Positions 1 through 64,000 of a stretch of 64,000 nt of DNA are shown here, piece by piece (position 1 is the stretch's first letter; each line of letters opens with the position of its first letter). The stretch is from positions 3,594,606-3,658,605 of the forward strand of contig NZ_KI911782.1 of assembly GCF_000515395.1 (NCBI RefSeq), read 5' to 3'. The notes beneath the pieces are model-generated. The model did no database searches. It was not told the origin of the DNA and saw only the letters and a program-made list of their open reading frames with translations. The stretch is from Jiangella gansuensis DSM 44835. Lineage in GTDB: Bacteria; Actinomycetota; Actinomycetes; Jiangellales; Jiangellaceae. Both the position numbers and the translations under genes were made by a program.

Positions 1-175
1 TCCGTGGCGGTCACGCGGCCGGTGCCGCCGGGCGCGGTGGTGGCCGCGTCGTCGCCCACCTGGTCGGTGGCCTCAGGTGTACAGACCAGACTGGCACCGA
101 AGGCTCATCGATGGCCGGCCCGGCGGCGATCGACTCGACGAAGCGCCACCAGGGCATCTGCCGCGCGGGAGCCCG

Positions 176-952
176 TCAGGTCCGGGCGGCGTATCGGGCC
201 GGGCCGACACCCAGATACCGGGTGAAGTGCCGGGTCAGGTGGGCCTGGTCGTAGAAGCCGGCCGCCGTGGCCACGTCAGCGGGGCGGTGGCCGTCCAGCA
301 GCAGCCGCCGCGCCAGCTCGACCCGGCGACCGGTGAGGTACCGGTGCGGCGGCAGGCCGAACGCCGTGGTGAATGAACGGACCAGGTGGGTGGGGTGTGC
401 GTGGAGTTCGGCGGCCGCGTCGCGCAGGGTGAGGCCGCTGGTCGTCCGGGAGTCCAGCAGCTCGCGCAGCCGACCCGCCAGCGCGGCCGGTGCGGGTCGC
501 GGGCCGTCGGACGGTTGCCGCAGCCGCTGTCGCAGCCGGTCGCGGATCAGCACCAGGCGGCTCTCGGCTTCCAGGTCGTCGCCGGGCTGATCCAGAGCGC
601 GGTGCAACTGGTGCAGTCGTTGCCGCAACCTGCGGTCCAGCAGCGTCGGTTCGTCCACAGCGGAACCGATCAGGTCGTCGCCGAGGACGGACGGGTCGAG
701 GTACAGCACCCGCTTGCGGAACCCACCGGGGGTAGCGGCACGACCGTCATGAGGCACGTGCGGCGGCAGGAGCGTGACCGCTGAGCCGCCGGCGCCGTGG
801 TGATGACGGTCGAGATCGAAGCGGATGGCGCCGTCGTCGACGATCAGCAGCGTCCACGCGTCGTGCGTGTGCGCGGGGTAGGCGTGATCGGTGAAATGCG
901 CATGGAAGACCTCGACCACCCCGGGCACGGGCGGGCGCCAGGCGCGCACCAT
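176..952 (-). CDS. AraC family transcriptional regulator
   Basis: A 258-residue DNA-binding regulator. The N-terminal half is a cupin-like sensor rich in histidines (FHAHFTDHAYPAHTHD, then PPHVPHDGR). The C-terminal ~100 residues form the double helix-turn-helix of the family, with LTLRDAAAELHAHPTHLVRSF as the first unit and PADVATAAGFYDQAHLTRHF as the second. I chose the ATG at 952 because the open frame upstream becomes arginine/serine-rich and loses resemblance to the family. The gene is divergent from the DUF2000 gene at 1035 with an 82-bp gap, so it probably controls that gene and itself. The ligand is unknown. Confidence 0.88.
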   Translation of the reverse strand: MVRAWRPPVPGVVEVFHAHFTDHAYPAHTHDAWTLLIVDDGAIRFDLDRHHHGAGGSAVTLLPPHVPHDGRAATPGGFRKRVLYLDPSVLGDDLIGSAVDEPTLLDRRLRQRLHQLHRALDQPGDDLEAESRLVLIRDRLRQRLRQPSDGPRPAPAALAGRLRELLDSRTTSGLTLRDAAAELHAHPTHLVRSFTTAFGLPPHRYLTGRRVELARRLLLDGHRPADVATAAGFYDQAHLTRHFTRYLGVGPARYAART

Positions 953-1034
953 GGCTGGAGCGCCGGCGGTGTGCGAGTGCTGCACGCTAAGACCGTACAA
1001 GACCCGGGGCCGGCGTCGGCGGCACGCTGGCCGG

Positions 1035-1457
1035 GTGACCGATGAGATCCGTTTCACCACCAAGATCGCCGTTCTGCTCGCCGAAGACCTCGAGGTCTGG
1101 CAGCGGCTCAACGTCACGGCGTTCCTGATCAGTGGCGTCGCCGGCGCGGAACCGGAGCTGCTGGGAGAGCCGTACGCCGATGCCGACGGCACCGCATACC
1201 TGCCGATGTTCCGCCAGCCGGTCATGGTGTTCGCCGGCGCCGACGATGTTCTCCGCGCCGCGCACCGGCGGGCCGTGGACCGCGGCCTGCGCCCGTCCGT
1301 GTTCACCCGGGAGTTGTTCGCCACCGGCAACGATCGCGACAACCGGGCCGCGGTGCGAGCCGTCCCGCGTGATCAGCTCGATCTCGTCGGACTGGCCGTG
1401 CACGGGCCGCGGAACGCGGTGGACAAGATGATCAAGGGCGCTCGCCTGCACCCGTGA
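1035..1457 (+). CDS. DUF2000 family protein
   Basis: A 140-residue protein of the DUF2000 family (function not established), recognised by the N-terminal TKIAVLLAEDLEVWQRLNVTAF and the central PMFRQPVMVFAG segment. It starts at GTG 1035 and ends with LHP. It is divergently arranged with the AraC regulator, a common pairing for this family that suggests shared regulation. Its 3' end overlaps the convergent monooxygenase gene by 26 bp. No signal peptide or membrane segment is seen, so it is likely cytoplasmic. Confidence 0.8.
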   Translation: MTDEIRFTTKIAVLLAEDLEVWQRLNVTAFLISGVAGAEPELLGEPYADADGTAYLPMFRQPVMVFAGADDVLRAAHRRAVDRGLRPSVFTRELFATGNDRDNRAAVRAVPRDQLDLVGLAVHGPRNAVDKMIKGARLHP

Positions 1458-1758
1458 GCGGGACGCCCAAGCCGCCGACGAGCCGCACCTCCTGACCGCT
1501 GAACTCGCCGGTGAGCATGGGCATCGCCGCGGCGATGGCGGCCTTCGTCTCGGGCAGCTCCAAGGAGGCGTCGTGGTGCTCCTTGCTCTCCCAGATCTCG
1601 CTGATCCAGATGACGTCGTCGTCGGTGTCGGAGACGCCCACGGCATAGAGTTGGCAGCCGGCGGCGCGCAGGCCGTCGGTGCCCTCGAGCAGGATGGCGA
1701 CGACGTCGTCGCGGTGGCCGGGCCGGGTGCGCATACTGCCTTGGTATCCGTAGTTCAC
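1432..1758 (-). CDS. Antibiotic biosynthesis monooxygenase (ABM) domain protein
   Basis: A 108-residue single-domain protein with the ferredoxin-like ABM fold. Features are an N-terminal MRTRPGHRDDVVAILLEG strand-helix, a central CQLYAVGVSDTDDDVIWISEIWESKEHHDASL and a C-terminal helix-strand. The WISEIWESKEHHDAS stretch is typical of small cofactor-free monooxygenases and quinol oxygenases related to YgiN/ActVA-Orf6. The substrate is unknown. The gene converges on the DUF2000 gene and overlaps its last codons. A start at Met9 is also possible. Confidence 0.82.
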   Translation of the reverse strand: MNYGYQGSMRTRPGHRDDVVAILLEGTDGLRAAGCQLYAVGVSDTDDDVIWISEIWESKEHHDASLELPETKAAIAAAMPMLTGEFSGQEVRLVGGLGVPLTGAGERP

Positions 1759-1809
1759 GTTGCCGATCGTGTCACGGCAGGTGGGACGGCGGCTTGTATG
1801 AACCCGACT

Positions 1810-2325
1810 TCAGCCGCGGCTGCCGATCTCCGCGACCAGCGCGCAGGTGTCGGCAACCGGGTCGATGTGGTTCACGTGCGCGGCGAGCCGGCCGAGCATC
1901 TCCCGCAGCGCCTGGCGATCGGCGTCGTCGAGGCAACCGAGCACGTGGTCTTCGGCGCGCAGCATGCGCCGGTCGACCTCGGCCAGGGCCTCGCGGCCGT
2001 GCGCGGTGGCGACGACGCGGCGGTTGCGCCGGTCGGCCGGGTCGGGCTGCCGTTCCACCAGGCCCGCGTCGACGAGGTCGTCGAGCAGGTAGGTCATGAC
2101 GGTCTTGTCGATGCCCAGCCGCTGGGCGAGGGCGGACTGGCTGCGGGGCTCGTCCCGGACGGCGGCGGCGAGCACGTGCCGGCCGCGGTGCCCGCCGGGG
2201 ATGCCGGCGGTAGCGGCGTCGGCGGCCTTGAGGTAGGCCCGGAAGACTACGCCGAGCATGAAGCCGACATCGCCGTCCAGCGCATCGGGCGCCGGACCTC
2301 CGGGGCGGCTCGTGGCGGTGGTCAT
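1810..2325 (-). CDS. MarR family transcriptional regulator
   Basis: A 171-residue winged-helix regulator. The HTH lies around residues 61-85 (SQSALAQRLGIDKTVMTYLLDDLVDAGLVERQPDPADRRNRRV), ending in the basic wing (DPADRRNRR) typical of MarR proteins. Flanking helices would form the dimer interface. The monooxygenase gene lies downstream on the same strand (52-bp gap) and is a plausible target, since MarR regulators often sit beside small oxygenases. The ligand cannot be read from sequence. Confidence 0.9.
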   Translation of the reverse strand: MTTATSRPGGPAPDALDGDVGFMLGVVFRAYLKAADAATAGIPGGHRGRHVLAAAVRDEPRSQSALAQRLGIDKTVMTYLLDDLVDAGLVERQPDPADRRNRRVVATAHGREALAEVDRRMLRAEDHVLGCLDDADRQALREMLGRLAAHVNHIDPVADTCALVAEIGSRG

Positions 2326-2385
2326 GCCTCGAGTCTATGTCTCCGGTGTCTTCGCATAAATTCTTGGCGGCAGAAGATCTGCATA

Positions 2386-2595
2386 TCAGACGGATCGGCG
2401 GACGGCGCCGGGCCCGGGAAGCGGCCGGACATCGCGCACGTCCGCGACGTCGTGCCCGTCCTCGCAGCGCACCGTGGCATGCACGGACGCGCCACAGTCC
2501 GCGTGCGCGAATCGGGAGGGCGAGCCGGCCGGACCGGTCAGGTAGCGCTCGCCCCAGTCATGTACGGCGAGCAGGACCGGATAGAGGTCGAAGCC
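2386..2595 (-). pseudogene. HxlR family regulator, C-terminal remnant (5' end lost)
   Basis: Reading the minus strand from 2595 gives 69 codons to a TGA at 2386. They begin GFDLYPVLLAVHDWGERYL and include FAHADCGASVHATVRCEDGH. This is the third helix and C-terminal tail of an HxlR-type winged-helix regulator. The expected N-terminal ~90 residues, including the HTH, are absent. At about 2595-2600 the sequence passes directly into the body of a thioesterase gene on the other strand. This looks like a deletion that removed the shared upstream region and both 5' ends of a divergent pair. Confidence 0.7.
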
Positions 2596-2615
2596 CGGAG
2601 GCCGAGGAGGGCCGG

Positions 2616-2948
2616 GTGGTGGTTCACACCAGCCCGCAGGAGTTCCACTACAACCCGCTCGGCACCGTGCACGGCGGCGTGCTGGCCACCATCCTCGACA
2701 CCGCGACGGGCTGTGCCGTGCACTCCGTGTTGCCGGCCGGGGTCGGCTACACCTCGCTCGACCTGACCACGAAGTTCCTGCGCCCGGTCACCGTCGCGTC
2801 CGGCGAACTGCGCTGCGAGGGCACCGTGATCTCCCGCGGTCGCACCACCGCGTTGGCCGAGGCGCGCATGACCGACGGGGCCGGCCGGCTGGTCGCACAC
2901 GCCGTCTCGACCTGCCTCCTCTTCGAGGCCGCACCGCCCTCCCCATGA
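2616..2948 (+). pseudogene. PaaI-like hotdog thioesterase, 5'-truncated
   Basis: The hotdog-fold body is clear: FHYNPLGTVHGGVLATILDTA carries the HGG catalytic loop, followed by the GYTSLDLTTKFLRPV strand and LRCEGTVISRGRTTALAEARM. It acts on acyl-CoA thioesters in related proteins. About 60 N-terminal residues of the family are missing. Upstream of about 2598 the frame has no family resemblance and overlaps the HxlR remnant. A GAGGAGG sequence at 2604-2610 followed by GTG at 2616 might still allow a 110-residue product. The TGA stop (2946-2948) is the first half of the TGATCA in the palindrome that follows. Confidence 0.65.
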
Positions 2949-3000
2949 TCATCAAGACTTGACCCGGCCATGACCGGGACAACTCTTGATGATCATGGGG
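2941..3000. repeat. TGATCA palindrome, family B copy 1
   Basis: A 60-bp inverted repeat. CCCCATGATCATCAAG at the left edge is mirrored by CTTGATGATCATGGGG at the right edge. Arms extend to about 27 nt with two mismatches around a CCATGA loop. It lies between the converging thioesterase and DUF1772 genes and contains the thioesterase stop codon. It is probably a bidirectional terminator without a U-tract. Confidence 0.8.
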
Positions 3001-3012
3001 AGGGCGGGGGCG

Positions 3013-3498
3013 TCAGGTCGCCGCGATCCCGGCGATGAACAGGATGGTGGCGGCCAGGCTGGCCACCGCGCGCACGTGGTTCCACGACGTCCACTCGCTG
3101 TAGTAGCGGGCCCACCGCTCGGGGACCCCCGGCCCGTCGGCGTCGACGGTGCCCAGCGCGTTGTTGCGCGGCACGTGGTAGCCGGCGGTGAGCCCCAGCG
3201 ATCCGGCCAGGAACAACACGCCCGCCACCAGCAGGTAGACGGCCTCGTCGTTGCCCCACCGGGCGAACGACAGCACCACCGACACCAGCGAGAAGACCGC
3301 CGACCCCGTGAACACCACGAGGAACCAGGGGTTCATGACCGCGACGTTGATCGCCTGCATGGAGCGGGTCGCCTCGGCCGGAGCGAGCCGGCGCAGGCCC
3401 GGCATCACCATGGCCGAGAACGCGAAGTAGACCCCGGCCATCAGCCCGGCGCCGAGCGCCGAAGCGAACGTCAGGGCAATGAACACGTTGTCGGGCAT
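3013..3498 (-). CDS. DUF1772 (anthrone oxygenase-like) membrane protein
   Basis: A 161-residue integral membrane protein with four likely helices: VFIALTFASALGAGLMAGVYFAF, FLVVFTGSAVFSLVSVVLSF, AVYLLVAGVLFLAGSLGL and VRAVASLAATILFIAGIAA. The N-terminal FSAMVMPGLRRL and central PRNNALG motifs are typical of DUF1772, a family that includes fungal anthrone oxygenases. The bacterial role is uncertain. It follows the coxSLM operon on the same strand but is separated by a 143-bp gap with a strong palindrome, so it is probably transcribed separately. Confidence 0.82.
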   Translation of the reverse strand: MPDNVFIALTFASALGAGLMAGVYFAFSAMVMPGLRRLAPAEATRSMQAINVAVMNPWFLVVFTGSAVFSLVSVVLSFARWGNDEAVYLLVAGVLFLAGSLGLTAGYHVPRNNALGTVDADGPGVPERWARYYSEWTSWNHVRAVASLAATILFIAGIAAT

Positions 3499-3573
3499 GG
3501 CGACCTCCAGACCATGATCACGGTGATCCTAGAGGCTGCCGTCGCGTTCGCCACGCCCCCACGCCGCACCCTG

Positions 3574-3630
3574 CCCATGATCATGTTCCCTCGCGGTCAC
3601 CCACCGACCGCGAGGGAACATGATCATGGG
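3574..3630. repeat. TGATCA palindrome, family A copy 1
   Basis: Perfect 25-bp arms around a 7-nt ACCCACC loop. The left arm reads TGATCATGTTCCCTCGCGG plus flanks, and the right arm is its exact complement. It begins 12 bp after the coxM stop in the direction of transcription and has no T-run on either side. It probably ends coxSLM transcription. Two more copies with the same arm sequence lie near 11.2 and 62.5 kb. Confidence 0.85.
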
Positions 3631-3641
3631 AGAGGCCCGGC

Positions 3642-4493
3642 TCAGCCCGCGGCGGCCACCAGCGATCGCCGGGTGAGGACGGTCGCCAGGTGGCGGCGGT
3701 AGTCCGCCGACGCGGTGCCGTCACTCAGCGGATTGGTGCCGTCGGTGGCCCGGCCGGCGGCTTCGGTCATCGCCTCCACCGTCGCCGGCGCTCCCGCCAC
3801 CGCCGCCTCGACGGCGCGCGCCCGCACCGGCGAGGGGCCCATGTTGGTCAACGCCACCCGAGCCTCGGCGACCGTGCCGTTGGAGCGGCGGACCGCCGCG
3901 GCCACCCCGACCACTCCCCAGGACTGCGCCATCTGGCTGAACTTCTCGTAGTGCACGCGCCAGCCGGGCAGCTTCGGCACCCGGACCGACATCAGCAGCT
4001 CGCTCGGCCGCAGCGCCGTCGTCAGGTAGTCGACGAAGAACTCAGACGCCGGCACCTCCCGCGCGCCGCCCGGGCCCATGATCGAGAAGGTCGCGTCCAG
4101 TGCCAGCGCCACCCCGGGAAGGTCGGCGGCCGGGTCGGCATGTGCCAGCGATCCGCCGAACGTGCCGAGGTGCCGGACCTGCCGGTCCGCTACCACCGCG
4201 GTGGCCTGCGCGATCATGGGCGCGTGTTCGCGCACCATCGCGTTGGTCATGACGTCGTCGTGGGTGGTCATGGCGCCGATGACGAGTGCGTCGCCGTCGT
4301 CGCGGACGCCGCGCAGTTCGCCGATGCCGCCGACGTCCACCAGCATGGCCGGAGCGGCCAGCCGCAGCCGCAGCATCGGGATCAGGCTCTGCCCGCCGGC
4401 CAGCACCTTCGCGTCCTCGCCCCCGTCCGCGAGAGATGTGAGTGCCGTCTCGAGGTCCGTGGGCCGTACGTAGTCGAACGCCGCCGGGATCAT
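3642..4493 (-). CDS. coxM: CoxM-like FAD-binding subunit of a molybdenum hydroxylase
   Basis: A 283-residue flavoprotein subunit that passes electrons from the [2Fe-2S] subunit to FAD. The N-terminal FAD-binding domain shows AGGQSLIPMLRLRL near residue 32 and HLGTFGGSLAHADPAADLP near residue 108, both classic FAD contact motifs. The C-terminal ~100 residues match the CO dehydrogenase flavoprotein C-terminal domain. The ATG at 4493 overlaps the coxL stop as ATGA (4490-4493), so translation is coupled. It is the last gene of a coxS-coxL-coxM operon, the order usual for form II clusters. The oxidised substrate is not determined by this subunit. Confidence 0.92.
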   Translation of the reverse strand: MIPAAFDYVRPTDLETALTSLADGGEDAKVLAGGQSLIPMLRLRLAAPAMLVDVGGIGELRGVRDDGDALVIGAMTTHDDVMTNAMVREHAPMIAQATAVVADRQVRHLGTFGGSLAHADPAADLPGVALALDATFSIMGPGGAREVPASEFFVDYLTTALRPSELLMSVRVPKLPGWRVHYEKFSQMAQSWGVVGVAAAVRRSNGTVAEARVALTNMGPSPVRARAVEAAVAGAPATVEAMTEAAGRATDGTNPLSDGTASADYRRHLATVLTRRSLVAAAG

Positions 4494-6874
4494 GCGCGGC
4501 CACCTCCTTCGCGGATCGCCTGCCACACCCGTTCCGGTGTGCAGGGCATCCGCACGTCGGTGACGCCGAACGGCCGCAGCGCGTCGACGACGGCGTTGAC
4601 GACGGCCGGGGTCGAGGCGATGGTTCCCGCCTCGCCCACGCCCTTCGCCCCGAGCGGATGCCCGGGCGCCGGCGTCTCGGTGCGGTCGGTGACGATGTCC
4701 GGCAGGTCGGCCGAGCTGGGCATCGTGTACTCGACGAACGTACCTGTCATGAGGTTGCCCTCCTCGTCGTAACGGGCCTCCTCGAACAGCGCCTGGGCGA
4801 TGCCCTGGGCGACCCCGCCGTGCACCTGGCCCTCGACGATCATCGGGTTGACGACGCGTCCGATGTCGTCGACGGCGACGTAGGAACGGATGTCCACCCG
4901 GCCCGTCTCGGTGTCGACCTCCAGCGCGCACAGATGCGTGCCGTGCGGGTAGGAGAAGTTCTCCGGGTCGAACGTGGCGTCGGCGTCAAGGCTGGACTCG
5001 ATGCCGTCGGGCAGGTCGTGCGAGGTGAACACCGCGAACGCGCAGTCGGCGAGCGTCTTGCTCGCCCCGGGTGTGCCCTTGACCCGGAAGGCGCCGTCGC
5101 TGAACTCCAGGTCGGCGGGGTCGCACTCCAGCAGGTGCGCCGCCACCGGCTTGGCCTTCTCTACGACCTTCCGGCAGGCGTTGACCAGGGCGATGCCGCC
5201 GACGGCCAGCGAACGCGAACCGTAGGTGTCCAGGCCCTTGTGCGACGTGCGGGTGTCGCCGTGCAGCACCTCGACGTCGTCGAACGCGACCCCGAGCTGG
5301 TCGGCGGCGATCTGGCTCCATGCCGTCTCGTGACCCTGCCCGTGCGGCGAGGTGCCGGTGATGACCTCGACCTTGCCGGTGGGCAGCATCCGCACCGACG
5401 CGGACTCCCAGCCGCCGGCGGCGTAGCGCAGCTGCCCGAGAATGCGCGACGGCGCCAGGCCGCACATCTCGGTGTAGGTGGACACCCCGATGCCGAGCTG
5501 GACGGTGTCGCCGCGGTTGCGGCGCTCGAGCTGTTCGCGGCGCAGATCGGCGTACCCGAACAGCTCCATGGCTCGGGCGGTCGCCGACTCGTAGTCGCCG
5601 GAGTCGTAGGTTAGGCCGGCGGACGTGGAGAACGGGAACTCGTCGCTGTTGATCCAGTTGCGGCGCCGCAGCTCCAAGGGATCCATGCCCAGTTCGGTCG
5701 CGAGCTCGTCCATGATGCGTTCCAACGCGAACGTCGCCTCCGGCCGGCCCGCGCCACGGTAGGCGTCGGTCTTGGTGGTGTTGGTGAACACGCCGGTGCA
5801 CTCGAACCGATAGGCCGGGAACTTGTAGATGCCGCCGTACATGAACGCACCCAGGATCGGTATGCCCGGCGTGATGATGCCGAGGTAGGCGCCCATGTTG
5901 GCCAGCAGTTTCACCGACATCCCGGTGACGGTGCCGTCGCGGCGGGCGGTCACGGTGACGTCCTGGATCTGGTCGCGCCCGTGGTGGGCGGAGAGCATGG
6001 TTTCCGACCGGGACTCGACGAACTTGACGGGGCGCCCGAGCCGCCGGGCGGCCGCGAACGCGATGAACTCCTCCGGTGTGGCCTGGAGTTTGCCGCCGAA
6101 CCCTCCGCCGACGTCGGGCGCTATCACCCGGATCTTGTGCTCGGGCACGCCCGTCGACAGCGACAGCAGGATGCGCAGGATGTGCGGGACCTGGGTGGAG
6201 GACCACATGGTGAGTTGCTCACCGGTCGGGTCGACGACGACGCAGCGCGGTTCCATGAACGCGGGGATCAGCCGCTGCTGGATGAAGCGGCGCTTCACGA
6301 CGACCTCGGCCTCTGCCTCCGCCCGGGCGACGTCGTCGCCGGTGCCGGCCTGGGCGGAGTCGAGCACCCACGTGTAGCACTTGTTGGTGCCGGCCGACTC
6401 GTGCACCAGCGGGGCGCCGTCGGCGAGCGCGGCCTCCATGTCGAGCACGACGTCCAGCGGTTCGTAGTCGACCTCTATCGCCTCGATGGCGTCCAGCGCG
6501 CTGGCCCGGTCGCGGGCGGCGACGACGGCGACCGGCTCGCCCGCGTGCCGCACCGCGTCCAGCGCCAGCGGCGGGTAGGCCGGCAGCACCGTGTCCTCGG
6601 TGACCGGCCAGACGCATGGCATGCTGCCCTGCAGCTCCTCGACGTCGCGGCCGGTGAACACGTCGACGACACCGGGCAGCTCGCGCGCCGAGGACACGTC
6701 GATGCCGGTGATCCGCGCATGTGCCATCGGGCTGCGCACGATCGCCAAGTGCAGCATGCCGGGCAGGCTGAGGTTCTCCGTCCACATGGTCCGGCCGGTG
6801 ATCAGCCGAGCGTCCTCCTTGCGGCGGCGGTCGCGGCCGACCTCGCCACCGGTTCGTTCCTCGGTGACGGTCAC
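4490..6874 (-). CDS. coxL: CoxL-like molybdopterin catalytic subunit, form II
   Basis: A 794-residue xanthine-oxidase-family large subunit. VGGGFGGK (about residues 255-262) is the molybdenum-cofactor glycine motif, and GVGEAG near 746-750 carries the catalytic Glu. The active-site loop is AYRGAGR (371-377), which defines the form II class. True form I CO dehydrogenase has AYXCSFR with the Cu-binding Cys. The protein therefore binds Mo-pterin, but its substrate may not be CO (an aldehyde, purine or other substrate is possible). It overlaps coxS and coxM by 4 bp each. No coxD/E/F/G-type maturation genes are present nearby. Confidence 0.93.
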
Positions 6875-7443
6875 GGGGTCACCTCCCGGGCGGCGGGCGG
6901 CCCGGCTGGAGCCGTGCCAGCGGGAGCCGTACCGGCGGGTTGCGCGGTTTCGGGCGTGGACGGGATGCTGGTCCGCATGGACGCCGCCGCGGCGTGCACG
7001 GCGCGGACGATGTTCTGGTAACCGGTGCAGCGGCAGAGGTTGCCCTCGAGCCCTTCGCGGATCTCAGCGTCGCTGGGGTCGGGTTTCTCGCCGAGCAGGT
7101 CCACCGCGGCCATGATCATGCCGGGCGTGCAGAACCCGCACTGCAGGGCGTGACTGTCGTGGAAGGCCTGCTGGACGGGGTGGAGCTCGCCGTCGCGGCC
7201 GGCCAGCCCCTCGACGGTGGTGACATCCATGCCGTCGGCCTGCACGGCCAGCACCGAGCAGCTCTTCACGCCGCGGCCGGAGAGCAGGACGGTACAGGCG
7301 CCGCAGTTGCTGGTGTCGCAGCCGACGACGGTACCGACCTTGCCGAGGCGGTCCCGCAGGTGGTGCACGAGCAGGGACCGCGGCTCGACGTCGTCGTCGT
7401 ATCGCACACCGTCGACCGTCATGCTGATTCTGGTCATGGGCAC
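6871..7443 (-). CDS. coxS: CoxS-like [2Fe-2S] subunit
   Basis: A 190-residue iron-sulfur subunit. The N-terminal plant-type ferredoxin domain has [16 protein letters not shown] with the cluster cysteines. The C-terminal helical domain has [12 protein letters not shown] and [13 protein letters not shown] for the second cluster. It shuttles electrons from the molybdenum site to FAD. A low-complexity Ala/Pro/Gly tail of about 35 residues ([15 protein letters not shown]) extends beyond the usual ~155-160 residues. It is the first gene of the coxSLM operon. The alternative start at Met3 is equally plausible. Confidence 0.93.
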
Positions 7444-7620
7444 TCCCGCCTACGCCAGGGCCGAGCGGGGCGCGTCGGCCCGACCAAGCGCAACGGGACG
7501 GACCGTGCGGCGCGCTTCACCTCCTCGTGTCGGTGATCAGGTGCGGTCGAGGACGTCCGGATCCCGATGCGCGCTGTCTGTGACCAGCAAAGTGCCTCGC
7601 CACGCCGACCGCAAGGGGTT

Positions 7621-7666
7621 CGGGTGAAACGGTGTGACCCAGCACACACGTGAGCGGATTCACCCG
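7621..7666. promoter_or_regulatory. Inverted repeat in the coxS upstream region
   Basis: CGGGTGAA (7621-7628) is mirrored by TTCACCCG (7659-7666), with a nested GTGTG/CACAC pair between them. It lies about 180 bp before coxS and just before the small gene at 7704, so it could be an operator for either. No regulator can be assigned. Confidence 0.3.
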
Positions 7667-7703
7667 CCCGCGACCTGGTGATCATGCGCCCGGCCGCGTC
7701 ACG

Positions 7704-7934
7704 ATGACGGTGACGACTCGCGGCGAGGACGGCGCGATCCGACGCTCCCGCGAGGACGACGCCATGCTGTTCGACTGCCCGGAATGCGGCCTGCCGGCCA
7801 CGGTGACGACGCGCGGCCACCTGCCCAGCACCGCGGGGCCGGTCGAACACGTCCAGGTCCACTGCGTGACCGGGCACCGCTTCCTCGGTCCGGCGGAGTC
7901 GTTGCGGGTCGTGCTGTCGCCCGACCCGGCCTGA
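7704..7934 (+). CDS. Small hypothetical protein with a Cys-pair motif
   Basis: A 76-residue protein I do not recognise by name. MLFDCPECGLPATV contains a CPEC zinc-knuckle-like pair, and later VHCVTGHRF adds Cys and His ligands, suggesting a single zinc site. The N-terminal 20 residues are hydrophilic. Translation may really begin at the internal ATG 7764, just before LFDCPECG. It stands alone between the cox operon and the carboxypeptidase gene. Confidence 0.5.
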   Translation: MTVTTRGEDGAIRRSREDDAMLFDCPECGLPATVTTRGHLPSTAGPVEHVQVHCVTGHRFLGPAESLRVVLSPDPA

Positions 7935-8096
7935 GGCCCGACTCCGACGATCATTGGTCCGGACCAGCGGCTTCACAGGTCAGCGCACAGCCAGTAAGGT
8001 CCGAGCGGCGTACCCGGGGGGCGGTGGATCCGCAGTCTGCCCCGGCTCTCGAGTTCGCGGTCGACGTCAGTCGCTGAGCGGACAAGGGAGTCCACG

Positions 8097-11000
8097 ATGG
8101 CTGCAGCGCGTTCCTCGTCCCGTCGTCTCTTCGCCGCCGTGGCGGCCGTCGGTCTGGGGGTGTCGCTGCTGGTCACCAGCGGCGCCGGCGCCCAAGAAGA
8201 CCCGGTTCCCGGCGACGAGCCCGCCCTGGAGGCCTACACCGCGCAGGTCAGCGCGCAGGAGGCCGCGGCGATCGTCGCCGACGGCCTGGACGTGACCGCG
8301 ACCGAACCCACCGACACCGGCCTCACCGTCGACCTGGTCCTCAGCGACGAGGAGGTCCGCGCGCTGCGTGGCCGGGGCATCGACGTCCGGGTCAAGCGCA
8401 ACGAGGACGGGCTGAGCGCCAGGCAGCTGACCGCCCAGCAGTCCGCCGACGGCTACGACGTCTGGCGGTCGTGGGACGAGCCGGGCGGCCTGCGCGACGA
8501 ACTGTACGAGCTGGCGCGCCGCAACCCGCAGATCGTCAAGCTCGTCGTTCTCGGCGAGACCTACAACGGCCGCGAGATCATCGCCGTGAAGCTGACGCAG
8601 GGAGCCCGCGGCATCGCCGACGGCACCCGCCCGGCGGTGCTCTACAGCTCGTTGCAGCATGCCCGGGAATGGATCTCCGGCGAGGTCAACAGGCGGTTGC
8701 TGAACTGGTTCGTCGACGGCTGGCGGGCGAACGACCGCGAGGTCCGGAGCATGCTGCGGCGCAACGAGTACTGGTTCATGCTGGTCGCCAACCCCGACGG
8801 CTACGAGTACACGTTCGACGCCGAGCGGCTGTGGCGGAAGAACCTGCGCGACAACGACGGCGACGGCACCGTTTCGCTGCTGGACGGCGTGGACCCGAAC
8901 CGCAACTATCCCGAGCACTTCGGGTACGACGAGGAAGGGTCGTCGTCGCTGGTGTCCAGCGACACCTACCGCGGGCCGTCGGCCGCATCGGAGCCGGAGA
9001 CGCAGGCGATGATGTCGCTCTACGACCGAGTCCGCTTCGCCTTCCACATCAACTGGCATTCGACGGGGGAGTGGCTGCTCTACCCGGAGGGCTGGCAGAT
9101 CGGCACGCCCACCGCCGACGACCCGATCTACTACGCGCTGTCCGGCAACCGCGACAACCCGACGATCCCCGGCTGGGAGCCCGGGCTGTCGTCGGACGTG
9201 CTGTACGTGACCAACGGCGAGACCACCGACTTCGCCCACGCCCAACGCGGCACGCTGGCCTGGACCCCCGAGCTGGGGGAGGGCATTCCGGGCAGCGGGT
9301 TCGTCTTCCCCGACGACGAGGCGCTGATCCAGGCCGAGTTCGAGAAGACGCTGCCGTTCGCGCTGGACGTGGCGAAGTCGGCCGCCGACCCGGCCAACCC
9401 GGTGTCGCACCTGGGCCTGACGACCAAGCCGTTCTACCTGGAGAGCGAGGACACCTACAAGACCGGCCTGCCGCAGGCGAACTTCACGTTCGACTACTCC
9501 TACGGCGACCCGCAGGAGGTACGGGTGCTGGCGCAGCGCGACCTCGGCGAGGTGACGCTGAAGTACAGCGTGAACGGCGGTGCCGAGGTCAGCGCACCCA
9601 CCGAGGAGTGGAAGGGCGGTGACCGATACGGCGGGACGGCCGTGCACTACCGCGTCATGAGCGGCGTGGTCACCGGCACCGATCCGGGCGACAAGGTCGA
9701 GGTGTGGTTCGAAGGTGGCGGCGCTACCAGCGAGTCGTTCACGTACACGGCGGTCGAGGAGTCCGGCGACGACGTGCTGGTGCTGGCGGCCGAGGACTAC
9801 ACCGGCGCGTCCCCGGTGCAGGCCGGCGGGCCGAACCACCTCGACGCGTACACCGACGCTTTGACGGCGAACGGTGTCGCCTTCGACGTGTACGACGTGG
9901 ACGCGCAGGGCCGGGTGGCGCCCGACGCCCTCGGCGTGCTGTCGCACTACGACGCCGTCGTCTGGTACACCGGCGACGATGTCGTCACCCGCGAGCCCGG
10001 GTGGGCGGCCGGCAACGCCTCCCGCCTGGCCATGGACGAACTGCTCGAGGTCCGCGACTTCCTCAACGAGGGCGGCCGGGTGCTCTACACCGGGGCGTGG
10101 GCGGGTACCCAGTACACCCAGAACGCCGGGCTGCAGCAGTACGACCCGACGGCGGCGAACGCCCAGTGCACCGCCGACCCGGCCGTCACGGAGCGCTGCC
10201 GGGCGCTGGCCGGCTCCGGCGACTTCACCAACGACGTCCTGCAGTACTGGCTGGGCGCCTACCTGGTGGTCGACAACGGCGGGACCGGCGAGGACGGCAC
10301 CTTGCTCGACGTCCTGGGGGTCGACACCCCGTTCACCGGGCTCGCCTGGGGGTTCGACGGCGCGGGCAACCAGAACCACAGCAACTCGCTGATCACCACC
10401 AGCGGCGTGCTCGACCCGGCGCGGTACCCGCAGTTCGAGAGTTGGGTGTCGGCACGCTGGGACCGGGAAGGCGGGCCGTTCGAGCCGCACACCGGCGACT
10501 TCTACGTGTACTCGCAGATCGCCGACGTCTCGTACAAGCGGCTGACGAACACGATCAGCGTCCCGGCCGGCGGCGCCACCGTGTCGTTCTGGACGTCCTA
10601 CGACACCGAGGCCGCCTGGGACCACCTGTTCGTCGAGGCCCGGCCGGTCGGCACCGACGACTGGACCACGCTGCCGGACCAGAACGGGCACACGACGCAG
10701 GACACCGCCGGCGGCAGTTGTCCTGCCGGGTGGAACGACCTGCATCCGCGGCTGGAGCAATACCAGACCGTCGTCGACGACCAGACCTGCCTGCCCACGG
10801 GTACCACCGGTGGGTGGTGGGCGGCGTCGGGCAACTCCGGCGGCTGGCAGCAGTGGGAGGTCGACCTGTCGGCGTACGCGGGCAGCGACGTCGAGCTGTC
10901 CATCAGCTACGCCAGCGACTGGGCGGTCCAGGGCCTGGGCGTGTTCGTCGACGACATCGAGGTGTCGACCGGCGACGGGACGACGTCGTTCGAGACCGAC

Positions 11001-11207
11001 CTCGGCGGTTGGGAGGTCACCGGTGCGCCGGAGGGCAGCGCACCCAACGCGAACGACTATGTCCGCACGACGGCGGCCGGCTTCCCGGAGGCGGCCGTGG
11101 TGGCCACGCCGGGGTCGCTGTACGCCGGGTTCGGCCTGGAGGGGATCGACGACCCCGCCGACCGGGCCGCCGTGATGGGCCGGGCGGTGGAGTACCTTCT
11201 GCGCTGA
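8097..11207 (+). CDS. Secreted M14 zinc carboxypeptidase with C-terminal accessory domains
   Basis: A 1036-residue exported metallopeptidase. It has a signal peptide (LFAAVAAVGLGVSLLVTSGAGAQ), a short propeptide-like region, and the M14 catalytic domain at about residues 110-425. Zinc ligands are H188 and E191 (QHAREWISGE) and a later His in FHINWHSTGEW (about 317-321). The catalytic Glu is E392 in TPELGEG. YWFMLVANPDGYEYTF and DPNRNYPEHF are further family motifs. The ~600 C-terminal residues include an immune-inhibitor-A-like region (GGWWAASGNSGGWQQWEVDL, ELSISYASDW) that may bind substrate. It probably degrades extracellular peptides. It ends just before a family A palindrome. Confidence 0.9.
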   Translation: MAAARSSSRRLFAAVAAVGLGVSLLVTSGAGAQEDPVPGDEPALEAYTAQVSAQEAAAIVADGLDVTATEPTDTGLTVDLVLSDEEVRALRGRGIDVRVKRNEDGLSARQLTAQQSADGYDVWRSWDEPGGLRDELYELARRNPQIVKLVVLGETYNGREIIAVKLTQGARGIADGTRPAVLYSSLQHAREWISGEVNRRLLNWFVDGWRANDREVRSMLRRNEYWFMLVANPDGYEYTFDAERLWRKNLRDNDGDGTVSLLDGVDPNRNYPEHFGYDEEGSSSLVSSDTYRGPSAASEPETQAMMSLYDRVRFAFHINWHSTGEWLLYPEGWQIGTPTADDPIYYALSGNRDNPTIPGWEPGLSSDVLYVTNGETTDFAHAQRGTLAWTPELGEGIPGSGFVFPDDEALIQAEFEKTLPFALDVAKSAADPANPVSHLGLTTKPFYLESEDTYKTGLPQANFTFDYSYGDPQEVRVLAQRDLGEVTLKYSVNGGAEVSAPTEEWKGGDRYGGTAVHYRVMSGVVTGTDPGDKVEVWFEGGGATSESFTYTAVEESGDDVLVLAAEDYTGASPVQAGGPNHLDAYTDALTANGVAFDVYDVDAQGRVAPDALGVLSHYDAVVWYTGDDVVTREPGWAAGNASRLAMDELLEVRDFLNEGGRVLYTGAWAGTQYTQNAGLQQYDPTAANAQCTADPAVTERCRALAGSGDFTNDVLQYWLGAYLVVDNGGTGEDGTLLDVLGVDTPFTGLAWGFDGAGNQNHSNSLITTSGVLDPARYPQFESWVSARWDREGGPFEPHTGDFYVYSQIADVSYKRLTNTISVPAGGATVSFWTSYDTEAAWDHLFVEARPVGTDDWTTLPDQNGHTTQDTAGGSCPAGWNDLHPRLEQYQTVVDDQTCLPTGTTGGWWAASGNSGGWQQWEVDLSAYAGSDVELSISYASDWAVQGLGVFVDDIEVSTGDGTTSFETDLGGWEVTGAPEGSAPNANDYVRTTAAGFPEAAVVATPGSLYAGFGLEGIDDPADRAAVMGRAVEYLLR

Positions 11208-11212
11208 CCCGA

Positions 11213-11269
11213 CCCGTGATCATGTTCCCTCGCGGCCGCTCAGCGACCGCGAGGGAACATGATCACGGG
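11213..11269. repeat. TGATCA palindrome, family A copy 2
   Basis: 23-bp arms built on TGATCATGTTCCCTCGCGG, with an 11-nt loop unlike that of the other copies. It separates the converging carboxypeptidase and phosphodiesterase genes. The phosphodiesterase stop codon (11263-11265 on the minus strand) is the TGA of the right-hand TGATCA. Confidence 0.85.
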
Positions 11270-13158
11270 GTAGCGAGCGCCGCGGCGTCTGCCGCGATGA
11301 GTTCGGCGAGCTCGGCGGGCAGTTGCTGGCCGCCGACGCCGCTCCGCGCGATCGAGCCCACCCGCAGCCAGTCCTCGCGGTCGATGGCGCGCAGCAGTTG
11401 GTCGCGCAGCGTGCGGTGGACGTCCGGGCCGGTCGCGAGCCGGACCAGCCCGGCGGTGGACGGCTGTACGGTGACCGTCGCGGCGGCGGTGGCGGTGCCG
11501 TTGACCCCCACGGCGGTCACCTCGACGACGTGGTCGCCGGCGGTCAGGCTGTCGACGGCGATCGGCTCGCCCTCGGCGACCGGCTCGCCGTCGAGCGTCA
11601 CCTCGATCGTCTCGGCCCGCTCGGACGTGACCGCCGGGACGAGCATCTCGCCGCGGGTGAGGACGGCGCCGTCGGCCGGCGCGGCGATGGCGACGGTGGG
11701 CGCGTCGGGGACGGTCTGGACGTGCCGGGCGTTCCAGCCGACCAGCGCGCCGGGGCGGTTGGTGATGACGCCGTCGACGCCGAGATCACGCAGGATGCGC
11801 CACTGCTCGGGGTCGTCGATGGTGTACGGCATCACCGCGATCTCCGCCGCGTGCAGGTCGGCGACGGCCTCGGGCCGGTTCTGCAGCGCCGTCCACGACG
11901 GGTTGTATGTCACGACGCCGAAGTCGCGCGCCACGGCGACCGGGTCGGCGTCCAGGGTGGAACGCAGCAGCCCGAGCCGCAGCTCCGGCTCGATCTGGGC
12001 GACGTCGCGCAGCACCTGTTCGTCGAAGCTCTGCAGGATGGTCTGCTCGACCAGTCCGTGCTCGCGCAGCAGGTCGACCGTCGTCGTCAGTTCGGCTGCC
12101 GTCTCCGGGCCCTTGACCTCCAGCAACAGCATCGGCGCCCGGCCGCGCATCATGGGCAGGATGTCCGCCAGCAGCGGCACCGGCTGCCCGGCGAACGCCG
12201 GCGAGAACCACATGCCGGCGTCCAGGGTCGCGACGTACTCCGACGTCACCAGGGGCAGCGCGCCGGTGCCGTCGGTGGTGCGGTCGAGCGTGTTGTCGTG
12301 CAGGATGACCGGCACGCCGTCGGCGCTGCTGGCTACGTCCACCTCGACGTAGTCGGCGCCGCTGCGCAGGGCGGATTCCACGGCGGCGAGGGTGTTCTCG
12401 GGTGCGACGCTGGAGTAGCCGCGGTGCGCGACGACGGCCGGCACCGACGCCGGTCCGACCGGCCGGGTCACGGGCTCCTCCTCGAGTTCGGAGACGATGA
12501 CGTCGTCGAAGGATACGGTGGCGCCGTTCACGACGAACCCGAGGACTCCCGCGTCGGAGCGGATCAGCGCGGACGTGCTCATGACCGGCTGGCCGTCGAA
12601 GATCCAGGTGGCGCGGCTACCACGCACCTCGACGGCGACCCGGACGTCGCGACCGGTGCCGGCGGCGTGCGGCGCGGCCGCGGTGTTGGTGACGTTCCAC
12701 GAGTCCGATGCGGTGCGCTGGGCGAACTCCAGGCCGTTCGACGCCGTCGTGCCGCTGCGCATCGTGGCGATCCACCACGGGGTGGCGCCGTCGGGCGCGA
12801 TGTCCAGTGCGACCGCCGTCCACCGGGCCGCGTTGACGACCTGCTCGAACCGGGCGGTCACCTCGATCCGGTAGTTGCGCAGGTGCGAGCCGAACGTGAT
12901 GCGCGACTGCTGCGACGACGACGCGCTCACTCCGACGAGGCGTCCGTCGGACACCGACCAGTCACCCTCGGCGGGGTTCCACCCCGCGGGGAGCTCGCCG
13001 CCGGAGAAGTCCTCGGTGAGGACCACGACCGGCTCGTCGGCGTCGTCGGCGGCGGATGATTCCGGCGCCGCCGCGGCGGACGACGGCAGCGCCGCCAGGG
13101 CGAGCGCTGCCGTCGTCAACGCGGCAGTGAGCGGGGCGAACGGACGTAGTCGGCGCAC
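11263..13158 (-). CDS. Secreted glycerophosphodiester phosphodiesterase with N-terminal LamG-like domain
   Basis: A 631-residue exported enzyme. A signal peptide (residues ~1-31) is followed by a jelly-roll-like domain (about 45-225: FSGGELPAGWNPAEGDWSVSDG ... VSFDDVIVSE). The GDPD TIM barrel spans about 240-480. Catalytic and metal residues are H245-R246 (VAHRG), E254-N255 (PENT), E272/D274 (VEVDV) and H287-D288 (LHDNT). An Ig-like domain and a short repeat-type tail follow. It hydrolyses deacylated phospholipids to glycerol-3-phosphate outside the cell, which fits a phosphate-scavenging role along with the nearby phoX genes. Its stop codon lies inside the palindrome. Confidence 0.9.
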   Translation of the reverse strand: MRRLRPFAPLTAALTTAALALAALPSSAAAAPESSAADDADEPVVVLTEDFSGGELPAGWNPAEGDWSVSDGRLVGVSASSSQQSRITFGSHLRNYRIEVTARFEQVVNAARWTAVALDIAPDGATPWWIATMRSGTTASNGLEFAQRTASDSWNVTNTAAAPHAAGTGRDVRVAVEVRGSRATWIFDGQPVMSTSALIRSDAGVLGFVVNGATVSFDDVIVSELEEEPVTRPVGPASVPAVVAHRGYSSVAPENTLAAVESALRSGADYVEVDVASSADGVPVILHDNTLDRTTDGTGALPLVTSEYVATLDAGMWFSPAFAGQPVPLLADILPMMRGRAPMLLLEVKGPETAAELTTTVDLLREHGLVEQTILQSFDEQVLRDVAQIEPELRLGLLRSTLDADPVAVARDFGVVTYNPSWTALQNRPEAVADLHAAEIAVMPYTIDDPEQWRILRDLGVDGVITNRPGALVGWNARHVQTVPDAPTVAIAAPADGAVLTRGEMLVPAVTSERAETIEVTLDGEPVAEGEPIAVDSLTAGDHVVEVTAVGVNGTATAAATVTVQPSTAGLVRLATGPDVHRTLRDQLLRAIDREDWLRVGSIARSGVGGQQLPAELAELIAADAAALATP

Positions 13159-13252
13159 GAGTGCCTCCAGCGGGCTGTCGGGGTGCCCGAATCATACGGA
13201 TCCGGGCTGAATGCGCGCCGACGTTCAGGTGAAGCCTTGCCCGGCGATCCGG

Positions 13253-13597
13253 TCAGGGGACGTCGGTGACGGTGGCGACGACCTCGTCGAAGCGCAGGCC
13301 GCCGCTGGTGCGGCCGGAGACGAGGGCGCCCTTGTCGAGCACGAGGGCGACGCGGGTGGCCGGGCCGTGCCAGACGCCGTCGTTCGCGCCGCCGAAGTGC
13401 AGGTAGTTGGTGCCGCTGTCGAAGTCGGACACCACGATCTCCTGCCAGGCACCGGACGGGGTGAAGGCGAGGCTCTGCTGGTGGGTCTGGCCGGTGCTGT
13501 CGGTGACACGCAGACCCACCCGCTGGGCCGTGGTGGCGCGGACCCAGAACGTGAGCTTGCGCAGGGTGAGGTTGGGGACGGGTCGGGAGACCTGCAC
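13253..13597 (-). pseudogene. Orphan C-terminal carbohydrate-binding-like domain (fragment)
   Basis: About 114 residues in a beta-rich pattern (LRKLTFWVRATTAQRVGLRVTD, WQEIVVSDFDSG, GPATRVALVLDKGAL, LRFDEVVATV) like the accessory domains at the end of secreted glycosidases. No signal peptide or catalytic part precedes it. The frame meets a stop about 35 bp above GTG 13597, and the sequence there is noticeably AT-richer. I read it as the tail of a larger gene that lost its 5' part, next to the damaged alginate-lyase-family gene. A free-standing small protein is less likely. Confidence 0.5.
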
Positions 13598-13616
13598 CCC
13601 TTGGGGGTCGACTGCG

Positions 13617-13628
13617 CAAAAGGTTTTG
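13617..13628. promoter_or_regulatory. LacI/GntR-operator-like palindrome
   Basis: CAAAA and TTTTG flank a GG centre in a locally AT-rich stretch about 90 bp upstream of the alginate-lyase-family gene. Sugar-operon repressors often bind such sites. No repressor gene is adjacent, so this remains a guess. Confidence 0.25.
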
Positions 13629-13714
13629 TGAGACTACATGATGGACAGTACGAACCCGCAAGAGCGCCTCGCCGCCGGACGGCGGTCGGCAGCGGATGAG
13701 GAGACGATCACAGA

Positions 13715-14880
13715 ATGCCGGCATTCCTGATACCCGACTCGACGTGGGGCGAGGCGACACGGGCAGTGGCGAGCGATCCCACGGCGCGCGCCGCACTCGT
13801 CGGCGAATGCGCAGCGCTACGCCGGGCACCGTTCCAGAGCGTGACGGACAAGGCCGCGCCGGCACCGGGCGGCTCTCTGCACGACTACCTGAGCATGGCG
13901 CCGTACTGGTGGCCCGATCCGGACTCGCCCGGCGGGCTCCCATGGGTGCGTCGCGACGGCGAGGTCAACCCCGGGTCGCTGGACTACGACAACATCCGCC
14001 TCGACGCCATGTGCCACGCGGTGACCTCGGCGGTGGTGGCGCACCGGGCGATCGGCAGCGACGAGGACGCTCACTTCGCGGGACGGTACCTCGCGCACTG
14101 GTTCCTCGACCCGGCCACCAGGATGAACCCGAATCTCGACCATGCCCAGGCCATTCCGGAGTCACGCAGGGCCGCGGAATCGGGATCATCGACACCGTCG
14201 GCCTGGTCTACCTCATCGACGCGGTGGGGCAGCTCCGGCCCGGCCCGACGTGGTCGGCGGAGGACCTCGACGAACTGCGGCAGTGGTTCTCGGACTACCT
14301 CGACTGGCTACTCACCAGCGAGAACGGCCGTTCCGAACGCGACGAGCCCAACAACCACGGCACCTGGTTCGACGCCCTGGTGGTGGCGTACGCGATCTTC
14401 ACCGGCCGCACCGAGGTGGCGGTGCGGCAGCTCGAGCAACACACCGCCGGCCGGCTGGAGACCCAGATCGCCGGCGACGGCAGTATGCCGCACGAGCAGC
14501 GACGCACGTTGTCCTTGACGTACTCCGCGTTCAACCTGCTGGGGTTCTTGTGCCTGGCGGCGCTGTCCCGCCACGTCGGGGTCGACCTCTGGCGGCACGG
14601 CGACGCTCTGGCGCGAGCGGTGGGCCATCTGGTGCCGTTTCTCACCGGCCGGCGGGCCTGGGCGTATCCGCAGATCGTGCCGTTCGATCGATACGTCGTG
14701 CCGCACGTGCTGGCCCTCACGCGGACGCATCGCGAGGACGCGGCCGCATACGCCGAGCTGCCCCAGCATCAGCTGATGTTCTCCCGTTCCAGGATCGCCA
14801 GCCGCCGGATCCCGCCGGCGGCGTCGCTGGGTCAGGAAGCCGCGACGTCCCAGGTGCGCAGACGTCCGCACATGCCGTAG
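13715..14880 (+). pseudogene. Alginate-lyase-family gene with a one-base frameshift
   Basis: The reading frame from ATG 13715 gives YWWPDPDSPGGLPWVRRDG and LDHAQAIP, typical of the alginate lyase (PF05426) family, then loses sense after codon ~148. Family sequence resumes one frame over as VTQGRGIGIIDTVGLVYLIDAV and NNHGTWFDALVVAYAIF through to the stop at 14880. Adding one G to the GG at 14158-14159 restores ...HAQAIPGVTQGRGIGII.... It is therefore a recent pseudogene or a base-calling error. A GGAG ribosome site lies just upstream. No signal peptide is seen. Its 3' end overlaps the convergent cupin gene by 49 bp. Confidence 0.8.
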
Positions 14881-15563
14881 CGGTAGGTCTCCTCACGCCG
14901 GGCGCCGAGGTGCACCGACGCGCCGGACAGGTGTGGTGCCCGGCCGTCGGCGAGGTCGCCGAGTGCCTGATCAGTGGCGTCGACGGCGGCGCGCACGTTG
15001 CGTGCCCAGGTCTCGCGCCAGCCCGGTACGCGCGCCGTCACCAGCGCTGCCGCCGTCTCGTGCAGTGCCGTCAGGGCGCCCGGTCCGTCGGCGGCCACCG
15101 CGTCGCGCAGCTGCGCGTACCCCTCCAGGGCGAGGTCGCGCCGGCGCCGGGCGGCGGTCGCGAGCGTGTCGTCGTCGGTGGTGTCGGGGAGAGCCGCGGC
15201 CGCGGCGTAGCGCTCGGGGTCGGCGAGGACCTCCGGGGGGAACGTGAACACCGCGTCGCCGGCCTCGGGCAGCCCGGCGTTCTGCATGACGACGACGATC
15301 TCCAGGCCGCCGTCGTTGACCAGCCGGTGCACGGTGCCGGGCGTGAACCACAACACGGTGCCGGGGGAGAGCGGGTGCTCGCCGACGCCGGCGCCGCTGA
15401 GCGTCTGCAGCCGCCCCTTGCCGCCGACGACGACGTAGCCCTCGCCGGACGCGGTGTGCAGGTGCGGCGAGCCGCCCGCGAGCCCGTCCGCCGTCGGCCA
15501 GTCGTAGACGGTGAGGTGACTGACGGCGGTGCCGCCGGGGAAGCCGGGTCGGTCAGCTGTCAT
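14832..15563 (-). CDS. Cupin domain protein
   Basis: A 243-residue protein with one N-terminal cupin barrel. SPHLHTASGEGYVVVGGKGRLQ supplies the metal-binding His/Glu set, and PGTVLWFTPGTVHRLVNDGG supplies the second motif. The C-terminal ~110 residues are helical and Ala-rich without recognised identity. Catalysis and ligand are unknown. The ATG at 15563 overlaps the stop of the DUF6807 gene as ATGA, so the two are co-translated and probably serve one carbohydrate-related process with the adjacent lyase-family gene. Confidence 0.78.
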   Translation of the reverse strand: MTADRPGFPGGTAVSHLTVYDWPTADGLAGGSPHLHTASGEGYVVVGGKGRLQTLSGAGVGEHPLSPGTVLWFTPGTVHRLVNDGGLEIVVVMQNAGLPEAGDAVFTFPPEVLADPERYAAAAALPDTTDDDTLATAARRRRDLALEGYAQLRDAVAADGPGALTALHETAAALVTARVPGWRETWARNVRAAVDATDQALGDLADGRAPHLSGASVHLGARREETYRYGMCGRLRTWDVAAS

Positions 15564-16504
15564 GGTGCCTCCACCTGGTCGTCGGTCAGCGCCCGCGTGC
15601 CCAGGTTGGCCAGCGCCGCGGCGCGGTCCGGGTCGGCGCCGTCGTCGGCGATCACGACGGCGTAGGAGAACCGCAGCGTGCGGCCAGCCTCGAACGGTAG
15701 TTCCTCGCTGAAGAACGGTGCCGGGCAGACCGCCGCGAACGCCTCGGTGCGCACGAACCACTGCGGCGGGTGCGCCGGGTTGTCCGTGTGGTCCACGATG
15801 ACGACGGTGGACGCGGCGCCGGTGCCGTCGTGCTTGCCGGTGAAGCCCATCCAGGGCGCGCGCTGCCCGCGCAGCTCGTCACCGCCGGCGACGCCCGGAG
15901 CGAGCACCGTCCCGCCGGTGAACGATCGCGGGCCGCGCCAGAACAGCCCGCCGTAGCCGGCGTTGTCGCGGCCGGCCGTAGTAGGGCTGCCGATCATGAT
16001 GGTGGCGTCCGTGACGTTGGTCATGGCGGTGTCGAACCGCAGGGTCCAGGCGCCCTGTTCAGGCGCGACGGTGACGGTGACCGCCCGGTCCTCCTCGACG
16101 ATGCGGCGGCCGGGCTGAGTGATCCAGGCCAGGTCGTGCCGGATGCGGACCCGGTCCGGCAGTGCGTCGAGCGCGGTGAGCCGCTCGTGCACCATGGCAC
16201 CGTTGTTGTCGCGCTGCACGTACCCGCCGTCGGCGTGGGAGTAGGTGCGGCCGCCCCAGAAGTTGTCGTGGCCCATGTGCGGCAGCGACCAGGCCAGGCC
16301 CTTGTGCCAGACGTGGTCGTGCGGGCGCAGCACGGTGACCAGCTCGCCGGCCAGGGTGCGGATGGGGTGCGCGTAAGGGCGGGGGGACTCCCGCTGCGGG
16401 TTATCCGGCCGGTAGACGTAGTCGAGCAGTTCGGCGCCGTCGTAGGTGACGTGGACCGAGATCCCGACGTCGTGCACGCATCCGAAAGTCATCAAGCTCC
16501 CCAA
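15560..16504 (-). CDS. DUF6807 / PmoA-like family protein
   Basis: A 314-residue beta-rich protein of the PmoA-like (DUF6807) family. Family motifs include YRPDNPQRESPRPYAHPI near residue 30, RPHDHVWHKGLAWSLPH around 60-76 and NFWGGRTYSH. Members lie in polysaccharide-use clusters, but their activity is not settled and the methane-oxygenase name is historical. It is the first gene of a two-gene operon with the cupin protein. A start at Met5 is possible. It lies downstream of phoX1, separated from it by a family B palindrome. Confidence 0.8.
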   Translation of the reverse strand: MGSLMTFGCVHDVGISVHVTYDGAELLDYVYRPDNPQRESPRPYAHPIRTLAGELVTVLRPHDHVWHKGLAWSLPHMGHDNFWGGRTYSHADGGYVQRDNNGAMVHERLTALDALPDRVRIRHDLAWITQPGRRIVEEDRAVTVTVAPEQGAWTLRFDTAMTNVTDATIMIGSPTTAGRDNAGYGGLFWRGPRSFTGGTVLAPGVAGGDELRGQRAPWMGFTGKHDGTGAASTVVIVDHTDNPAHPPQWFVRTEAFAAVCPAPFFSEELPFEAGRTLRFSYAVVIADDGADPDRAAALANLGTRALTDDQVEAP

Positions 16505-16538
16505 CAGTTCCGGAAAGCGCTATCCTCTCACAACGCCG

Positions 16539-16590
16539 ATGATCATCAAGGGTTGACCCGGCCAGGACCGGATCAACCCTTGATGATCAT
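16539..16590. repeat. TGATCA palindrome, family B copy 2
   Basis: 23-bp arms starting ATGATCATCAAGGGTTGA with one mismatch, and a 6-nt loop. It begins 13 bp after the stop of the first phoX gene in its direction of transcription. No T-run follows. It is probably the phoX terminator. Confidence 0.8.
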
Positions 16591-16603
16591 GAGATGGGCG
16601 GTG

Positions 16604-18718
16604 TCAGTCCCCGATGAAGGGTCCGCCGGTGGGGCTCTTGCGCCACACGGTCGCCACGGCCGGCCGCGGCTGGTCGCCGTACGGGAACGTCGAGATCGGG
16701 TTGTCCGGCGAGGCGCCGGAGCCCTCACCCGGGTGCTGAACGGCGATCGTCGCGGTCCGGCCGTCCGGGGTGATGAACGCACCGCAGCACTCCGCGCCGC
16801 GCGGCACCGAAGCGAACCGGCGCAGGTGGCCGGCGTCCTCGCCCTCGACCGGCATGACGAACAGGCCATCGGCCACGCTGGACGCCCCGGGCATGCCGTC
16901 GGTCGAGATCCACAGCCGGCCCGCCGGGTCGAACGCCACGTTGTCCGGGCAGGAGATCTGGCTGACCTGCGACTTGTCGAACCCGTCGAAGTAGGTCTCC
17001 GGGTCTTCCGGGTCGCCGGCGATCAGCACGATCTTCCAGGTGAAGGTCAACGCCGCCGCGTCGCCGCCGTCCTCGTCGAGGCCGATGACGTGGCCGAACT
17101 TGTTGGCCGCCCGCGGGTTGGCCTCGTCGCGCTGCTCCGGCGTGCGGGCGGAGTTGTTCGTCAGCGCGATGTAGACGGTGCCGGTGACCGGGTTCGGCTC
17201 GACGTCCTCGGGCCGGTCCATCTTCGTCGGGCCGACCTGGTCGGCGGCCAGGCGGGTGAAGACCAGCACCTCCTCGACGCTGAAGCCGTCGACCCGGCTC
17301 TCGCCGTCGACGACCAGCGGCAGCCACTCACCGGTGCCGTCGAACAGTCCGTCGGCCGGCGGGTTCTGCGGGAACTCGGGGCTGTTGCCGGTGAACTTCG
17401 CGACGTAGAGGTCACCCTCCTCCAGCAGCCGCAGGTTGTGGTCGCGGTCGCGCTTGGAGTTGCCGTCCCGGTAGGCGTTCTTCGAGACGAACTTGTAGAC
17501 GTAGTCGAATCGCTCGTCGTCGCCCATGTAGGCCACGACGCGGCCGTCCTCGGCGATCGCGATGGTCGCGCCCTCGTGCTTGAACCGGCCCAGCGCGGTG
17601 AGCTTGCGCGGCGTCGACTCGGGGTCGTACGGGTCCACCTCGACGATCCAGCCGAACCGGTTGGGCTCGTTCGGGTCGGTGGCCAGGTCGAAGCGGCTGT
17701 CCACCTTTTCCCAGCCGCGCTGGGTGCCCTGGTCGGTGCGGATGCCGTAGCGGGCGTACCGCTCCGCCGTGGTCGCGTCGGTGATGCCGGACGTCGCGCC
17801 GAAGTACTGGTTGAAGTTCTCCTCGGCGGTCAGGATGGTGCCCCAGGGCGTGGTGCCGCCGGCGCAGTTGTTCAGCATGCCCTTGACCACGGTGCCGGTG
17901 CGGTCGCCGCGGGTCTTGAGCAGGTCGCTGCCGGCCGCCGGGCCGACCAGCCGGAACTCGGTACCGGTGTGGATGCGCCGGTTGTAGCGGCGGCGTCGGG
18001 TCACCGGGCGCCACTCGCCGGTGTCACCGACGCGTTCGATCTCGACGACGGAGCCGCCGTGCGCCGCCTGCGCGATCTTCAGCTGCTCGACGGTGGCCGA
18101 GGCCGCGCCGGACCAGCCGCGGAACATGAGCTCTTCGTTGGTGTACTCGTGGTTCACCCACAGCAGCGCGCGGTCGAAGTTGCGGTCCAGCGGCACGATC
18201 GACACGTAGTCGCAGTTGTAGCCGAACTGCTGTAGCTGCGCCGCCTCGGTCTGGTTGTCGAAGTCGAACTCCGGCGCGCCGTCCAGGATCGGGTCGCCCC
18301 ACGCCACCGTCACCGACCAGTCGTAGCCGTTGGGCACGACGATGTTGTCGACGTTGTTGTCGCCGACGGCCTGGAAGCCGACCGGGCGGCCGCGCTCAGG
18401 CAGGTCCGGGAAGGCCGGCGTCGGCGGCTTCGGGCCGGCCACACCGCGCGACGAGGACGGCGCGGCGGCGGCCGTGAGGGCCCCGCCCGCGCCGGACCCG
18501 ACGACGAGCGCGGCGGCGGCGCCGGTGCGCAGCAGCCCGCGCCGCGACATCGCCTTGTTCACCACGTCGCCGAAGTACTCGTTGTCGCTGGTGTTCGGCG
18601 CCGGGTGGAAGCAGGCGTCGGCGCAACGGTACTTGCACGTCATGGCGCTACGGCCGCCGTGGTTGCCGCCGAGGAGGGGCAGCAGCCGGCGACGCTGGCC
18701 GCCTTCGGTTTCGGGCAT
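16604..18718 (-). CDS. phoX: PhoX family alkaline phosphatase (copy 1)
   Basis: A 704-residue exported phosphatase of the DUF839/PhoX family, which releases phosphate from organic monoesters using Fe and Ca ions. The N-terminal ~55 residues include CKYRCADACFHPAPNTSDNEYFGDVV. Then comes a Tat signal (SRRGLLRTGAAAALVVGSGAG, about 58-80). Family motifs include WVNHEYTNEELMF, NNCAGGTTPWGTILTAEENF, RFGWIVEVDPYDP and KFGHVIGLDEDGGD, and the C-terminus is KSPTGGPFIGD. I chose the ATG at 18718 by alignment with the second copy. It is a tandem paralogue of the gene at 19058-21181. Confidence 0.93.
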   Translation of the reverse strand: MPETEGGQRRRLLPLLGGNHGGRSAMTCKYRCADACFHPAPNTSDNEYFGDVVNKAMSRRGLLRTGAAAALVVGSGAGGALTAAAAPSSSRGVAGPKPPTPAFPDLPERGRPVGFQAVGDNNVDNIVVPNGYDWSVTVAWGDPILDGAPEFDFDNQTEAAQLQQFGYNCDYVSIVPLDRNFDRALLWVNHEYTNEELMFRGWSGAASATVEQLKIAQAAHGGSVVEIERVGDTGEWRPVTRRRRYNRRIHTGTEFRLVGPAAGSDLLKTRGDRTGTVVKGMLNNCAGGTTPWGTILTAEENFNQYFGATSGITDATTAERYARYGIRTDQGTQRGWEKVDSRFDLATDPNEPNRFGWIVEVDPYDPESTPRKLTALGRFKHEGATIAIAEDGRVVAYMGDDERFDYVYKFVSKNAYRDGNSKRDRDHNLRLLEEGDLYVAKFTGNSPEFPQNPPADGLFDGTGEWLPLVVDGESRVDGFSVEEVLVFTRLAADQVGPTKMDRPEDVEPNPVTGTVYIALTNNSARTPEQRDEANPRAANKFGHVIGLDEDGGDAAALTFTWKIVLIAGDPEDPETYFDGFDKSQVSQISCPDNVAFDPAGRLWISTDGMPGASSVADGLFVMPVEGEDAGHLRRFASVPRGAECCGAFITPDGRTATIAVQHPGEGSGASPDNPISTFPYGDQPRPAVATVWRKSPTGGPFIGD

Positions 18719-18910
18719 GGGAGTCCCTTCGTCACGTTTCCAGCACATTCCTCCCGCTGAACCTAGGAATCCGGTGCTGACGTGGGCCACCACGCCTGGA
18801 CGAACAGAAGATGAAAGGCGCATGAGTTAGGGCACCCTCAGCTACCAGCCAAGATGCGCCGCGGTCGAGCTGCCCCGGCATGGGCACGCGGCGGCGCGAT
18901 CCCCGCCCAA

Positions 18911-18991
18911 CCCCGGTTGATCTTGGAGTTTCCGCGGAATCTTCCGGGCAAAACGGACCGCGATTCCGCGGAAACTCCAAGATCAACGGGG
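18911..18991. repeat. Long GTTGATCTTGG inverted repeat (family C)
   Basis: About 30-bp arms with a single bulge. GTTGATCTTGGAGTTTCCGC on the left continues into GGAATC and is mirrored exactly on the right, around a 20-nt loop. It lies 66 bp downstream of the second phoX stop, between the two phoX genes. It is a singleton in this window and probably terminates phoX2 transcription. The rest of 18719-19057 holds the copy 1 promoter region and no gene. Confidence 0.8.
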
Positions 18992-19057
18992 TGGGGGCGA
19001 CGGACACAGCGGCGCCTGGACCGACGCGGAAGGCGGATAGGCCTCCAAAAGCGGGGG

Positions 19058-21181
19058 CTAGTCGCCGATGAAGGGGCCGCCCGTGGGGCTCTTGCGCCAG
19101 ACGGTGACGACGGACGGCCGCGGCTGGTCGCCGTACGGGAACGTCGACGCCGGCTCCTCCACCGTCGCGCCGTCCTCTTCGCCCGGGTGCTGGACGGCGA
19201 GGAACGCCGTGCGCCCGTCGGCGCTGATGAACGGCCCGCAACACTCCGCACCCACCGGGACGGACGCGAAGCGGCGCAGGTGACCTCGGTCGTCGCCCTC
19301 GATCGGCATGACGAACATGCCGTCGTTGACCCCGACCGAGCTCGGCATGCCGTCGGTGGCCAGCCACAGCCGCCCGGACGGGTCGAAGGCGACGTTGTCC
19401 GGGCACGAGATCATGCTGACCTGCGACTTGTCGAAGCCGTCGTAGTAGGTCTCCGGGTCCTCGGGGTCGCCGGCGAGGATGACGATGCGCCAGGTGAACG
19501 TGGTGGCCGCGCCGTCACCGCCGTCCTCGTCCAGGCCGATGACGTGGCCGAACTTGTTGGCCGGACGGGGGTTGGCCTCGTCGACCTCGGCCGGGGTGCG
19601 GCGGTCGTTGTTGGTCAGGGCCATGTAGACGGTGCCGGTGACGGGGTGCGGCTCGACGTCCTCGGGCCGGTCCATCTTCGTCGGGCCCACCTGGTCGGCG
19701 GCGAGGCGGGTGAACACGAGCACCTCGTCGACGCTCATGCCGTCGACCTGGCTCTCGCCGCCGACGATCAACGGCAGCCATTCCCCGGTGCCGTCGAACA
19801 CGCCGTCGGCCGGTGGCTCGCCGGGGAACTCCGGGCTGTCGCCGGTGAATTTCGCGACGTACAGGTCGCCCTCGTCGAGCAGGGTGATGTTGTGGTCGCG
19901 GTCGCGCTTGGAGTTGCCGTCACGGAACTTCTTCGACGACACGAACTTGTAGACGTATTCGTACCGTTCGTCGTCGCCCATGTAGACGGCCACCCGCCCG
20001 TCCGGGGTGAGCGCCGTCGTCGCACCCTCGTGCTTGAACCGGCCCAACGCGGTGAGCTTGCGCGGGGTGGACCGCGGGTCGTACGGGTCGACCTGGCAGA
20101 TCCAGCCGAACCGGTGCGGTTCGTTGGGTTCCTCGATGAGGTCGAATCGGGGGTCGACACGCTCCCAGCCATGCTCGGTGCCGGCCTCGGTCCGGATGCC
20201 GTAGCGGGCGTACCGCTCGGCCGTCGCCGAGTCGGTGACGTCGGCGCTGGCGCCGAAGTACTGGTTGAAATTCTCCTCGCCGGTCAGGATCGTCCCCCAC
20301 GGCGTGGCGCCGCCGGCGCAGTTGTTGAGCATGCCCAGGACGGTGGTGGCGGCCGGGTCGGCGGTTGTGCGCAGCAGCTCGCTGCCGGCCGCGGGGCCGG
20401 TGAGCCGGAACTCGGTGTGCGTGTGGATGCGGCGGTTGTGCCGGGCCCGGCGGCTGACCGGGCGCCACTCACCGGTGTCGCCAACGCGTTCGATCTCGAG
20501 GATGGAGCCGCCGTGTGCCGCCATGAGCACCAGGAGCTGGTCGTCGGTGGCGTTCTCGGGGCCGGACCAGCCGCGGAACATCAGTTCCTCGTTGGTGTAC
20601 TCGTGGTTCACCCACAGCAGGGCACGGTCGTCGTGGCGCTGCAAGGGCAACATGGCCACGTAGTCACAGTTGTAGCCGAACTGCTTGCGCTGGGCCGCGG
20701 ACGTCTGGGCCTCGAAGTCGAACTCCGGGGCGCCGTCCTCGACCGGCTCGCCCCAGGCGATGGTGACCGACCAGTCGTAGCCGTTGGGGACGATGACCGA
20801 GTCGACGGTGTTGCCCTCGACCGCAGTGAACAGCACCGGCCGGCCGTACTCGGGGCTGCCGGGGCGGACCCGGGCCGCGGCGGCCGTGGCGCCGGTCGCT
20901 GCGGGAGCAGCCGGCCGCGCGGCGGCTCCGGCCAGGCTTCCGGCGGCACCGGTGCCGACGACGACGGCCGCGGCAGCGCCACCGCGCAGCAGGCCACGCC
21001 GCGACACCGCGGCCGTCACGACGTCGCCGAAGTAGGCATTGTCACTGGTATTGGGCGGTTCGTGGGCGCAGGCATTGCCGCAGCGGTACTTGCACGTCAT
21101 GGCGCTGCGGCCGCCGTGACCCCCGGTGAGCAGGGGAAGCAGGCGGCGCCGGGGCTCCTGAGCGTCGTTGATGTCGGACAT
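19058..21181 (-). CDS. phoX: PhoX family alkaline phosphatase (copy 2)
   Basis: A 707-residue paralogue of the neighbouring PhoX, with the same layout: CKYRCGNACAHEPPNTSDNAYFGDVV at the N-terminus, a Tat signal SRRGLLRGGAAAAVVVGTGAAG, the WVNHEYTNEELMF and NNCAGGATPWGTILTGEENF motifs, and the KSPTGGPFIGD end. Most differences are conservative, so this is an old tandem duplication with both copies intact. The start at 21181 aligns with copy 1. A three-unit PHO-box-like repeat lies 49-77 bp upstream, which fits induction by phosphate starvation. Confidence 0.93.
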   Translation of the reverse strand: MSDINDAQEPRRRLLPLLTGGHGGRSAMTCKYRCGNACAHEPPNTSDNAYFGDVVTAAVSRRGLLRGGAAAAVVVGTGAAGSLAGAAARPAAPAATGATAAAARVRPGSPEYGRPVLFTAVEGNTVDSVIVPNGYDWSVTIAWGEPVEDGAPEFDFEAQTSAAQRKQFGYNCDYVAMLPLQRHDDRALLWVNHEYTNEELMFRGWSGPENATDDQLLVLMAAHGGSILEIERVGDTGEWRPVSRRARHNRRIHTHTEFRLTGPAAGSELLRTTADPAATTVLGMLNNCAGGATPWGTILTGEENFNQYFGASADVTDSATAERYARYGIRTEAGTEHGWERVDPRFDLIEEPNEPHRFGWICQVDPYDPRSTPRKLTALGRFKHEGATTALTPDGRVAVYMGDDERYEYVYKFVSSKKFRDGNSKRDRDHNITLLDEGDLYVAKFTGDSPEFPGEPPADGVFDGTGEWLPLIVGGESQVDGMSVDEVLVFTRLAADQVGPTKMDRPEDVEPHPVTGTVYMALTNNDRRTPAEVDEANPRPANKFGHVIGLDEDGGDGAATTFTWRIVILAGDPEDPETYYDGFDKSQVSMISCPDNVAFDPSGRLWLATDGMPSSVGVNDGMFVMPIEGDDRGHLRRFASVPVGAECCGPFISADGRTAFLAVQHPGEEDGATVEEPASTFPYGDQPRPSVVTVWRKSPTGGPFIGD

Positions 21182-21229
21182 GACAGCTCCCTCCGCCGGG
21201 GCACGCGTGGTGTCACAGCGTAGGTAATC

Positions 21230-21258
21230 GTTCACCTGTTGGCCACCGTTCGTTCACA
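21230..21258 (+). promoter_or_regulatory. PHO-box-like direct repeats (PhoP site)
   Basis: Three units spaced exactly 11 nt apart: GTTCACC at 21230, GGCCACC at 21241 and GTTCACA at 21252. This matches the direct-repeat-unit architecture of actinobacterial PhoP operators (GTTCACC core, 11-nt period). It lies between phoX2 and the divergent aminotransferase-fold gene and could control either or both. Confidence 0.65.
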
Positions 21259-21370
21259 AAATTCGCGGAACTCCCGAAGTCGGGCCTCGTGGTACCGGTC
21301 GATGCCGCCGAGGGTGCATGCTGGACACCACGGCCGTCGGCGTCGCCGGCCGGGCGAGAGGGGGCTCGCG

Positions 21371-23107
21371 TTGATCACCACGTCGCTGCTCGAACGCATC
21401 CGCCGCGGCATCATCGGCGAGGGTGAGGTTCTGTACGGGCCGTTCGGAGCCCGGCGCATCACCTACGCCGACTACACCGCGTCCGGCCGGTCCCTGGACT
21501 TCATCGAGGACTTCATCCGCGACCAGGTGCTCCCGCTGTACGCCAACACCCACACCGAGAGCTCCGGCACCGGCCTGCAGACCACCCTGCTGCGCGAGGA
21601 CGCCCGCCGCACCATCGCGTCGTCCGTCGGCGGCACCGACGACCACCTGGTCCTCTTCACCGGCTCCGGCGCTACCTCGGCGGTGAACAAGCTCATCGGG
21701 ATCCTCGAGCTGAGGCTGCCGGCCGGCGCGCCGAAACGGCACGGCGTGGTCTGGGACCTGCCCGCCACCCGACCGGTGGTGCTCGTAGGCCCCTACGAGC
21801 ACCACTCCAACGAGCTGCCGTGGCGCGAGACCATTGCCGACGTCGTCGCCGTCGACACCGACGCCGACGGCCACATCGACCTCGATCAACTCGACCGGCT
21901 GTTGCGCGAGCACGCCGACCGGCCGCTGCGCATCGGCAGCTTCTCCGCCGCCTCGAACGTGACCGGGGTGCTCACCGACGCCGACCAGGTGGCCGCGCTG
22001 CTGCACCGGCACGGCGCGCTGTCGTTCTGGGACTACGCCGCGGCCGGACCGTACGTGCCGATCCGGATGGCCCCGAGCGCGCCGGGTGCCCTCGACCACA
22101 AGGATGCGATCTTCCTTTCGCCGCACAAGTTCGTCGGCGGGCCGCAGACCCCGGGCGTCCTCGTGGTCGACCGCGCGCTGGTGCGCAACGCCGTCCCGAC
22201 GGTGCCGGGCGGGGGCACCGTCGAGTTCGTCAGCCTCGACCAGCACCGCTACCTGGAGGACCCGGTGGCGCGGGAGGAAGGCGGCACCCCCGCCATCGTC
22301 GAGTCCATCCGCGCCGGCCTGGTGTTCGGGCTCAAGGACGCCGTCGGGACCGACGTCATCGCCGAACGCGAAGAAGAGCTGTGGCGGCACGCCGTCCGGC
22401 GCTGGGAGGCGGTGCAGCAGATCGACGTGCTGGGCAACCACGACGTCGCCCGGCTGTCCATCGCGTCGTTCCGGATCCGCTTCGGCGAGCAGTTCCTGCA
22501 CCACAACTTCGTCGTCGCGCTGCTCAACGACCTGTTCGGCATCCAGTCCCGGGGCGGCTGCTCCTGCGCCGGGCCGTACGGGCACCGGCTGCTCGCGGTG
22601 GGGCCGGCGCAGTCCAACGCCTTCCGCGACGTGGTCGGCGTCGGCTGCGAAGGCATCAAACCCGGCTGGACCCGGCTGAACTTCAACTACTTCATCTCCG
22701 ACACCGTCCGCGACTACCTGGTGGACGCGGTCGAGCTGATCGCCCGCGAGGGTTACCGGCTGCTCCCGGAGTACCTGTTCGACCCGCACACCGCGTTGTG
22801 GCGGCACCGCGACGGCACCACCCGGCCGCCGATCCGGCTGACGGGCCTGCACTGGGACGACGGCGCCCTGATCGAGGCCCGGAGGCACGACCGGATCGGC
22901 GAGGACGCGCTGCCGCGGTACCTGGCCGAGGCCCGCGAAGTGCTCGCGTCCCGCCCGGCGCGCCTGCCGGAGGGACCGACCGGGTTGTCGCCCGAGTTCG
23001 AGGCACTGCGGTGGTTCGCGCTGCCGCCGTCGTGCGTGCCCGCCGGCGTCGACGCCGTCCCCGTCGTGCACCCCAGCTGCGCCGCCCCCGACCCCGTCCT
23101 CCCGTGA
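21371..23107 (+). CDS. Class V aminotransferase / cysteine desulfurase-like protein
   Basis: A 578-residue PLP enzyme of aminotransferase class V fold. Motifs include YADYTASGRSLDFIE near the start, YANTHTESSGTG, VGPYEHHSNELPWRE with the stacking His, and FLSPHKFVGGPQTPGVLV containing the Schiff-base Lys. GGCSCAGPYGHRLL lies near the active-site Cys position. It is longer than SufS/IscS (~400) because of an extra C-terminal ~140 residues, so its substrate may not be cysteine. The TTG at 21371 is preferred: GAGAGGGGG lies about 8 nt before it and family similarity starts there. The TGA stop is inside the following TGATCA palindrome. Confidence 0.82.
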   Translation: MITTSLLERIRRGIIGEGEVLYGPFGARRITYADYTASGRSLDFIEDFIRDQVLPLYANTHTESSGTGLQTTLLREDARRTIASSVGGTDDHLVLFTGSGATSAVNKLIGILELRLPAGAPKRHGVVWDLPATRPVVLVGPYEHHSNELPWRETIADVVAVDTDADGHIDLDQLDRLLREHADRPLRIGSFSAASNVTGVLTDADQVAALLHRHGALSFWDYAAAGPYVPIRMAPSAPGALDHKDAIFLSPHKFVGGPQTPGVLVVDRALVRNAVPTVPGGGTVEFVSLDQHRYLEDPVAREEGGTPAIVESIRAGLVFGLKDAVGTDVIAEREEELWRHAVRRWEAVQQIDVLGNHDVARLSIASFRIRFGEQFLHHNFVVALLNDLFGIQSRGGCSCAGPYGHRLLAVGPAQSNAFRDVVGVGCEGIKPGWTRLNFNYFISDTVRDYLVDAVELIAREGYRLLPEYLFDPHTALWRHRDGTTRPPIRLTGLHWDDGALIEARRHDRIGEDALPRYLAEAREVLASRPARLPEGPTGLSPEFEALRWFALPPSCVPAGVDAVPVVHPSCAAPDPVLP

Positions 23108-23160
23108 TCATCAACGGTTGTCCCGGTCATAGTCGTATCAACTCTTGATGATCATGGGGA
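23101..23160. repeat. TGATCA palindrome, family B copy 3
   Basis: Outer arms CCCGTGATCATCAA and TTGATGATCATGGG pair with a few mismatches further in, around a GTCATAG centre. It holds the stop codon of the aminotransferase-fold gene and separates it from the next plus-strand gene. Confidence 0.72.
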
Positions 23161-23205
23161 GAGGCGTCATGCAGCGCGCCGGGCGGCTCGTTCCGTCCTA
23201 GGGGT

Positions 23206-24312
23206 ATGGAGCACGAGGATCACGCGGCGGCGCTGGGTCACCGTTGGCGCCGGTTCGGAGCCGGCCTGGCCGGCGGGGTGATGGTCGCGGGCGCGGCGGC
23301 CGGAGCGGTCGCCGCCGTCGCGGGTGGCGATGCCGGTCCTGCGGTGCCGCGTGCGGTCGGGACCGCCGACCCGGGTGGGCTGCTCCCCACTTCGCCGCCC
23401 ACGGAGGTGACCGGGTCCACCGTGAGCTGGGCGCATTCGTACGGCAGCTTCGACGAGCTGCGCCGTAACAGCACGGCCGTCGTGGTGGCGACGGTGGAGT
23501 CGGTCGGACCGGCGCCGGGCCCGGAACCGGGCGTGTACCCGGGCAACGAAGTCGTACTGGAGTCCGTGGCACTCCGGGTGCGGGTCGAGGAGACCCTGTG
23601 GGGAGCGGTGGCCGGTGAGTCGATCGGCGTCGGCCAGCTGACCGAGGACGTGGTGTTGGGTGGGCCGCCGGTGATGTCCGTAGGCGGCCGGTACCTCCTC
23701 TTCCTGGTCGCCCCAGCAGTGGACGAGTGGCGCAACTCGGCCGGCCTCTACTCCATCACCGGATCCGATGGCATCTACTCGTTGGCCGATGGCATGGCGA
23801 CGCACGCCGGGCGAGCCGAGAGCGTGCTGCCGAAGACGGTGGCGGAGTCCAAAGCACTGCGCGCCGCCACCGGCGACGACGACCTGACGCCCGCGCAGAT
23901 CGACGAGCTGTACGAGAACGCTCAGCGGTATCGCGGCATCGGTGACCTGCGCGACGCGAGCACGGCGGTGGTGCGGGCCACTGTCGAGACCAGCGATGCC
24001 GCGGCCGGCGTGCTCACCTCGCGGGTGGCGGTCGACGACGTGCTGTGGGGTTCGGCCCCGGACGAGCTGGAGATCGAGCAGCCGCTGGCGCCGACCGCGG
24101 CCGCTCCCCTCACCACCGGGCGCACCTACCTGCTCTTCCTGACCGCCCACGACGACGCCACATACCGTGTCACGGCTGAGCGTGGGAGCTGGGAGCTGGA
24201 ACGCGCGCAGGAGCCTCCGGGGTACGTGTTCAAGGGCGCGGGGCCATGGGAGGTGCTCCCGCCCCGCCTCAACGCGTCGCTGGTGACCCAGACGGTGATC
24301 CTAGCCCCGTGA
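23206..24312 (+). CDS. Exported protein with two copies of an unnamed domain
   Basis: A 368-residue protein I do not recognise. One N-terminal membrane segment (FGAGLAGGVMVAGAAAGAVAAVAGG, about 17-41) anchors or exports it. The rest contains two related ~120-residue units. Each has a 'STAVV-ATVE' strand, a 'V-V-(E/D)-LWG' strand and a 'G(R)-YLLFL' strand: STAVVVATVES ... VEETLWG ... GGRYLLFLVAP, then STAVVRATVET ... VDDVLWG ... GRTYLLFLTAH. This is an internal duplication of a small beta domain. Its TGA stop is the TGA of the next palindrome. Confidence 0.7.
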   Translation: MEHEDHAAALGHRWRRFGAGLAGGVMVAGAAAGAVAAVAGGDAGPAVPRAVGTADPGGLLPTSPPTEVTGSTVSWAHSYGSFDELRRNSTAVVVATVESVGPAPGPEPGVYPGNEVVLESVALRVRVEETLWGAVAGESIGVGQLTEDVVLGGPPVMSVGGRYLLFLVAPAVDEWRNSAGLYSITGSDGIYSLADGMATHAGRAESVLPKTVAESKALRAATGDDDLTPAQIDELYENAQRYRGIGDLRDASTAVVRATVETSDAAAGVLTSRVAVDDVLWGSAPDELEIEQPLAPTAAAPLTTGRTYLLFLTAHDDATYRVTAERGSWELERAQEPPGYVFKGAGPWEVLPPRLNASLVTQTVILAP

Positions 24313-24374
24313 TCATCGAGGGTTCGCCCGGTCATGGGCGGTCAGGGCCGTGACAAGTCTTGATGATCATGGGG
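24307..24374. repeat. TGATCA palindrome, family B copy 4 (degenerate)
   Basis: CCCCGTGATCATC at the left pairs with GATGATCATGGGG at the right, while the interior is only partly complementary. It supplies the stop codons of both converging genes: TGA at 24310-24312 on the plus strand and at 24367-24369 on the minus strand. Confidence 0.7.
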
Positions 24375-24873
24375 AGACGAGCCAGGCCAGCACGACCAGG
24401 ACTTGGCCGGCGGCCTGGGCGACGACGAAGCGCTCCAGTGTGGGGCGCAGCGCGGCGCGTTCCACCGCGGTGTTCGCGGGGACGACGGCGGCCAGCGCTG
24501 CCAGCACGTGGACGGCGTGCAGGCCCAGGACCGTGAGCGACGCCCACGCCGTCACACCGCGCTCGGCGCCCAGCGCCAGCAGGACGAGGGCCGTCAAGAA
24601 CGCCGCCGGGACGTGTGTGGCCGGGACGACGGCGGCGGCCAGCCCGAGCGCTCCAGCCACGGCCAGCAGAAACGGCGCGGTCGGCGTCCACATGCCCACG
24701 GCGGCGACGGTGCCGGCCGCCACGAGCGCCAGCGCGAGCCGCAGCGCCCACCAGGGGAGGGTCGGGGCCAGCTGCCCGGGCGGGATCAGCCCGCCGGACG
24801 GCGTGGGCGTGCCGCCGCCGGGCCGGGCCGGAGTGCCGACCGCCAGGGGTGCGTCGCCGTCGTCGATGCTCAT
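24367..24873 (-). CDS. Membrane protein at the end of the MoxR/DUF58 operon
   Basis: A 168-residue membrane protein with a hydrophilic, Gly/Pro-rich N-terminus and about four helices: WWALRLALALVAAGTVAAVGMW, FLLAVAGALGLAAAVVPA, FLTALVLLALGAERGVTAW and LHAVHVLAALAAVVP, plus a C-terminal FVVAQAAGQVLVVLAWLV. No named family is recognised. ATGA overlap (24870-24873) couples it to the DUF58 gene, so it probably belongs to that membrane-associated complex. Confidence 0.75.
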   Translation of the reverse strand: MSIDDGDAPLAVGTPARPGGGTPTPSGGLIPPGQLAPTLPWWALRLALALVAAGTVAAVGMWTPTAPFLLAVAGALGLAAAVVPATHVPAAFLTALVLLALGAERGVTAWASLTVLGLHAVHVLAALAAVVPANTAVERAALRPTLERFVVAQAAGQVLVVLAWLVSP

Positions 24874-26245
24874 AGTCGCGTCCGCCGCATCGACCGGCGC
24901 AACCGGGCCAGGCTGAGCGCCAGCGCCGCCGGCTCGGCCGACGTCACCGGCACGCCGGCCGCGGCGAGAGACCGCATCCGCTCGTCGCGCTCGGCGAGGA
25001 CGATCCGGGCCGCCAGCGCCACAGCCGGTTCGGCCCGGTCGATCACCAGCGGCGCCGGGAGCACGTCGACCGCGAGCACGGGATGCCCGGCTCGCCGCCA
25101 GGACGTCGCCAGCGCGCCGGCGGCGTCGTCGAGGAAGACCGACGTGACGACCACGATCGCGCCGTGCGGGAACCGCGGCACCTTCCGCGGCAGCGGCTGG
25201 CTGTCGCCGGACCCTGGGCGGCGGGTGTGCCGGGCCAGCTGGGTGCGCAGCCGCAGCAGGTGCCGCCGTCCGCTGCCCAGGTGGACGTGCTCGTGCGGGC
25301 GGGCGAGATCGAGAACGCCGACGCGGTCTCCGTGCTCGATGTACGCCGCGGCCACGGAGGCGACGGTGTCGACGGCGATGTCGATGCTGCTGCGGCCGGC
25401 CGGTTCGTCGTCGGCGCCGGACGATCCCAGCCCCGACCAGCTCGCGACCTCGGCCCGCAGATCGAAGCGGTTGTCGAGGCAGCAGACGACGTCGGCGTCG
25501 GCGTCCACCTGGGTGTGCCGGGTGTAGAGCTCCTCGCGCGGTCCGGCCTGCCGTGCGGTGACCCGCCAGTCGATGCGGCGCAGCCGGTCGCCGGGCATGA
25601 ACGGTGACACGTCGTGCAGTTCGGTGCCCTCGCCGGCGCGGCGGGTGCGGTGCGCGCCGACCATGCCCGACGGCCGGGGCGGCAGCGGACCCGGCGGCAG
25701 TGTCGTCGTGATGGCCGGCAGCACCTGCGGGGTGTACGGCGTCCCGGTGACCGGGCCGGCGGTGAACAGCCCGTCGTCGGCGACGGCAAGGTGGTCGGGC
25801 CGGGCGAGCAGCTGTGACCCCCACACCGGCGACGACGTCTCGGTGACGATCTGCCGAGGCCGGTCGGCCGGTGCGACGACGGCGACCCGCTCGGCCGGGG
25901 CGCCCGGTTCCGGCATCGGCAGCACGGTGGCGACGAGCTGCGCGTCCGACGGCGCGATGCGCACGGCGACGGCCACCGGACGCCCGACGGCCAGCACCCG
26001 CGGACCGATGGCGCGGACCTCGGGCGGCGGCCGCATCCCGGCCGACAGCGTCCGGCCGGCCGGCCAGCCACCCAGGCTCGGCCGGACCCGTCCGCCCAGG
26101 GCCAGAGCGGTGCCCACCGCGAGCGGCACGCCCAGCAGCACCAGTTCGGGCCGGCCCAGCGCGAGCCCGCCGGCGGCCAGCACGGCCGGCAGAAGCACTG
26201 CGCGGACCAGCGCCGGGGTGGCCCGCCAGGCCATCTGGTTGGAGG

Positions 26246-26249
<4 letters not shown>
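24870..26249 (-). CDS. DUF58 domain protein
   Basis: A 459-residue protein with two N-terminal membrane helices (LVRAVLLPAVLAAGGLALG, LVLLGVPLAVGTALALG), an intermediate region, and the DUF58 core. The core includes GTELHDVSPFMPGDRLRRIDWRVTARQAGPREELYTRHTQ, a von Willebrand A-like domain. In other bacteria DUF58 proteins work with MoxR ATPases in envelope or metal-centre assembly. Start and stop overlap both neighbours by 4 bp (26246-26249 and 24870-24873). The exact client is unknown. Confidence 0.88.
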
Positions 26250-27219
<970 letters not shown>

Positions 27220-27223
<4 letters not shown>

Positions 27224-27741
27224 GGAGTGTTTCCTCCGGGGTCGACGGTGCGGAGCTCTTCGATGGCGGTGACGACGCGGTCCAGGTGGCGCAGGTCGGT
27301 GGTGAAGGTGTCGGCCTCGAGCGCGGCGTGGACCTGCGGCCCGAGAGCGCGGACGGCGCGCGGGTCGGACCAGTCGATGCCCAGTCGACGTAGCCGAGCG
27401 GTGGCGAGGCGGCGCAGCCGGTACTGCAGCGCCGGGTCGGTCTCCGACGGCCTGGAGCTGCCCAGTCGGTTCGCCAGCCGCCACACCTGGCTGGACCCGC
27501 CGCTGGGCGGACGCTCCGGGCGGGCCGGCCAGGGGCCATACCGCGACGCGGGAGCGCTGGTCACGACCAGAATGACGGCCGTGACGCACCCGCCGAGGAG
27601 CACCGGGCGGGCACCCTGGACACCGACCAGCCAGCACGCCAGGCCGGTGCCGACGCCGGCCAGGACGCCATGGACGAGCACCTTCCGGGGGACTGCCCGC
27701 CGGAGGCGTTCGAGGGCGGCGTGCACCGGCGTGGGGGTCAT
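27220..27741 (-). CDS. Hypothetical membrane protein of the MoxR operon
   Basis: A 173-residue protein with two adjacent membrane helices (KVLVHGVLAGVGTGLACWLVG, PVLLGGCVTAVILVVTSA) and a soluble, charged C-terminal half rich in Arg/Leu (RLANRLG, LRRLATARLRRLG, VVTAIEELRTV). I do not recognise a family. It sits between the DUF4129 and MoxR genes in the five-gene operon and probably shares their function. Confidence 0.72.
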
Positions 27742-27754
27742 CGAGGACCAGCCG

Positions 27755-28471
27755 TCATCGCGGGCCAGCCGGCGCCGGGGCGCCGAGCGTGTCGAGGATG
27801 GTGCGCAGCGACCTGCGCGCGGTGGCGACGTCGTCGTCGGTGATGTCGGGGTGGGCCGCGAACCGGGCCCGCTGGTAGAGGCCGAGCAGGGCGGTGGTGG
27901 CGTCGTCGTCGGCGTGGTGCCGTCGCAGCAGGGCGGCGGTGAACTCGCTCGGTGTGTGCGCCGGGTCCCGCCCGGCCCCGCTGCCGGCGGCCGCGGACTC
28001 CAGCGCCAGCCAGGCGTCGATGACGGCCTGCGCTCCGGTGCCGCCGCGGCCGGACAGCGCGGCGTCGGCGGCCCGAGCGGCGTCACGCAGTTCCTCGGAG
28101 ACGTCGGCCAGCTCGTCCACCTCGCCGCCGATCACCGTCCGGCGAGCCCGCGCCGACGACACCGATCGCAGCCGCCGGATCAGCGCCATCGCCAGCGCCA
28201 CCGCCGCGACGGCCAGCAGCGCGGCCAGCACGCCCTGCCACGGCAGGTCCAGGTCCACCGGCTCGTCGCGGGTGCGCTCCGGCAACGGCGTGGGCAACTC
28301 CTGCGGCGGCGGCTGGTCGACGGACTCGAGGCGCGGCGGCTCCTGCGCCGAGCCGGACAACCACTCCGGCTCCACCACCTCGACCGGCCCGACACCGGCG
28401 GAGAGCACCACGATGATCGCCGCGACGAGCACCACCGCCGCGGCGGCAGGGGCCCTCCCGGAACCGCGCAT
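27755..28471 (-). CDS. DUF4129 domain protein
   Basis: A 238-residue protein: an N-terminal membrane helix (AAAAVVLVAAIIVVLSAGVG), an extracytoplasmic Pro/Glu-rich linker, a second helix (LPWQGVLAALLAVAAVALAMALIRRL) and the C-terminal DUF4129 module (AVIDAWLALESAAA ... TPSEFTAALLRRH ... LLGLYQRARFA). DUF4129 occurs next to MoxR/DUF58/transglutaminase genes in actinobacteria. It is the first gene of the operon. It is divergent from the VKOR gene across 121 bp, which must hold both promoters. Confidence 0.85.
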   Translation of the reverse strand: MRGSGRAPAAAAVVLVAAIIVVLSAGVGPVEVVEPEWLSGSAQEPPRLESVDQPPPQELPTPLPERTRDEPVDLDLPWQGVLAALLAVAAVALAMALIRRLRSVSSARARRTVIGGEVDELADVSEELRDAARAADAALSGRGGTGAQAVIDAWLALESAAAGSGAGRDPAHTPSEFTAALLRRHHADDDATTALLGLYQRARFAAHPDITDDDVATARRSLRTILDTLGAPAPAGPR

Positions 28472-28592
28472 CGTGTCGATCCTGACATATGGCCCGGACA
28501 GCGTCGCCGATTCGTGATCTGTTGCCGGGCACCCGGCGCGGGTAGCGTACGTTTGTTGGTGCGTCGGAACCCTACGAAACCCCGGATGACAC

Positions 28593-29228
28593 ATGGCCGT
28601 GCAGGAAAAACACGAGCTCGACGATGACGATGTCGTGCTGCCGGAGCGGCGCGCGTCGCTTAAGGTGCTGGGCTGGCTGTTGATCGTCGGCGGTGCGGTC
28701 GGACTGCTCGGCTCGGCCATGCTCGTCATCGAGCGCGTCCGGCTGCTCGAGGACCCCGGTTACACGCCGTCATGCAGCTTCAACCCGGTCGTCACCTGTG
28801 GCCAGGTCATGGAGAGCTGGCAGGGGTCGCTGTTCGGGTTCCCCAACCCGGTCATCGGGGTGGCGGCGTTCCCCGTCGTCATCACCATCGGCGTCGTGGC
28901 GCTGACCGGCGGCAAGCTGCCGCGCTGGTTCTGGCTCGGGCTCAACGCCGGCGCGCTGGCCGGCGCGGTGTTCATCACCTGGCTGTTCACCCAGAGCGTC
29001 TACTACATCGGCGCGCTGTGCCCGTATTGCATGGCGGTGTGGGTCGCGACCATCCCGATCTTCGTCTACACGACGGGCTACAACCTTTCCGAGGGGCACC
29101 TCAAGGCGCCGCCGGCGTTGCGCCGGGCCGTCGTCGACAGCCGTGGCCTCATCGTCACCGTGTGGTACCTGATCATCGCCATCCTGATCACCATCGAGTT
29201 CTGGGACCGCTGGTACCTCGTCTTCTGA
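28593..29228 (+). CDS. Vitamin K epoxide reductase (VKOR) family protein
   Basis: A 211-residue membrane oxidoreductase that re-oxidises a thioredoxin-like disulfide catalyst by passing electrons to quinone. The loop Cys pair is C61/C69 in CSFNPVVTCGQVM, and the active-site CPYC (143-146) is in the helix FTQSVYYIGALCPYCMAVW. Helices include LKVLGWLLIVGGAVGLLGSAML, VIGVAAFPVVITIGVVAL and LIVTVWYLIIAILITIEF. The thioredoxin-like partner is not encoded nearby. It is followed at 18 bp by a family D hairpin. Confidence 0.93.
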   Translation: MAVQEKHELDDDDVVLPERRASLKVLGWLLIVGGAVGLLGSAMLVIERVRLLEDPGYTPSCSFNPVVTCGQVMESWQGSLFGFPNPVIGVAAFPVVITIGVVALTGGKLPRWFWLGLNAGALAGAVFITWLFTQSVYYIGALCPYCMAVWVATIPIFVYTTGYNLSEGHLKAPPALRRAVVDSRGLIVTVWYLIIAILITIEFWDRWYLVF

Positions 29229-29246
29229 CCCGCCCCCGCGGCCGGG

Positions 29247-29310
29247 AAATGATCACGTCCACCTGGGGTACTCCCGCTCCACCATGAATGCTTGCCTGGT
29301 GAAGCGGGAG
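29247..29310 (+). repeat. AAATGATCACGT-headed hairpin, family D copy 1
   Basis: AAATGATCACGTCCAC is followed by a stem CTCCCGCT-c-CACCA / TGGTG-a-AGCGGGAG with one C/A mismatch and a 12-nt loop containing GAATGCTTGCC. It begins 18 bp after the VKOR stop, on the same strand. There is no U-tract. Compare the copies at 43721, 53594 and 61634. Confidence 0.78.
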
Positions 29311-29358
29311 AAGTCCTGCCGGCGGGCCCGACGCCCACTGCGGTGACCCGTCGTGCGC

Positions 29359-29364
29359 TATCCT
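29359..29364 (+). promoter_or_regulatory. -10 element of the leuS leader
   Basis: TATCCT lies about 7 nt before the GTG of the leucine-rich leader peptide, so transcription would start at or next to that GTG and the leader mRNA would be leaderless. No good -35 match is seen 16-18 nt upstream. Confidence 0.45.
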
Positions 29365-29371
29365 GAGAGAT

Positions 29372-29407
29372 GTGCGAGGCCTGCTGCTCCTTACCGGGCC
29401 GCGCTGA
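29372..29407 (+). CDS. Leucine-rich leader peptide of leuS (attenuator)
   Basis: GTG 29372 opens an 11-codon frame reading VRGLLLLTGPR then TGA. It contains four consecutive leucine codons (CTG CTG CTC CTT). It precedes a strong hairpin with a T-rich tail and then leuS. This is the arrangement of classic ribosome-stalling attenuation: when charged tRNA-Leu is scarce, stalling at the Leu codons would prevent terminator formation and raise leuS expression. The ATG two bases earlier opens another frame (MCEACCSLPG) that makes less regulatory sense. Confidence 0.6.
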   Translation: MRGLLLLTGPR

Positions 29408-29448
29408 CTGGTAGCGGACGCCCTCAGCGGCGTCACGTCGGCGCGGCT

Positions 29449-29480
29449 GACCCCTCCTGCGTGAGGGGTCTCTTCTTGTT
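29449..29480 (+). terminator. Attenuator terminator before leuS
   Basis: GACCCCTC and GAGGGGTC form an 8-bp perfect stem with a CTGCGT loop, followed by TCTTCTTGTT. It lies 42 nt after the leader-peptide stop and 50 nt before leuS, so it is positioned to control read-through into leuS. Confidence 0.7.
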
Positions 29481-29529
29481 AGGGGCCTGACGTTCCGGCC
29501 CGAAACAGACGACGTAGGGACGAATTCCG

Positions 29530-32415
29530 ATGAGCGAGACGCAGACCGGCACGACCACGACGCCTGCCGAGGACGCACCGTACCGCTACAACGCCGAGCT
29601 GGCCGGCACGATCGAGCAGCGCTGGCAGGACCGCTGGGAGCACGAGGGCACGTTCAACGCGCCGAATCCCTCCGGGCCGCTGGCCGAGGGCGGCGACGAC
29701 CTGCCGTCCAACAAGTTCTTCGTGATGGACATGTTCCCCTATCCGTCCGGGCGGGGGCTGCACGTCGGTCATCCGCTGGGCTACATCGCCACCGACGTCA
29801 TCGGCCGGTTCCGGCGCATGTGCGGCGACAACGTCCTGCACGCGCTGGCCTACGACGCCTTCGGGCTGCCGGCCGAGCAGTACGCCGTCCAGACCGGCCA
29901 GCACCCGCGCAAGACCACCGAGGAGAACATCACGACGATGCGCCGGCAGCTGCGCCGGCTGGGGCTGGGACACGACACCCGCCGCTCGTTCGCGACGATC
30001 GACCCGGAGTACGTCCGCTGGACCCAGTGGATCTTCCTGCAGATCTTCAACTCCTGGTTCGACACCGAGGCCGACGGCGGACGGGGCCGGGCGCGGCCCA
30101 TCGCCGAGCTGGTCGAGCAGTTCGAACGGGGTGAGCGGCCGGTTCCGGGCGGGCGCGCCTGGAGCGAGCTGAGCAAGGCCGAGCGCAACGCCGTCGTCGA
30201 CGACCACCGGCTGGCGTACGTGTCGGAGTCGCCGGTGAACTGGTGCCCGGGGCTGGGCACCGTGCTGGCCAACGAGGAGGTCACCGCCGACGGCCGCAGC
30301 GAGCGCGGCAACTTCCCGGTCTTCAAGCGCAACCTGCGCCAGTGGATGATGCGCATCACCGCCTACGCGGACCGGCTGATCGACGACCTGGACCGCATCG
30401 ACTGGCCGGAGAAGGTCCGCACGATGCAGCGCAACTGGATCGGGCGGTCCACCGGCGCGACGGTCCGGTTCGCCTCCGACGCCGGTGACGTGGAGGTTTT
30501 CACCACCCGGCCGGACACCCTGTTCGGCGCGACGTTCATGGTGGTGGCACCCGAGCACCCGCTGGTCGAGGCGCTGACGCCGTCGTCGTGGCCGGAGGGG
30601 ACGAAGCCGGCCTGGACCGGCGGGCACACGACCCCAGCCGACGCCGTCGCCGCCTACCGCGCGCAGGCCGCCGGAAAAACAGAGACGGAGCGTCAGGCTG
30701 CGACGTCGGAGGGCCGCGACAAGACCGGCGTCTTCACCGGTTCGTTCGCCGTCAACCCGGTCAACGGCCAGCGCATCCCCGTCTTCGTCGCCGACTACGT
30801 CCTGATGGGTTACGGCACCGGCGCCATCATGGCGGTGCCTGGTCAGGACGAGCGCGACTGGGAGTTCGCCGAGCGCTTCGACCTGCCGATCATCCGGACG
30901 GTGCAGCCGCCGGACGACTTCGACGGCGAGGCGTACACCGGCGAGGGCCCGGCCATCAACTCCGCGAACGACGAGATCTCCCTGAACGGGCGGCCGGTCG
31001 ACGACGCCAAGGCCGCGATCATCGCGTGGCTGGAGTCGAAGGGCACCGGCGAGGGCACCGTCACCTACCGGCTGCGCGACTGGCTGTTCAGCCGGCAGCG
31101 CTACTGGGGCGAGCCGTTCCCCATCGTGTACGACGAGGACGGCGCGCCGATCGCCCTGCCCGACCACATGCTGCCGGTCGACCTGCCCGAGGTGCCCGAC
31201 TACTCGCCGAAGACCTATGACGCCGACGCCGCGGACACCACGCCCGAGCCTCCGCTGGCCCGGGTGCCGGAGTGGGTCGAGGTCGAACTGGACCTGGGCG
31301 ACGGCCCCAAGCGCTACCGCCGCGACACCAACACCATGCCCAACTGGGCCGGCTCCTGCTGGTACGAGCTGCGCTACGTCGACCCCACCGCCTCCGACCG
31401 GCTGGTCGACCCCGAGAACGAGCGCTACTGGATGGGCCCGCGCACCGACCGCCGGGCCGGCGGCGTCGACCTGTACATCGGCGGCATCGAACACGGGGTG
31501 CTGCACCTGCTGTACTCCCGCTTCTGGCACAAGGTGCTGTTCGACCTGGGCCACGTCTCCAGCGAGGAGCCCTTCCACAAGCTGTTCAACCAGGGCTACA
31601 TCCAGGCGTACGCCTACACCGACGACCGCGGCCAGTACGTCCCCGCCGACGAGGTCATCGAAGAGGAACAGGACGGGAAGTCCGTGTGGTTCTTCGAGGG
31701 GAAGCCGGTCAACCGCGAGTACGGCAAGATGGGCAAGAGCCTGAAGAACATCGTCACGCCCGACGACATGTACAGCGCCTACGGCGCCGACACGTTCCGG
31801 GTGTACGAGATGTCGATGGGCCCGCTGGACATGTCCCGGCCCTGGGAGACCCGAGCGGTCGTCGGCTCACTGCGGTTCCTGCAGCGCGTCTGGCGCAACA
31901 TCGTTTCGGAAGACACAGGTGAAACCGTCGTTTCGGTGCGGTCCGCCGACGACGAAACCCGCCGCATCCTGCACCGCACCATCGCCGCGGTCCGTGCCGA
32001 CATGGAGGCGATGCGATTCAACACCGCCATCGCCCGCATGATCGAGCTGAACAACCACCTGACCAAGCTGGACTCCGTCCCGCGAGAGGCGGCCGAGGCG
32101 CTGGTGCTGATGCTGGCCCCCGTCGCTCCGCACATCGCCGAGGAACTGTGGTCGCGGCTGGGCCACCCGCAGTCGCTGGCGCGGGAGCCGTTCCCCGTCG
32201 CCGACCCGGCACTGCTGGTCGACGACACCGTCACCTGTGTCGTCCAGGTGGCCGGGAAGGTCCGCGACCGGCTGCAGGTGCCGCCGTCCGTCGACGACGA
32301 CACCCTGCGTGAGCTGGCGCTGGCGTCCGAGGCGGTGCAGCGCACGCTGGACGGCCGCGGGGTGCGCACCGTGATCGTCCGGGCGCCCAAACTGGTCAAC
32401 GTCGTCCCGGCCTGA
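29530..32415 (+). CDS. leuS: Leucyl-tRNA synthetase
   Basis: A 961-residue class I synthetase that charges tRNA-Leu. The HIGH-equivalent is HVGH at residues 78-81 within [18 protein letters not shown]. The KMSKS-equivalent is KMGKS at about 733-737. The CP1 editing domain lies between them, with [21 protein letters not shown] near 325 and [15 protein letters not shown] near 430. The C-terminal anticodon-binding and LeuS tail domains are complete. A leucine-rich leader and terminator precede it. It is followed at 15 bp by the DegV-family gene. Confidence 0.98.
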
Positions 32416-32430
32416 GCCGGGCGGGCTCGG

Positions 32431-33282
32431 ATGCCGGAACGGGTCGCGGTCGTCACCGACTCCACGGCGCACCTCGCCACCGAGGACGCCGTCGAGCGCG
32501 GCATCGAGGTGGTGCCGCTGCAGGTCGTCGTCGACGGGTCGGCGATGGACGAGGGCACCGGCATCGGCCCACGTGAGGTCGCCGAGGCGCTGCGCCGGCA
32601 CGTCCCGGTGACGACGTCGCGGCCCAGCCCGCGCTCGTTCCTCGACGTCTACGAGTCGGCGGCGGCGCAGGGCGCGTCGAGTGTCGTGTCGGTGCACCTG
32701 TCCGGCAGCCTGTCCGGCACGGCCGACGCCGCCCGGCTCGCCGCCCGCGACGCCCCCGTCCCCGTGCACGTCGTCGACTCCCGGTCGCTCGGCATGGGGC
32801 TGGGCTTCGCCGTCCAGACGGCGGCGAGCGCGGCCGCGCGAGGCCTGACGGCCGACGAGGTCGCCGAGCTGGCGCGGGACCGCGCGGTCCGGTCGTCGGC
32901 GTTCTTCTACGTGGACACACTGGAATACCTGCGTCGCGGCGGCCGCGTCGGTGCGGCAACGGCGGTGGTCGGGACGGCGCTGGCGATCAAACCGCTGTTA
33001 CACCTGCACGACGGGTGGATCGAGCTGCTGGAGAAGGTGCGCACGTCCGGACGGGCGCGAGCCCGGCTCGAGGACCTGGCCGTCGCCGCGGCCGCGGCGG
33101 CACCCGGGCCCGTCGACGTCGCCGTCCACCACCTCGACAACGCCACCCGCGCCGGGCAGCTGGCGCAGCGGCTGCGCGAACGGCTGCCCTCGATGAGCAC
33201 CCTGGTGGTCAGCGAGGTCGGAGCGGTGATCGGCGCCCATGTCGGGCCGGGCATGCTGGCGGTTGTGATCAGCCCGCGGTGA
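32431..33282 (+). CDS. DegV family fatty-acid-binding protein
   Basis: A 283-residue DegV-fold protein. VAVVTDSTAHLATEDA at the start, VTTSRPSPRSFLDVYESA, VSVHLSGSLSGTADAARLAA and VVDSRSLGMGLGFAV are the lipid-pocket motifs of the family. Homologues such as FakB bind fatty acids for phosphorylation by FakA; no FakA gene is present here. It follows leuS closely, an arrangement seen in many actinobacteria, and may be co-transcribed with it. Confidence 0.92.
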   Translation: MPERVAVVTDSTAHLATEDAVERGIEVVPLQVVVDGSAMDEGTGIGPREVAEALRRHVPVTTSRPSPRSFLDVYESAAAQGASSVVSVHLSGSLSGTADAARLAARDAPVPVHVVDSRSLGMGLGFAVQTAASAAARGLTADEVAELARDRAVRSSAFFYVDTLEYLRRGGRVGAATAVVGTALAIKPLLHLHDGWIELLEKVRTSGRARARLEDLAVAAAAAAPGPVDVAVHHLDNATRAGQLAQRLRERLPSMSTLVVSEVGAVIGAHVGPGMLAVVISPR

Positions 33283-33394
33283 CACATGGGTCGCTGTGGG
33301 AGCCGCGTCGTGACGGCTCGGAGTTTGTCGGTGACCGTTGACAGGATGTGAGGGCAGCTCCTGCTCGTCTCGCGTCACCCGAGAGGATAGCTCC

Positions 33395-33841
33395 ATGGCT
33401 CCGAGATCGTCCGAGGTCTTCAACCTCACCTTCGACGCCGCCGACCCGGACCGGCTGGCCCGCTTCTGGGCCACCGCGCTGGGCTACGAGATGGAACCGC
33501 CGCCTGACGGTTTCGGCTCGTGGCCGGAGGCGTTGGCGGCCTGGAACATCCCCGAGGACCGCTGGGACAGCGCCAGCGCCGTCGTCGACCCCGCCGGCGT
33601 GCTGCCGCGCATCTTCTTCCAGAAGGTCGCCGAGCCGAAAACCGCGAAGAACCGGGTTCACCTGGATGTGCGGTCCTGGCGGGGCGCCGAAGCGTCACCG
33701 GCCGAGCGCCGGGACCTGGTCGACGCCAGGGCACGCGAGCTGGTCGAGGCCGGCGCCACCGTCGTCGGGCCGGTCGAAGACCTCGGTTCGTACTGGGTGG
33801 TCATGCTCGACCCGGAGGGCAACGAGTTCTGTGTGACCTGA
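33395..33841 (+). CDS. VOC (glyoxalase-like) domain protein
   Basis: A 148-residue single VOC protein: FNLTFDAADPDRLARFWATALGYEMEP opens the first beta-alpha-beta unit, VHLDVRSW carries a metal-site His, and WVVMLDPEGNEFCVT closes the second with its Glu. It may bind a divalent metal or a small hydrophobic ligand. The ATG at 33395 is chosen because GAGAGGA lies just upstream and the preceding frame is not family-like. Its role is unknown. Confidence 0.85.
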   Translation: MAPRSSEVFNLTFDAADPDRLARFWATALGYEMEPPPDGFGSWPEALAAWNIPEDRWDSASAVVDPAGVLPRIFFQKVAEPKTAKNRVHLDVRSWRGAEASPAERRDLVDARARELVEAGATVVGPVEDLGSYWVVMLDPEGNEFCVT

Positions 33842-33880
33842 GCCGGCGGAAAGGCCCCGGTGCCCTGGTTCACTGGTGCC

Positions 33881-34705
33881 ATGACGACGGATCCCTGGCA
33901 GGTCGACCGCCTCGACCTCGACGGCTACCTCGCGCGCCTCGATCTGCCGGCCAGTGAGCCGAGTCGCGCGGCGTTGGACGAGCTGCACGAGGCGCACGTC
34001 CGCACGTTCACCTTCGACAACATCGATGTCCTGCTCGGGCAACACCCGGGAGTCGACCTCGACGCAGTGCAGGACAAGTTCGTCGGCCGGGGCCGGGGCG
34101 GCTACTGCTTCGAGCACTCGACGGTGTTCGCCGCTGCCCTGCAGCGGCTGGGCTACGACGTACGCCGTCACCTCGGAAGGGTCGGCGACCCGGCGGATGG
34201 CAGCCAGCAGGGCCGCACCCATATGGTCGTCGAGGTCGTGCTCGACGGGCAGCGGCTGCTGTGCGACCCCGGCTTCGGCATGAGCGTGCTGCGGCCGATC
34301 CCATTGACCGACGGCGCCGAGGACGACCACCGCGGCTGGCGCTACCGCGTCGACAGCGGCGACGGGTCATGGGCGATGCGCCGCTGGCGCGACGACGGCT
34401 GGCTGATGATGCACACCACCGACGAGCTGTCCGTGCTGCCGGTCGATGTCGCGATCGGGCACCATTACACCAGCACCCACCCCGCGTCGCACTTCAGCCG
34501 TACCCTCGTCCTCGCCCGGCACCTCCCGGGCCGGCACGTCACCGTCACCCACGAGACCGTCACCGTGCGCCGCGCCGGCGCACCCACCGAGCATCGCCCG
34601 TTGGGCGAGGGCGAGCTGGCCGACTGGCTGCGGGTCCTCGACGTACCGCTCACCGCGGATGAGGAGCGGGGGCTCCTCACCCGCGTCACGGGTATGCGGA
34701 GCTGA
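33881..34705 (+). CDS. nat: Arylamine N-acetyltransferase
   Basis: A 274-residue NAT that transfers acetyl groups from acetyl-CoA to arylamines or hydrazines. The catalytic triad is complete: C76 in GRGGYCFEHS, H114 in GRTHMVVEV and D129 in CDPGFGMS. The start at ATG 33881 (MTTDPWQVDRLDL) is preferred over an in-frame ATG 21 bp upstream by comparison with family N-termini. It follows the VOC gene by 39 bp. Confidence 0.94.
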   Translation: MTTDPWQVDRLDLDGYLARLDLPASEPSRAALDELHEAHVRTFTFDNIDVLLGQHPGVDLDAVQDKFVGRGRGGYCFEHSTVFAAALQRLGYDVRRHLGRVGDPADGSQQGRTHMVVEVVLDGQRLLCDPGFGMSVLRPIPLTDGAEDDHRGWRYRVDSGDGSWAMRRWRDDGWLMMHTTDELSVLPVDVAIGHHYTSTHPASHFSRTLVLARHLPGRHVTVTHETVTVRRAGAPTEHRPLGEGELADWLRVLDVPLTADEERGLLTRVTGMRS

Positions 34706-34770
34706 CCCGACGGCGATCCTGGGCGGAGGGGTGCGGATCCCGCCCCGGGTCGCCGCGATGCTCCCCACCG

Positions 34771-35112
34771 TCAGTGCGCTGGGACGGAGACACACACGAG
34801 GACGGTGTCGTCCATCGCTTCCAGCTCGCCCGGTGAGTGCTCGGGGACCTGGACGAAGCCGCCGGCTTCGACCACGATGTCCCTGCCGCCGCTGCGAATC
34901 CGGAGTGAGCCGCGTATGACGACCCACACCTCCTCGTACGGCGCCGGCAGGTCTGCGCGTTCGCCGCGACCGAAGTGCGCCGAGTAGGCGCTCAGCGGGC
35001 CTCCGTCGACCTTCTCCACGGCTGGGGTGATGAAGATCCGGCGCTCGCCGAACTGCACGGTTCGGTCGTTCTTCGCCGTGTCGAACGCTCGGACGGCGGT
35101 TGTCGCGTCCAT
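34771..35112 (-). CDS. Small cupin domain protein
   Basis: A 113-residue single-domain cupin. The barrel strands run from VQFGERRIFITPAVEKVDGGPLSAYSAHF through YEEVWVVIRGSLRIRSGG to GGFVQVPEHSPGELEAMDD, with a reduced set of metal ligands (Glu in YEEVW, His in VPEHSPG). It starts 36 bp after the MFS exporter stop on the same strand, so it is likely in that operon under the divergent TetR gene. The ligand is unknown. Confidence 0.8.
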   Translation of the reverse strand: MDATTAVRAFDTAKNDRTVQFGERRIFITPAVEKVDGGPLSAYSAHFGRGERADLPAPYEEVWVVIRGSLRIRSGGRDIVVEAGGFVQVPEHSPGELEAMDDTVLVCVSVPAH

Positions 35113-35148
35113 GCCAGAGTTCCCTTCACGAGTGCGGAGCTTCGGTCG

Positions 35149-36750
35149 TCAGCTGTGGCACTGATCCGCTTCCTCCGAGCGTCCGGCGACGGGGTCGGCC
35201 TCGCCATGCGGTTCCTCGTCGATGCGGGCGGTCCGGAGCCCCCAGAAGACCAACACGGCCAGGACCGCGAGACCGATGGCGGCGAGCAGGTAGGCATCAC
35301 GGGTCGCGACGGTGAACGCGGCCTGTGCCGCCTCGGAGAGCTGCGCCGCGAGGTCCGGGGGCAGATCCTGCGTTGCGGTGATCGCCCCGCCGATGTTCTG
35401 GACGCTCTGCTCCGCTGCCTGGTGGTCCAGCCCGCTCGGGAGGGTGTCCTGGAGGGCGCGGGAATACCCGACGTAGGCGACCGTGCCACCCAGCGCCAGC
35501 CCCGCCGTGTTGCCCAGGCTTCCTCCGACTTCCTGCATCGCCTGCGCGGAGCCTGTCTGGTGGACCGGGGCATGTGTGAGCACCACGTTCGTTCCGAGCG
35601 CGAACACCGGCGCAACCCCGGCGGCCAGCAGCGCGGCGGCACCGACGAGGAGAAGCGTGGACGACTCCGGCCCGGCGGACACCACCATGAGCATGCTGAC
35701 CGCGCCGGCGAGAGCCACCAGCACACCCAGTCCTATGGCGTTCCCGGGGCGGAGCCAGCGAAGGAGCACCGGCGATGCCGCCGTGGCCGCCACCGAGACG
35801 AGGGCCGGAATCACCAGGAGGGCACCCGCGGCAAGAGGTGAGTGGCCGATCACCACCTGGAGGTGCTGGGCGAACTGCAGGTCGGCGCCGGCGGTCGCCG
35901 TGATCACCAGCCAGATGGCGACGAGGCCGAGTGAGAACGGTACGGACCGGAACAGCGTCAGGTCCAGCAAGGGGTCGGCGAGCATCCGCTGCCGGCGGAC
36001 GAAGGCGGCGATCAGCAACACACCGGCGGCTGCAGCCAGCCCATGTACGACGTTCCATCCACTCGCGGCGAGTTCCTGGACGCCGTAGACGATCCCGACG
36101 ATGCCCGTCAACGACAGCCCGATGCTGAGGACGTCGACGCGGCCGGTTCCGGTGCCGTCGACGTTCGGCAACAGGCGGCGGGCGAGCAGGGCCACAGCGA
36201 GGGCGACCGGGACGTTGACCAGGAAGATGGAGCCCCACCAGAAGTGTTCGAGCATGACACCGCCGACCGGCGGTCCCAGCGCCATGCCCCCGGAGAACGC
36301 CGCCATGAACAGCGCCACCGCGGTCGAGAACTGCCGCGGGATCGGGAACATTCGACGGAGCAGGGCCATGCCCGCCGGTGCCATGGTGACCGCCGATGCA
36401 CCGAGCAGCATCCGGGCCACGATGAGGACCTCGACCGAAGGCGCGAAGGCCGCCAGAGCAGAGGCCAGGCCGTAGGCGAGCATGCCGAGGGTGAGCAGCC
36501 GACGGGGGCCGAACCGGTCCACGAGCCGACCCGCCGTGAGGACCAGGCCGGCGCCGGCGATGTCTCCGATGTGCAGGACCCACAGCTGCTGTGTGCCGGA
36601 CGGCAGCAGATCGGCCGCGATGGTCGGGATGGCGAGGAAGAGCACGGTCATGTCGAGGGCGGTCATGAAGACGGGCACCATCAGCAGACTCAGCCCGATC
36701 CATGCGCGACTGTCGACCCTGGACGCTGGTGGATCCTGCATGCCAGCCAC
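35149..36750 (-). CDS. DHA2-type MFS drug exporter
   Basis: A 533-residue, 14-helix major facilitator protein of the EmrB/QacA group. WIGLSLLMVPVFMTALDMTVLFLAIPTIAADL is helix 1 with the LDMTVLFLAIP signature. GRLVDRFGPRRLLTLG is motif A in loop 2-3, and GPPVGGVMLEHFWW is motif C-like. It probably exports toxic compounds by proton antiport. Its ribosome site AGGAGG lies upstream of GTG 36750, with ATG 36741 as an alternative. It is divergent from a TetR gene, with palindromic operators between them. Confidence 0.92.
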   Translation of the reverse strand: MAGMQDPPASRVDSRAWIGLSLLMVPVFMTALDMTVLFLAIPTIAADLLPSGTQQLWVLHIGDIAGAGLVLTAGRLVDRFGPRRLLTLGMLAYGLASALAAFAPSVEVLIVARMLLGASAVTMAPAGMALLRRMFPIPRQFSTAVALFMAAFSGGMALGPPVGGVMLEHFWWGSIFLVNVPVALAVALLARRLLPNVDGTGTGRVDVLSIGLSLTGIVGIVYGVQELAASGWNVVHGLAAAAGVLLIAAFVRRQRMLADPLLDLTLFRSVPFSLGLVAIWLVITATAGADLQFAQHLQVVIGHSPLAAGALLVIPALVSVAATAASPVLLRWLRPGNAIGLGVLVALAGAVSMLMVVSAGPESSTLLLVGAAALLAAGVAPVFALGTNVVLTHAPVHQTGSAQAMQEVGGSLGNTAGLALGGTVAYVGYSRALQDTLPSGLDHQAAEQSVQNIGGAITATQDLPPDLAAQLSEAAQAAFTVATRDAYLLAAIGLAVLAVLVFWGLRTARIDEEPHGEADPVAGRSEEADQCHS

Positions 36751-36766
36751 GAAACCTCCTTTACGC

Positions 36767-36800
36767 TACGGTACGTTTCGTATTTATTTTACGGTACCGT
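36767..36800. promoter_or_regulatory. Candidate TetR operators between exporter and regulator
   Basis: TACGGTACGT (36767-36776) and the perfect palindrome ACGGTACCGT (36791-36800) share a TACGGTAC core and are 24 bp apart, in a 57-bp AT-richer gap between divergent genes. Binding here would repress both the exporter and the regulator. Confidence 0.55.
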
Positions 36801-36807
36801 GGATGCC

Positions 36808-37437
36808 ATGGCTACCGGCAGAGGCCGCCCCCGGGACACGCAGATCGACGCGGCAGTGCTCCAGGCGACCGCCGAGGTCCTCGACCAGCAGGGATACCGC
36901 GGCGTGATCATCGAGGACGTGGCCCGGCGGGCGGGCGTCAGCAAGACCGCGGTCTACCGGCGCTGGCCGAACCGGCACCGCTTGACCCTCGCCGTCCTCG
37001 AGGACCGCCTGGGCAGAATCGAGGCTCCGAGCACCGGCTGCACCTTGTGCGACCTGCACGAATGCCTGGCGCTGATCACCAACGCCTTCTGCCGTCTCGG
37101 GGCGGGCACCCTCGCTCAACTCATCGCCGAGGGCGACGACGACCCCTCCGCGCACCAGCACCTCACCGAAGCCGTGCTCGACCCTCCACGGCGAGCGGTC
37201 CACCGGACCTTGTTCGAGGCACGCCAGCGTGGCGACCTCAGAAGTGAAGTCGATCTGCCGCTCGCTGTCGACGCCCTCAGCTCCCTCGTCTTCTACCGGC
37301 TGCTCCTCGGCGCCGATCCGATGGATCCGGACGAGATCGAGGCGGTCGTCATCGCACTCCTGCGCGGAATCGCCGCGGACGCCGACGCCCTGCTGCGCGA
37401 GGCCGCCGGACACGAGGAACACCAACCACAGTCCTGA
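36808..37437 (+). CDS. TetR family regulator (exporter-linked)
   Basis: A 209-residue TetR repressor with the HTH at about residues 33-52 (VIIEDVARRAGVSKTAVYRRWPNRHRL). The C-terminal half is the ligand-binding, dimerisation domain, including LITNAFCRLGAGTLAQLIAEG. The ATG at 36808 follows the operator region closely. It is divergent from the DHA2 exporter and most likely represses it until an exported compound binds. Confidence 0.93.
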   Translation: MATGRGRPRDTQIDAAVLQATAEVLDQQGYRGVIIEDVARRAGVSKTAVYRRWPNRHRLTLAVLEDRLGRIEAPSTGCTLCDLHECLALITNAFCRLGAGTLAQLIAEGDDDPSAHQHLTEAVLDPPRRAVHRTLFEARQRGDLRSEVDLPLAVDALSSLVFYRLLLGADPMDPDEIEAVVIALLRGIAADADALLREAAGHEEHQPQS

Positions 37438-37584
37438 GACCCAGCAGCGGTATGACGGCGGCCGGGGGAGAGCGAGTCGGACGTCCACGGACGGCTCCGG
37501 GGCGGGCCGATTCGGTCGGCTGCGGCGCGCAGAGGCCGCTTCGGCAGCCCGACCGGTCGGGGAACGGTGCTGACAGACAGGCTT

Positions 37585-37623
37585 CTGTCCACAGCCCTTG
37601 ACCAGCGGCATCGCTTGTCCACA
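37585..37623 (+). promoter_or_regulatory. Two DnaA-box-like 9-mers upstream of comEA
   Basis: CTGTCCACA (37585) and TTGTCCACA (37615), same strand, 30 bp apart. The latter matches the GC-rich actinobacterial DnaA box. A CGACGCT/AGCGTCG inverted repeat (37647-37670) follows, just before comEA. Whether DnaA binds is untested. There is no other oriC feature here. Confidence 0.35.
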
Positions 37624-37676
37624 TTCGGGCATTCACCCCTGGATCGCGACGCTGCGCCGGCCTAGCGTCGCTGGAC

Positions 37677-38834
37677 ATGCGATCGCTGCGCAGCCGCCCC
37701 GCCGACCCCCGCACCCCCGCCGTCGCGCGGGCCCGGGTGGCGCGGCTGGCAGGGTCGGCTCGCGTGGTTCCACCCGCCGGTGGTGACGGGACGAGCGGCG
37801 AACGCGGCTGGTGGAGCGACGCCGACGGACCGGGCGGCGCCGGCGGGTTGGGTGACGCCGACGGGTGGGACGAAGCCGAGGCTCTGGCCGTCGCCGACGC
37901 GCCGACTGGCCACGGTGGTCGACATCGGCGCACGGACGGGCCACCGGGTGCACCGGCCGGCGGCGTCCTCGGCCGTACCGGTGGCGAGGGCCTCGACGAC
38001 GGACCTGCTCGCGACGCCGACAAGGCCGGGCGTGATGCGGACGGGGCGGGCCGCTATGCCGCCGACGGTGCACGGGGCAGCGAGGGCGATTGGCCGGCGG
38101 CGGTCCATGACCACCTGCCGTTGGCGCTACGGGTCCGGCTGCGCCTGGAACGCGGCCACGTCACCGTCGTCGTGCTGGTGGTGCTGCTGGGAGTGCTCGG
38201 CGCGGCAGTCGTGTACCTGGTGTCCCGGCCCCAGGTCGTGCCCATCGACGCCGAGATCACGGCCACCGGCACGCCGGCTCATGCGGACGACGACGCCAGG
38301 CCCGAGCCGCCTGCCGCCGACGAAGCCGAACCCGGCGGAGCCGGCGACGGCAGCGGCACTGGGAGCGGTGCCGGCGCGGCGCCGGCGGGCACCATCATGA
38401 TCCACGTCGCGGGGCTCGTGGCCGCACCGGGAGTCGTCGAACTGCCGGCCGGAACCCGGGTCGTCGACGCCATCGAGGCAGCGGGCGGACCGACCGCCGA
38501 GGCCGACCTGACCCCGCTCAACCTCGCCCGCGTCCTGACCGACGGCGAGCAGGTCATCGTCACTGCCGAACCGCCGGCCGGCCAGCCGGCGGTGCCGCCA
38601 CCACCCGATCCCGGAGCCGGCGTTCCCGTAGGCCCACCGGCCGGTCCGGTGAACCTCAACACCGCGACCGCCGCCGACCTCGACACGCTACCCGGCATCG
38701 GTCCCACCCTCGCCGGCCGGATCCTCGAGTGGCGCGAGCAGCACGGCCGCTTCACCACCGTCGACGAGCTGCGCGAAGTCTCCGGTATCGGCGAGCAGCG
38801 CTTCGCCGAGCTCGAACCTCTGGTGGCGGTATGA
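37677..38834 (+). CDS. comEA: ComEA-like DNA-binding protein
   Basis: A 385-residue membrane-anchored DNA receptor. It has a long disordered Gly/Asp-rich cytoplasmic N-terminus (about 1-145, unusual in length), a membrane helix VTVVVLVVLLGVLGAAVVYLV (about 161-181), an SLBB domain (IMIHVAGLVAAPGVVELPAG) and two helix-hairpin-helix motifs at the end (NLNTATAADLDTLPGIGPTLA and VDELREVSGIGEQRFAEL). In competent bacteria it binds incoming DNA for ComEC. Its stop overlaps the comEC start as ATGA. Confidence 0.92.
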   Translation: MRSLRSRPADPRTPAVARARVARLAGSARVVPPAGGDGTSGERGWWSDADGPGGAGGLGDADGWDEAEALAVADAPTGHGGRHRRTDGPPGAPAGGVLGRTGGEGLDDGPARDADKAGRDADGAGRYAADGARGSEGDWPAAVHDHLPLALRVRLRLERGHVTVVVLVVLLGVLGAAVVYLVSRPQVVPIDAEITATGTPAHADDDARPEPPAADEAEPGGAGDGSGTGSGAGAAPAGTIMIHVAGLVAAPGVVELPAGTRVVDAIEAAGGPTAEADLTPLNLARVLTDGEQVIVTAEPPAGQPAVPPPPDPGAGVPVGPPAGPVNLNTATAADLDTLPGIGPTLAGRILEWREQHGRFTTVDELREVSGIGEQRFAELEPLVAV

Positions 38835-41800
38835 CCACCGTTCCCGGCGGGTCCTCCACACCTGAACCGCCCGGCCCGGGCCGCTCCGAGGGCCGGTCCT
38901 CGACGCTCGGCGGCTCTTCGGCATCAGACCCGGCCGACACCATCGACCTCCGGCTGGTGCCGGTCGCCGTGGCCCTCTGGCTGGGTGCTCTGGCCGGCGT
39001 GGCGCTGCCGCGCTGGGTGGGTCTCGGCGTGTGCGCGCTGGCCATCGCAGCTGGCGTCGTGTCGGTCGCCGTCGGCCCTGCCAACAGGCGTGACCCGGCA
39101 GTCGGGCGCGACCCGGCCGGTAGGCGCGCCGTCGTCGTCGCCGCGATGTGTCTGCTGGCGGGCGTCGCGGTCGGCACGGCGCGATCGTCGCCGGTCTGGA
39201 ACGGTCCGGTGTCCGACCTCGCCGCAGCAGGGGCACACGTCCAGCTCGACGGTGTCGTCGCGCGCGACCCCGCGATCCGGCAGAGCGGGACCGCGGGTGA
39301 CGAACGCGGCGCCGCCCAGTACGTCGTCGGGCGGATCCGGGTCGACGAGGTCATCGGCCGCGGCCGCACCTACGAGGTCCGCGTGCCTGTGCTGCTGGTC
39401 AGCGGCGACCTCGGCTGGGCCGATCTCTTGCCTGGTCAACGGGTCCGTGCTGAGGGTCGGCTCGAGGCAACTGACGAGGCCAGACCCGAGGTCGCCGCCG
39501 TCTTCCGGCCATACGGCGGGCCGGGGGAGACCGGGCCGCCGAGCCTCGCCAGCCGCGCCACGGAGCCGTTCCGCGACGGTCTGCGCCGCAGCGTCGACGG
39601 CGTCCACCGGGACGCGCGCGGGCTGATCCCCGGCCTCGTCATCGGCGACGAGTCGCTCATGCCTGACGACCTGCGCGAGGCCATGACGGTGTCCGGGCTG
39701 ACCCACCTGACCGCCGTGTCCGGCACGAACATCACCATCCTGCTGGTGGTCGCGCTGGGTCTGGCTCGCTGGAGCCGGGTGCGCGGTTATGTGCTCCCCG
39801 TGGTCGGAACTGTGTGCGTGGCCGGGTTCGTGCTGCTCGCGCGGCCCGAGCCCAGCGTGGTCCGGGCCGCGGCGATGGGTGTGGTGGCGGTCGTGGGTGT
39901 CGCTCTCACCGGGCGTCGCCGAGGGGTACCGGCGTTGTCGGCGGCGGTGTGCGTCCTGGTGCTGGTCGACCCATGGCTGGCTCGCAGCGTCGGCTTCGCA
40001 CTGTCGGTGCTCGCCACGGCCGGCATCCTGCTTCTCGTACCGGCCTGGGGCCGGGCGCTGCGCTGGTTGCCGCGTCCGCTGGCGCTCGCGGTGACGGTGC
40101 CGCTGGCAGCCCAGGTGGCGTGTACGCCAGTCCTGCTGGCCGTGGCGGGCGAGCTGAGCCTCGCCGCGCTGCCGGCAAACATGCTTGCCGCCCCGGCGGT
40201 GGCTCCGGCGACGGTGTTCGGGGTCGCCGCGGCGGCCGTGAGTCCGGTGGCGATGCCGGTGGCGACGGCGCTCGGCTGGCTCGCGTCCCTGCCGGCCTGG
40301 TGGATCGGGGTGGCGGCGCGGTGGTTCGCTGACCAGCCGGGAGCGGTGGTGCCGTGGCCGCCGGGCGTCGGCGGCGTGGTCGTGGCCGTCGTGCTCGTGA
40401 TCCTGGCGCTGGTGGCGGTGCCCATGGTGCTGCGCCGGCCGGTCGTGTCCGCGGCCGCCGGCACCGTGCTGCTTGTCGGCCTGTTGAAGGCGGTGCCCAC
40501 GCCGGGATGGCCGCCGCCGGGCTGGCTGGTCGTCGCCTGCGACGTCGGCCAGGGCGATGCGCTGGTGTTACGTGCGGGCGAGAGGGCGGCCGTGGTCGTC
40601 GATGCCGGGCCGGAGCCGCGCCACGTCCGGCGTTGCCTCGATGCGCTCGCTGTGGAGCATGTGCCGCTGCTGGTGCTCACGCATTTCCACGCCGACCACG
40701 TGTCCGGCGTTCCCGGCGTGCTCGCCGGACGCGCCGTCGGGCAGGTGCTCGTCTCGCCGCTGGACGACCCGCCGGCGAACGCCGCGCAGGTCCGGCACTG
40801 GCTTGACGCGGCCGGTGTGCCGGTGCGCGTCGCACAGGCCGGTGAACGGCGGCGCATCGGCCCGGCGCTCGAGCTCGAGGTGCTCTGGCCGCGCCGGCTC
40901 ATCACCTCGGCGGAGTCGGCGTCCAACAACAGCAGCGTGGTCGTCACCGCCGACGTCGACGGCGTCGGCGTGCTGCTCACCGGCGACCTCGAACCGGCCG
41001 CGCAGCGAGCCCTGCTCAGCGCCGAGCCAGACCTGACGGCCGACGTGCTCAAGGTCGCCCACCACGGCTCGCCGCATCAGGACCACGATCTGCTGACCGG
41101 TGTGGACGCCCGGCTCGCCCTGATCAGCGTCGGCGACAACGACTACGGGCACCCGGCGCCTCGGGTTCTCGATGCCCTGCACGCTGACGGCGTAGGCGTC
41201 TATCGCACCGACGAGCACGGCAGTATCGCCGTGGTCAGGTCCGAGCGGGGTGGGCTGTCCGGCGGGCTCGGGGGGCTGGGGGTGGTGACGGGTGGGCCGC
41301 GCGTTCCCGCCTCCCGCGGCCGTGGCGCCGAGCGGACCGGTACCGGCGGCCGCGGACCACCAGGCACGTCACCTCGCCCGGCGGACCGGCCACACGGCGA
41401 GCTCCGCCTCCGAACCACCGGTCGTGAGATGGGCGCCGAGGTTGTCGGGACCACGTGGCATGCTGTGATGCGACATGGCTGCGCTATCCACCGACCCCCT
41501 CGTTCCGGTCACGCTCGTCACCGGTCCGGAGGCCCTGCTCGCCGAACGGGCCGTCGCCGCGGTGGTCCGCGCCGCCCGCGCGGCCGACTCCGACGCCGAT
41601 GTCTCCCACGTCGCCGGTTCCGAGCTCAACGCCGGCATCCTGGCCGAGCACGCGAGCCCGTCGCTGTTCGCCACCCGGCGGGTGCTCGTGGTCAACGACG
41701 TCCAGGACGTCAGCGAGTCCGCCGGCGAGGCCCTGCTGGGTTACCTCCGTGCGCCGGTCGAGGACATCCACCTGGTGCTGGTTCACCCGGGCGGGGTCAA

Positions 41801-41929
41801 GGGCAAGAAGCTGCTCACGGCGCTGCGGAAGACTGGCGTGCACGAGGTCCCCGCCGAACGGATCACCCGCCCGGACGACCAGGTGAGCTTCGTTCGCGCC
41901 GAGGTGCGGCGCGCCGGCGGGCGCATTGA
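38831..41929 (+). CDS. comEC: ComEC/Rec2 DNA-uptake channel, frame running into holA
   Basis: A polytopic channel for single-stranded DNA entry. The membrane competence domain includes LIPGLVIGDESLMPDDLREAMTVSGLTHLTAVSG. The C-terminal metallo-beta-lactamase domain has LTHFHADHVSGVPG near residue 615 and VLKVAHHGSPHQDHD near 735. Family similarity ends at about 41250 (residue ~806). The open frame then continues for ~225 Arg/Gly-rich residues, 455 bp into holA in another frame. The natural stop was probably lost or shifted by an indel in the G-rich run near 41260-41290. Confidence 0.88.
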   Translation: MTTVPGGSSTPEPPGPGRSEGRSSTLGGSSASDPADTIDLRLVPVAVALWLGALAGVALPRWVGLGVCALAIAAGVVSVAVGPANRRDPAVGRDPAGRRAVVVAAMCLLAGVAVGTARSSPVWNGPVSDLAAAGAHVQLDGVVARDPAIRQSGTAGDERGAAQYVVGRIRVDEVIGRGRTYEVRVPVLLVSGDLGWADLLPGQRVRAEGRLEATDEARPEVAAVFRPYGGPGETGPPSLASRATEPFRDGLRRSVDGVHRDARGLIPGLVIGDESLMPDDLREAMTVSGLTHLTAVSGTNITILLVVALGLARWSRVRGYVLPVVGTVCVAGFVLLARPEPSVVRAAAMGVVAVVGVALTGRRRGVPALSAAVCVLVLVDPWLARSVGFALSVLATAGILLLVPAWGRALRWLPRPLALAVTVPLAAQVACTPVLLAVAGELSLAALPANMLAAPAVAPATVFGVAAAAVSPVAMPVATALGWLASLPAWWIGVAARWFADQPGAVVPWPPGVGGVVVAVVLVILALVAVPMVLRRPVVSAAAGTVLLVGLLKAVPTPGWPPPGWLVVACDVGQGDALVLRAGERAAVVVDAGPEPRHVRRCLDALAVEHVPLLVLTHFHADHVSGVPGVLAGRAVGQVLVSPLDDPPANAAQVRHWLDAAGVPVRVAQAGERRRIGPALELEVLWPRRLITSAESASNNSSVVVTADVDGVGVLLTGDLEPAAQRALLSAEPDLTADVLKVAHHGSPHQDHDLLTGVDARLALISVGDNDYGHPAPRVLDALHADGVGVYRTDEHGSIAVVRSERGGLSGGLGGLGVVTGGPRVPASRGRGAERTGTGGRGPPGTSPRPADRPHGELRLRTTGREMGAEVVGTTWHAVMRHGCAIHRPPRSGHARHRSGGPARRTGRRRGGPRRPRGRLRRRCLPRRRFRAQRRHPGRAREPVAVRHPAGARGQRRPGRQRVRRRGPAGLPPCAGRGHPPGAGSPGRGQGQEAAHGAAEDWRARGPRRTDHPPGRPGELRSRRGAARRRAH

Positions 41930-42452
41930 CGAGGGCGCGGCACGTCAGCTGGTCGAGGCCGTGGGCGGTGACCTGCGCGGCCTGGCGTCGGCGGCGGGTC
42001 AGCTCGCCGCCGACGCGCCCGACGGTGCGGTCACCGGCCAGGTCGTCGCCATGTACTTCGAGGGCCGGGCCGAGGTCAAAGGCTGGGTGGTGGCCGACCG
42101 CGCCGTCGAGGGCAAGACCGGCGAGGCGGTGGAGCAGTTGCGGTGGGCGCTGGAGACCGGCACCGACCCGGTGCTGATCACCGGCGCGCTCGCCACCTCG
42201 CTGCGTTCGTTGGCCAGGCTGGCTGGATCCCCGCGTGGTCTGCGCGATGCCGACGTCGCCCGCGACCTCGGCATCCCGCCGTGGAAGGTGCGCATCCTGC
42301 GTGGGCAGCTGCGGGGGTGGACGCCGGCGGGTCTGGCCGGCGCCATTCGCGTGGTCGCCGACGCGGACCTCGCGGTCAAGGGTGCCGGCAACGACGCGAC
42401 CCTCGCCTTGACCACGGCGCTCGTGCAGATCGGCATCGTTCGCGCCGCCTGA
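41475..42452 (+). CDS. holA: DNA polymerase III delta subunit
   Basis: A 325-residue clamp-loader subunit that opens the beta clamp. The N-terminal domain starts VPVTLVTGPEALLAERAV, and the middle includes RRVLVVNDVQDVSE and VHPGGVKGKKLLTALRK. The C-terminal collar domain has LRWALETGTDPVLITGALATSLRSLARL. The position after comEC and before rpsT is the conserved actinobacterial order. The start at ATG 41475 aligns with the family N-terminus despite the overlapping comEC frame. Confidence 0.95.
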   Translation: MAALSTDPLVPVTLVTGPEALLAERAVAAVVRAARAADSDADVSHVAGSELNAGILAEHASPSLFATRRVLVVNDVQDVSESAGEALLGYLRAPVEDIHLVLVHPGGVKGKKLLTALRKTGVHEVPAERITRPDDQVSFVRAEVRRAGGRIDEGAARQLVEAVGGDLRGLASAAGQLAADAPDGAVTGQVVAMYFEGRAEVKGWVVADRAVEGKTGEAVEQLRWALETGTDPVLITGALATSLRSLARLAGSPRGLRDADVARDLGIPPWKVRILRGQLRGWTPAGLAGAIRVVADADLAVKGAGNDATLALTTALVQIGIVRAA

Positions 42453-42607
42453 CTCACCGCGGCGCGTCGGTACTCCGCCTCGCATCACCGACCCGGCCAG
42501 TCCCACACCCGCTGGGCCGCTGCCGACGACCGGCTCAGCGGGTTCGGCGGGTCCGCCCGAGCCGCATCGCACCTCGCCTGACGGCCCTGGTCGGTGGGCG
42601 CACGACA

Positions 42608-42646
42608 ACGGCGCCGTCCGCCCGGAAGGCCGGGGAACGGCGCCGT
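42608..42646. terminator. Hairpin between holA and rpsT
   Basis: ACGGCGCCGT occurs at 42608-42617 and again at 42637-42646. Being self-complementary, the two copies form a 10-bp stem around a 19-nt loop. It starts 23 bp after the rpsT stop in its direction and could also end holA. It has no T-run. Confidence 0.55.
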
Positions 42647-42669
42647 CGGTGAGCCGAGGAGGCCGAGCC

Positions 42670-42930
42670 TCAGAGCGAGGCGGCCCGCTTGGCGATCGAG
42701 GACTTGCGGTTGGCCGCCTGGTTCTTGTGGATGACGCCCTTGGACGCGGCCTTGTCGAGCTGCTGCGCCGCAGTGCGGGCCAGCGTGGTGGCCTGCTCGG
42801 TCTCGCCGGCGTCAGCGGCTTCGTGGAACTTCCGGATGGACGTCTTCAGCGACGACTTGACGGCCTTGTTGCGCAGTCGAGCCTTCTCGTTGGTGAGAAT
42901 GCGCTTCTTCTGGGACTTGATGTTCGCCAC
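42670..42930 (-). CDS. rpsT: 30S ribosomal protein S20
   Basis: An 86-residue three-helix ribosomal protein that binds 16S rRNA in the 30S body. [20 protein letters not shown] is the family N-terminus, followed by [13 protein letters not shown] and [20 protein letters not shown]. The start is GTG 42930 with a GAAGG site upstream. It is transcribed against holA, as in most actinobacteria. A ~180-bp leader region upstream carries no other gene. Confidence 0.97.
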
Positions 42931-43113
42931 GAAACGTGTGCCTTCGGTCGGTTCGGATGGGTCGTGAGGGCGTCGGGCGTCCTCGGACCTGCGACAGTGG
43001 GGGCCATCGCAGCGGCGAGAGGTCGTCCGGGCGCGTCCGCGACCTAGGCAGGCGCGCGACGCCCAACGATACCAGCGACCTGGCCCACCAGCCAATTCTG
43101 CCCTGTCGGCACG

Positions 43114-43668
43114 TCAGCGCCAACCATAACGCTTGCGCAGAACCGCGATGACCCGGTCGAACGGTTCTCGGTCCAGCGCCGCCGCCTCGCGTCGCATGCC
43201 GGACCGGTGCAGCCGCAGGACGCGGCTCACATCGACCCAGGACGGCCGGTTCTCGCCGTCCCACCGGCCGGCACCGACCGGCACCCAGTCGGACTCGCCG
43301 TCATGGTTCCTGCTGGTCAGTTGGACGGCGAGGAGTGTGCCGGCCGGCTCCAGCGCAACGATGAGCACCGGCCGGTCCTTGCCGCGTCCGTCGTTCTCCT
43401 CGTACGGGACCCAGGTCCAGACGATCTCGCCCGGGTCGGGGTCGCCGTCGGTGTTCGGGTTGTAGGAGGTGTGCACCCGGCCGACCGAGTGCGCCTCGGT
43501 GGTCGCGTCGGGGCCGTGCCGGCCCGGGGTGTCCTCGCCACCACGAGTGTCGTCCCTGCCGGGCCGCGGCTGCTCGCGTCGGCGCGGCGACCGATCAGCG
43601 GGTGCCCGGCGGGTGCGGCGCTGCGGTGGGGTCAGGAGTTGGCGCACGACATCACGGAGACGAGCCAC
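43114..43668 (-). CDS. PemK/MazF-like toxin-fold protein
   Basis: A 184-residue protein. The C-terminal ~110 residues have the MazF SH3-like barrel: GEIVWTWVPYEENDGRGKDRPVLIVALEP, then LLAVQLTSRN, and a helix FDRVIAVLRKRYGW. In true toxins this fold is an mRNA endonuclease. The N-terminal ~75 residues are basic and disordered (RRTRRAPADRSPRRREQPRPGRD), longer than free MazF toxins. No antitoxin gene is adjacent, so it may be a housekeeping variant rather than a toxin. GTG 43668 is the likely start. Confidence 0.75.
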   Translation of the reverse strand: MARLRDVVRQLLTPPQRRTRRAPADRSPRRREQPRPGRDDTRGGEDTPGRHGPDATTEAHSVGRVHTSYNPNTDGDPDPGEIVWTWVPYEENDGRGKDRPVLIVALEPAGTLLAVQLTSRNHDGESDWVPVGAGRWDGENRPSWVDVSRVLRLHRSGMRREAAALDREPFDRVIAVLRKRYGWR

Positions 43669-43720
43669 GACGGCACTGTAGCGCCGGCGCACCGCTCCGG
43701 GGGCGTGCTCCGCGACTGTT

Positions 43721-43781
43721 ACCGCTTCACCGGGTATGCAGGCGTGGTGAAGCGGGCACACCCATGGTGGACGTGATCATT
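43721..43781 (-). repeat. AAATGATCACGT-type hairpin, family D copy 2
   Basis: On the minus strand AATGATCACGTCCAC is followed by a stem CCGCTTCACC / GGTGAAGCGG (10 bp) with a 14-nt loop. It starts at the last base of the stop codon of the upstream C39-like gene and has the same orientation as that gene. Stem bases differ from copies 1 and 3 but remain paired. Confidence 0.75.
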
Positions 43782-45190
43782 CACAACAGGGCGGCGGGGA
43801 GGGCCTCGTCGACAGGGTGGATGACGTACGCGACCCCGCCGGACCCGCCGGCCGTCTCGCCGTCGGCGGTGCGCCGCTGGGTGCGCAGCCAGACCTGCTC
43901 GAACTGCTCGCGCTGGTAGACCCGCCGGACGGTCTCGTTGGACGGCGACGCCGGGTCGTTGACGATGACGTCGCCGTCGTCGGTGAATCCGACCACCACG
44001 AACAGGTGCCCGTTCGTGTCGTACCCGGCGCCGTCGAGCTCGTCCTGCCGGAACGACTGCGACGTCACCACCGGGATCCCGGCCGCGATGAGCCGTTCGA
44101 CGTCGTCGAGGGAGCCCAACCGGGTGACGAACGCGTCCAGCCCGCCGACGGCGGCGGCATACGCGGTGTTGAACGGCCAGTTGCCGGCGCCCCCGTACTC
44201 GTGGTCCCACGTCATGCGGGCCGCGTGCGCGACCTGCGGGTCGGTGTAGCCCGGCTCGATCCAGGCCATGTCGTCGTTGGAGGGGGTGACGCCGTAGTAC
44301 TCCATGACCATGGTCGTGGAGGCCGGGCTGCACCATACGGCGCCGCCTCCGCCGTACTCGGGGTAGGAACCGGCGTGGATGTTCTGCGAGCGACGGGGGA
44401 CGTCCAGTTCGGTCCCCCAGGCGATGCCGCCCTCGCTCGGCTCGACGGCGAACCGTTCCGGCACGTCCGACGCCATCACGGTCAACCCCCACACCCGGGG
44501 AGTGGCCAGCGACCCCGGCGCGCGGTGCAGCGTGAGCCGCAGCTGGTGGGCGTCGATGCGCACGCCGGAGTCGGCGTCGGTGACGGCGACGGTGTCGGTG
44601 AGCACGGTGCTGCGCCCATCGGACTGGTCGTCGACGCTGGTGCGCTTGATCGCGCCGTCGCCGCTGGCCCAGACGCCCATGGTGTACCAGGGCGTGGTGG
44701 TGCCGTCGCTGTAGGTGCCCTGCAGCTCGACGGAGATCCAGGTGCCGTGCGGGGTGGAGGCGTTCCACGATGCGATGAGCTCGGTGGCGCCGAGGCCTGC
44801 GTCCGTCACCGGTGAGGTCCAGGTGGAGTACTCCCAGGTGGCGTTGCGGCCGGTGTGCGGGTCGGTGTAGTCGCGGGTGCCGGCTGGTGCTGTCATGACG
44901 ACACCTGCGTGGGTGCCGGGCAGCGGCCACAGGCCGTCGGCCTCGCCGCCGGCCCAGTCGGCGGCGGTGGTCCAGCGGGCGAGGCCCACCTGGCTGTCGC
45001 CTTCGTCGTCGGCGGCGGGCGCCGACGACGACACGTCACCGTCGGCGACGGGTTCGGCGACAGGAGCGCCGGCGGCCGGCGGGACGGAGGCCGGCAACGC
45101 CGCGACCACGAGGGCGGCCAGGCCGGCCAGGGCGACGGTGTACGCGACGCCGCGGGCGAGCAGGGACGCGGCGGCGGGCGGGCAGTACAT
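43781..45190 (-). CDS. Secreted C39-like (papain-fold) peptidase family protein
   Basis: A 469-residue exported protein. The N-terminal hydrophobic segment (GVAYTVALAGLAALVVAAL) is a signal or anchor. About 180 residues of beta-rich sequence (WEYSTWTSPVTDAGLGATELIASW) follow. The C-terminal C39-like domain has a possible catalytic Cys in GGAVWCSPASTTMVMEYYG, a His in GYDTNGHLFVVVGF and an Asp/Asn in DVIVNDPAS. It may cleave peptides or bind the cell surface; the substrate is unknown. The ATG at 45190 is chosen because it directly precedes the signal segment. Confidence 0.82.
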   Translation of the reverse strand: MYCPPAAASLLARGVAYTVALAGLAALVVAALPASVPPAAGAPVAEPVADGDVSSSAPAADDEGDSQVGLARWTTAADWAGGEADGLWPLPGTHAGVVMTAPAGTRDYTDPHTGRNATWEYSTWTSPVTDAGLGATELIASWNASTPHGTWISVELQGTYSDGTTTPWYTMGVWASGDGAIKRTSVDDQSDGRSTVLTDTVAVTDADSGVRIDAHQLRLTLHRAPGSLATPRVWGLTVMASDVPERFAVEPSEGGIAWGTELDVPRRSQNIHAGSYPEYGGGGAVWCSPASTTMVMEYYGVTPSNDDMAWIEPGYTDPQVAHAARMTWDHEYGGAGNWPFNTAYAAAVGGLDAFVTRLGSLDDVERLIAAGIPVVTSQSFRQDELDGAGYDTNGHLFVVVGFTDDGDVIVNDPASPSNETVRRVYQREQFEQVWLRTQRRTADGETAGGSGGVAYVIHPVDEALPAALL

Positions 45191-45568
45191 CGTGACTCCC
45201 GGAGACGACGAGCGAACCGGTGGACGCGGGCAGCGGGCAGGCGGCGCCCCGCGCACGGCGGCTCGGACCGCACCCACCCACCGCACACTATGGCTGGTCC
45301 GGCGGACCGTTTCCAGCCCGGGTCGCGGCGCGTCGCACGTACGCCCCGGAAGATCGATCCTGGGGCTCATCTCGGAGGAGGCCGGGCTCCGGGGCGTCGA
45401 GCGCTCCGCAGGTGGCCGCGTCGTGGAGAAGCGGGAGGCACGGCGGCGGCGCGCTCCACTCGACGCCGGCGCGGTGCCGGATCGCGGAGGAGCATGGGAT
45501 GATGTCCGGTACGGGCCGGTGTGTTGTTGCCCGACCGCCCGTCATCGAACCGCCTGCGAGGAAGCTGC
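45191..45568. other. Intergenic region between C39-like gene and lepA
   Basis: 378 bp between divergent genes with no convincing gene. Both promoters must lie here. CATAGT on the minus strand near 45290 is a possible -10 for the secreted protein. GAGGAAG (45558-45564) is the lepA ribosome site. Confidence 0.5.
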
Positions 45569-47416
45569 GTGCCTGTCAGTGAGAACGCGCCGGTTCCGTC
45601 GGCCACGCCGCCGGAGCTGATCCGCAATTTCTGCATCATCGCCCACATCGACCACGGCAAGTCGACGCTGGCCGACCGGATGCTGCAGCTCACCGGCGTC
45701 GTCGACGATCGGTCCATGCGGGCGCAGTACCTCGACCGCATGGATATCGAACGCGAGCGCGGCATCACCATCAAGAGCCAGGCGGTTCGGCTGCCGTTCA
45801 CCTCGCAGTCCGGCGACCACGCGGGTGCCACGTACGCGCTGAATCTGATCGACACCCCCGGGCACGTCGACTTCTCCTACGAGGTCAGCCGCAGCCTGGC
45901 CGCCTGCGAGGGCGCGATCCTGCTGGTCGACGCGGCGCAGGGCATCGAGGCGCAGACGCTGGCCAACCTGTACATGGCGCTGGAGAACGACCTCACGATC
46001 ATCCCGGTGCTGAACAAGATCGACCTGCCGGCGGCGCAGCCCGAGAAGTACGCCGCGGAGCTGGCCCACCTCATCGGCGGTGACCCCGACGACGTCCTGC
46101 GAGTGAGCGGCAAGACCGGCGAGGGCGTGCTGGAACTGCTCGAGCGCGTGGTCGCCGAGGTGCCCCCGCCGGTCGGCGACGCCGGCGCCCCGGCCCGCGC
46201 CATGATCTTCGACAGTGTCTACGACACCTACCGCGGCGTCGTCACCTACGTGCGCGTCATCGACGGCCGGCTCACCCCGCGCGAGCGCATCCTCATGCTC
46301 TCCACCAAGGCCACCCACGAGCTACTCGAGATCGGCGTCATCTCGCCGGAGATGCATCCGGGCGCGGGCCTCGGCGTCGGCGAGGTCGGCTACCTCATCA
46401 CCGGGGTGAAGGACGTCCGCCAGTCGAAGGTCGGCGACACCATCACCGACGCCCAGAAACCGGCCGCCACGCCGCTGGCCGGTTACCGCGAGCCCAAGCC
46501 CATGGTGTTCTCGGGCCTGTTTCCGCTGGACGGCTCGGACTACCCCGACCTGCGTGAGGCGCTGGACAAGCTCAAGCTCAACGACGCCGCCCTGGTCTAT
46601 GAGCCGGAGACGTCCGGGGCGCTCGGCTTCGGGTTCCGATGCGGGTTCCTCGGCCTGCTGCACCTGGAGATCGTCCGGGAGCGGCTGGAGCGCGAGTTCA
46701 ACCTCGCTCTCATCTCGACCGCGCCGAACGTCGTCTACACGGTCTTCATGGAGGACGGGAGCGAACACACGGTCACCAACCCGAGCGAGTTCCCCACCGG
46801 CAAGATCGCCTCCGTCCAGGAACCCGTCGTCCGCGCCACCATCCTGGCGCCGAGCGAGTTCGTCGGCACCATCATGGAGCTGTGCCAAGCCCGCCGCGGC
46901 ACCATGCACGGGATGGACTACCTGTCCGAGGACCGCGTCGAACTGCGCTACACCATCCCGCTCGCCGAGATCGTCTTCGACTTCTTCGACGCGCTCAAGT
47001 CGCGCACCCGCGGCTACGCCAGCCTCGACTACGAGCCCACCGGTGACCAGGAGGCGGACCTCGTCAAGGTCGACATCCTGCTGCACGGCGACCCGGTCGA
47101 CGCGTTCAGCGCGATCGTCCACCGCGAGAAGGCCTACGCCTACGGCGTCGCGATGGCCGGCAAGCTCAAGGAGCTCATCCCGCGGCAGCAGTTCGAGGTG
47201 CCCATCCAGGCCGCCATCGGCGCCCGGGTGATCGCCCGCGAGAACATCCGCGCCATCCGCAAGGACGTCCTCGCCAAGTGCTACGGCGGCGACATCACCC
47301 GTAAGCGGAAGCTGCTGGAGAAGCAGAAGGAAGGCAAGAAGCGGATGAAGATGGTCGGCCGGGTCGAGGTGCCCCAAGAGGCCTTCATCGCCGCGTTGTC
47401 CTCCGACTCCAACTAG
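45569..47416 (+). CDS. lepA: Elongation factor 4 (LepA)
   Basis: A 615-residue translational GTPase that back-translocates or rescues stalled ribosomes. The G domain has [15 protein letters not shown] (G1), [10 protein letters not shown] (G2), [14 protein letters not shown] (G3) and NKIDLPAA (G4). Domains II, III and V follow, then the LepA-specific C-terminus, including [19 protein letters not shown] and [28 protein letters not shown] 45569 is preceded by GAGGAAG and gives the usual length. An inverted repeat follows at 17 bp. Confidence 0.97.
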
Positions 47417-47433
47417 CCGCCCGCCCCGAGCCA

Positions 47434-47491
47434 CCTTGATCATGGCGCTCCTTCTGTCGCCATAGCCGCACTTTGCGCGCCATGATCAAGG
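47434..47491. repeat. TTGATCATGG palindrome (family E)
   Basis: Perfect 15-bp arms CCTTGATCATGGCGC / GCGCCATGATCAAGG around a 28-nt loop, 17 bp after lepA and 21 bp before the next gene. It has the same TGATCA core as the other families but is unique here. It is probably the lepA terminator. Confidence 0.75.
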
Positions 47492-47511
47492 ACCGTTGCT
47501 ATCGTGCGAGC

Positions 47512-48129
47512 GTGCCGACCCCTGTCCACGCTCGGAACCATCCCACCGCCCTGTTCTACGGAGACTCCATCGTGACGGGCTGGCGCGGCACGACCGAACC
47601 GCGCAGCAGGTGGACGAGCCGGGTCAGCGACCGGCTCGGCTGGCGCGAGATCAACCTGGCCGTCAACGGAATGGGGTACTTCCGGCGCCGCGGGCCCCGC
47701 GACGGCAACGGAGAACTGTCGCCGTCGGCGACGGACACCACCCTGCTGGATGCCGCCATCCGGTTGGCGCCCGACGTCGTCGTGGTGTGCCTCGCCGCCA
47801 ACGACGTCCAGTTCATGGACGAGCACGGCGAGCAGATCGCCGCCAGCGTCCGGCGCGACCTCACCCGGCTGCGGAGCGAACTGCCCGGGGTACCCGTCGT
47901 GGTGACGACGTACTTCCCGACGGCTGACCTGCCCCCGCGGGCCGCGCGTCTGCACACCTGGATCACGGCGGCGTGTACTGAGTTGGACCTCACGTACGTC
48001 GAGGACTTCCGGCTGGCCGTGAACGGCTCACCGGCGTTGCTGTGCGACGACGGAGTTCACCCGAACGACGCCGGCCACGCGGCCCTGGCCGACGCCGTCT
48101 ATCCCACCCTGCACGGGCTGGGGCTCTAG
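47512..48129 (+). CDS. SGNH/GDSL-family hydrolase
   Basis: A 205-residue esterase-type hydrolase. Block I is LFYGDSIVTGW with the nucleophile Ser, block III AANDVQFMD with the oxyanion Asn, and block V DDGVHPNDAGHAAL with the Asp and His. No signal peptide is seen, so it is likely cytoplasmic. The GTG at 47512 sits 7 nt after TATCGT, so its mRNA may be leaderless. Substrate unknown. Confidence 0.88.
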   Translation: MPTPVHARNHPTALFYGDSIVTGWRGTTEPRSRWTSRVSDRLGWREINLAVNGMGYFRRRGPRDGNGELSPSATDTTLLDAAIRLAPDVVVVCLAANDVQFMDEHGEQIAASVRRDLTRLRSELPGVPVVVTTYFPTADLPPRAARLHTWITAACTELDLTYVEDFRLAVNGSPALLCDDGVHPNDAGHAALADAVYPTLHGLGL

Positions 48130-48136
48130 GCGCCGA

Positions 48137-48691
48137 TCAGCCGACGGTGGGGGCTGGCGGGAAGCCGAGATGCGCGAGCGCCTGGCGCAGCACGATGCCG
48201 TGCCCGCCCAGCATCTCCTTCTGCACGCCGTCGTCGGCGGCTTCCTCCGGCGACAGCCAGATCAGGTCGAGGGCGTCCTGCTGCGGCGCGCAGTCCCCTG
48301 CGACCGGGATGACGAATGCCAGCGCGACCGCGTGCTGCCGCGGGTCGTGGTACGGCGTGACGCCCGGTGTCGGCAGGTACTCGGCGACCGTGAACGGCGA
48401 TGGCGACACCGGGATGCGCGGCAGCGCCAGCGGGCCGAGGTCCTTCTCGATGTGCCGCAGCAGTGCGTCGCGGATGCGCTCGTGGAACATCACCCTGCCG
48501 GCTACGAGCTCGCGTCGGATCACACCCTCGGGCGTGGAGCGCAGCAGCAGGCCTACCGCCGTCGCGACGCCGGTGTCGTCGACGCGGACGGGGACCGCGT
48601 TGACATAGAGGATGGGCAGACGACGGCGCGCGTACGCGAGGTCGTCCGGGGTGAGCCAGCTCTCGTGGGAGTCGACGGCCGTCTGGTTCAT
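48137..48691 (-). CDS. DUF4916 (NUDIX-like) family protein
   Basis: A 184-residue protein of DUF4916, a NUDIX-fold family common in actinobacteria. Recognisable parts are SWLTPDDLAYARRRLPILYVNAVPVR at the start, a Nudix-box-like RRELVAGRVMFHERIRDALLRHIEKDLG, and HAVALAFVIPVAGDC. The Nudix box is not canonical, so hydrolase activity is uncertain. It converges on the GDSL gene with 7 bp between stops and no terminator hairpin. Confidence 0.85.
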   Translation of the reverse strand: MNQTAVDSHESWLTPDDLAYARRRLPILYVNAVPVRVDDTGVATAVGLLLRSTPEGVIRRELVAGRVMFHERIRDALLRHIEKDLGPLALPRIPVSPSPFTVAEYLPTPGVTPYHDPRQHAVALAFVIPVAGDCAPQQDALDLIWLSPEEAADDGVQKEMLGGHGIVLRQALAHLGFPPAPTVG

Positions 48692-48806
48692 GGGTCTGTT
48701 CTATCTGGCGCCCGCCGATTTCGCCTACAGATGATCACGATCCGGCCGGTCGACCATCGGGCGGAGCGAGCCGCGCCCGCGGGGCGGCGCCAGCCGCAAC
48801 CGCCGC

Positions 48807-49523
48807 TCAGGTCCGGTTCAGGAACCCGATGACCGCCGCGCTCCACCAGGCGACCTGCGACGACAGCGCCACGGCGAGACCAGTCCGCACCAACCGCGGC
48901 GACGGCGAACGACGTGCCGCCAGCCGCCGACCGACCGCCAACGCCAGCACGCCGGCCAGGCATGTCACCGTCACCATCGCGACCTTCGCCAGGGTGAGCG
49001 GCGCCGACAGCTCCGGCTCCAGCAGCATGCCGGAGACCAGGAGGCCGGCCAGGCCCAGCCAGATCGGTACCGCCAGCGCTCTCGCGGTGGCGACCACCGA
49101 CTCCAGGCTGCCGCGGCCCAGCCGCCACCGCAGCCCGAACCAGTCCACCGCGAGCACGCTGCCCAACCCGACCACCACGCAGGCCAGGTGCGCGAACTGG
49201 GCCACCGAGCGCACCCCCGGATGCGGATCCAATAGCTGGCTCACCACGACGACGGCGCCGAGCGCAGACAGGGCCGTGGCGGCGAGCGCCGCCTCGGCCC
49301 GCGTGACCAGCGGAGGATCCCACCGGCGGGCCGGCGACGGCGTCGTGCGTTCCGGCGGCGCCGGAGCCGGCTGCGGTTGCGGCTCCGGCACCGCCCCGGC
49401 CGACGCGTCGCCCACCGAGCCGGCGTCGGCCGCCGTACCGGTGTCGGCCGCCGTACCGGTGTCGGGACGGGACGCGGCGGGGTCAGCCGCAGCTGGGTGC
49501 GTCTGTGAGCTGGTCGCGGGCAT
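48807..49523 (-). CDS. Hypothetical five-helix membrane protein
   Basis: A 238-residue protein with a disordered Ala/Pro/Thr-rich N-terminus of ~85 residues (GTAADTGTAADAG repeats, PQPQPAPAPPE) and five helices: AALAATALSALGAVVVVSQLL, FAHLACVVVGLGSVLAVDWFGL, ALAVPIWLGLAGLLVSGML, LAKVAMVTVTCLAGVLALAVG and VALSSQVAWWSAAVIGFL. The helix His in QFAHLAC loosely recalls CopD-type membrane proteins, but identity is not secure. Its start overlaps the upstream gene by 41 bp, so the two are probably co-expressed. Confidence 0.65.
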   Translation of the reverse strand: MPATSSQTHPAAADPAASRPDTGTAADTGTAADAGSVGDASAGAVPEPQPQPAPAPPERTTPSPARRWDPPLVTRAEAALAATALSALGAVVVVSQLLDPHPGVRSVAQFAHLACVVVGLGSVLAVDWFGLRWRLGRGSLESVVATARALAVPIWLGLAGLLVSGMLLEPELSAPLTLAKVAMVTVTCLAGVLALAVGRRLAARRSPSPRLVRTGLAVALSSQVAWWSAAVIGFLNRT

Positions 49524-50247
49524 CGTTGAAACCCCCGATGTTCGTCGGGGCCGCGGCCCAGGCCGACACCCAGAGTTCCTGGGCTTCGAGACCGTCCATG
49601 TCGCCGTTGGCATGGGAGATCATGGCGTTGAGGTGGTTGGCCCAGTCGCCCATCGCTGCGGTGGCGGCGACGACGGCTGCGTCCACGCTCACTTCCCGGG
49701 CCAGGCAGTCCTGGGCTCGCTGGACCAGCCGCTCGGTTGCCTCGACGTCGGCGAGGCCGGTGCAGGGCGGCTGCGCTTCGTATGCGTCCAGTGCGGTGTT
49801 GGCGCGGGTGACGTCGTCGGCGCCGGCCAGCCGGGTGCGTTTCCAGATCGCGCGCATCTCCTCCTGGCTGATCGCGCCGGCCAGCATGTCGGTTCGTGCC
49901 TGGACGTGTTCGTGCCAGTGGCCGATGCCGACCTCGGCGACGGCGACGAGTTCCTCGCCGGCACCGAGGCGTGCGGCGCAGGCCTTGATGGCGTTCTGGG
50001 CCTGGCTGGCAGCCTCGTAGGAGTTGATGGATCCGGTGGCCGCACCGGTGGGCGGCGCCGCGGCGCCGTCAGCGCTCGACCCGGCCGATGCCGATGCCGG
50101 TGTGGAGTCGTCGGCGCCGGTGCCGGAGTCCGTTCCGGTCAACGCGCGCGCTGCGGCCCAGCCGACGAGCGGGAGAGTGATGACAACAACTGATGCGACG
50201 GCGAACCGGCCAATTCCGGATCGCTCGCGTTTTCGTCGCCGTGGCAA
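49483..50247 (-). CDS. Exported helical protein with paired W-H motifs
   Basis: A 254-residue protein I do not recognise. An N-terminal helix (IGRFAVASVVVITLPLVGWAAARAL) anchors or exports it, then a Ser/Ala/Gly linker (about 38-72), then an all-helical domain. Two related helices carry aromatic-histidine pairs, IGHWHEHVQARTDMLAG and MGDWANHLNAMISHANGDM, which could bind a metal or heme. Four cysteines (CAARLG, PPCTG, QDCLA, PSCG) may form two disulfides outside the cell. It is upstream of, and overlaps, the five-helix membrane protein gene, suggesting a two-part membrane system. Confidence 0.65.
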   Translation of the reverse strand: MPRRRKRERSGIGRFAVASVVVITLPLVGWAAARALTGTDSGTGADDSTPASASAGSSADGAAAPPTGAATGSINSYEAASQAQNAIKACAARLGAGEELVAVAEVGIGHWHEHVQARTDMLAGAISQEEMRAIWKRTRLAGADDVTRANTALDAYEAQPPCTGLADVEATERLVQRAQDCLAREVSVDAAVVAATAAMGDWANHLNAMISHANGDMDGLEAQELWVSAWAAAPTNIGGFNDARDQLTDAPSCG

Positions 50248-50546
50248 AGGAGCCCCCCTTCAATCCACCGGGCATTTTGGCATAAATGTGTGATCAAATA
50301 CATAGCGGTGAAAAACGGCGTAGATCAGGACGTTCTTGATCTTGAGTTCGCGGAGAATCTCGCACCGCATCCGGTGATTGCCTGAAGTTCTGCATCGTGC
50401 GTCGCCTTTGCAGGTCCGGCACACGCGGCAATGCGGGAATTTCATGCGGCCGGATATGACGCATCGTGAAGTGCTCGCGAAAGTGGGCGGGGAATTCACT
50501 GGGACGTCACGCCGCGGACGCTTCGGCGCCGCGCCCGGCCGCCAGC
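50248..50546. other. AT-richer intergenic island
   Basis: 299 bp of clearly lower GC than the surroundings (for example TTTTGGCATAAATGTGTGAT), between divergent genes. A 79-codon minus-strand frame (50260-50499) has a cysteine cluster CRVCRTCKGDARCR and atypical codon use, but no family match that I recognise. It may simply be promoter DNA for the divergent genes or a remnant of transferred DNA. Confidence 0.4.
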
Positions 50547-51704
50547 ATGACGGCCGTGCGCATCCTGCAGGCCGCCAACTTCGTCGCGCCGCACTCCGGC
50601 GGGATCAGGACCATGATGCGTCACCTCGCCGACGGTTACGCCGCGGCCGGCCACGAGGTGGTGGCGGTCGTGCCGGGGGAGCGCAGCGCCACCCGCGCCA
50701 CGCCGTTCGGGCGGGTCATCGAGGTCGCCGCGCCGGTCGTCCCGGCGACCGGCGGCTACCGCGTGATCACCCGGTGGCGTGCTGTCGAGGACTTGCTGTC
50801 GGTCGTGGCGCCGGACCGGGTCGAGGTGTCCGACCGATTCACCCTGGCCCGGATCGGGCCGTGGGCGGCCCGCCGCGGCATCCCGTCCGTGGTGTTCTCG
50901 CATGAGCGGCTGGACGCGCTGCTGCGCTTTCACCTCGGCCGGATGCTGCCGACCCGTTACGTCGCCGACCGCTGGAACCGGCGGCTGGCCGCCGCGTTCG
51001 ACACCGTCGTGTGCACCACCCAGTGGGCGGCGGAGGAGTTCGTCCGGATGGGTGTGGACAACCTCGCGCACGTCCCGCTCGGCATCGACCTCGACACCTT
51101 CCACCCCCGCCGCCGTGACCCCGCCCTGCGGGCGGAGCTGGCCCGCGGAGCCGACCTCGTCGTAGTCACAGCCGTGCGGCTCTCCCCGGAGAAGCGCCCG
51201 GACCTCCTGGTGCCGATGGTGCAGGAACTGGGCCGGCTCGGCGTGAACGTGCGGCTGGTCGTGTGCGGCGACGGGTCGGTGCGTGACCTGGTGGCGGAGC
51301 AGGCCGCCGGCCACCCCGTGACCATGGCCGGCTTCGTCCCCGAACGCACCCGGCTCGCCGCGCTGCTGGCCAGCGCGGACGTCGTCGTCGCTCCCGGTCC
51401 GTACGAGACGTTCGGACTGGCCGCGCTGGAGGCGATGGCGTGCGGCACCCCGGTGGTGGCAAGTTCGTCCGGTGCGCTCCCGGAACTTGTGGTGGGCGGG
51501 GCCGGGCGGACCGCTCCGCCGGACCCGGCCGCGATGGCCGCAGCCGTCGCCGACGTCGTCGCCGCGGGCCCGGCGGCCCGGCACGCGGCTCGCCGCCGGG
51601 CGCGGGACTTCTCCTGGTCGGATACGGTTGAAGAGATGCTCGCGGTGCACGGTTTGCAAACAGGTGCGCCGCAGAGGGTGTCGCTGGAAGCTACCAGGTC
51701 GTAA
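50547..51704 (+). CDS. Glycosyltransferase family 4 (GT-B fold)
   Basis: A 385-residue GT-B enzyme. The N-terminal acceptor domain begins ILQAANFVAPHSGGIRTMMRHL. The C-terminal donor domain has VVVTAVRLSPEKRPDLLV and LVVCGDGSV, and PGPYETFGLAALEAMACGTPVVAS is the nucleotide-sugar motif with the EX7E pair. It probably transfers a sugar from a nucleotide donor to a lipid or glycan. ATG 50547 is preferred because the frame upstream lies in atypical DNA. Confidence 0.92.
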   Translation: MTAVRILQAANFVAPHSGGIRTMMRHLADGYAAAGHEVVAVVPGERSATRATPFGRVIEVAAPVVPATGGYRVITRWRAVEDLLSVVAPDRVEVSDRFTLARIGPWAARRGIPSVVFSHERLDALLRFHLGRMLPTRYVADRWNRRLAAAFDTVVCTTQWAAEEFVRMGVDNLAHVPLGIDLDTFHPRRRDPALRAELARGADLVVVTAVRLSPEKRPDLLVPMVQELGRLGVNVRLVVCGDGSVRDLVAEQAAGHPVTMAGFVPERTRLAALLASADVVVAPGPYETFGLAALEAMACGTPVVASSSGALPELVVGGAGRTAPPDPAAMAAAVADVVAAGPAARHAARRRARDFSWSDTVEEMLAVHGLQTGAPQRVSLEATRS

Positions 51705-51760
51705 CCTTCCTCCACCTGGCCGCGACCGGTCGGCAACCGTACGGCTGAATGGGAGGAAGC

Positions 51761-53584
51761 ATGGGCCTGGGCACCACTGACAAGGCGGACCTCGTCGCCG
51801 AACGTCCGCCGTCGGTCGGTCGGATGTTCCTGGATCGGGTGGAGGCCACGCCGAACCGCGAGGCGTACCGCTACCCCGATGGTGCCGGATGGTCCTCGCT
51901 GACCTGGGCGCAGACCAAGGACCGCGTGTGGGCACTGGGCGCCGGCCTGCTCGACCTCGGCATCGAGCACGAGCAGCGGGTGGCGCTGGCCTCGTCCACC
52001 CGGGTCGAGTGGATCCTCGCCGACCTCGCCATCAACGTCGTCGGTGCCGCCACCACCACGGTGTACCCGACCACCACGCCCGAGGACGTCTCCTACATCC
52101 TCAGCGACTCCGACACCTGCGTCGTCTTCGCCGAGAACGACGAGCAGGTGCGCAAGGTCCTCGAGCACCGGGCCGAGCTGCCCGCGCTGACGCGCATCAT
52201 CGTGTTCGACGGCACCGGCGACGACGACCTCGTGCTCACCCTCGGCCAGGTCGAGGAGCGCGGCCGTGCCCTGCTGGCCGAGCGGCCCACCGCCGTCGAC
52301 GACGCGCTGGCCCAGGTCGGACCGGAGACGCTGGCCACGCTCATCTACACGTCCGGTACCACCGGCCGGCCCAAGGGCGTCCGGCTGGTCAATGACAACT
52401 GGGTCTACGAGGGCGTCGCGGTCGATCTGTTCGACATCCTCAGCATCGACGACGTCCAGTACCTGTGGCTGCCGCTGTCGCACTCGTTCGGCAAGGCGCT
52501 CGAGGCCATCCAGCTGCGCATCGGCTTCGCCACCGCCGTCGACGGTGACCTCGACCGCATCGTCGAGAACCTCGGCGTCGTCAAGCCGACCTTCATGGCC
52601 GGCGCGCCGCGCATCTTCGAAAAGGTCCGCGCCAAGGTCATCACCGGGGTCGAGAACGAGGGCGGCCCGAAGGCAAAGATCTTCGCCTGGGCGTTCGGCG
52701 TCGGCGCCAAGGTGTCCGCGCTGCGGCAGGCCGGCCGCGAGCCCAGCGGTGCGCTGGCGTTCCAGTACCGGCTGGCCGACAAGCTGGTCTTCAGCAAGAT
52801 CAAGGCGCGGCTGGGCGGCAACATCAGGTTCTTCGTCAGCGGTGCCGCGGCGTTGTCCCGCGACGTCGCCGAGTGGTTCCACGCCGCCGGCATGCTCATC
52901 CTCGAGGGCTACGGCCTGACCGAGACCAGCGCCGCGTCATTCGTCAACATGCCGTACGACTGCCGCTTCGGCACCGTCGGCCCGCCCGCGCCCGGTACCG
53001 AGGTGAAGATCGCCGACGACGGCGAGATCCTGCTGCGCGGCCCGGGCGTCATGCGCGGCTACCACAAGCTGCCCGACGTCACCGCCGAGGTGCTCGACGA
53101 CGACGGCTGGTTCCACACCGGCGACATCGGCGAGGTCGTCGACGGCTATCTGCGGGTCACCGACCGGAAGAAGGACCTCATCAAGACCTCCGGCGGCAAG
53201 TACGTCGCGCCGCAGGAGATCGAGATCATCTTCAAGGCGGTCAGCCCGTACGCCAGCCAGATCGTCGTGCACGGCGACACCCGCAACTACTGCACCGCGC
53301 TGATCACGCTGGACCCGGACGCCATCACCGAATGGGCCGAGCACCACGGCATGGCCGGCCGCTCGTACGAGGAGCTGGTCCGCTCCAGCGAGGTCCGTGC
53401 CCTGGTCCAGCGGCATGTCGACGAGCTCAACGCCCGGCTCGAGCGCTGGGAGACCATCAAGAAGTTCGAGATCCTCCCGCACGACCTCACCGTCGAGAGC
53501 GGCGACCTCACCCCGAGCCTCAAGGTCAAGCGCAAGGCCGTGGAGAAGAAGTACATGGACGTCCTGGACAGCATGTACAGCTGA
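51761..53584 (+). CDS. Long-chain fatty acid-CoA ligase (AMP-binding)
   Basis: A 607-residue ANL-superfamily adenylate-forming enzyme, probably activating fatty acids with CoA. LIYTSGTTGRPKGVRL is the P-loop (A3), GYGLTETSAAS is the A5 motif, WFHTGDIGEV is A7, and DRKKDLIKTSGGKYVAPQEIE is A8 and the hinge. The large central segment (FMAGAPRIFEKVRAKV) marks the long-chain type. ATG 51761 has GGAGGAA at ideal distance, unlike the ATG 12 bp earlier. It lies between lepA and hemW, and a family D hairpin follows. Confidence 0.92.
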   Translation: MGLGTTDKADLVAERPPSVGRMFLDRVEATPNREAYRYPDGAGWSSLTWAQTKDRVWALGAGLLDLGIEHEQRVALASSTRVEWILADLAINVVGAATTTVYPTTTPEDVSYILSDSDTCVVFAENDEQVRKVLEHRAELPALTRIIVFDGTGDDDLVLTLGQVEERGRALLAERPTAVDDALAQVGPETLATLIYTSGTTGRPKGVRLVNDNWVYEGVAVDLFDILSIDDVQYLWLPLSHSFGKALEAIQLRIGFATAVDGDLDRIVENLGVVKPTFMAGAPRIFEKVRAKVITGVENEGGPKAKIFAWAFGVGAKVSALRQAGREPSGALAFQYRLADKLVFSKIKARLGGNIRFFVSGAAALSRDVAEWFHAAGMLILEGYGLTETSAASFVNMPYDCRFGTVGPPAPGTEVKIADDGEILLRGPGVMRGYHKLPDVTAEVLDDDGWFHTGDIGEVVDGYLRVTDRKKDLIKTSGGKYVAPQEIEIIFKAVSPYASQIVVHGDTRNYCTALITLDPDAITEWAEHHGMAGRSYEELVRSSEVRALVQRHVDELNARLERWETIKKFEILPHDLTVESGDLTPSLKVKRKAVEKKYMDVLDSMYS

Positions 53585-53593
53585 CCGACTCCC

Positions 53594-53657
53594 AAATGAT
53601 CACGTGGACCACGGGTGCTCCCGCGCCACCAGGAATGCTTGCCTGGTGGCGCGGGAG
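53594..53657 (+). repeat. AAATGATCACGT-headed hairpin, family D copy 3
   Basis: AAATGATCACGTGGAC is followed by a perfect 14-bp stem CTCCCGCGCCACCA / TGGTGGCGCGGGAG and the 12-nt loop GGAATGCTTGCC. It lies 9 bp after the fatty acid-CoA ligase stop and has the same orientation as that gene. Relative to copy 2, stem positions change from T-A to G-C pairs on both sides. Confidence 0.82.
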
Positions 53658-53754
53658 AACGCTGGTACCGCCTGGTGACCGCCTGTGATCGCCTGCTGAT
53701 CGCTCCCGCCCGGGCCGCCGCCGAAGCCGCCCGGCGACAGGGAGACAATGGGTC

Positions 53755-54981
53755 GTGCCCTCGACCCTGCCCGACGGTTCGCCCGCGCCCGCCGACGGCT
53801 CCCTGCCGCCCGCGGCGCTGGCCGGTGTCGGCAGCCGTCCCTTCGGCGTCTACCTGCACGTGCCGTTCTGCACGACGCGCTGCGGCTACTGCGACTTCAA
53901 CACCTACACCGCCGACGAGCTCGGCTCGGCGCCCGGCGCTTCGCGTGCGTCGTGGGCCGACGGCGCCATCGCCGAGCTGCGGATCGCGCGCCGGGCGCTG
54001 GGCGACGCCGACGTCCCGGTCGCCACGGTGTTCGTCGGCGGTGGCACGCCCACGCTGCTGCCGCCGGCCGAACTGGGCAAGGTGCTGCGATTCATCGACG
54101 ACGAGTTCGGGCTGGCCCCCGGCGCCGAGGTGACCACCGAGGCCAACCCGGAGTCCGTCGACGCCACGTCGCTGGCCCAGCTGCGCGAGGCCGGGTTCAC
54201 CCGCATCTCGATCGGCATGCAGAGCGTCCGGCCACACGTCCTCGCCGTCCTCGACCGCGTCCACACACCCGGCCGCCCGGCGGGGGCGGTGGCGGAGGCC
54301 AAGCGCGCCGGGTTCGAGCACGTCAGCCTCGACCTCATCTACGGCACGCCGGGCGAGAGCGTGGCCGACTGGCGCGACAGCGTCGAGACCGCGTTGGCCG
54401 CCGGGCCTGACCACGTCAGCGCCTACGCCCTCATCGTCGAGGAGGGCACCCGGCTGGCGGCCCGGATGGCCCGCGGTGAGCTGCCGCTTCCGGACGACGA
54501 CGACCAAGCCGACAAGTACGTGCTGGCCGACGAGCTGCTGACCGCGGCCGGGTACGCGTGGTACGAACTGTCGAACTGGGCGACCTCGGCCGCGGCCCGC
54601 TGCCGGCACAACGAGCTCTACTGGACCGGCGCAGACTGGTGGGGCGTCGGCCCCGGCGCGCACAGCCATGTCGGCGGAACCCGCTGGTGGAACGTCAAGC
54701 ACCCGGCGGCATGGGCGTCCCGGCTGGCCGCCGGCTCCAGCCCGGCGTACGCCCGCGAGATGCTCGACGCCGAGACCCAGCGGGTGGAGCGGGTCCTGCT
54801 CGAGGTGCGGCTGGCCACGGGGTTGCCGCTGGACGCGCTCGACGACGACGGCCGGCGCGCGGCCGCGCAGGTGGTCGCCGACGGCCTCGCCGACGACACC
54901 GCGCACGCCGATGGCCGCCTGGTCCTGACCCGCCGCGGCCGCCTGCTCGCCGACGCCGTGGTTCGCGACCTGCTCCCATGA
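53755..54981 (+). CDS. hemW: HemW-like radical SAM heme chaperone
   Basis: A 408-residue radical SAM protein formerly labelled oxygen-independent coproporphyrinogen oxidase. The cluster motif CTTRCGYCDF lies at about residues 38-47 (CX3CX2C) in FGVYLHVPFCTTRCGYCDFN. VFVGGGTPTLLP and RISIGMQSVRPHVLAVLDRVH are further family motifs. It lacks the extra N-terminal Cys of true HemN, so it is HemW, which delivers heme. GTG 53755 lies 6 nt after GACAAT, so the mRNA may be leaderless. The TGA stop is part of the TGATCA of the following palindrome. Confidence 0.94.
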   Translation: MPSTLPDGSPAPADGSLPPAALAGVGSRPFGVYLHVPFCTTRCGYCDFNTYTADELGSAPGASRASWADGAIAELRIARRALGDADVPVATVFVGGGTPTLLPPAELGKVLRFIDDEFGLAPGAEVTTEANPESVDATSLAQLREAGFTRISIGMQSVRPHVLAVLDRVHTPGRPAGAVAEAKRAGFEHVSLDLIYGTPGESVADWRDSVETALAAGPDHVSAYALIVEEGTRLAARMARGELPLPDDDDQADKYVLADELLTAAGYAWYELSNWATSAAARCRHNELYWTGADWWGVGPGAHSHVGGTRWWNVKHPAAWASRLAAGSSPAYAREMLDAETQRVERVLLEVRLATGLPLDALDDDGRRAAAQVVADGLADDTAHADGRLVLTRRGRLLADAVVRDLLP

Positions 54982-55032
54982 TCATCAACGGTTGGGTGTG
55001 TGATGGCACCCGTAACCGTTGATGATCATGGG
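54975..55032. repeat. TGATCA palindrome, family B copy 5
   Basis: Arms CCCATGATCATCAACGGTT / AACCGTTGATGATCATGGG are perfect over 19 bp, with GGGTG/CACCC pairing further in. The inner stem differs from the other family B copies on both sides (AACGGTT rather than AAGAGTT). It contains the hemW stop and borders a gene fragment that has lost its 5' end. Confidence 0.82.
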
Positions 55033-55049
55033 GCTCGCGTGGGATCAGG

Positions 55050-55532
55050 GCTGAGGAAGTCCTCCCAGTCTTCGAGGCGGCGGTACCCGGTGACGGTCGT
55101 CCGCGCGCAGCCATCGATGCGGCGTGGGAGTTCGTCAACGGGGCGAGGCGGACCAAGCTGCAGCGCATCACCTCGTTGGACGCGCACCGCGCAGCGAAGG
55201 AGGCGCCCACCGAGGCCGCACGTCTCGCGGCGCGCGCCGGCGGCGACGCCGCATCCGCCGCGTATCTCCACCCGATCGCGAAGGCCACCCAGGTGGGCCA
55301 CGTCCTGCGCGCTGCGGCCAGTGCGGCCCGCGTCGCCGAGTTGAACGCAGGCGATGATCCCCGCGCCGGCATCGCGGTCATCGAGCAGGCGCGGCGGCGC
55401 GCCACACCGGCACTGATCGATGTTCTCGGTCGCTATCCGCTCGCGCCGGCTGGGAAGGGCCGGGTCGCGTTGCTTATGACCATCTTGGACAACTCCCTGC
55501 GTGTGTCGCTGAATCGCCAGGACACCTCATGA
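55050..55532 (+). pseudogene. Imm5-like putative immunity protein, 5'-truncated
   Basis: The frame reads AEEVLPVFEAAVPGDGRPRA, then FVNGARRTKLQRITSLDAHR, then AAYLHPIAKATQVGHVLRAA, VIEQARRRATPALIDVLGRYPLAP and a normal end. This is the small helical family annotated as putative immunity protein (Imm-5 group) in actinobacteria. The N-terminal ~20 residues and start codon are missing. Family sequence begins within 20 bp of the right edge of a TGATCA palindrome. A TTG at 55176 could start a shorter product. No toxin gene is adjacent, so the immunity label is by family only. Confidence 0.6.
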
Positions 55533-55834
55533 TGGCTTGATCATTTCCGGTATATGGTCGCGCGGCCGACGTTATGATCAACTTCCCGACGTCGACGACG
55601 ATGGTGCCGATGAGCGTGAAGAAAAGACGGGGATCACCGCCGCCAGCCGGACGAGCATGGGCCGGCCGCGGGGCAAGGGCCACGCCGTCCAGGCGACGAT
55701 CTGGGGCCGGTCGGCGGCCGGCACTGCTCGTGCCGACGAGAAACGGGTCATCGGCCGTCGCCGTGACAGGGAGCTCGAGCCCTACCGGCGGCTGAAGCCG
55801 ACCATCGACGACGACATCCGACGGCTGATGAATC
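55533..55834. other. Unresolved region, possible remnants
   Basis: About 300 bp with no gene I can support. A plus-strand frame (55537-55863) reads acidic then basic sequence ending EPYRRLKPTIDDDIRRLMNL. On the minus strand near 55565-55625 a hydrophobic stretch FFTLIGTIVVDVGKLI could be a broken membrane-protein end. Neither has clear family resemblance, and the plus-strand frame overlaps the DUF3097 stop. Confidence 0.35.
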
Positions 55835-56680
55835 TCAGGGATGGCCTGGCGACGGGTCGGTGACGAAGTCGATCATCTCCTCCACCCGGCCCAGCAGCGA
55901 GGTTTCGAGGTCGGTGTAGGTCGTCACCGCGCCGAGGATGCGCGCCCACGCCTCCCACGGCTCGACGTTCCAGCCGAGGCGGGCCATGACGCCCTCCTTC
56001 CATGGCTCACCCTTGGGTACGTCCGGCCAGGCCCCGAGCCCCAGCACTGACGGCCGTACCGCCTGCCACACGTCGATGTAGGGGTGTCCGACGATGAGGA
56101 CGTGCTCGGCGTGCGCACCGCCCCGCACCGCGTCGGCGAGCCGTGATTCCTTGCTGCCCGCGACGAGGTGATCGAGCATGACGCCCAGCCGCCGGCCGGG
56201 TCCGGGCTCGAAGTCGTCGACGACGGCGGCGAGGTCGTCGGCCCCGCCGAGCTCCTCGACGACGACGCCCTCGACCCGCAGGTCATGGCCCCAGACCTTT
56301 TCGACCAGTTCGGCGTCGTGCTTGCCCTCGACGTAGATGCGGCTCTCGCGGGCCGTGCGGGCTTTGTGGTTCAGCACCGCGACGGAGCCGGACGCGGAGA
56401 CCATGCGGCCGGGCTGGCGGGGCGCTGTCGGGCGGACCAGCGCGACCGGTTTGCCGTCGATCCAGAAGCCCGGGCCGAGCGGGAAGGCGCGGCGCTTGCC
56501 GTGCCGGTCCTCGAGGATGACGCCGTGCTTGTCGACTTCCACGACGGCACCGCAGAACCCGGTCTGCACGTCCTCGACGACGAGCCCGTGCTCGGCCGGC
56601 TGCTCGGTGCTGGCGGGGCGCCGGGGATGCGGAGAGTCGGCCAGGACGTCGCGGCCGTAACGGTCGGAGTAGCTGCTCAC
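55835..56680 (-). CDS. DUF3097 family protein
   Basis: A 281-residue actinobacterial protein of DUF3097. The N-terminal part reads SDRYGRDVLADSPHPRRPAS, the middle VVEVDKHGVILEDRHGKRRAFPLGPGFWIDG, and the conserved block ESRIYVEGKHDAELVEKVWG looks like a Toprim-type acidic core (VEGKHDAE with GVMLDHLVAGSKES). A nucleic-acid-related role is an inference from that resemblance. It has no close operon partner. Confidence 0.88.
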   Translation of the reverse strand: MSSYSDRYGRDVLADSPHPRRPASTEQPAEHGLVVEDVQTGFCGAVVEVDKHGVILEDRHGKRRAFPLGPGFWIDGKPVALVRPTAPRQPGRMVSASGSVAVLNHKARTARESRIYVEGKHDAELVEKVWGHDLRVEGVVVEELGGADDLAAVVDDFEPGPGRRLGVMLDHLVAGSKESRLADAVRGGAHAEHVLIVGHPYIDVWQAVRPSVLGLGAWPDVPKGEPWKEGVMARLGWNVEPWEAWARILGAVTTYTDLETSLLGRVEEMIDFVTDPSPGHP

Positions 56681-56747
56681 GATTCGTGACGGTACTGGCT
56701 CACCGTGGCCGGGCGCGGCAACGACATGCGCGCGGGGTGGGGGCGCG

Positions 56748-56780
56748 AAAAGGCCCCCGCCGCTGGAGGCGACGGGGGCC
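56748..56780 (-). terminator. Intrinsic terminator of the second DHA2 exporter gene
   Basis: On the minus strand GGCCCCCG (56780-56773) pairs with CGGGGGCC (56759-56752), and TTTT follows. It lies 14 bp after the exporter stop. Unlike the TGATCA palindromes it has the usual T-tract. Confidence 0.8.
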
Positions 56781-56794
56781 CGTGGCGCTCGGAC

Positions 56795-58291
56795 TCAGTG
56801 GATCATGACCGGAGCGGCCTCGCCTTCACCCTCGCCTTCGAACGCCGCTTCCTCGCTCTCCGGCGTGGCGTTGACGAACGCGAAGGCGATGGCCGCGGCC
56901 ACCACCAGGATGCCGACGGCCCACCAGATGGCGGTGGTGTAGCCGTTGACCATGCCCTGGAGTTGCACCAGCTCCGGCGACGACGCACCGGCCAGGTTCG
57001 CGCTGATGTACGTCGTCGTGGCACTGGCGGCGATGGTGTTGAGCAGGGCTGTGCCGATGGCGCCGCCGACCTGTTGCGAGGTGTTGATCATCGCTGACGC
57101 GATGCCGGCGTCGCGCGGCTCGACCCCGTACGTGGCCAGGCTCATGGCCGGCATGAACGTCGAGCCCAGCCCGAGGCCGAGCAGGAGCTGCGCCGGCAGC
57201 AGGAGACCCACGTACGAGCTGTCCACGCCCATCTGAGTGAGGATCAGCATGCCCGCGGCGGCTACCAGCAGACCCGGCGTCATGATGTAGCGCGCCGGGA
57301 CCCGAGTCATCAGCCGGGCACCGATCTGGGTGGAGCCGATGACCATGCCGGCCACCATCGGCAGGAACGCCACACCGCTGCGGACCGGACTGTAGTCCTT
57401 CACGATCTGCAGGTAGTAGGTGAGGAACAGGAACAGGCCGAACATCGCAATGACGGCCAGGCCGAGCGCGAGGTACACGCCGCCTCGGTTGCGGTCCAGC
57501 AGTACGCGCATCGGCAGCAGCGGCGCCTTCACGCGACGCTCGACCATGACGAACGCGCCCAGCAGGACGACGGTCAGCACGAACATCGAGATGGTGCCGG
57601 CCTCGGACCAGCCCTCCGTCTCCGCCCGGGTGAAGCCGTAGACCAGCGTGACCAGGCCGAGGGTGCCCAGCAGGGTGCCGGGAATGTCGAGCGGCGAGCG
57701 GTTGCGGGTGCCCTTCGGCTCGAACACCTGGGTCAGTGCGCCGACGAACGCCACCGCCGCGATCGGGATGTTGACGAAGAACACCCAGCGCCAGTCGAGG
57801 TACTCGGTGAGGATCCCGCCGAGGATCAGACCGATGGCCGCGCCACCACCGGCGATGGCACCGAAGATGCCGAACGCCCTGGCACGTTCCTTGGTCTCGG
57901 TGAACATGACGGCCAGCAGCGACAACGCGGCCGGTGCCAGCAGCGCGCCGAACACACCCTGCAGCGCGCGGGAGGCGAACATCATGAACTCGTTGGCGGC
58001 CGCGCCACCGAGGGCTGACGCCCCGGCGAAGCCGATGAGTCCGGTGAGGAACGTGTTCTTGCGGCCCCACATGTCGGCCACCCGGCCGCCGAGCAGCAGC
58101 AGGCCACCGAAGGCCAGCGCGTAAGCCGTGATGACCCATTGCCGGTTGGCGTCGGAGATGCCGAGGTCGGCCTGCGCCGACGGAAGCGCGATGTTCACGA
58201 TGGTCGCGTCGAGCACGACCATCAGCTGCGCCACGGCGATGAACGCGAGCGCCCGCCAGCGCCGTGGATCTGGCTGAGTTGTTTCAGGCAT
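56795..58291 (-). CDS. DHA2-type MFS drug exporter (second)
   Basis: A 498-residue, 14-helix MFS transporter. ALAFIAVAQLMVVLDATIVNIALPSAQADL is helix 1 with the LDATIVNIALP signature, LLLGGRVADMWGRKNTFLTG is motif A, and AGGGAAIGLILGGILTEYLDWRWVFFVNIP is motif C. It probably exports drugs or metabolites. It is downstream of and co-directional with a TetR gene (94-bp gap) that probably regulates it. ATG 58291 gives the normal N-terminus. The tail is acidic (EGEGEGEAAP). Confidence 0.93.
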   Translation of the reverse strand: MPETTQPDPRRWRALAFIAVAQLMVVLDATIVNIALPSAQADLGISDANRQWVITAYALAFGGLLLLGGRVADMWGRKNTFLTGLIGFAGASALGGAAANEFMMFASRALQGVFGALLAPAALSLLAVMFTETKERARAFGIFGAIAGGGAAIGLILGGILTEYLDWRWVFFVNIPIAAVAFVGALTQVFEPKGTRNRSPLDIPGTLLGTLGLVTLVYGFTRAETEGWSEAGTISMFVLTVVLLGAFVMVERRVKAPLLPMRVLLDRNRGGVYLALGLAVIAMFGLFLFLTYYLQIVKDYSPVRSGVAFLPMVAGMVIGSTQIGARLMTRVPARYIMTPGLLVAAAGMLILTQMGVDSSYVGLLLPAQLLLGLGLGSTFMPAMSLATYGVEPRDAGIASAMINTSQQVGGAIGTALLNTIAASATTTYISANLAGASSPELVQLQGMVNGYTTAIWWAVGILVVAAAIAFAFVNATPESEEAAFEGEGEGEAAPVMIH

Positions 58292-58385
58292 GACGAGTCC
58301 AATCAAGGTTTTCCGTGTCCAGGCGAGTCGTCTACGAACATGACGGTTTCGCCCGGGTAGATGTGACATGCAGGCGGGACAGGGC

Positions 58386-59036
58386 TCAGGCGGTGTCGGC
58401 TTCGAAGTCCTCGAAGGTCACCGCGGTTCCGCACAGCTCGGACCTGGCGGGCGTGTGCAGGCCATCCAGGAAGAGCTGCAAGTGCCGGTGCATGAACCGC
58501 TCGACCTGTGAACATGCGGTTCCGGCGACCGGACGGGTGAGCTGGGTGATCGCGACCATGAGATCACCCAAGGCGATGTCGGGCCGGAGCTGGCCGGACC
58601 GGCGGGCGTTGTCCATGAGGCGCGTGACCGTCGCCTCGAGGCGTTCGCGGGCATCCACGACGTGGGGATCGTTCTTGTCGAACCCCTCGTGGAGGAGGGA
58701 CGAGAGCGCGCCTACGCGTTCGTCGGCGGCTCGGTGGACGAAGCGCCGCAGCGCCTGGAACGGGTCGGGCTCCTCGGCGAGGGCGGCCTCGGCCTGTTCG
58801 GTGATGCGGGCCATGGAATACGACGCCACGACGTGCACGAGTTCGTGGCGGTCGGAGAAGTGCCGGTACAACGTGGCGTTGCCAACCCCGGCGCGGTGCG
58901 CGATGGCGTCGAGCGGCACGTTCGGCCCGTGTTCGACGAATGCCTCGCGTGCCGCGGCGATGATGCGCTCGCGGTTGCGGGTGGCGTCAGTACGGACCGG
59001 ACCCGTCTTGCGGTCGGCCGTCGCGCTGGCGCCCAT
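58386..59036 (-). CDS. TetR family regulator (second exporter)
   Basis: A 216-residue TetR repressor. The HTH is at about residues 41-60 (PLDAIAHRAGVGNATLYRHFSDRHELV), and the ligand domain includes FQALRRFVHRAADERVGALSSL and ATVTRLMDNARRSGQLRPDIALGDLM. It is the first gene of a probable operon with the exporter. Three inverted repeats of one type lie directly upstream of its start and are the likely autoregulatory operators. Confidence 0.92.
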   Translation of the reverse strand: MGASATADRKTGPVRTDATRNRERIIAAAREAFVEHGPNVPLDAIAHRAGVGNATLYRHFSDRHELVHVVASYSMARITEQAEAALAEEPDPFQALRRFVHRAADERVGALSSLLHEGFDKNDPHVVDARERLEATVTRLMDNARRSGQLRPDIALGDLMVAITQLTRPVAGTACSQVERFMHRHLQLFLDGLHTPARSELCGTAVTFEDFEADTA

Positions 59037-59062
59037 CGGATCCCCCTTCGAGGTCGTACCTG

Positions 59063-59148
59063 AACCGGGGGAACTTTCCCCGGTTCCCGATCCGGGGAAA
59101 GGCTCCCCGGATCGACGGACACAGGCTCAAACGGGGAGTGTGTCCCCG
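59063..59148. promoter_or_regulatory. Three CGGGG-N7-CCCCG inverted repeats upstream of tetR
   Basis: AACCGGGG-N7-CCCCGGTT (59063-59085), GATCCGGGG-N7-CCCCGGATC (59089-59113) and CGGGG-N7-CCCCG (59132-59148). Core and 7-nt spacer length are constant while the spacer sequence varies. They lie 27-112 bp before the TetR start and look like a cooperative operator array for that regulator. Confidence 0.6.
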
Positions 59149-59384
59149 GATATTTCCGGACCTGGCTGTGACCTGCGTCACATGGATGGCTGGACAGGCG
59201 CCGTCGCCCCGGCGTCAACGCTCGCAGCGAGGCGCGGTCGGGAGCAAACGAATTTTCCAGCACGGCCACGACGCTACTCACGGGGTCCGACAAGGTCGGT
59301 CCGCTGCTCACCGATGTGGGTGGCCGAGCGGGCGGCTCGGTGAGCCGCCGTGAGCGTGGCGCGACGCGGGCCCGCCCGATTACG

Positions 59385-59416
59385 TAGAATTGGCACTTCG
59401 AAGGGTCGAGTGCCAA
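59385..59416 (+). promoter_or_regulatory. Promoter -10 and CIRCE operator of hrcA-dnaJ
   Basis: TAGAAT at 59385-59390 is a good -10. Overlapping its last base, TTGGCACTT-N9-GAGTGCCAA (59390-59416) matches the CIRCE element bound by HrcA, with three departures from the TTAGCACTC-N9-GAGTGCTAA consensus. HrcA would block transcription start and so regulate its own operon. Confidence 0.85.
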
Positions 59417-59443
59417 AGTGATCGCGACGGGAGGTGTGCTCGG

Positions 59444-60466
59444 TTGTCCATCGATGACCGCAAGCTCGACGTCCTACGGGCGATCGTCCAGGACTATGTC
59501 GCCACTCAGGAGCCGGTCGGTTCGAAGGCGCTGGCCGATCGGCATCAGCTCGGGGTGTCGCCGGCCACCATCCGCAATGACATGGCCGTGCTCGAGGACG
59601 AAGGCTATATCGCCCAGCCCCACACCAGCGCCGGTCGGGTGCCCACTGACAAGGGCTACCGCTTGTTCGTCGACCGGCTCTCCACGGTGAAGCCGCTGTC
59701 GTCGCCCGAGCGCCGGGCCATCCAGACCTTCCTCGACGGCGCCGTGGACCTCGACGACGTCGTCTCGCGCACCGTGCGACTGCTCGCCCAGCTCACCCGG
59801 CAGGCCGCTGTGGTGCAGTACCCGTCGCTGAGTCGCTCGACCGTGCGCCATGTCGAGCTGGTCATCCTGGCGCCGGACCGTGTGCTCGTCGTGCTCATCA
59901 CCGACACCGGCCGGGTCGAGCAGCGGGTCGTTGAGCTGCCCGCCGACGCCGACGACACCCTCGTGGGTGAGCTGCGCGCGCGCATCAACGCCCTCGTCGT
60001 GGGCCAGGACTTCGCCACCGTCGAGACCCGCGTCACCGAGCTGGCCGAGCGCTTCGCCCCCGAGGACCGCGCCACCGTCGCCGCTGTCACGGCCACGCTG
60101 TTGTCCACGCTCATCGAGCGGCACGAGGAGCGTGTCGCCGTCGCCGGCACCGCCAACCTGGCCCGTTACGGCCAGGAGTTCGACCACGAGCTCGAGCCGC
60201 TGCTGTCCGCGCTGGAGGAGCACGTCGTGCTGCTCCGCCTGCTAGGCGAGGCCACCAGCCCGGCCACGTTCCGGGTGCGCATCGGCAGCGAGAACGCGCC
60301 GTCCGGCCTGTCGGCCACGTCGGTGGTCACCACCGGGTACGGGCCGGGCGAGTTGGCCCTGGCTAGCATGGGGGTGGTCGGGCCGACCCGGATGGACTAC
60401 CCCGGGACGATCGCGGCGGTCGGCGCTGTTGCTCGATATGTCAGCAAGATTCTCTCGGCTCACTAG
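59444..60466 (+). CDS. hrcA: Heat-inducible transcription repressor HrcA
   Basis: A 340-residue repressor of chaperone genes. The N-terminal winged helix reads [27 protein letters not shown] and [40 protein letters not shown]. The C-terminal GAF-like dimer domain includes [11 protein letters not shown] and [17 protein letters not shown]. The start is TTG 59444, with GGGAGG about 10 nt upstream. It sits between its CIRCE site and dnaJ, with a 2-bp gap to dnaJ. Confidence 0.96.
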
Positions 60467-60468
60467 GG

Positions 60469-61617
60469 ATGACAAGGGTGCCCACCACGGATTACTACGA
60501 AGTCCTCGGCGTGCCGAAGGACGCTTCCAGTGAGCAGATCAAGAAGGCCTATCGGCGGTTGGCGCGGCAGTTGCACCCTGACGTCAACCCCGACCCCGAG
60601 ACGCAGGAGCGCTTCAAGGAGGTCGTCACCGCCTACGAGGTGCTGAACGACCCGCGCAAGCGTGAGATGTACGACCTCGGGGGAGACCCCCTGGCCAGCG
60701 GCGGCGGGGCGGGTGGCAACTTCGGTGGCGCGTTCTCGTTCACCGACATCATGGACGCCTTCTTCGGTGGCAGCGCCGCCCGTGGCCCGCGCAGCCGGGT
60801 CCGTCGCGGCCAGGATGCGCTGGTCCAGCTGAAGATCGAACTGGCCGACGCCGTCTTCGGCGCCACCCGCGAGCTCCAGGTCGACACCGCGGTCGTCTGT
60901 GAGGTCTGCCACGGCGCCGGTACCGCCCAGGGGGCGCAGCGGGTCACCTGCCCGACGTGCCAGGGCCAGGGCGAGGTCAGCCAGGTGCAGCGGTCTTTCC
61001 TCGGCCAGGTCATGACCAGCCGGCCGTGCCCGGCGTGCCAGGGCTTCGGGACGGTCAACCCCAACCCGTGCGTGGAGTGCTCCGGCGACGGCCGGGTGCG
61101 CACCCGCCGCACCCTGACGATCAAGATCCCGGCCGGTGTCGACAACGGCACCCGCATCCAGCTGTCCGGCCAGGGCGAGGTCGGCCCGGGCGGCGGCCCC
61201 GCCGGCGATCTCTACGTCGAGCTGGCGGTCACCCCGCACCCGGTCTACACCCGCAACGGCGACAACCTGCACTGCACGCTCCCGCTGCCCATGACGGCGG
61301 CCGCGCTCGGTACCAGCGTCGAGATCGAGACGTTCGACGGCCCGGCAACCATCGAGATCCGCCCCGGGGCCCAGCACGGCGAGCAGATCAAACTGGGGGC
61401 TCGCGGCGTGCCGAAGCTGCGCGGTACCGGCCGCGGCGACCTGCTCATCCACCTCGATGTGCAGACGCCGACCAAGCTCGACGCCCGGCAGGAAGAGCTG
61501 CTGCGCGAGCTGGCCGCGCTGCGCGACGAGGAATCCGTCCCGGGTCCCGGGCCGGCGCAGCAGCACGGCAACTTCTTCACCCGCATCCGCGACGCGTTCA
61601 AGGAAGGCCTGGCCTGA
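60469..61617 (+). CDS. dnaJ: Chaperone DnaJ (DnaJ2 type)
   Basis: A 382-residue type I Hsp40. The J domain (residues ~1-70) contains HPD within [19 protein letters not shown], and a Gly-rich region follows. Four CXXCXGXG zinc repeats follow: [24 protein letters not shown] and CVECSGDG. The substrate-binding C-terminal domains complete it. It stimulates DnaK ATPase. It is co-transcribed with hrcA, the usual actinobacterial arrangement of the second dnaJ copy. Confidence 0.97.
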
Positions 61618-61633
61618 CCGCCCGGCGACACCG

Positions 61634-61700
61634 AAATGATCACGTCGACGCGGGCGCGCGCTGCGCGAGTGGCCCGTCCTTCGGAACACAGGGTGTACGC
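61634..61700 (+). repeat. AAATGATCACGT head, family D copy 4 (divergent body)
   Basis: AAATGATCACGTCGAC begins 16 bp after the dnaJ stop in the same orientation as the other family D heads. The body that follows (GCGGGCGCGCGCTGCGCG) does not keep the CTCCCGC/GCGGGAG stem but can form its own GC-rich hairpin. It is a partial or diverged copy. Confidence 0.5.
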
Positions 61701-61717
61701 CTGGTGATGGGCCGACC

Positions 61718-62458
61718 GTGAGCGCTCCAGTGTTCATCGCCGACGCCGCCGCACTACGGGCGTCGGACGAGGTCGTGCTCGACGGCGACGAGGGCCGCCA
61801 CGCCGCCGTCGTCCGCCGCATCGCCGTCGGCGAGACCGTCGAGCTCACGGACGGCGCGGGGCAGCTGGCGCGCTGCGTCGTCGTCGGCGCCAGCAAACAG
61901 AGCCTCACGTGCGCCATCGAGGAACGGATCGCCGTGCCCGCGCCGCGGCCCCGGGTGGTCGTCGCTCAGGCCCTCCCGAAGGGCGACCGCGGCGAGACCG
62001 CCGTCGAGACCCTCACCGAGGTGGGTGTCGACGAGATCCTGCCGTGGTCCGCGCAGCGCTGCATGGTGCGGTGGACGGGCGAGCGCGGCGAGAAGTCGCT
62101 GCGACGCTGGCGGTCCACGGCGCGCGAGGCGGCCAAGCAGGCACGCCGGGCCTGGCTGCCGTCCGTCGGCGACGTGACGACGACGCCGGCACTCGCCACG
62201 CGGGTCCGAGACGCCGCGCTGGCCGTCGTTCTGCACGAGGAGGCGACCGCGCCGCTGGCGTCCGTCGACCTTCCCGACGACGGCGACATCCTACTGGTGG
62301 TGGGCCCGGAGGGCGGGGTGACGCCGGAGGAGATCGAGACGTTTGAGGCCGCCGGCGCCGTCACTGTCCGGATGGGACCCACGGTGCTGCGGACGTCCAC
62401 CGCCGGGACGGTGGCCGCCGGCATCCTGCTCGCCCGCACCCCACGCTGGCTCCCATGA
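61718..62458 (+). CDS. rsmE: 16S rRNA (uracil-1498-N3)-methyltransferase
   Basis: A 246-residue SPOUT methyltransferase that methylates U1498 of 16S rRNA. The N-terminal PUA-like domain reads VVLDGDEGRHAAVVRRIAVGETVELTDG. The knotted C-terminal domain has VVVAQALPKGDRGETAVETLTEVGVDEILPW, LLVVGPEGGVTPEEIETFEAAG and the SAM-binding MGPTVLRTSTAGTVAAGILL. GTG 61718 starts it. Following dnaJ is conserved synteny. The TGA stop lies inside the next palindrome. Confidence 0.96.
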   Translation: MSAPVFIADAAALRASDEVVLDGDEGRHAAVVRRIAVGETVELTDGAGQLARCVVVGASKQSLTCAIEERIAVPAPRPRVVVAQALPKGDRGETAVETLTEVGVDEILPWSAQRCMVRWTGERGEKSLRRWRSTAREAAKQARRAWLPSVGDVTTTPALATRVRDAALAVVLHEEATAPLASVDLPDDGDILLVVGPEGGVTPEEIETFEAAGAVTVRMGPTVLRTSTAGTVAAGILLARTPRWLP

Positions 62459-62508
62459 TCATGTTCCCTCGCGGACCCTAAAGCGACCGCGAGGGAACAT
62501 GATCATGG
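62453..62508. repeat. TGATCA palindrome, family A copy 3
   Basis: 22-bp arms CCATGATCATGTTCCCTCGC-GG and their exact complement, with a 12-nt loop. It lies between the converging rsmE and GerMN/Gmad2 genes and includes the rsmE stop (62456-62458). Confidence 0.85.
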
Positions 62509-63576
62509 TCACTCGACGGTGAAGGTGCGCGAGTCGCTCATCGGGGGACGGCCCTCGCCGCCGGACACGTCCTCCTCGGTGATCACGACCTCATAGGTCC
62601 CCGGCTCCAGCTCGACCTCGAACTGGAACTCCGCGAACGTGCAGCACTCGGCGGCCGTGGTGGCACCCTGCTCGACTACCTCGCCGTCGCGGCGGACCTC
62701 CCACGGCACGTTGGCCTCGAACGTCGCCGCCTCGCCCATGACGGCGACGGGGCTGGTGACCGTGGCGCCCTCGGCCGGCTCGTTGAGCTGCATCAGCTGC
62801 CGGACCTCCAGCGGGTCGGCGCGGCCGACCGGCTCGGCGAGCGACACCCCGTCCAGGGCGTCGACCGGCTGGCCCTCGACCGTGATGCGCACCGGCAGCG
62901 AACCGTCCTGACCGCTGCTCGCCGCCGCGGCCGTCGCGGTGTAGACGACCTGCTGTACGGCCAGCTCGGCCGCCGAGGGCTCGGTGTCACCGGCGGTGAC
63001 CTCCGGCAGGGCGGTGAGGTCGACGGTGATGACGTCGACGCCCACCTCGGCGGAGCGGACCAGGTCCGGCTGCCACAGGCTCGAATAGTCGGGATCGGCC
63101 GGGTCGGCCAGCTGGCGCAGCGCGGCGAGCACCGGCGGGTCGGCGGTTTCGACCGTCTGGAACTCCCGTGCCAGCCGGGGGCCTGCGCCGGAATCGGCGA
63201 CGAAATAGACCGGCAGCGAGAGCGTCTCGACCGGCCCCGTCGATGGTGGCTCGCTCGGCGGCGTGGTCTGGTCGCCACCTGGCGGCGTCGGCGACCCGGA
63301 GCCGTCGGCGGGGGTGCGTGACGGCGACGACGTGGTGGAGGCGATGGGGTCGTCGGAGCCGTCCAGGGCCATGACGCCGCCGACCAGCACCGCCACGGCC
63401 ACCGCCGTCGCCGCGGCCAGGCCCAGCAGCACCGGCCGGCGCCACAGCGGCACGTCCTTCGTGCGCCGGCGGATCTGCGCCAGCCCGTCCGGTCCCGGCT
63501 CGACGTGTTCGGCCGCCCGGTTCAGGGCGGCGTGGAGGCGCTGTTCCTCAGGTGTCCAGTCCTCGGGGGTGTTCAT
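62509..63576 (-). CDS. GerMN/Gmad2 domain membrane protein, possible anti-sigma partner
   Basis: A 355-residue protein. A cytoplasmic N-terminus (~45 residues, WTPEEQRLHAALNRAAEHVEPGPDGLAQIRRR) precedes one membrane helix (PVLLGLAAATAVAVAVLVGGVMAL), a Ser/Thr/Pro-rich linker, a GerMN domain (VETLSLPVYFVADSG ... VYTATAAAA) and a C-terminal Gmad2 Ig-like domain (LNEPAEGATVTSPVAVMGEAATFEANVPWEVRRDG). The N-terminal region resembles those of sigma-linked membrane proteins. It starts 10 bp after the sigma factor stop, so the pair is an operon. It lacks a zinc anti-sigma motif. Confidence 0.85.
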   Translation of the reverse strand: MNTPEDWTPEEQRLHAALNRAAEHVEPGPDGLAQIRRRTKDVPLWRRPVLLGLAAATAVAVAVLVGGVMALDGSDDPIASTTSSPSRTPADGSGSPTPPGGDQTTPPSEPPSTGPVETLSLPVYFVADSGAGPRLAREFQTVETADPPVLAALRQLADPADPDYSSLWQPDLVRSAEVGVDVITVDLTALPEVTAGDTEPSAAELAVQQVVYTATAAAASSGQDGSLPVRITVEGQPVDALDGVSLAEPVGRADPLEVRQLMQLNEPAEGATVTSPVAVMGEAATFEANVPWEVRRDGEVVEQGATTAAECCTFAEFQFEVELEPGTYEVVITEEDVSGGEGRPPMSDSRTFTVE

Positions 63577-63586
63577 GGTTGCCTCC

Positions 63587-64000
63587 TCACGACCACTCGG
63601 CGAGCGCTGCGCGCAGTCCGGCCATGCCGCGGGAGGCATGGCTCTTCACCGCTCCGTTGCTGATCTTCATCGCCCTCGCGATCTCCGATTCGGACAGGCC
63701 GCCGTAGTACCGCAGGACCAGCGCCTCGCGCTGGCGGTCCGGCAGCTCCCGTAGGGCGTCGACGACGGCGGACGTGGCGGCGTCGAGGACGGCGTGGTGC
63801 TCGGCGCTGGGTTCGTGGACCGGGGGGTCAGCCGGATGCCGGGCCGCGACCCCACGCCGTCGCTGGATCGAGCGGCAGCCGTGCACCACGGAGGTGCGCA
63901 GGTACCCCACCGCCGCGGCCGGGTCGCGCAGCCGGCGCCAGCGGCGGTGCAACGCCACGAAAGCGTCCTGCACGACCTCCTCGGCGACGGCGTGGTCGCC
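63587..64000 (-). CDS. SigE family RNA polymerase sigma factor (partial, cut by window end)
   Basis: The C-terminal 137 residues of an ECF-type sigma factor. Region 2 remains in part (AEEVVQDAFVALHRRWRRLRDPAAAVGYLRTSVVHGCRS). Region 4 is complete, with the HTH in LPDRQREALVLRYYGGLSESEIARAMKISNGAVKSHASRGMAGL. The SHASRGMAGLR ending is typical of the actinobacterial SigE subfamily. The start lies beyond position 64000. It is paired with the downstream GerMN/Gmad2 membrane protein. Confidence 0.9.
   Translation of the reverse strand, partial: GDHAVAEEVVQDAFVALHRRWRRLRDPAAAVGYLRTSVVHGCRSIQRRRGVAARHPADPPVHEPSAEHHAVLDAATSAVVDALRELPDRQREALVLRYYGGLSESEIARAMKISNGAVKSHASRGMAGLRAALAEWS

Follow-up and report, generated by a model that had tools for sequence, protein, structure and literature searches.

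The leuS gene of Jiangella gansuensis DSM 44835 is very probably (at about 85%, by our own estimate) controlled by a ribosome-mediated transcription attenuator, in which a leaderless leader peptide with a run of leucine codons is followed by a stem, which we call P1, and by an intrinsic terminator. Its parts are listed in Table 1 by their positions in the window, i.e. in the whole stretch of 64,000 nucleotides which was analysed. Leaderless attenuation of leuS itself has already been published, for Streptomyces; what is new here is the class-wide distribution of this layout, the covariation of P1 and of the terminator, the CUU codon placed at 5 nt, and the same layout in front of cimA. In the open-access literature searched, which leaves most subscription journals outside, we found no description of the wide distribution, of the rule joining CUU, 5 nt, P1 and terminator, or of the cimA and leuC versions.

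Table 1. Features of the leuS leader region, by position in the window.
Feature	Position	Strand	Basis or remark
Extended -10 promoter element TGCGC-TATCCT	29354..29364	+	sequence read and alignment of 80 leaders
Leader ORF VRGLLLLTGPR-stop	29372..29407	+	sequence read; kept in 22/22 Jiangellaceae
Sensor codons CTG CTG CTC CTT	29381..29392	+	final CTT ends exactly 5 nt 5' of P1 GCC
P1 stem, 5' arm GGCCGCGCTGAC	29397..29408	+	overlaps G-P-R-stop codons
Inner hairpin GACGCC-CTCAGC-GGCGTC, inside P1 loop	29417..29434	+	lineage-specific
P1 stem, 3' arm GTCGGCGCGGCT	29437..29448	+	directly abuts terminator
Intrinsic terminator, 8-bp hairpin GACCCCTC/GAGGGGTC and TCTTCTTGTT	29449..29480	+	
AGGG, probable leuS Shine-Dalgarno	29516..29519	+	read from sequence
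leuS, leucyl-tRNA synthetase, 961 aa	29530..32415	+	TIGR00396

A preliminary description of this stretch had read TATCCT, then 7 nt later a GTG opening VRGLLLLTGPR-stop with four leucine codons, then an 8-bp hairpin and leuS, and all of these are present on direct reading. TATCCT (29359-29364) is separated by a spacer of 7 nt from GTG (29372-29374), and the leader runs GTG CGA GGC CTG CTG CTC CTT ACC GGG CCG CGC TGA, with its stop at 29405-29407. The terminator hairpin, GACCCCTC-CTGCGT-GAGGGGTC (29449-29470), is GC-rich and has 8 bp, the U-richness of its tail TCTTCTTGTT (29471-29480) is only moderate, and leuS starts with the ATG at 29530. Two elements were absent from that account: P1, a stem of 12 bp in which 29397-29408 pair with 29437-29448 between leader and terminator, and the rarity of the last leucine codon, CTT. 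Another possible ATG, at 29370 and out of frame with the GTG (MCEACCSLPGRADW), was dropped, as it is not conserved. A T-box riboswitch gave no match, and no Rfam family reached its gathering score anywhere in the window.

The leader is the sole short ORF with at least three consecutive leucine codons behind TANNNT-N6/7-RTG on either strand of the 64 kb window, and 30 first-order Markov shuffles of the window contain no ORF of that kind. As it is moreover conserved, such a leader is more than a product of chance. LeuS shares 89% identity with its J. asiatica counterpart, and the genome groups with Jiangella, eleven other genomes being of the same genus. The leucine run upstream of leuS, which the preliminary description proposed to look for in relatives, was found, together with TANNNT-N6/7-RTG and the terminator, in 22/22 Jiangellaceae genomes (this genome counted) and in 60/80 named LeuS relatives; the genomes, named and unnamed, were sampled unevenly, and their sequences are related and hence not independent, so that these counts and those below are descriptive. 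Among the carriers are Streptomyces, Micromonospora and its relatives, Pseudonocardiales, Geodermatophilaceae and Brachybacterium; no leader was found at the examined loci of Aeromicrobium, Cellulomonas, Actinomycetaceae, Rhodococcus and Mycolicibacterium. A covariance model built on 40 leaders matches 152 of the 297 genomes of the class (about half) at E <= 0.001, and wherever coordinates of leuS are listed, leuS lies immediately downstream of the strong matches. The model still matches locus L102, whose tail is T-poor. Across the phylum, 14 matches at E <= 1e-5 were obtained in 197 genomes, one of them outside the class and also before a leuS-like frame. The leaders serve both the long and the short types of LeuS, and in one Jiangellaceae genome, G020, both types of leuS are present, each behind a leader of its own (L153 on G020:C30; L103 on G020:C5).

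Upstream of the start codon, TANNNT stands at 6 or 7 nt even where the search demanded no promoter. When 80 leuS leaders are aligned on the -10 element, every one of them has G at -14, and TGCG often fills -17 to -14; taken singly, G-16, C-15 and T-17 are frequent too. The leaders of that set had been selected for the T, A and T of TANNNT, which are hence constant by choice. Judging by this alignment, there is a conserved extended -10 promoter before the leuS leaders. As its -10 lies only 6-7 nt before RTG, a ribosome-binding site cannot be transcribed, and transcription is expected to start at or beside the leader GTG (29372). A leaderless leader mRNA, as the preliminary description had suggested, is therefore strongly supported by the sequences, and the homologue in S. 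lividans is indeed leaderless: in RNA-seq of strain TK24, LeuL2 (MRAVRLLLSEPR) is transcribed in leaderless form and is followed by a hairpin and a U stretch (PMC8079986). The same description considered this design unusual, which must be corrected, because leaderless sensor peptides are the usual form in actinobacteria: S. lividans has leuL1, leuL2, trpL1, trpL2, ilvL, metL and thrL (PMC8079986), C. glutamicum has ilvL (PMC11857589), and the mycobacterial polycysteine ORFs are cited as further examples. The comparative data point neither to a leucine run without conservation nor to a start site far upstream, the two findings which had been named as contrary to the proposal.

In 78/81 leaders the leucine run closes with CTT, a codon which makes up 0.2% of the leucine codons in the leuS genes of these loci, where CTG makes up 94%. 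The in-frame codon from whose end exactly 5 nt remain up to the GCC of P1 codes for leucine in 79 of the 81 leaders (CUU in 78, CUC in 1). From the end of P1 to the core of the terminator there are 2 nt in 66/79, while the P1 loop may be anything from 8 to 57 nt long. Other families supplied more leaders, for which P1 was placed without reference to the codons; the spacing there is directly 5 nt in 38/60, and most of the others are cases in which an Ile, Val or Leu codon further on was counted or in which there is an extra base pair. The layout read from these sequences, with its strikingly fixed geometry, is common to many actinobacterial families beyond Streptomyces. In theory, rare control codons raise the sensitivity of an attenuator, the Salmonella leu leader being an example (PMC1183508), and CUU was also named as control codon in ilvBNC of C. 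glutamicum (PMC11857589).

Promoter position, ORF, leucine run, CUU spacing, P1, terminator and conservation are all read in the sequences, and from them we infer the translation of the leader, the stalling and the direction of the response. Transcription would begin at the GTG, and a ribosome would load on the bare 5' end and translate the leucine run. When charged tRNA-Leu is plentiful, the ribosome would pass and leave, P1 would close and the adjoining terminator would stop RNA polymerase. When charged tRNA-Leu is scarce, the ribosome would stall with the rare CUU in its A site, so that its leading edge reaches the base of P1; as P1 lies next to the terminator, termination would then fail and leuS would be made. 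From what is generally known of ribosome footprints, a spacing of 5 nt would bring the mRNA entry of a ribosome which holds CUU in its A site up to the base of P1. Attenuation of leuS through a leucine-rich peptide, the central claim of the preliminary description, thus appears well supported by anatomy and conservation. P1 and the terminator are compatible, i.e. they can coexist, and the step which turns termination off has therefore to be deduced: either P1 would be opened, so that its 3' arm pairs with the apex of the terminator, or the ribosome would sterically hinder the terminator hairpin.

The first of these routes amounts to a classical attenuator with three hairpins, as proposed for leuS of Streptomyces and for ilvBNC of C. 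glutamicum, where 1:2 would be P1, 2:3 an antiterminator in which the 3' arm of P1 pairs with the upper terminator, and 3:4 the terminator. It is a variant of the attenuator described above, a rival only at the switching step, and we would give it an even chance. When structures were folded at equilibrium with the ribosome as a mask, the probability of the terminator was about 1 for almost every locus and state, and 0.84-0.86 in all states for the trp leader of E. coli taken as control; this test has no power, because the trp terminator also persists with a ribosome at the control codons. It was replaced by a calculation of what the loss of the terminator costs in energy, with a trp sequence checked against E. 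coli records, and for trp this cost is 3.5-4.7 kcal/mol with the ribosome stalled versus 12.6-13.9 kcal/mol with the ribosome at the stop codon. In the leuS leaders the same calculation, which detects the trp antiterminator, gave no stall-specific antiterminator, the cost at CUU being generally not below that at the stop codon; an exception was seen with the widest footprint tried, for which the cost was at least 3 kcal/mol lower in 28/79 loci when the ribosome was stalled at CUU. Blocking P1, on the other hand, brings the cost down from about 12.6 kcal/mol to some 6-7 kcal/mol, and the alternatives which then recur join GC[GA]-C-GG, in the 3' arm of P1, to CC-UG[CU] in the apex of the terminator. 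This means that P1 favours termination and that a weak classical antiterminator is possible. A 3-bp version of the pairing between P1 3' arm and terminator apex is conserved, and an antiterminator was annotated in Streptomyces by Seliverstov et al. 2005 (PMC1262725). Against this stand the facts that only these 3 pairs are conserved, with almost no compensatory support, and that the apex pairing varies between lineages. A 2:3 register GCGCGG:CUGYGY was rejected, as it is broken in most leaders of Micromonospora and of Geodermatophilaceae. For S. coelicolor, work cited in PMC1262725 on the related leaders of ilvB and leuA found that codon mutations did not have the effects expected of classical attenuation.

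The second route is that the ribosome stalled at CUU is held on a closed P1, about 2 nt from the terminator, and blocks its hairpin without any antiterminator. We know of no precedent for such a block of termination, and we regard it as doubtful. It would account for the two fixed distances, 5 nt between CUU and P1 and mostly 2 nt between P1 and the terminator core, beside a loop whose length is free, and for the same 5 nt in the cimA and leuC leaders. However, the argument is purely geometric, and the leading edge of the ribosome is uncertain: values from A+9 to A+15 were tried, and the wider ones would open P1.

Most leaders also have TG[CT]G 12 nt past P1, in the loop or stem of the terminator (29457-29462 in the window), where it might mark a pause site or serve as the contact of an antiterminator. 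A hairpin-stabilised pause was considered and is retained as no more than an idea: in 67/77 leaders the distance between P1 and the Y of TGY is 12 nt, but remoter lineages have TGY shifted or lack it. The G at -10 of the pause consensus is absent from the leuS leaders, which was also counted against such a pause.

The conservation of P1 was judged on an alignment of 40 sequences, where 96.9% of the cells of P1 and of the terminator are paired and changes on both sides occur in 30 cells, versus 6.6 in shuffles; this support is lost when the arms are slid by 1-3 columns. A terminator that is constitutive, behind a leader which is decaying or without function, with leuS transcribed mainly from elsewhere, would fit the presence of a gene upstream on the same strand (28593-29228). 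It is nevertheless very improbable, as promoter, codons, P1 (by compensation) and terminator are conserved across many families. In the alignment the 5' arm of P1 covers the codons P-[RC]-stop and the 3' arm adjoins the terminator. Several lineages place the stop right after the leucine run (for example LLLT-stop in L146, L148 and L179), and P1 is still in place, which shows that the RNA and not the end of the peptide is under selection. An arrest peptide, in which the C-terminal P-R or P-C would stall the ribosome through the nascent chain before the stop, is hence hardly credible: P-[RC]-stop is frequent, but P-[RC] is lost in the lineages with an earlier stop, and the change between P-R (CGC) and P-C (TGC) is matched exactly by a compensatory C-G/U-A pair in P1.

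Away from leuS, weak matches to the model precede cimA (with Ile-rich leaders), leuA, leuC and ilvB, genes which were mostly identified by reading the protein and not by a profile search, except cimA here (TIGR00977). The second match in this genome (E 0.018) lies before this cimA, which codes for citramalate synthase: a leader MNLCLIIS-stop with ATT ATT, a P1-like stem and a terminator (L114:1501-1607; G000:C1:1890814-1890920). Ile-rich leaders of the same layout precede cimA in other actinobacteria (L145, L152, L158, L163, L216, L218-L222), and their -10 resembles CANACT, not TANNNT. Before leuC there are Leu-rich leaders with a P1-like stem and no obvious terminator (L159, L160), and before leuA a similar stem (L217); these possibly exert translational control. 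The weak matches before ilvB (L150, L223) have a similar stem and a terminator. The spacing of 5 nt was also read in the cimA and leuC leaders. A single actinobacterial design for branched-chain genes (leuS of both types, cimA, perhaps leuA, leuC and ilvB), in which a rare codon lies 5 nt from a stem abutting the terminator and a docked, stalled ribosome blocks termination without antiterminator, is an unlikely generalisation. The design rule itself is quantitative, a rare CUU, 5 nt, a stem, about 2 nt and the terminator, and it makes the switching of leaderless attenuators testable by small insertions and codon swaps.

Like the trp attenuator of E. coli, the leuS element has a leader peptide with control codons, a pre-terminator hairpin and a terminator; the trp leader has a Shine-Dalgarno sequence, its Trp codons lie within segment 1, and it forms a clear 2:3 antiterminator which was not seen here. 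It resembles the ilvBNC attenuator of C. glutamicum (PMC11857589), where the transcript begins one nucleotide from the leader start codon, CUU is a control codon and hairpins precede the terminator; that system belongs to another operon and to other amino acids (Val, Ile, Leu), and has been dissected by experiments which included its antiterminator. The actinobacterial LEU element of leuA (PMC1262725) also has a leader peptide with a leucine run, which pairs there with the Shine-Dalgarno of leuA in a pseudoknot with no obvious terminator; in leuS, on the contrary, a terminator stands between leader and gene. Finally, classical attenuators were predicted before leuS of S. coelicolor and S. avermitilis by Seliverstov et al. 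2005 (PMC1262725), and by its layout the element of the window is of the same kind as this published Streptomyces leuS attenuator and LeuL2 (PMC1262725, PMC8079986). Gene, position, leaderless leader with a leucine run, P1 and terminator are the same, and the Streptomyces leuS leaders align with that of the window under the same covariance model; they have three leucine codons and ATG, where the window has four, GTG and another P1 loop. The attenuator described in Streptomyces is therefore widespread in the class, and the covariance model serves to find more of its kind.
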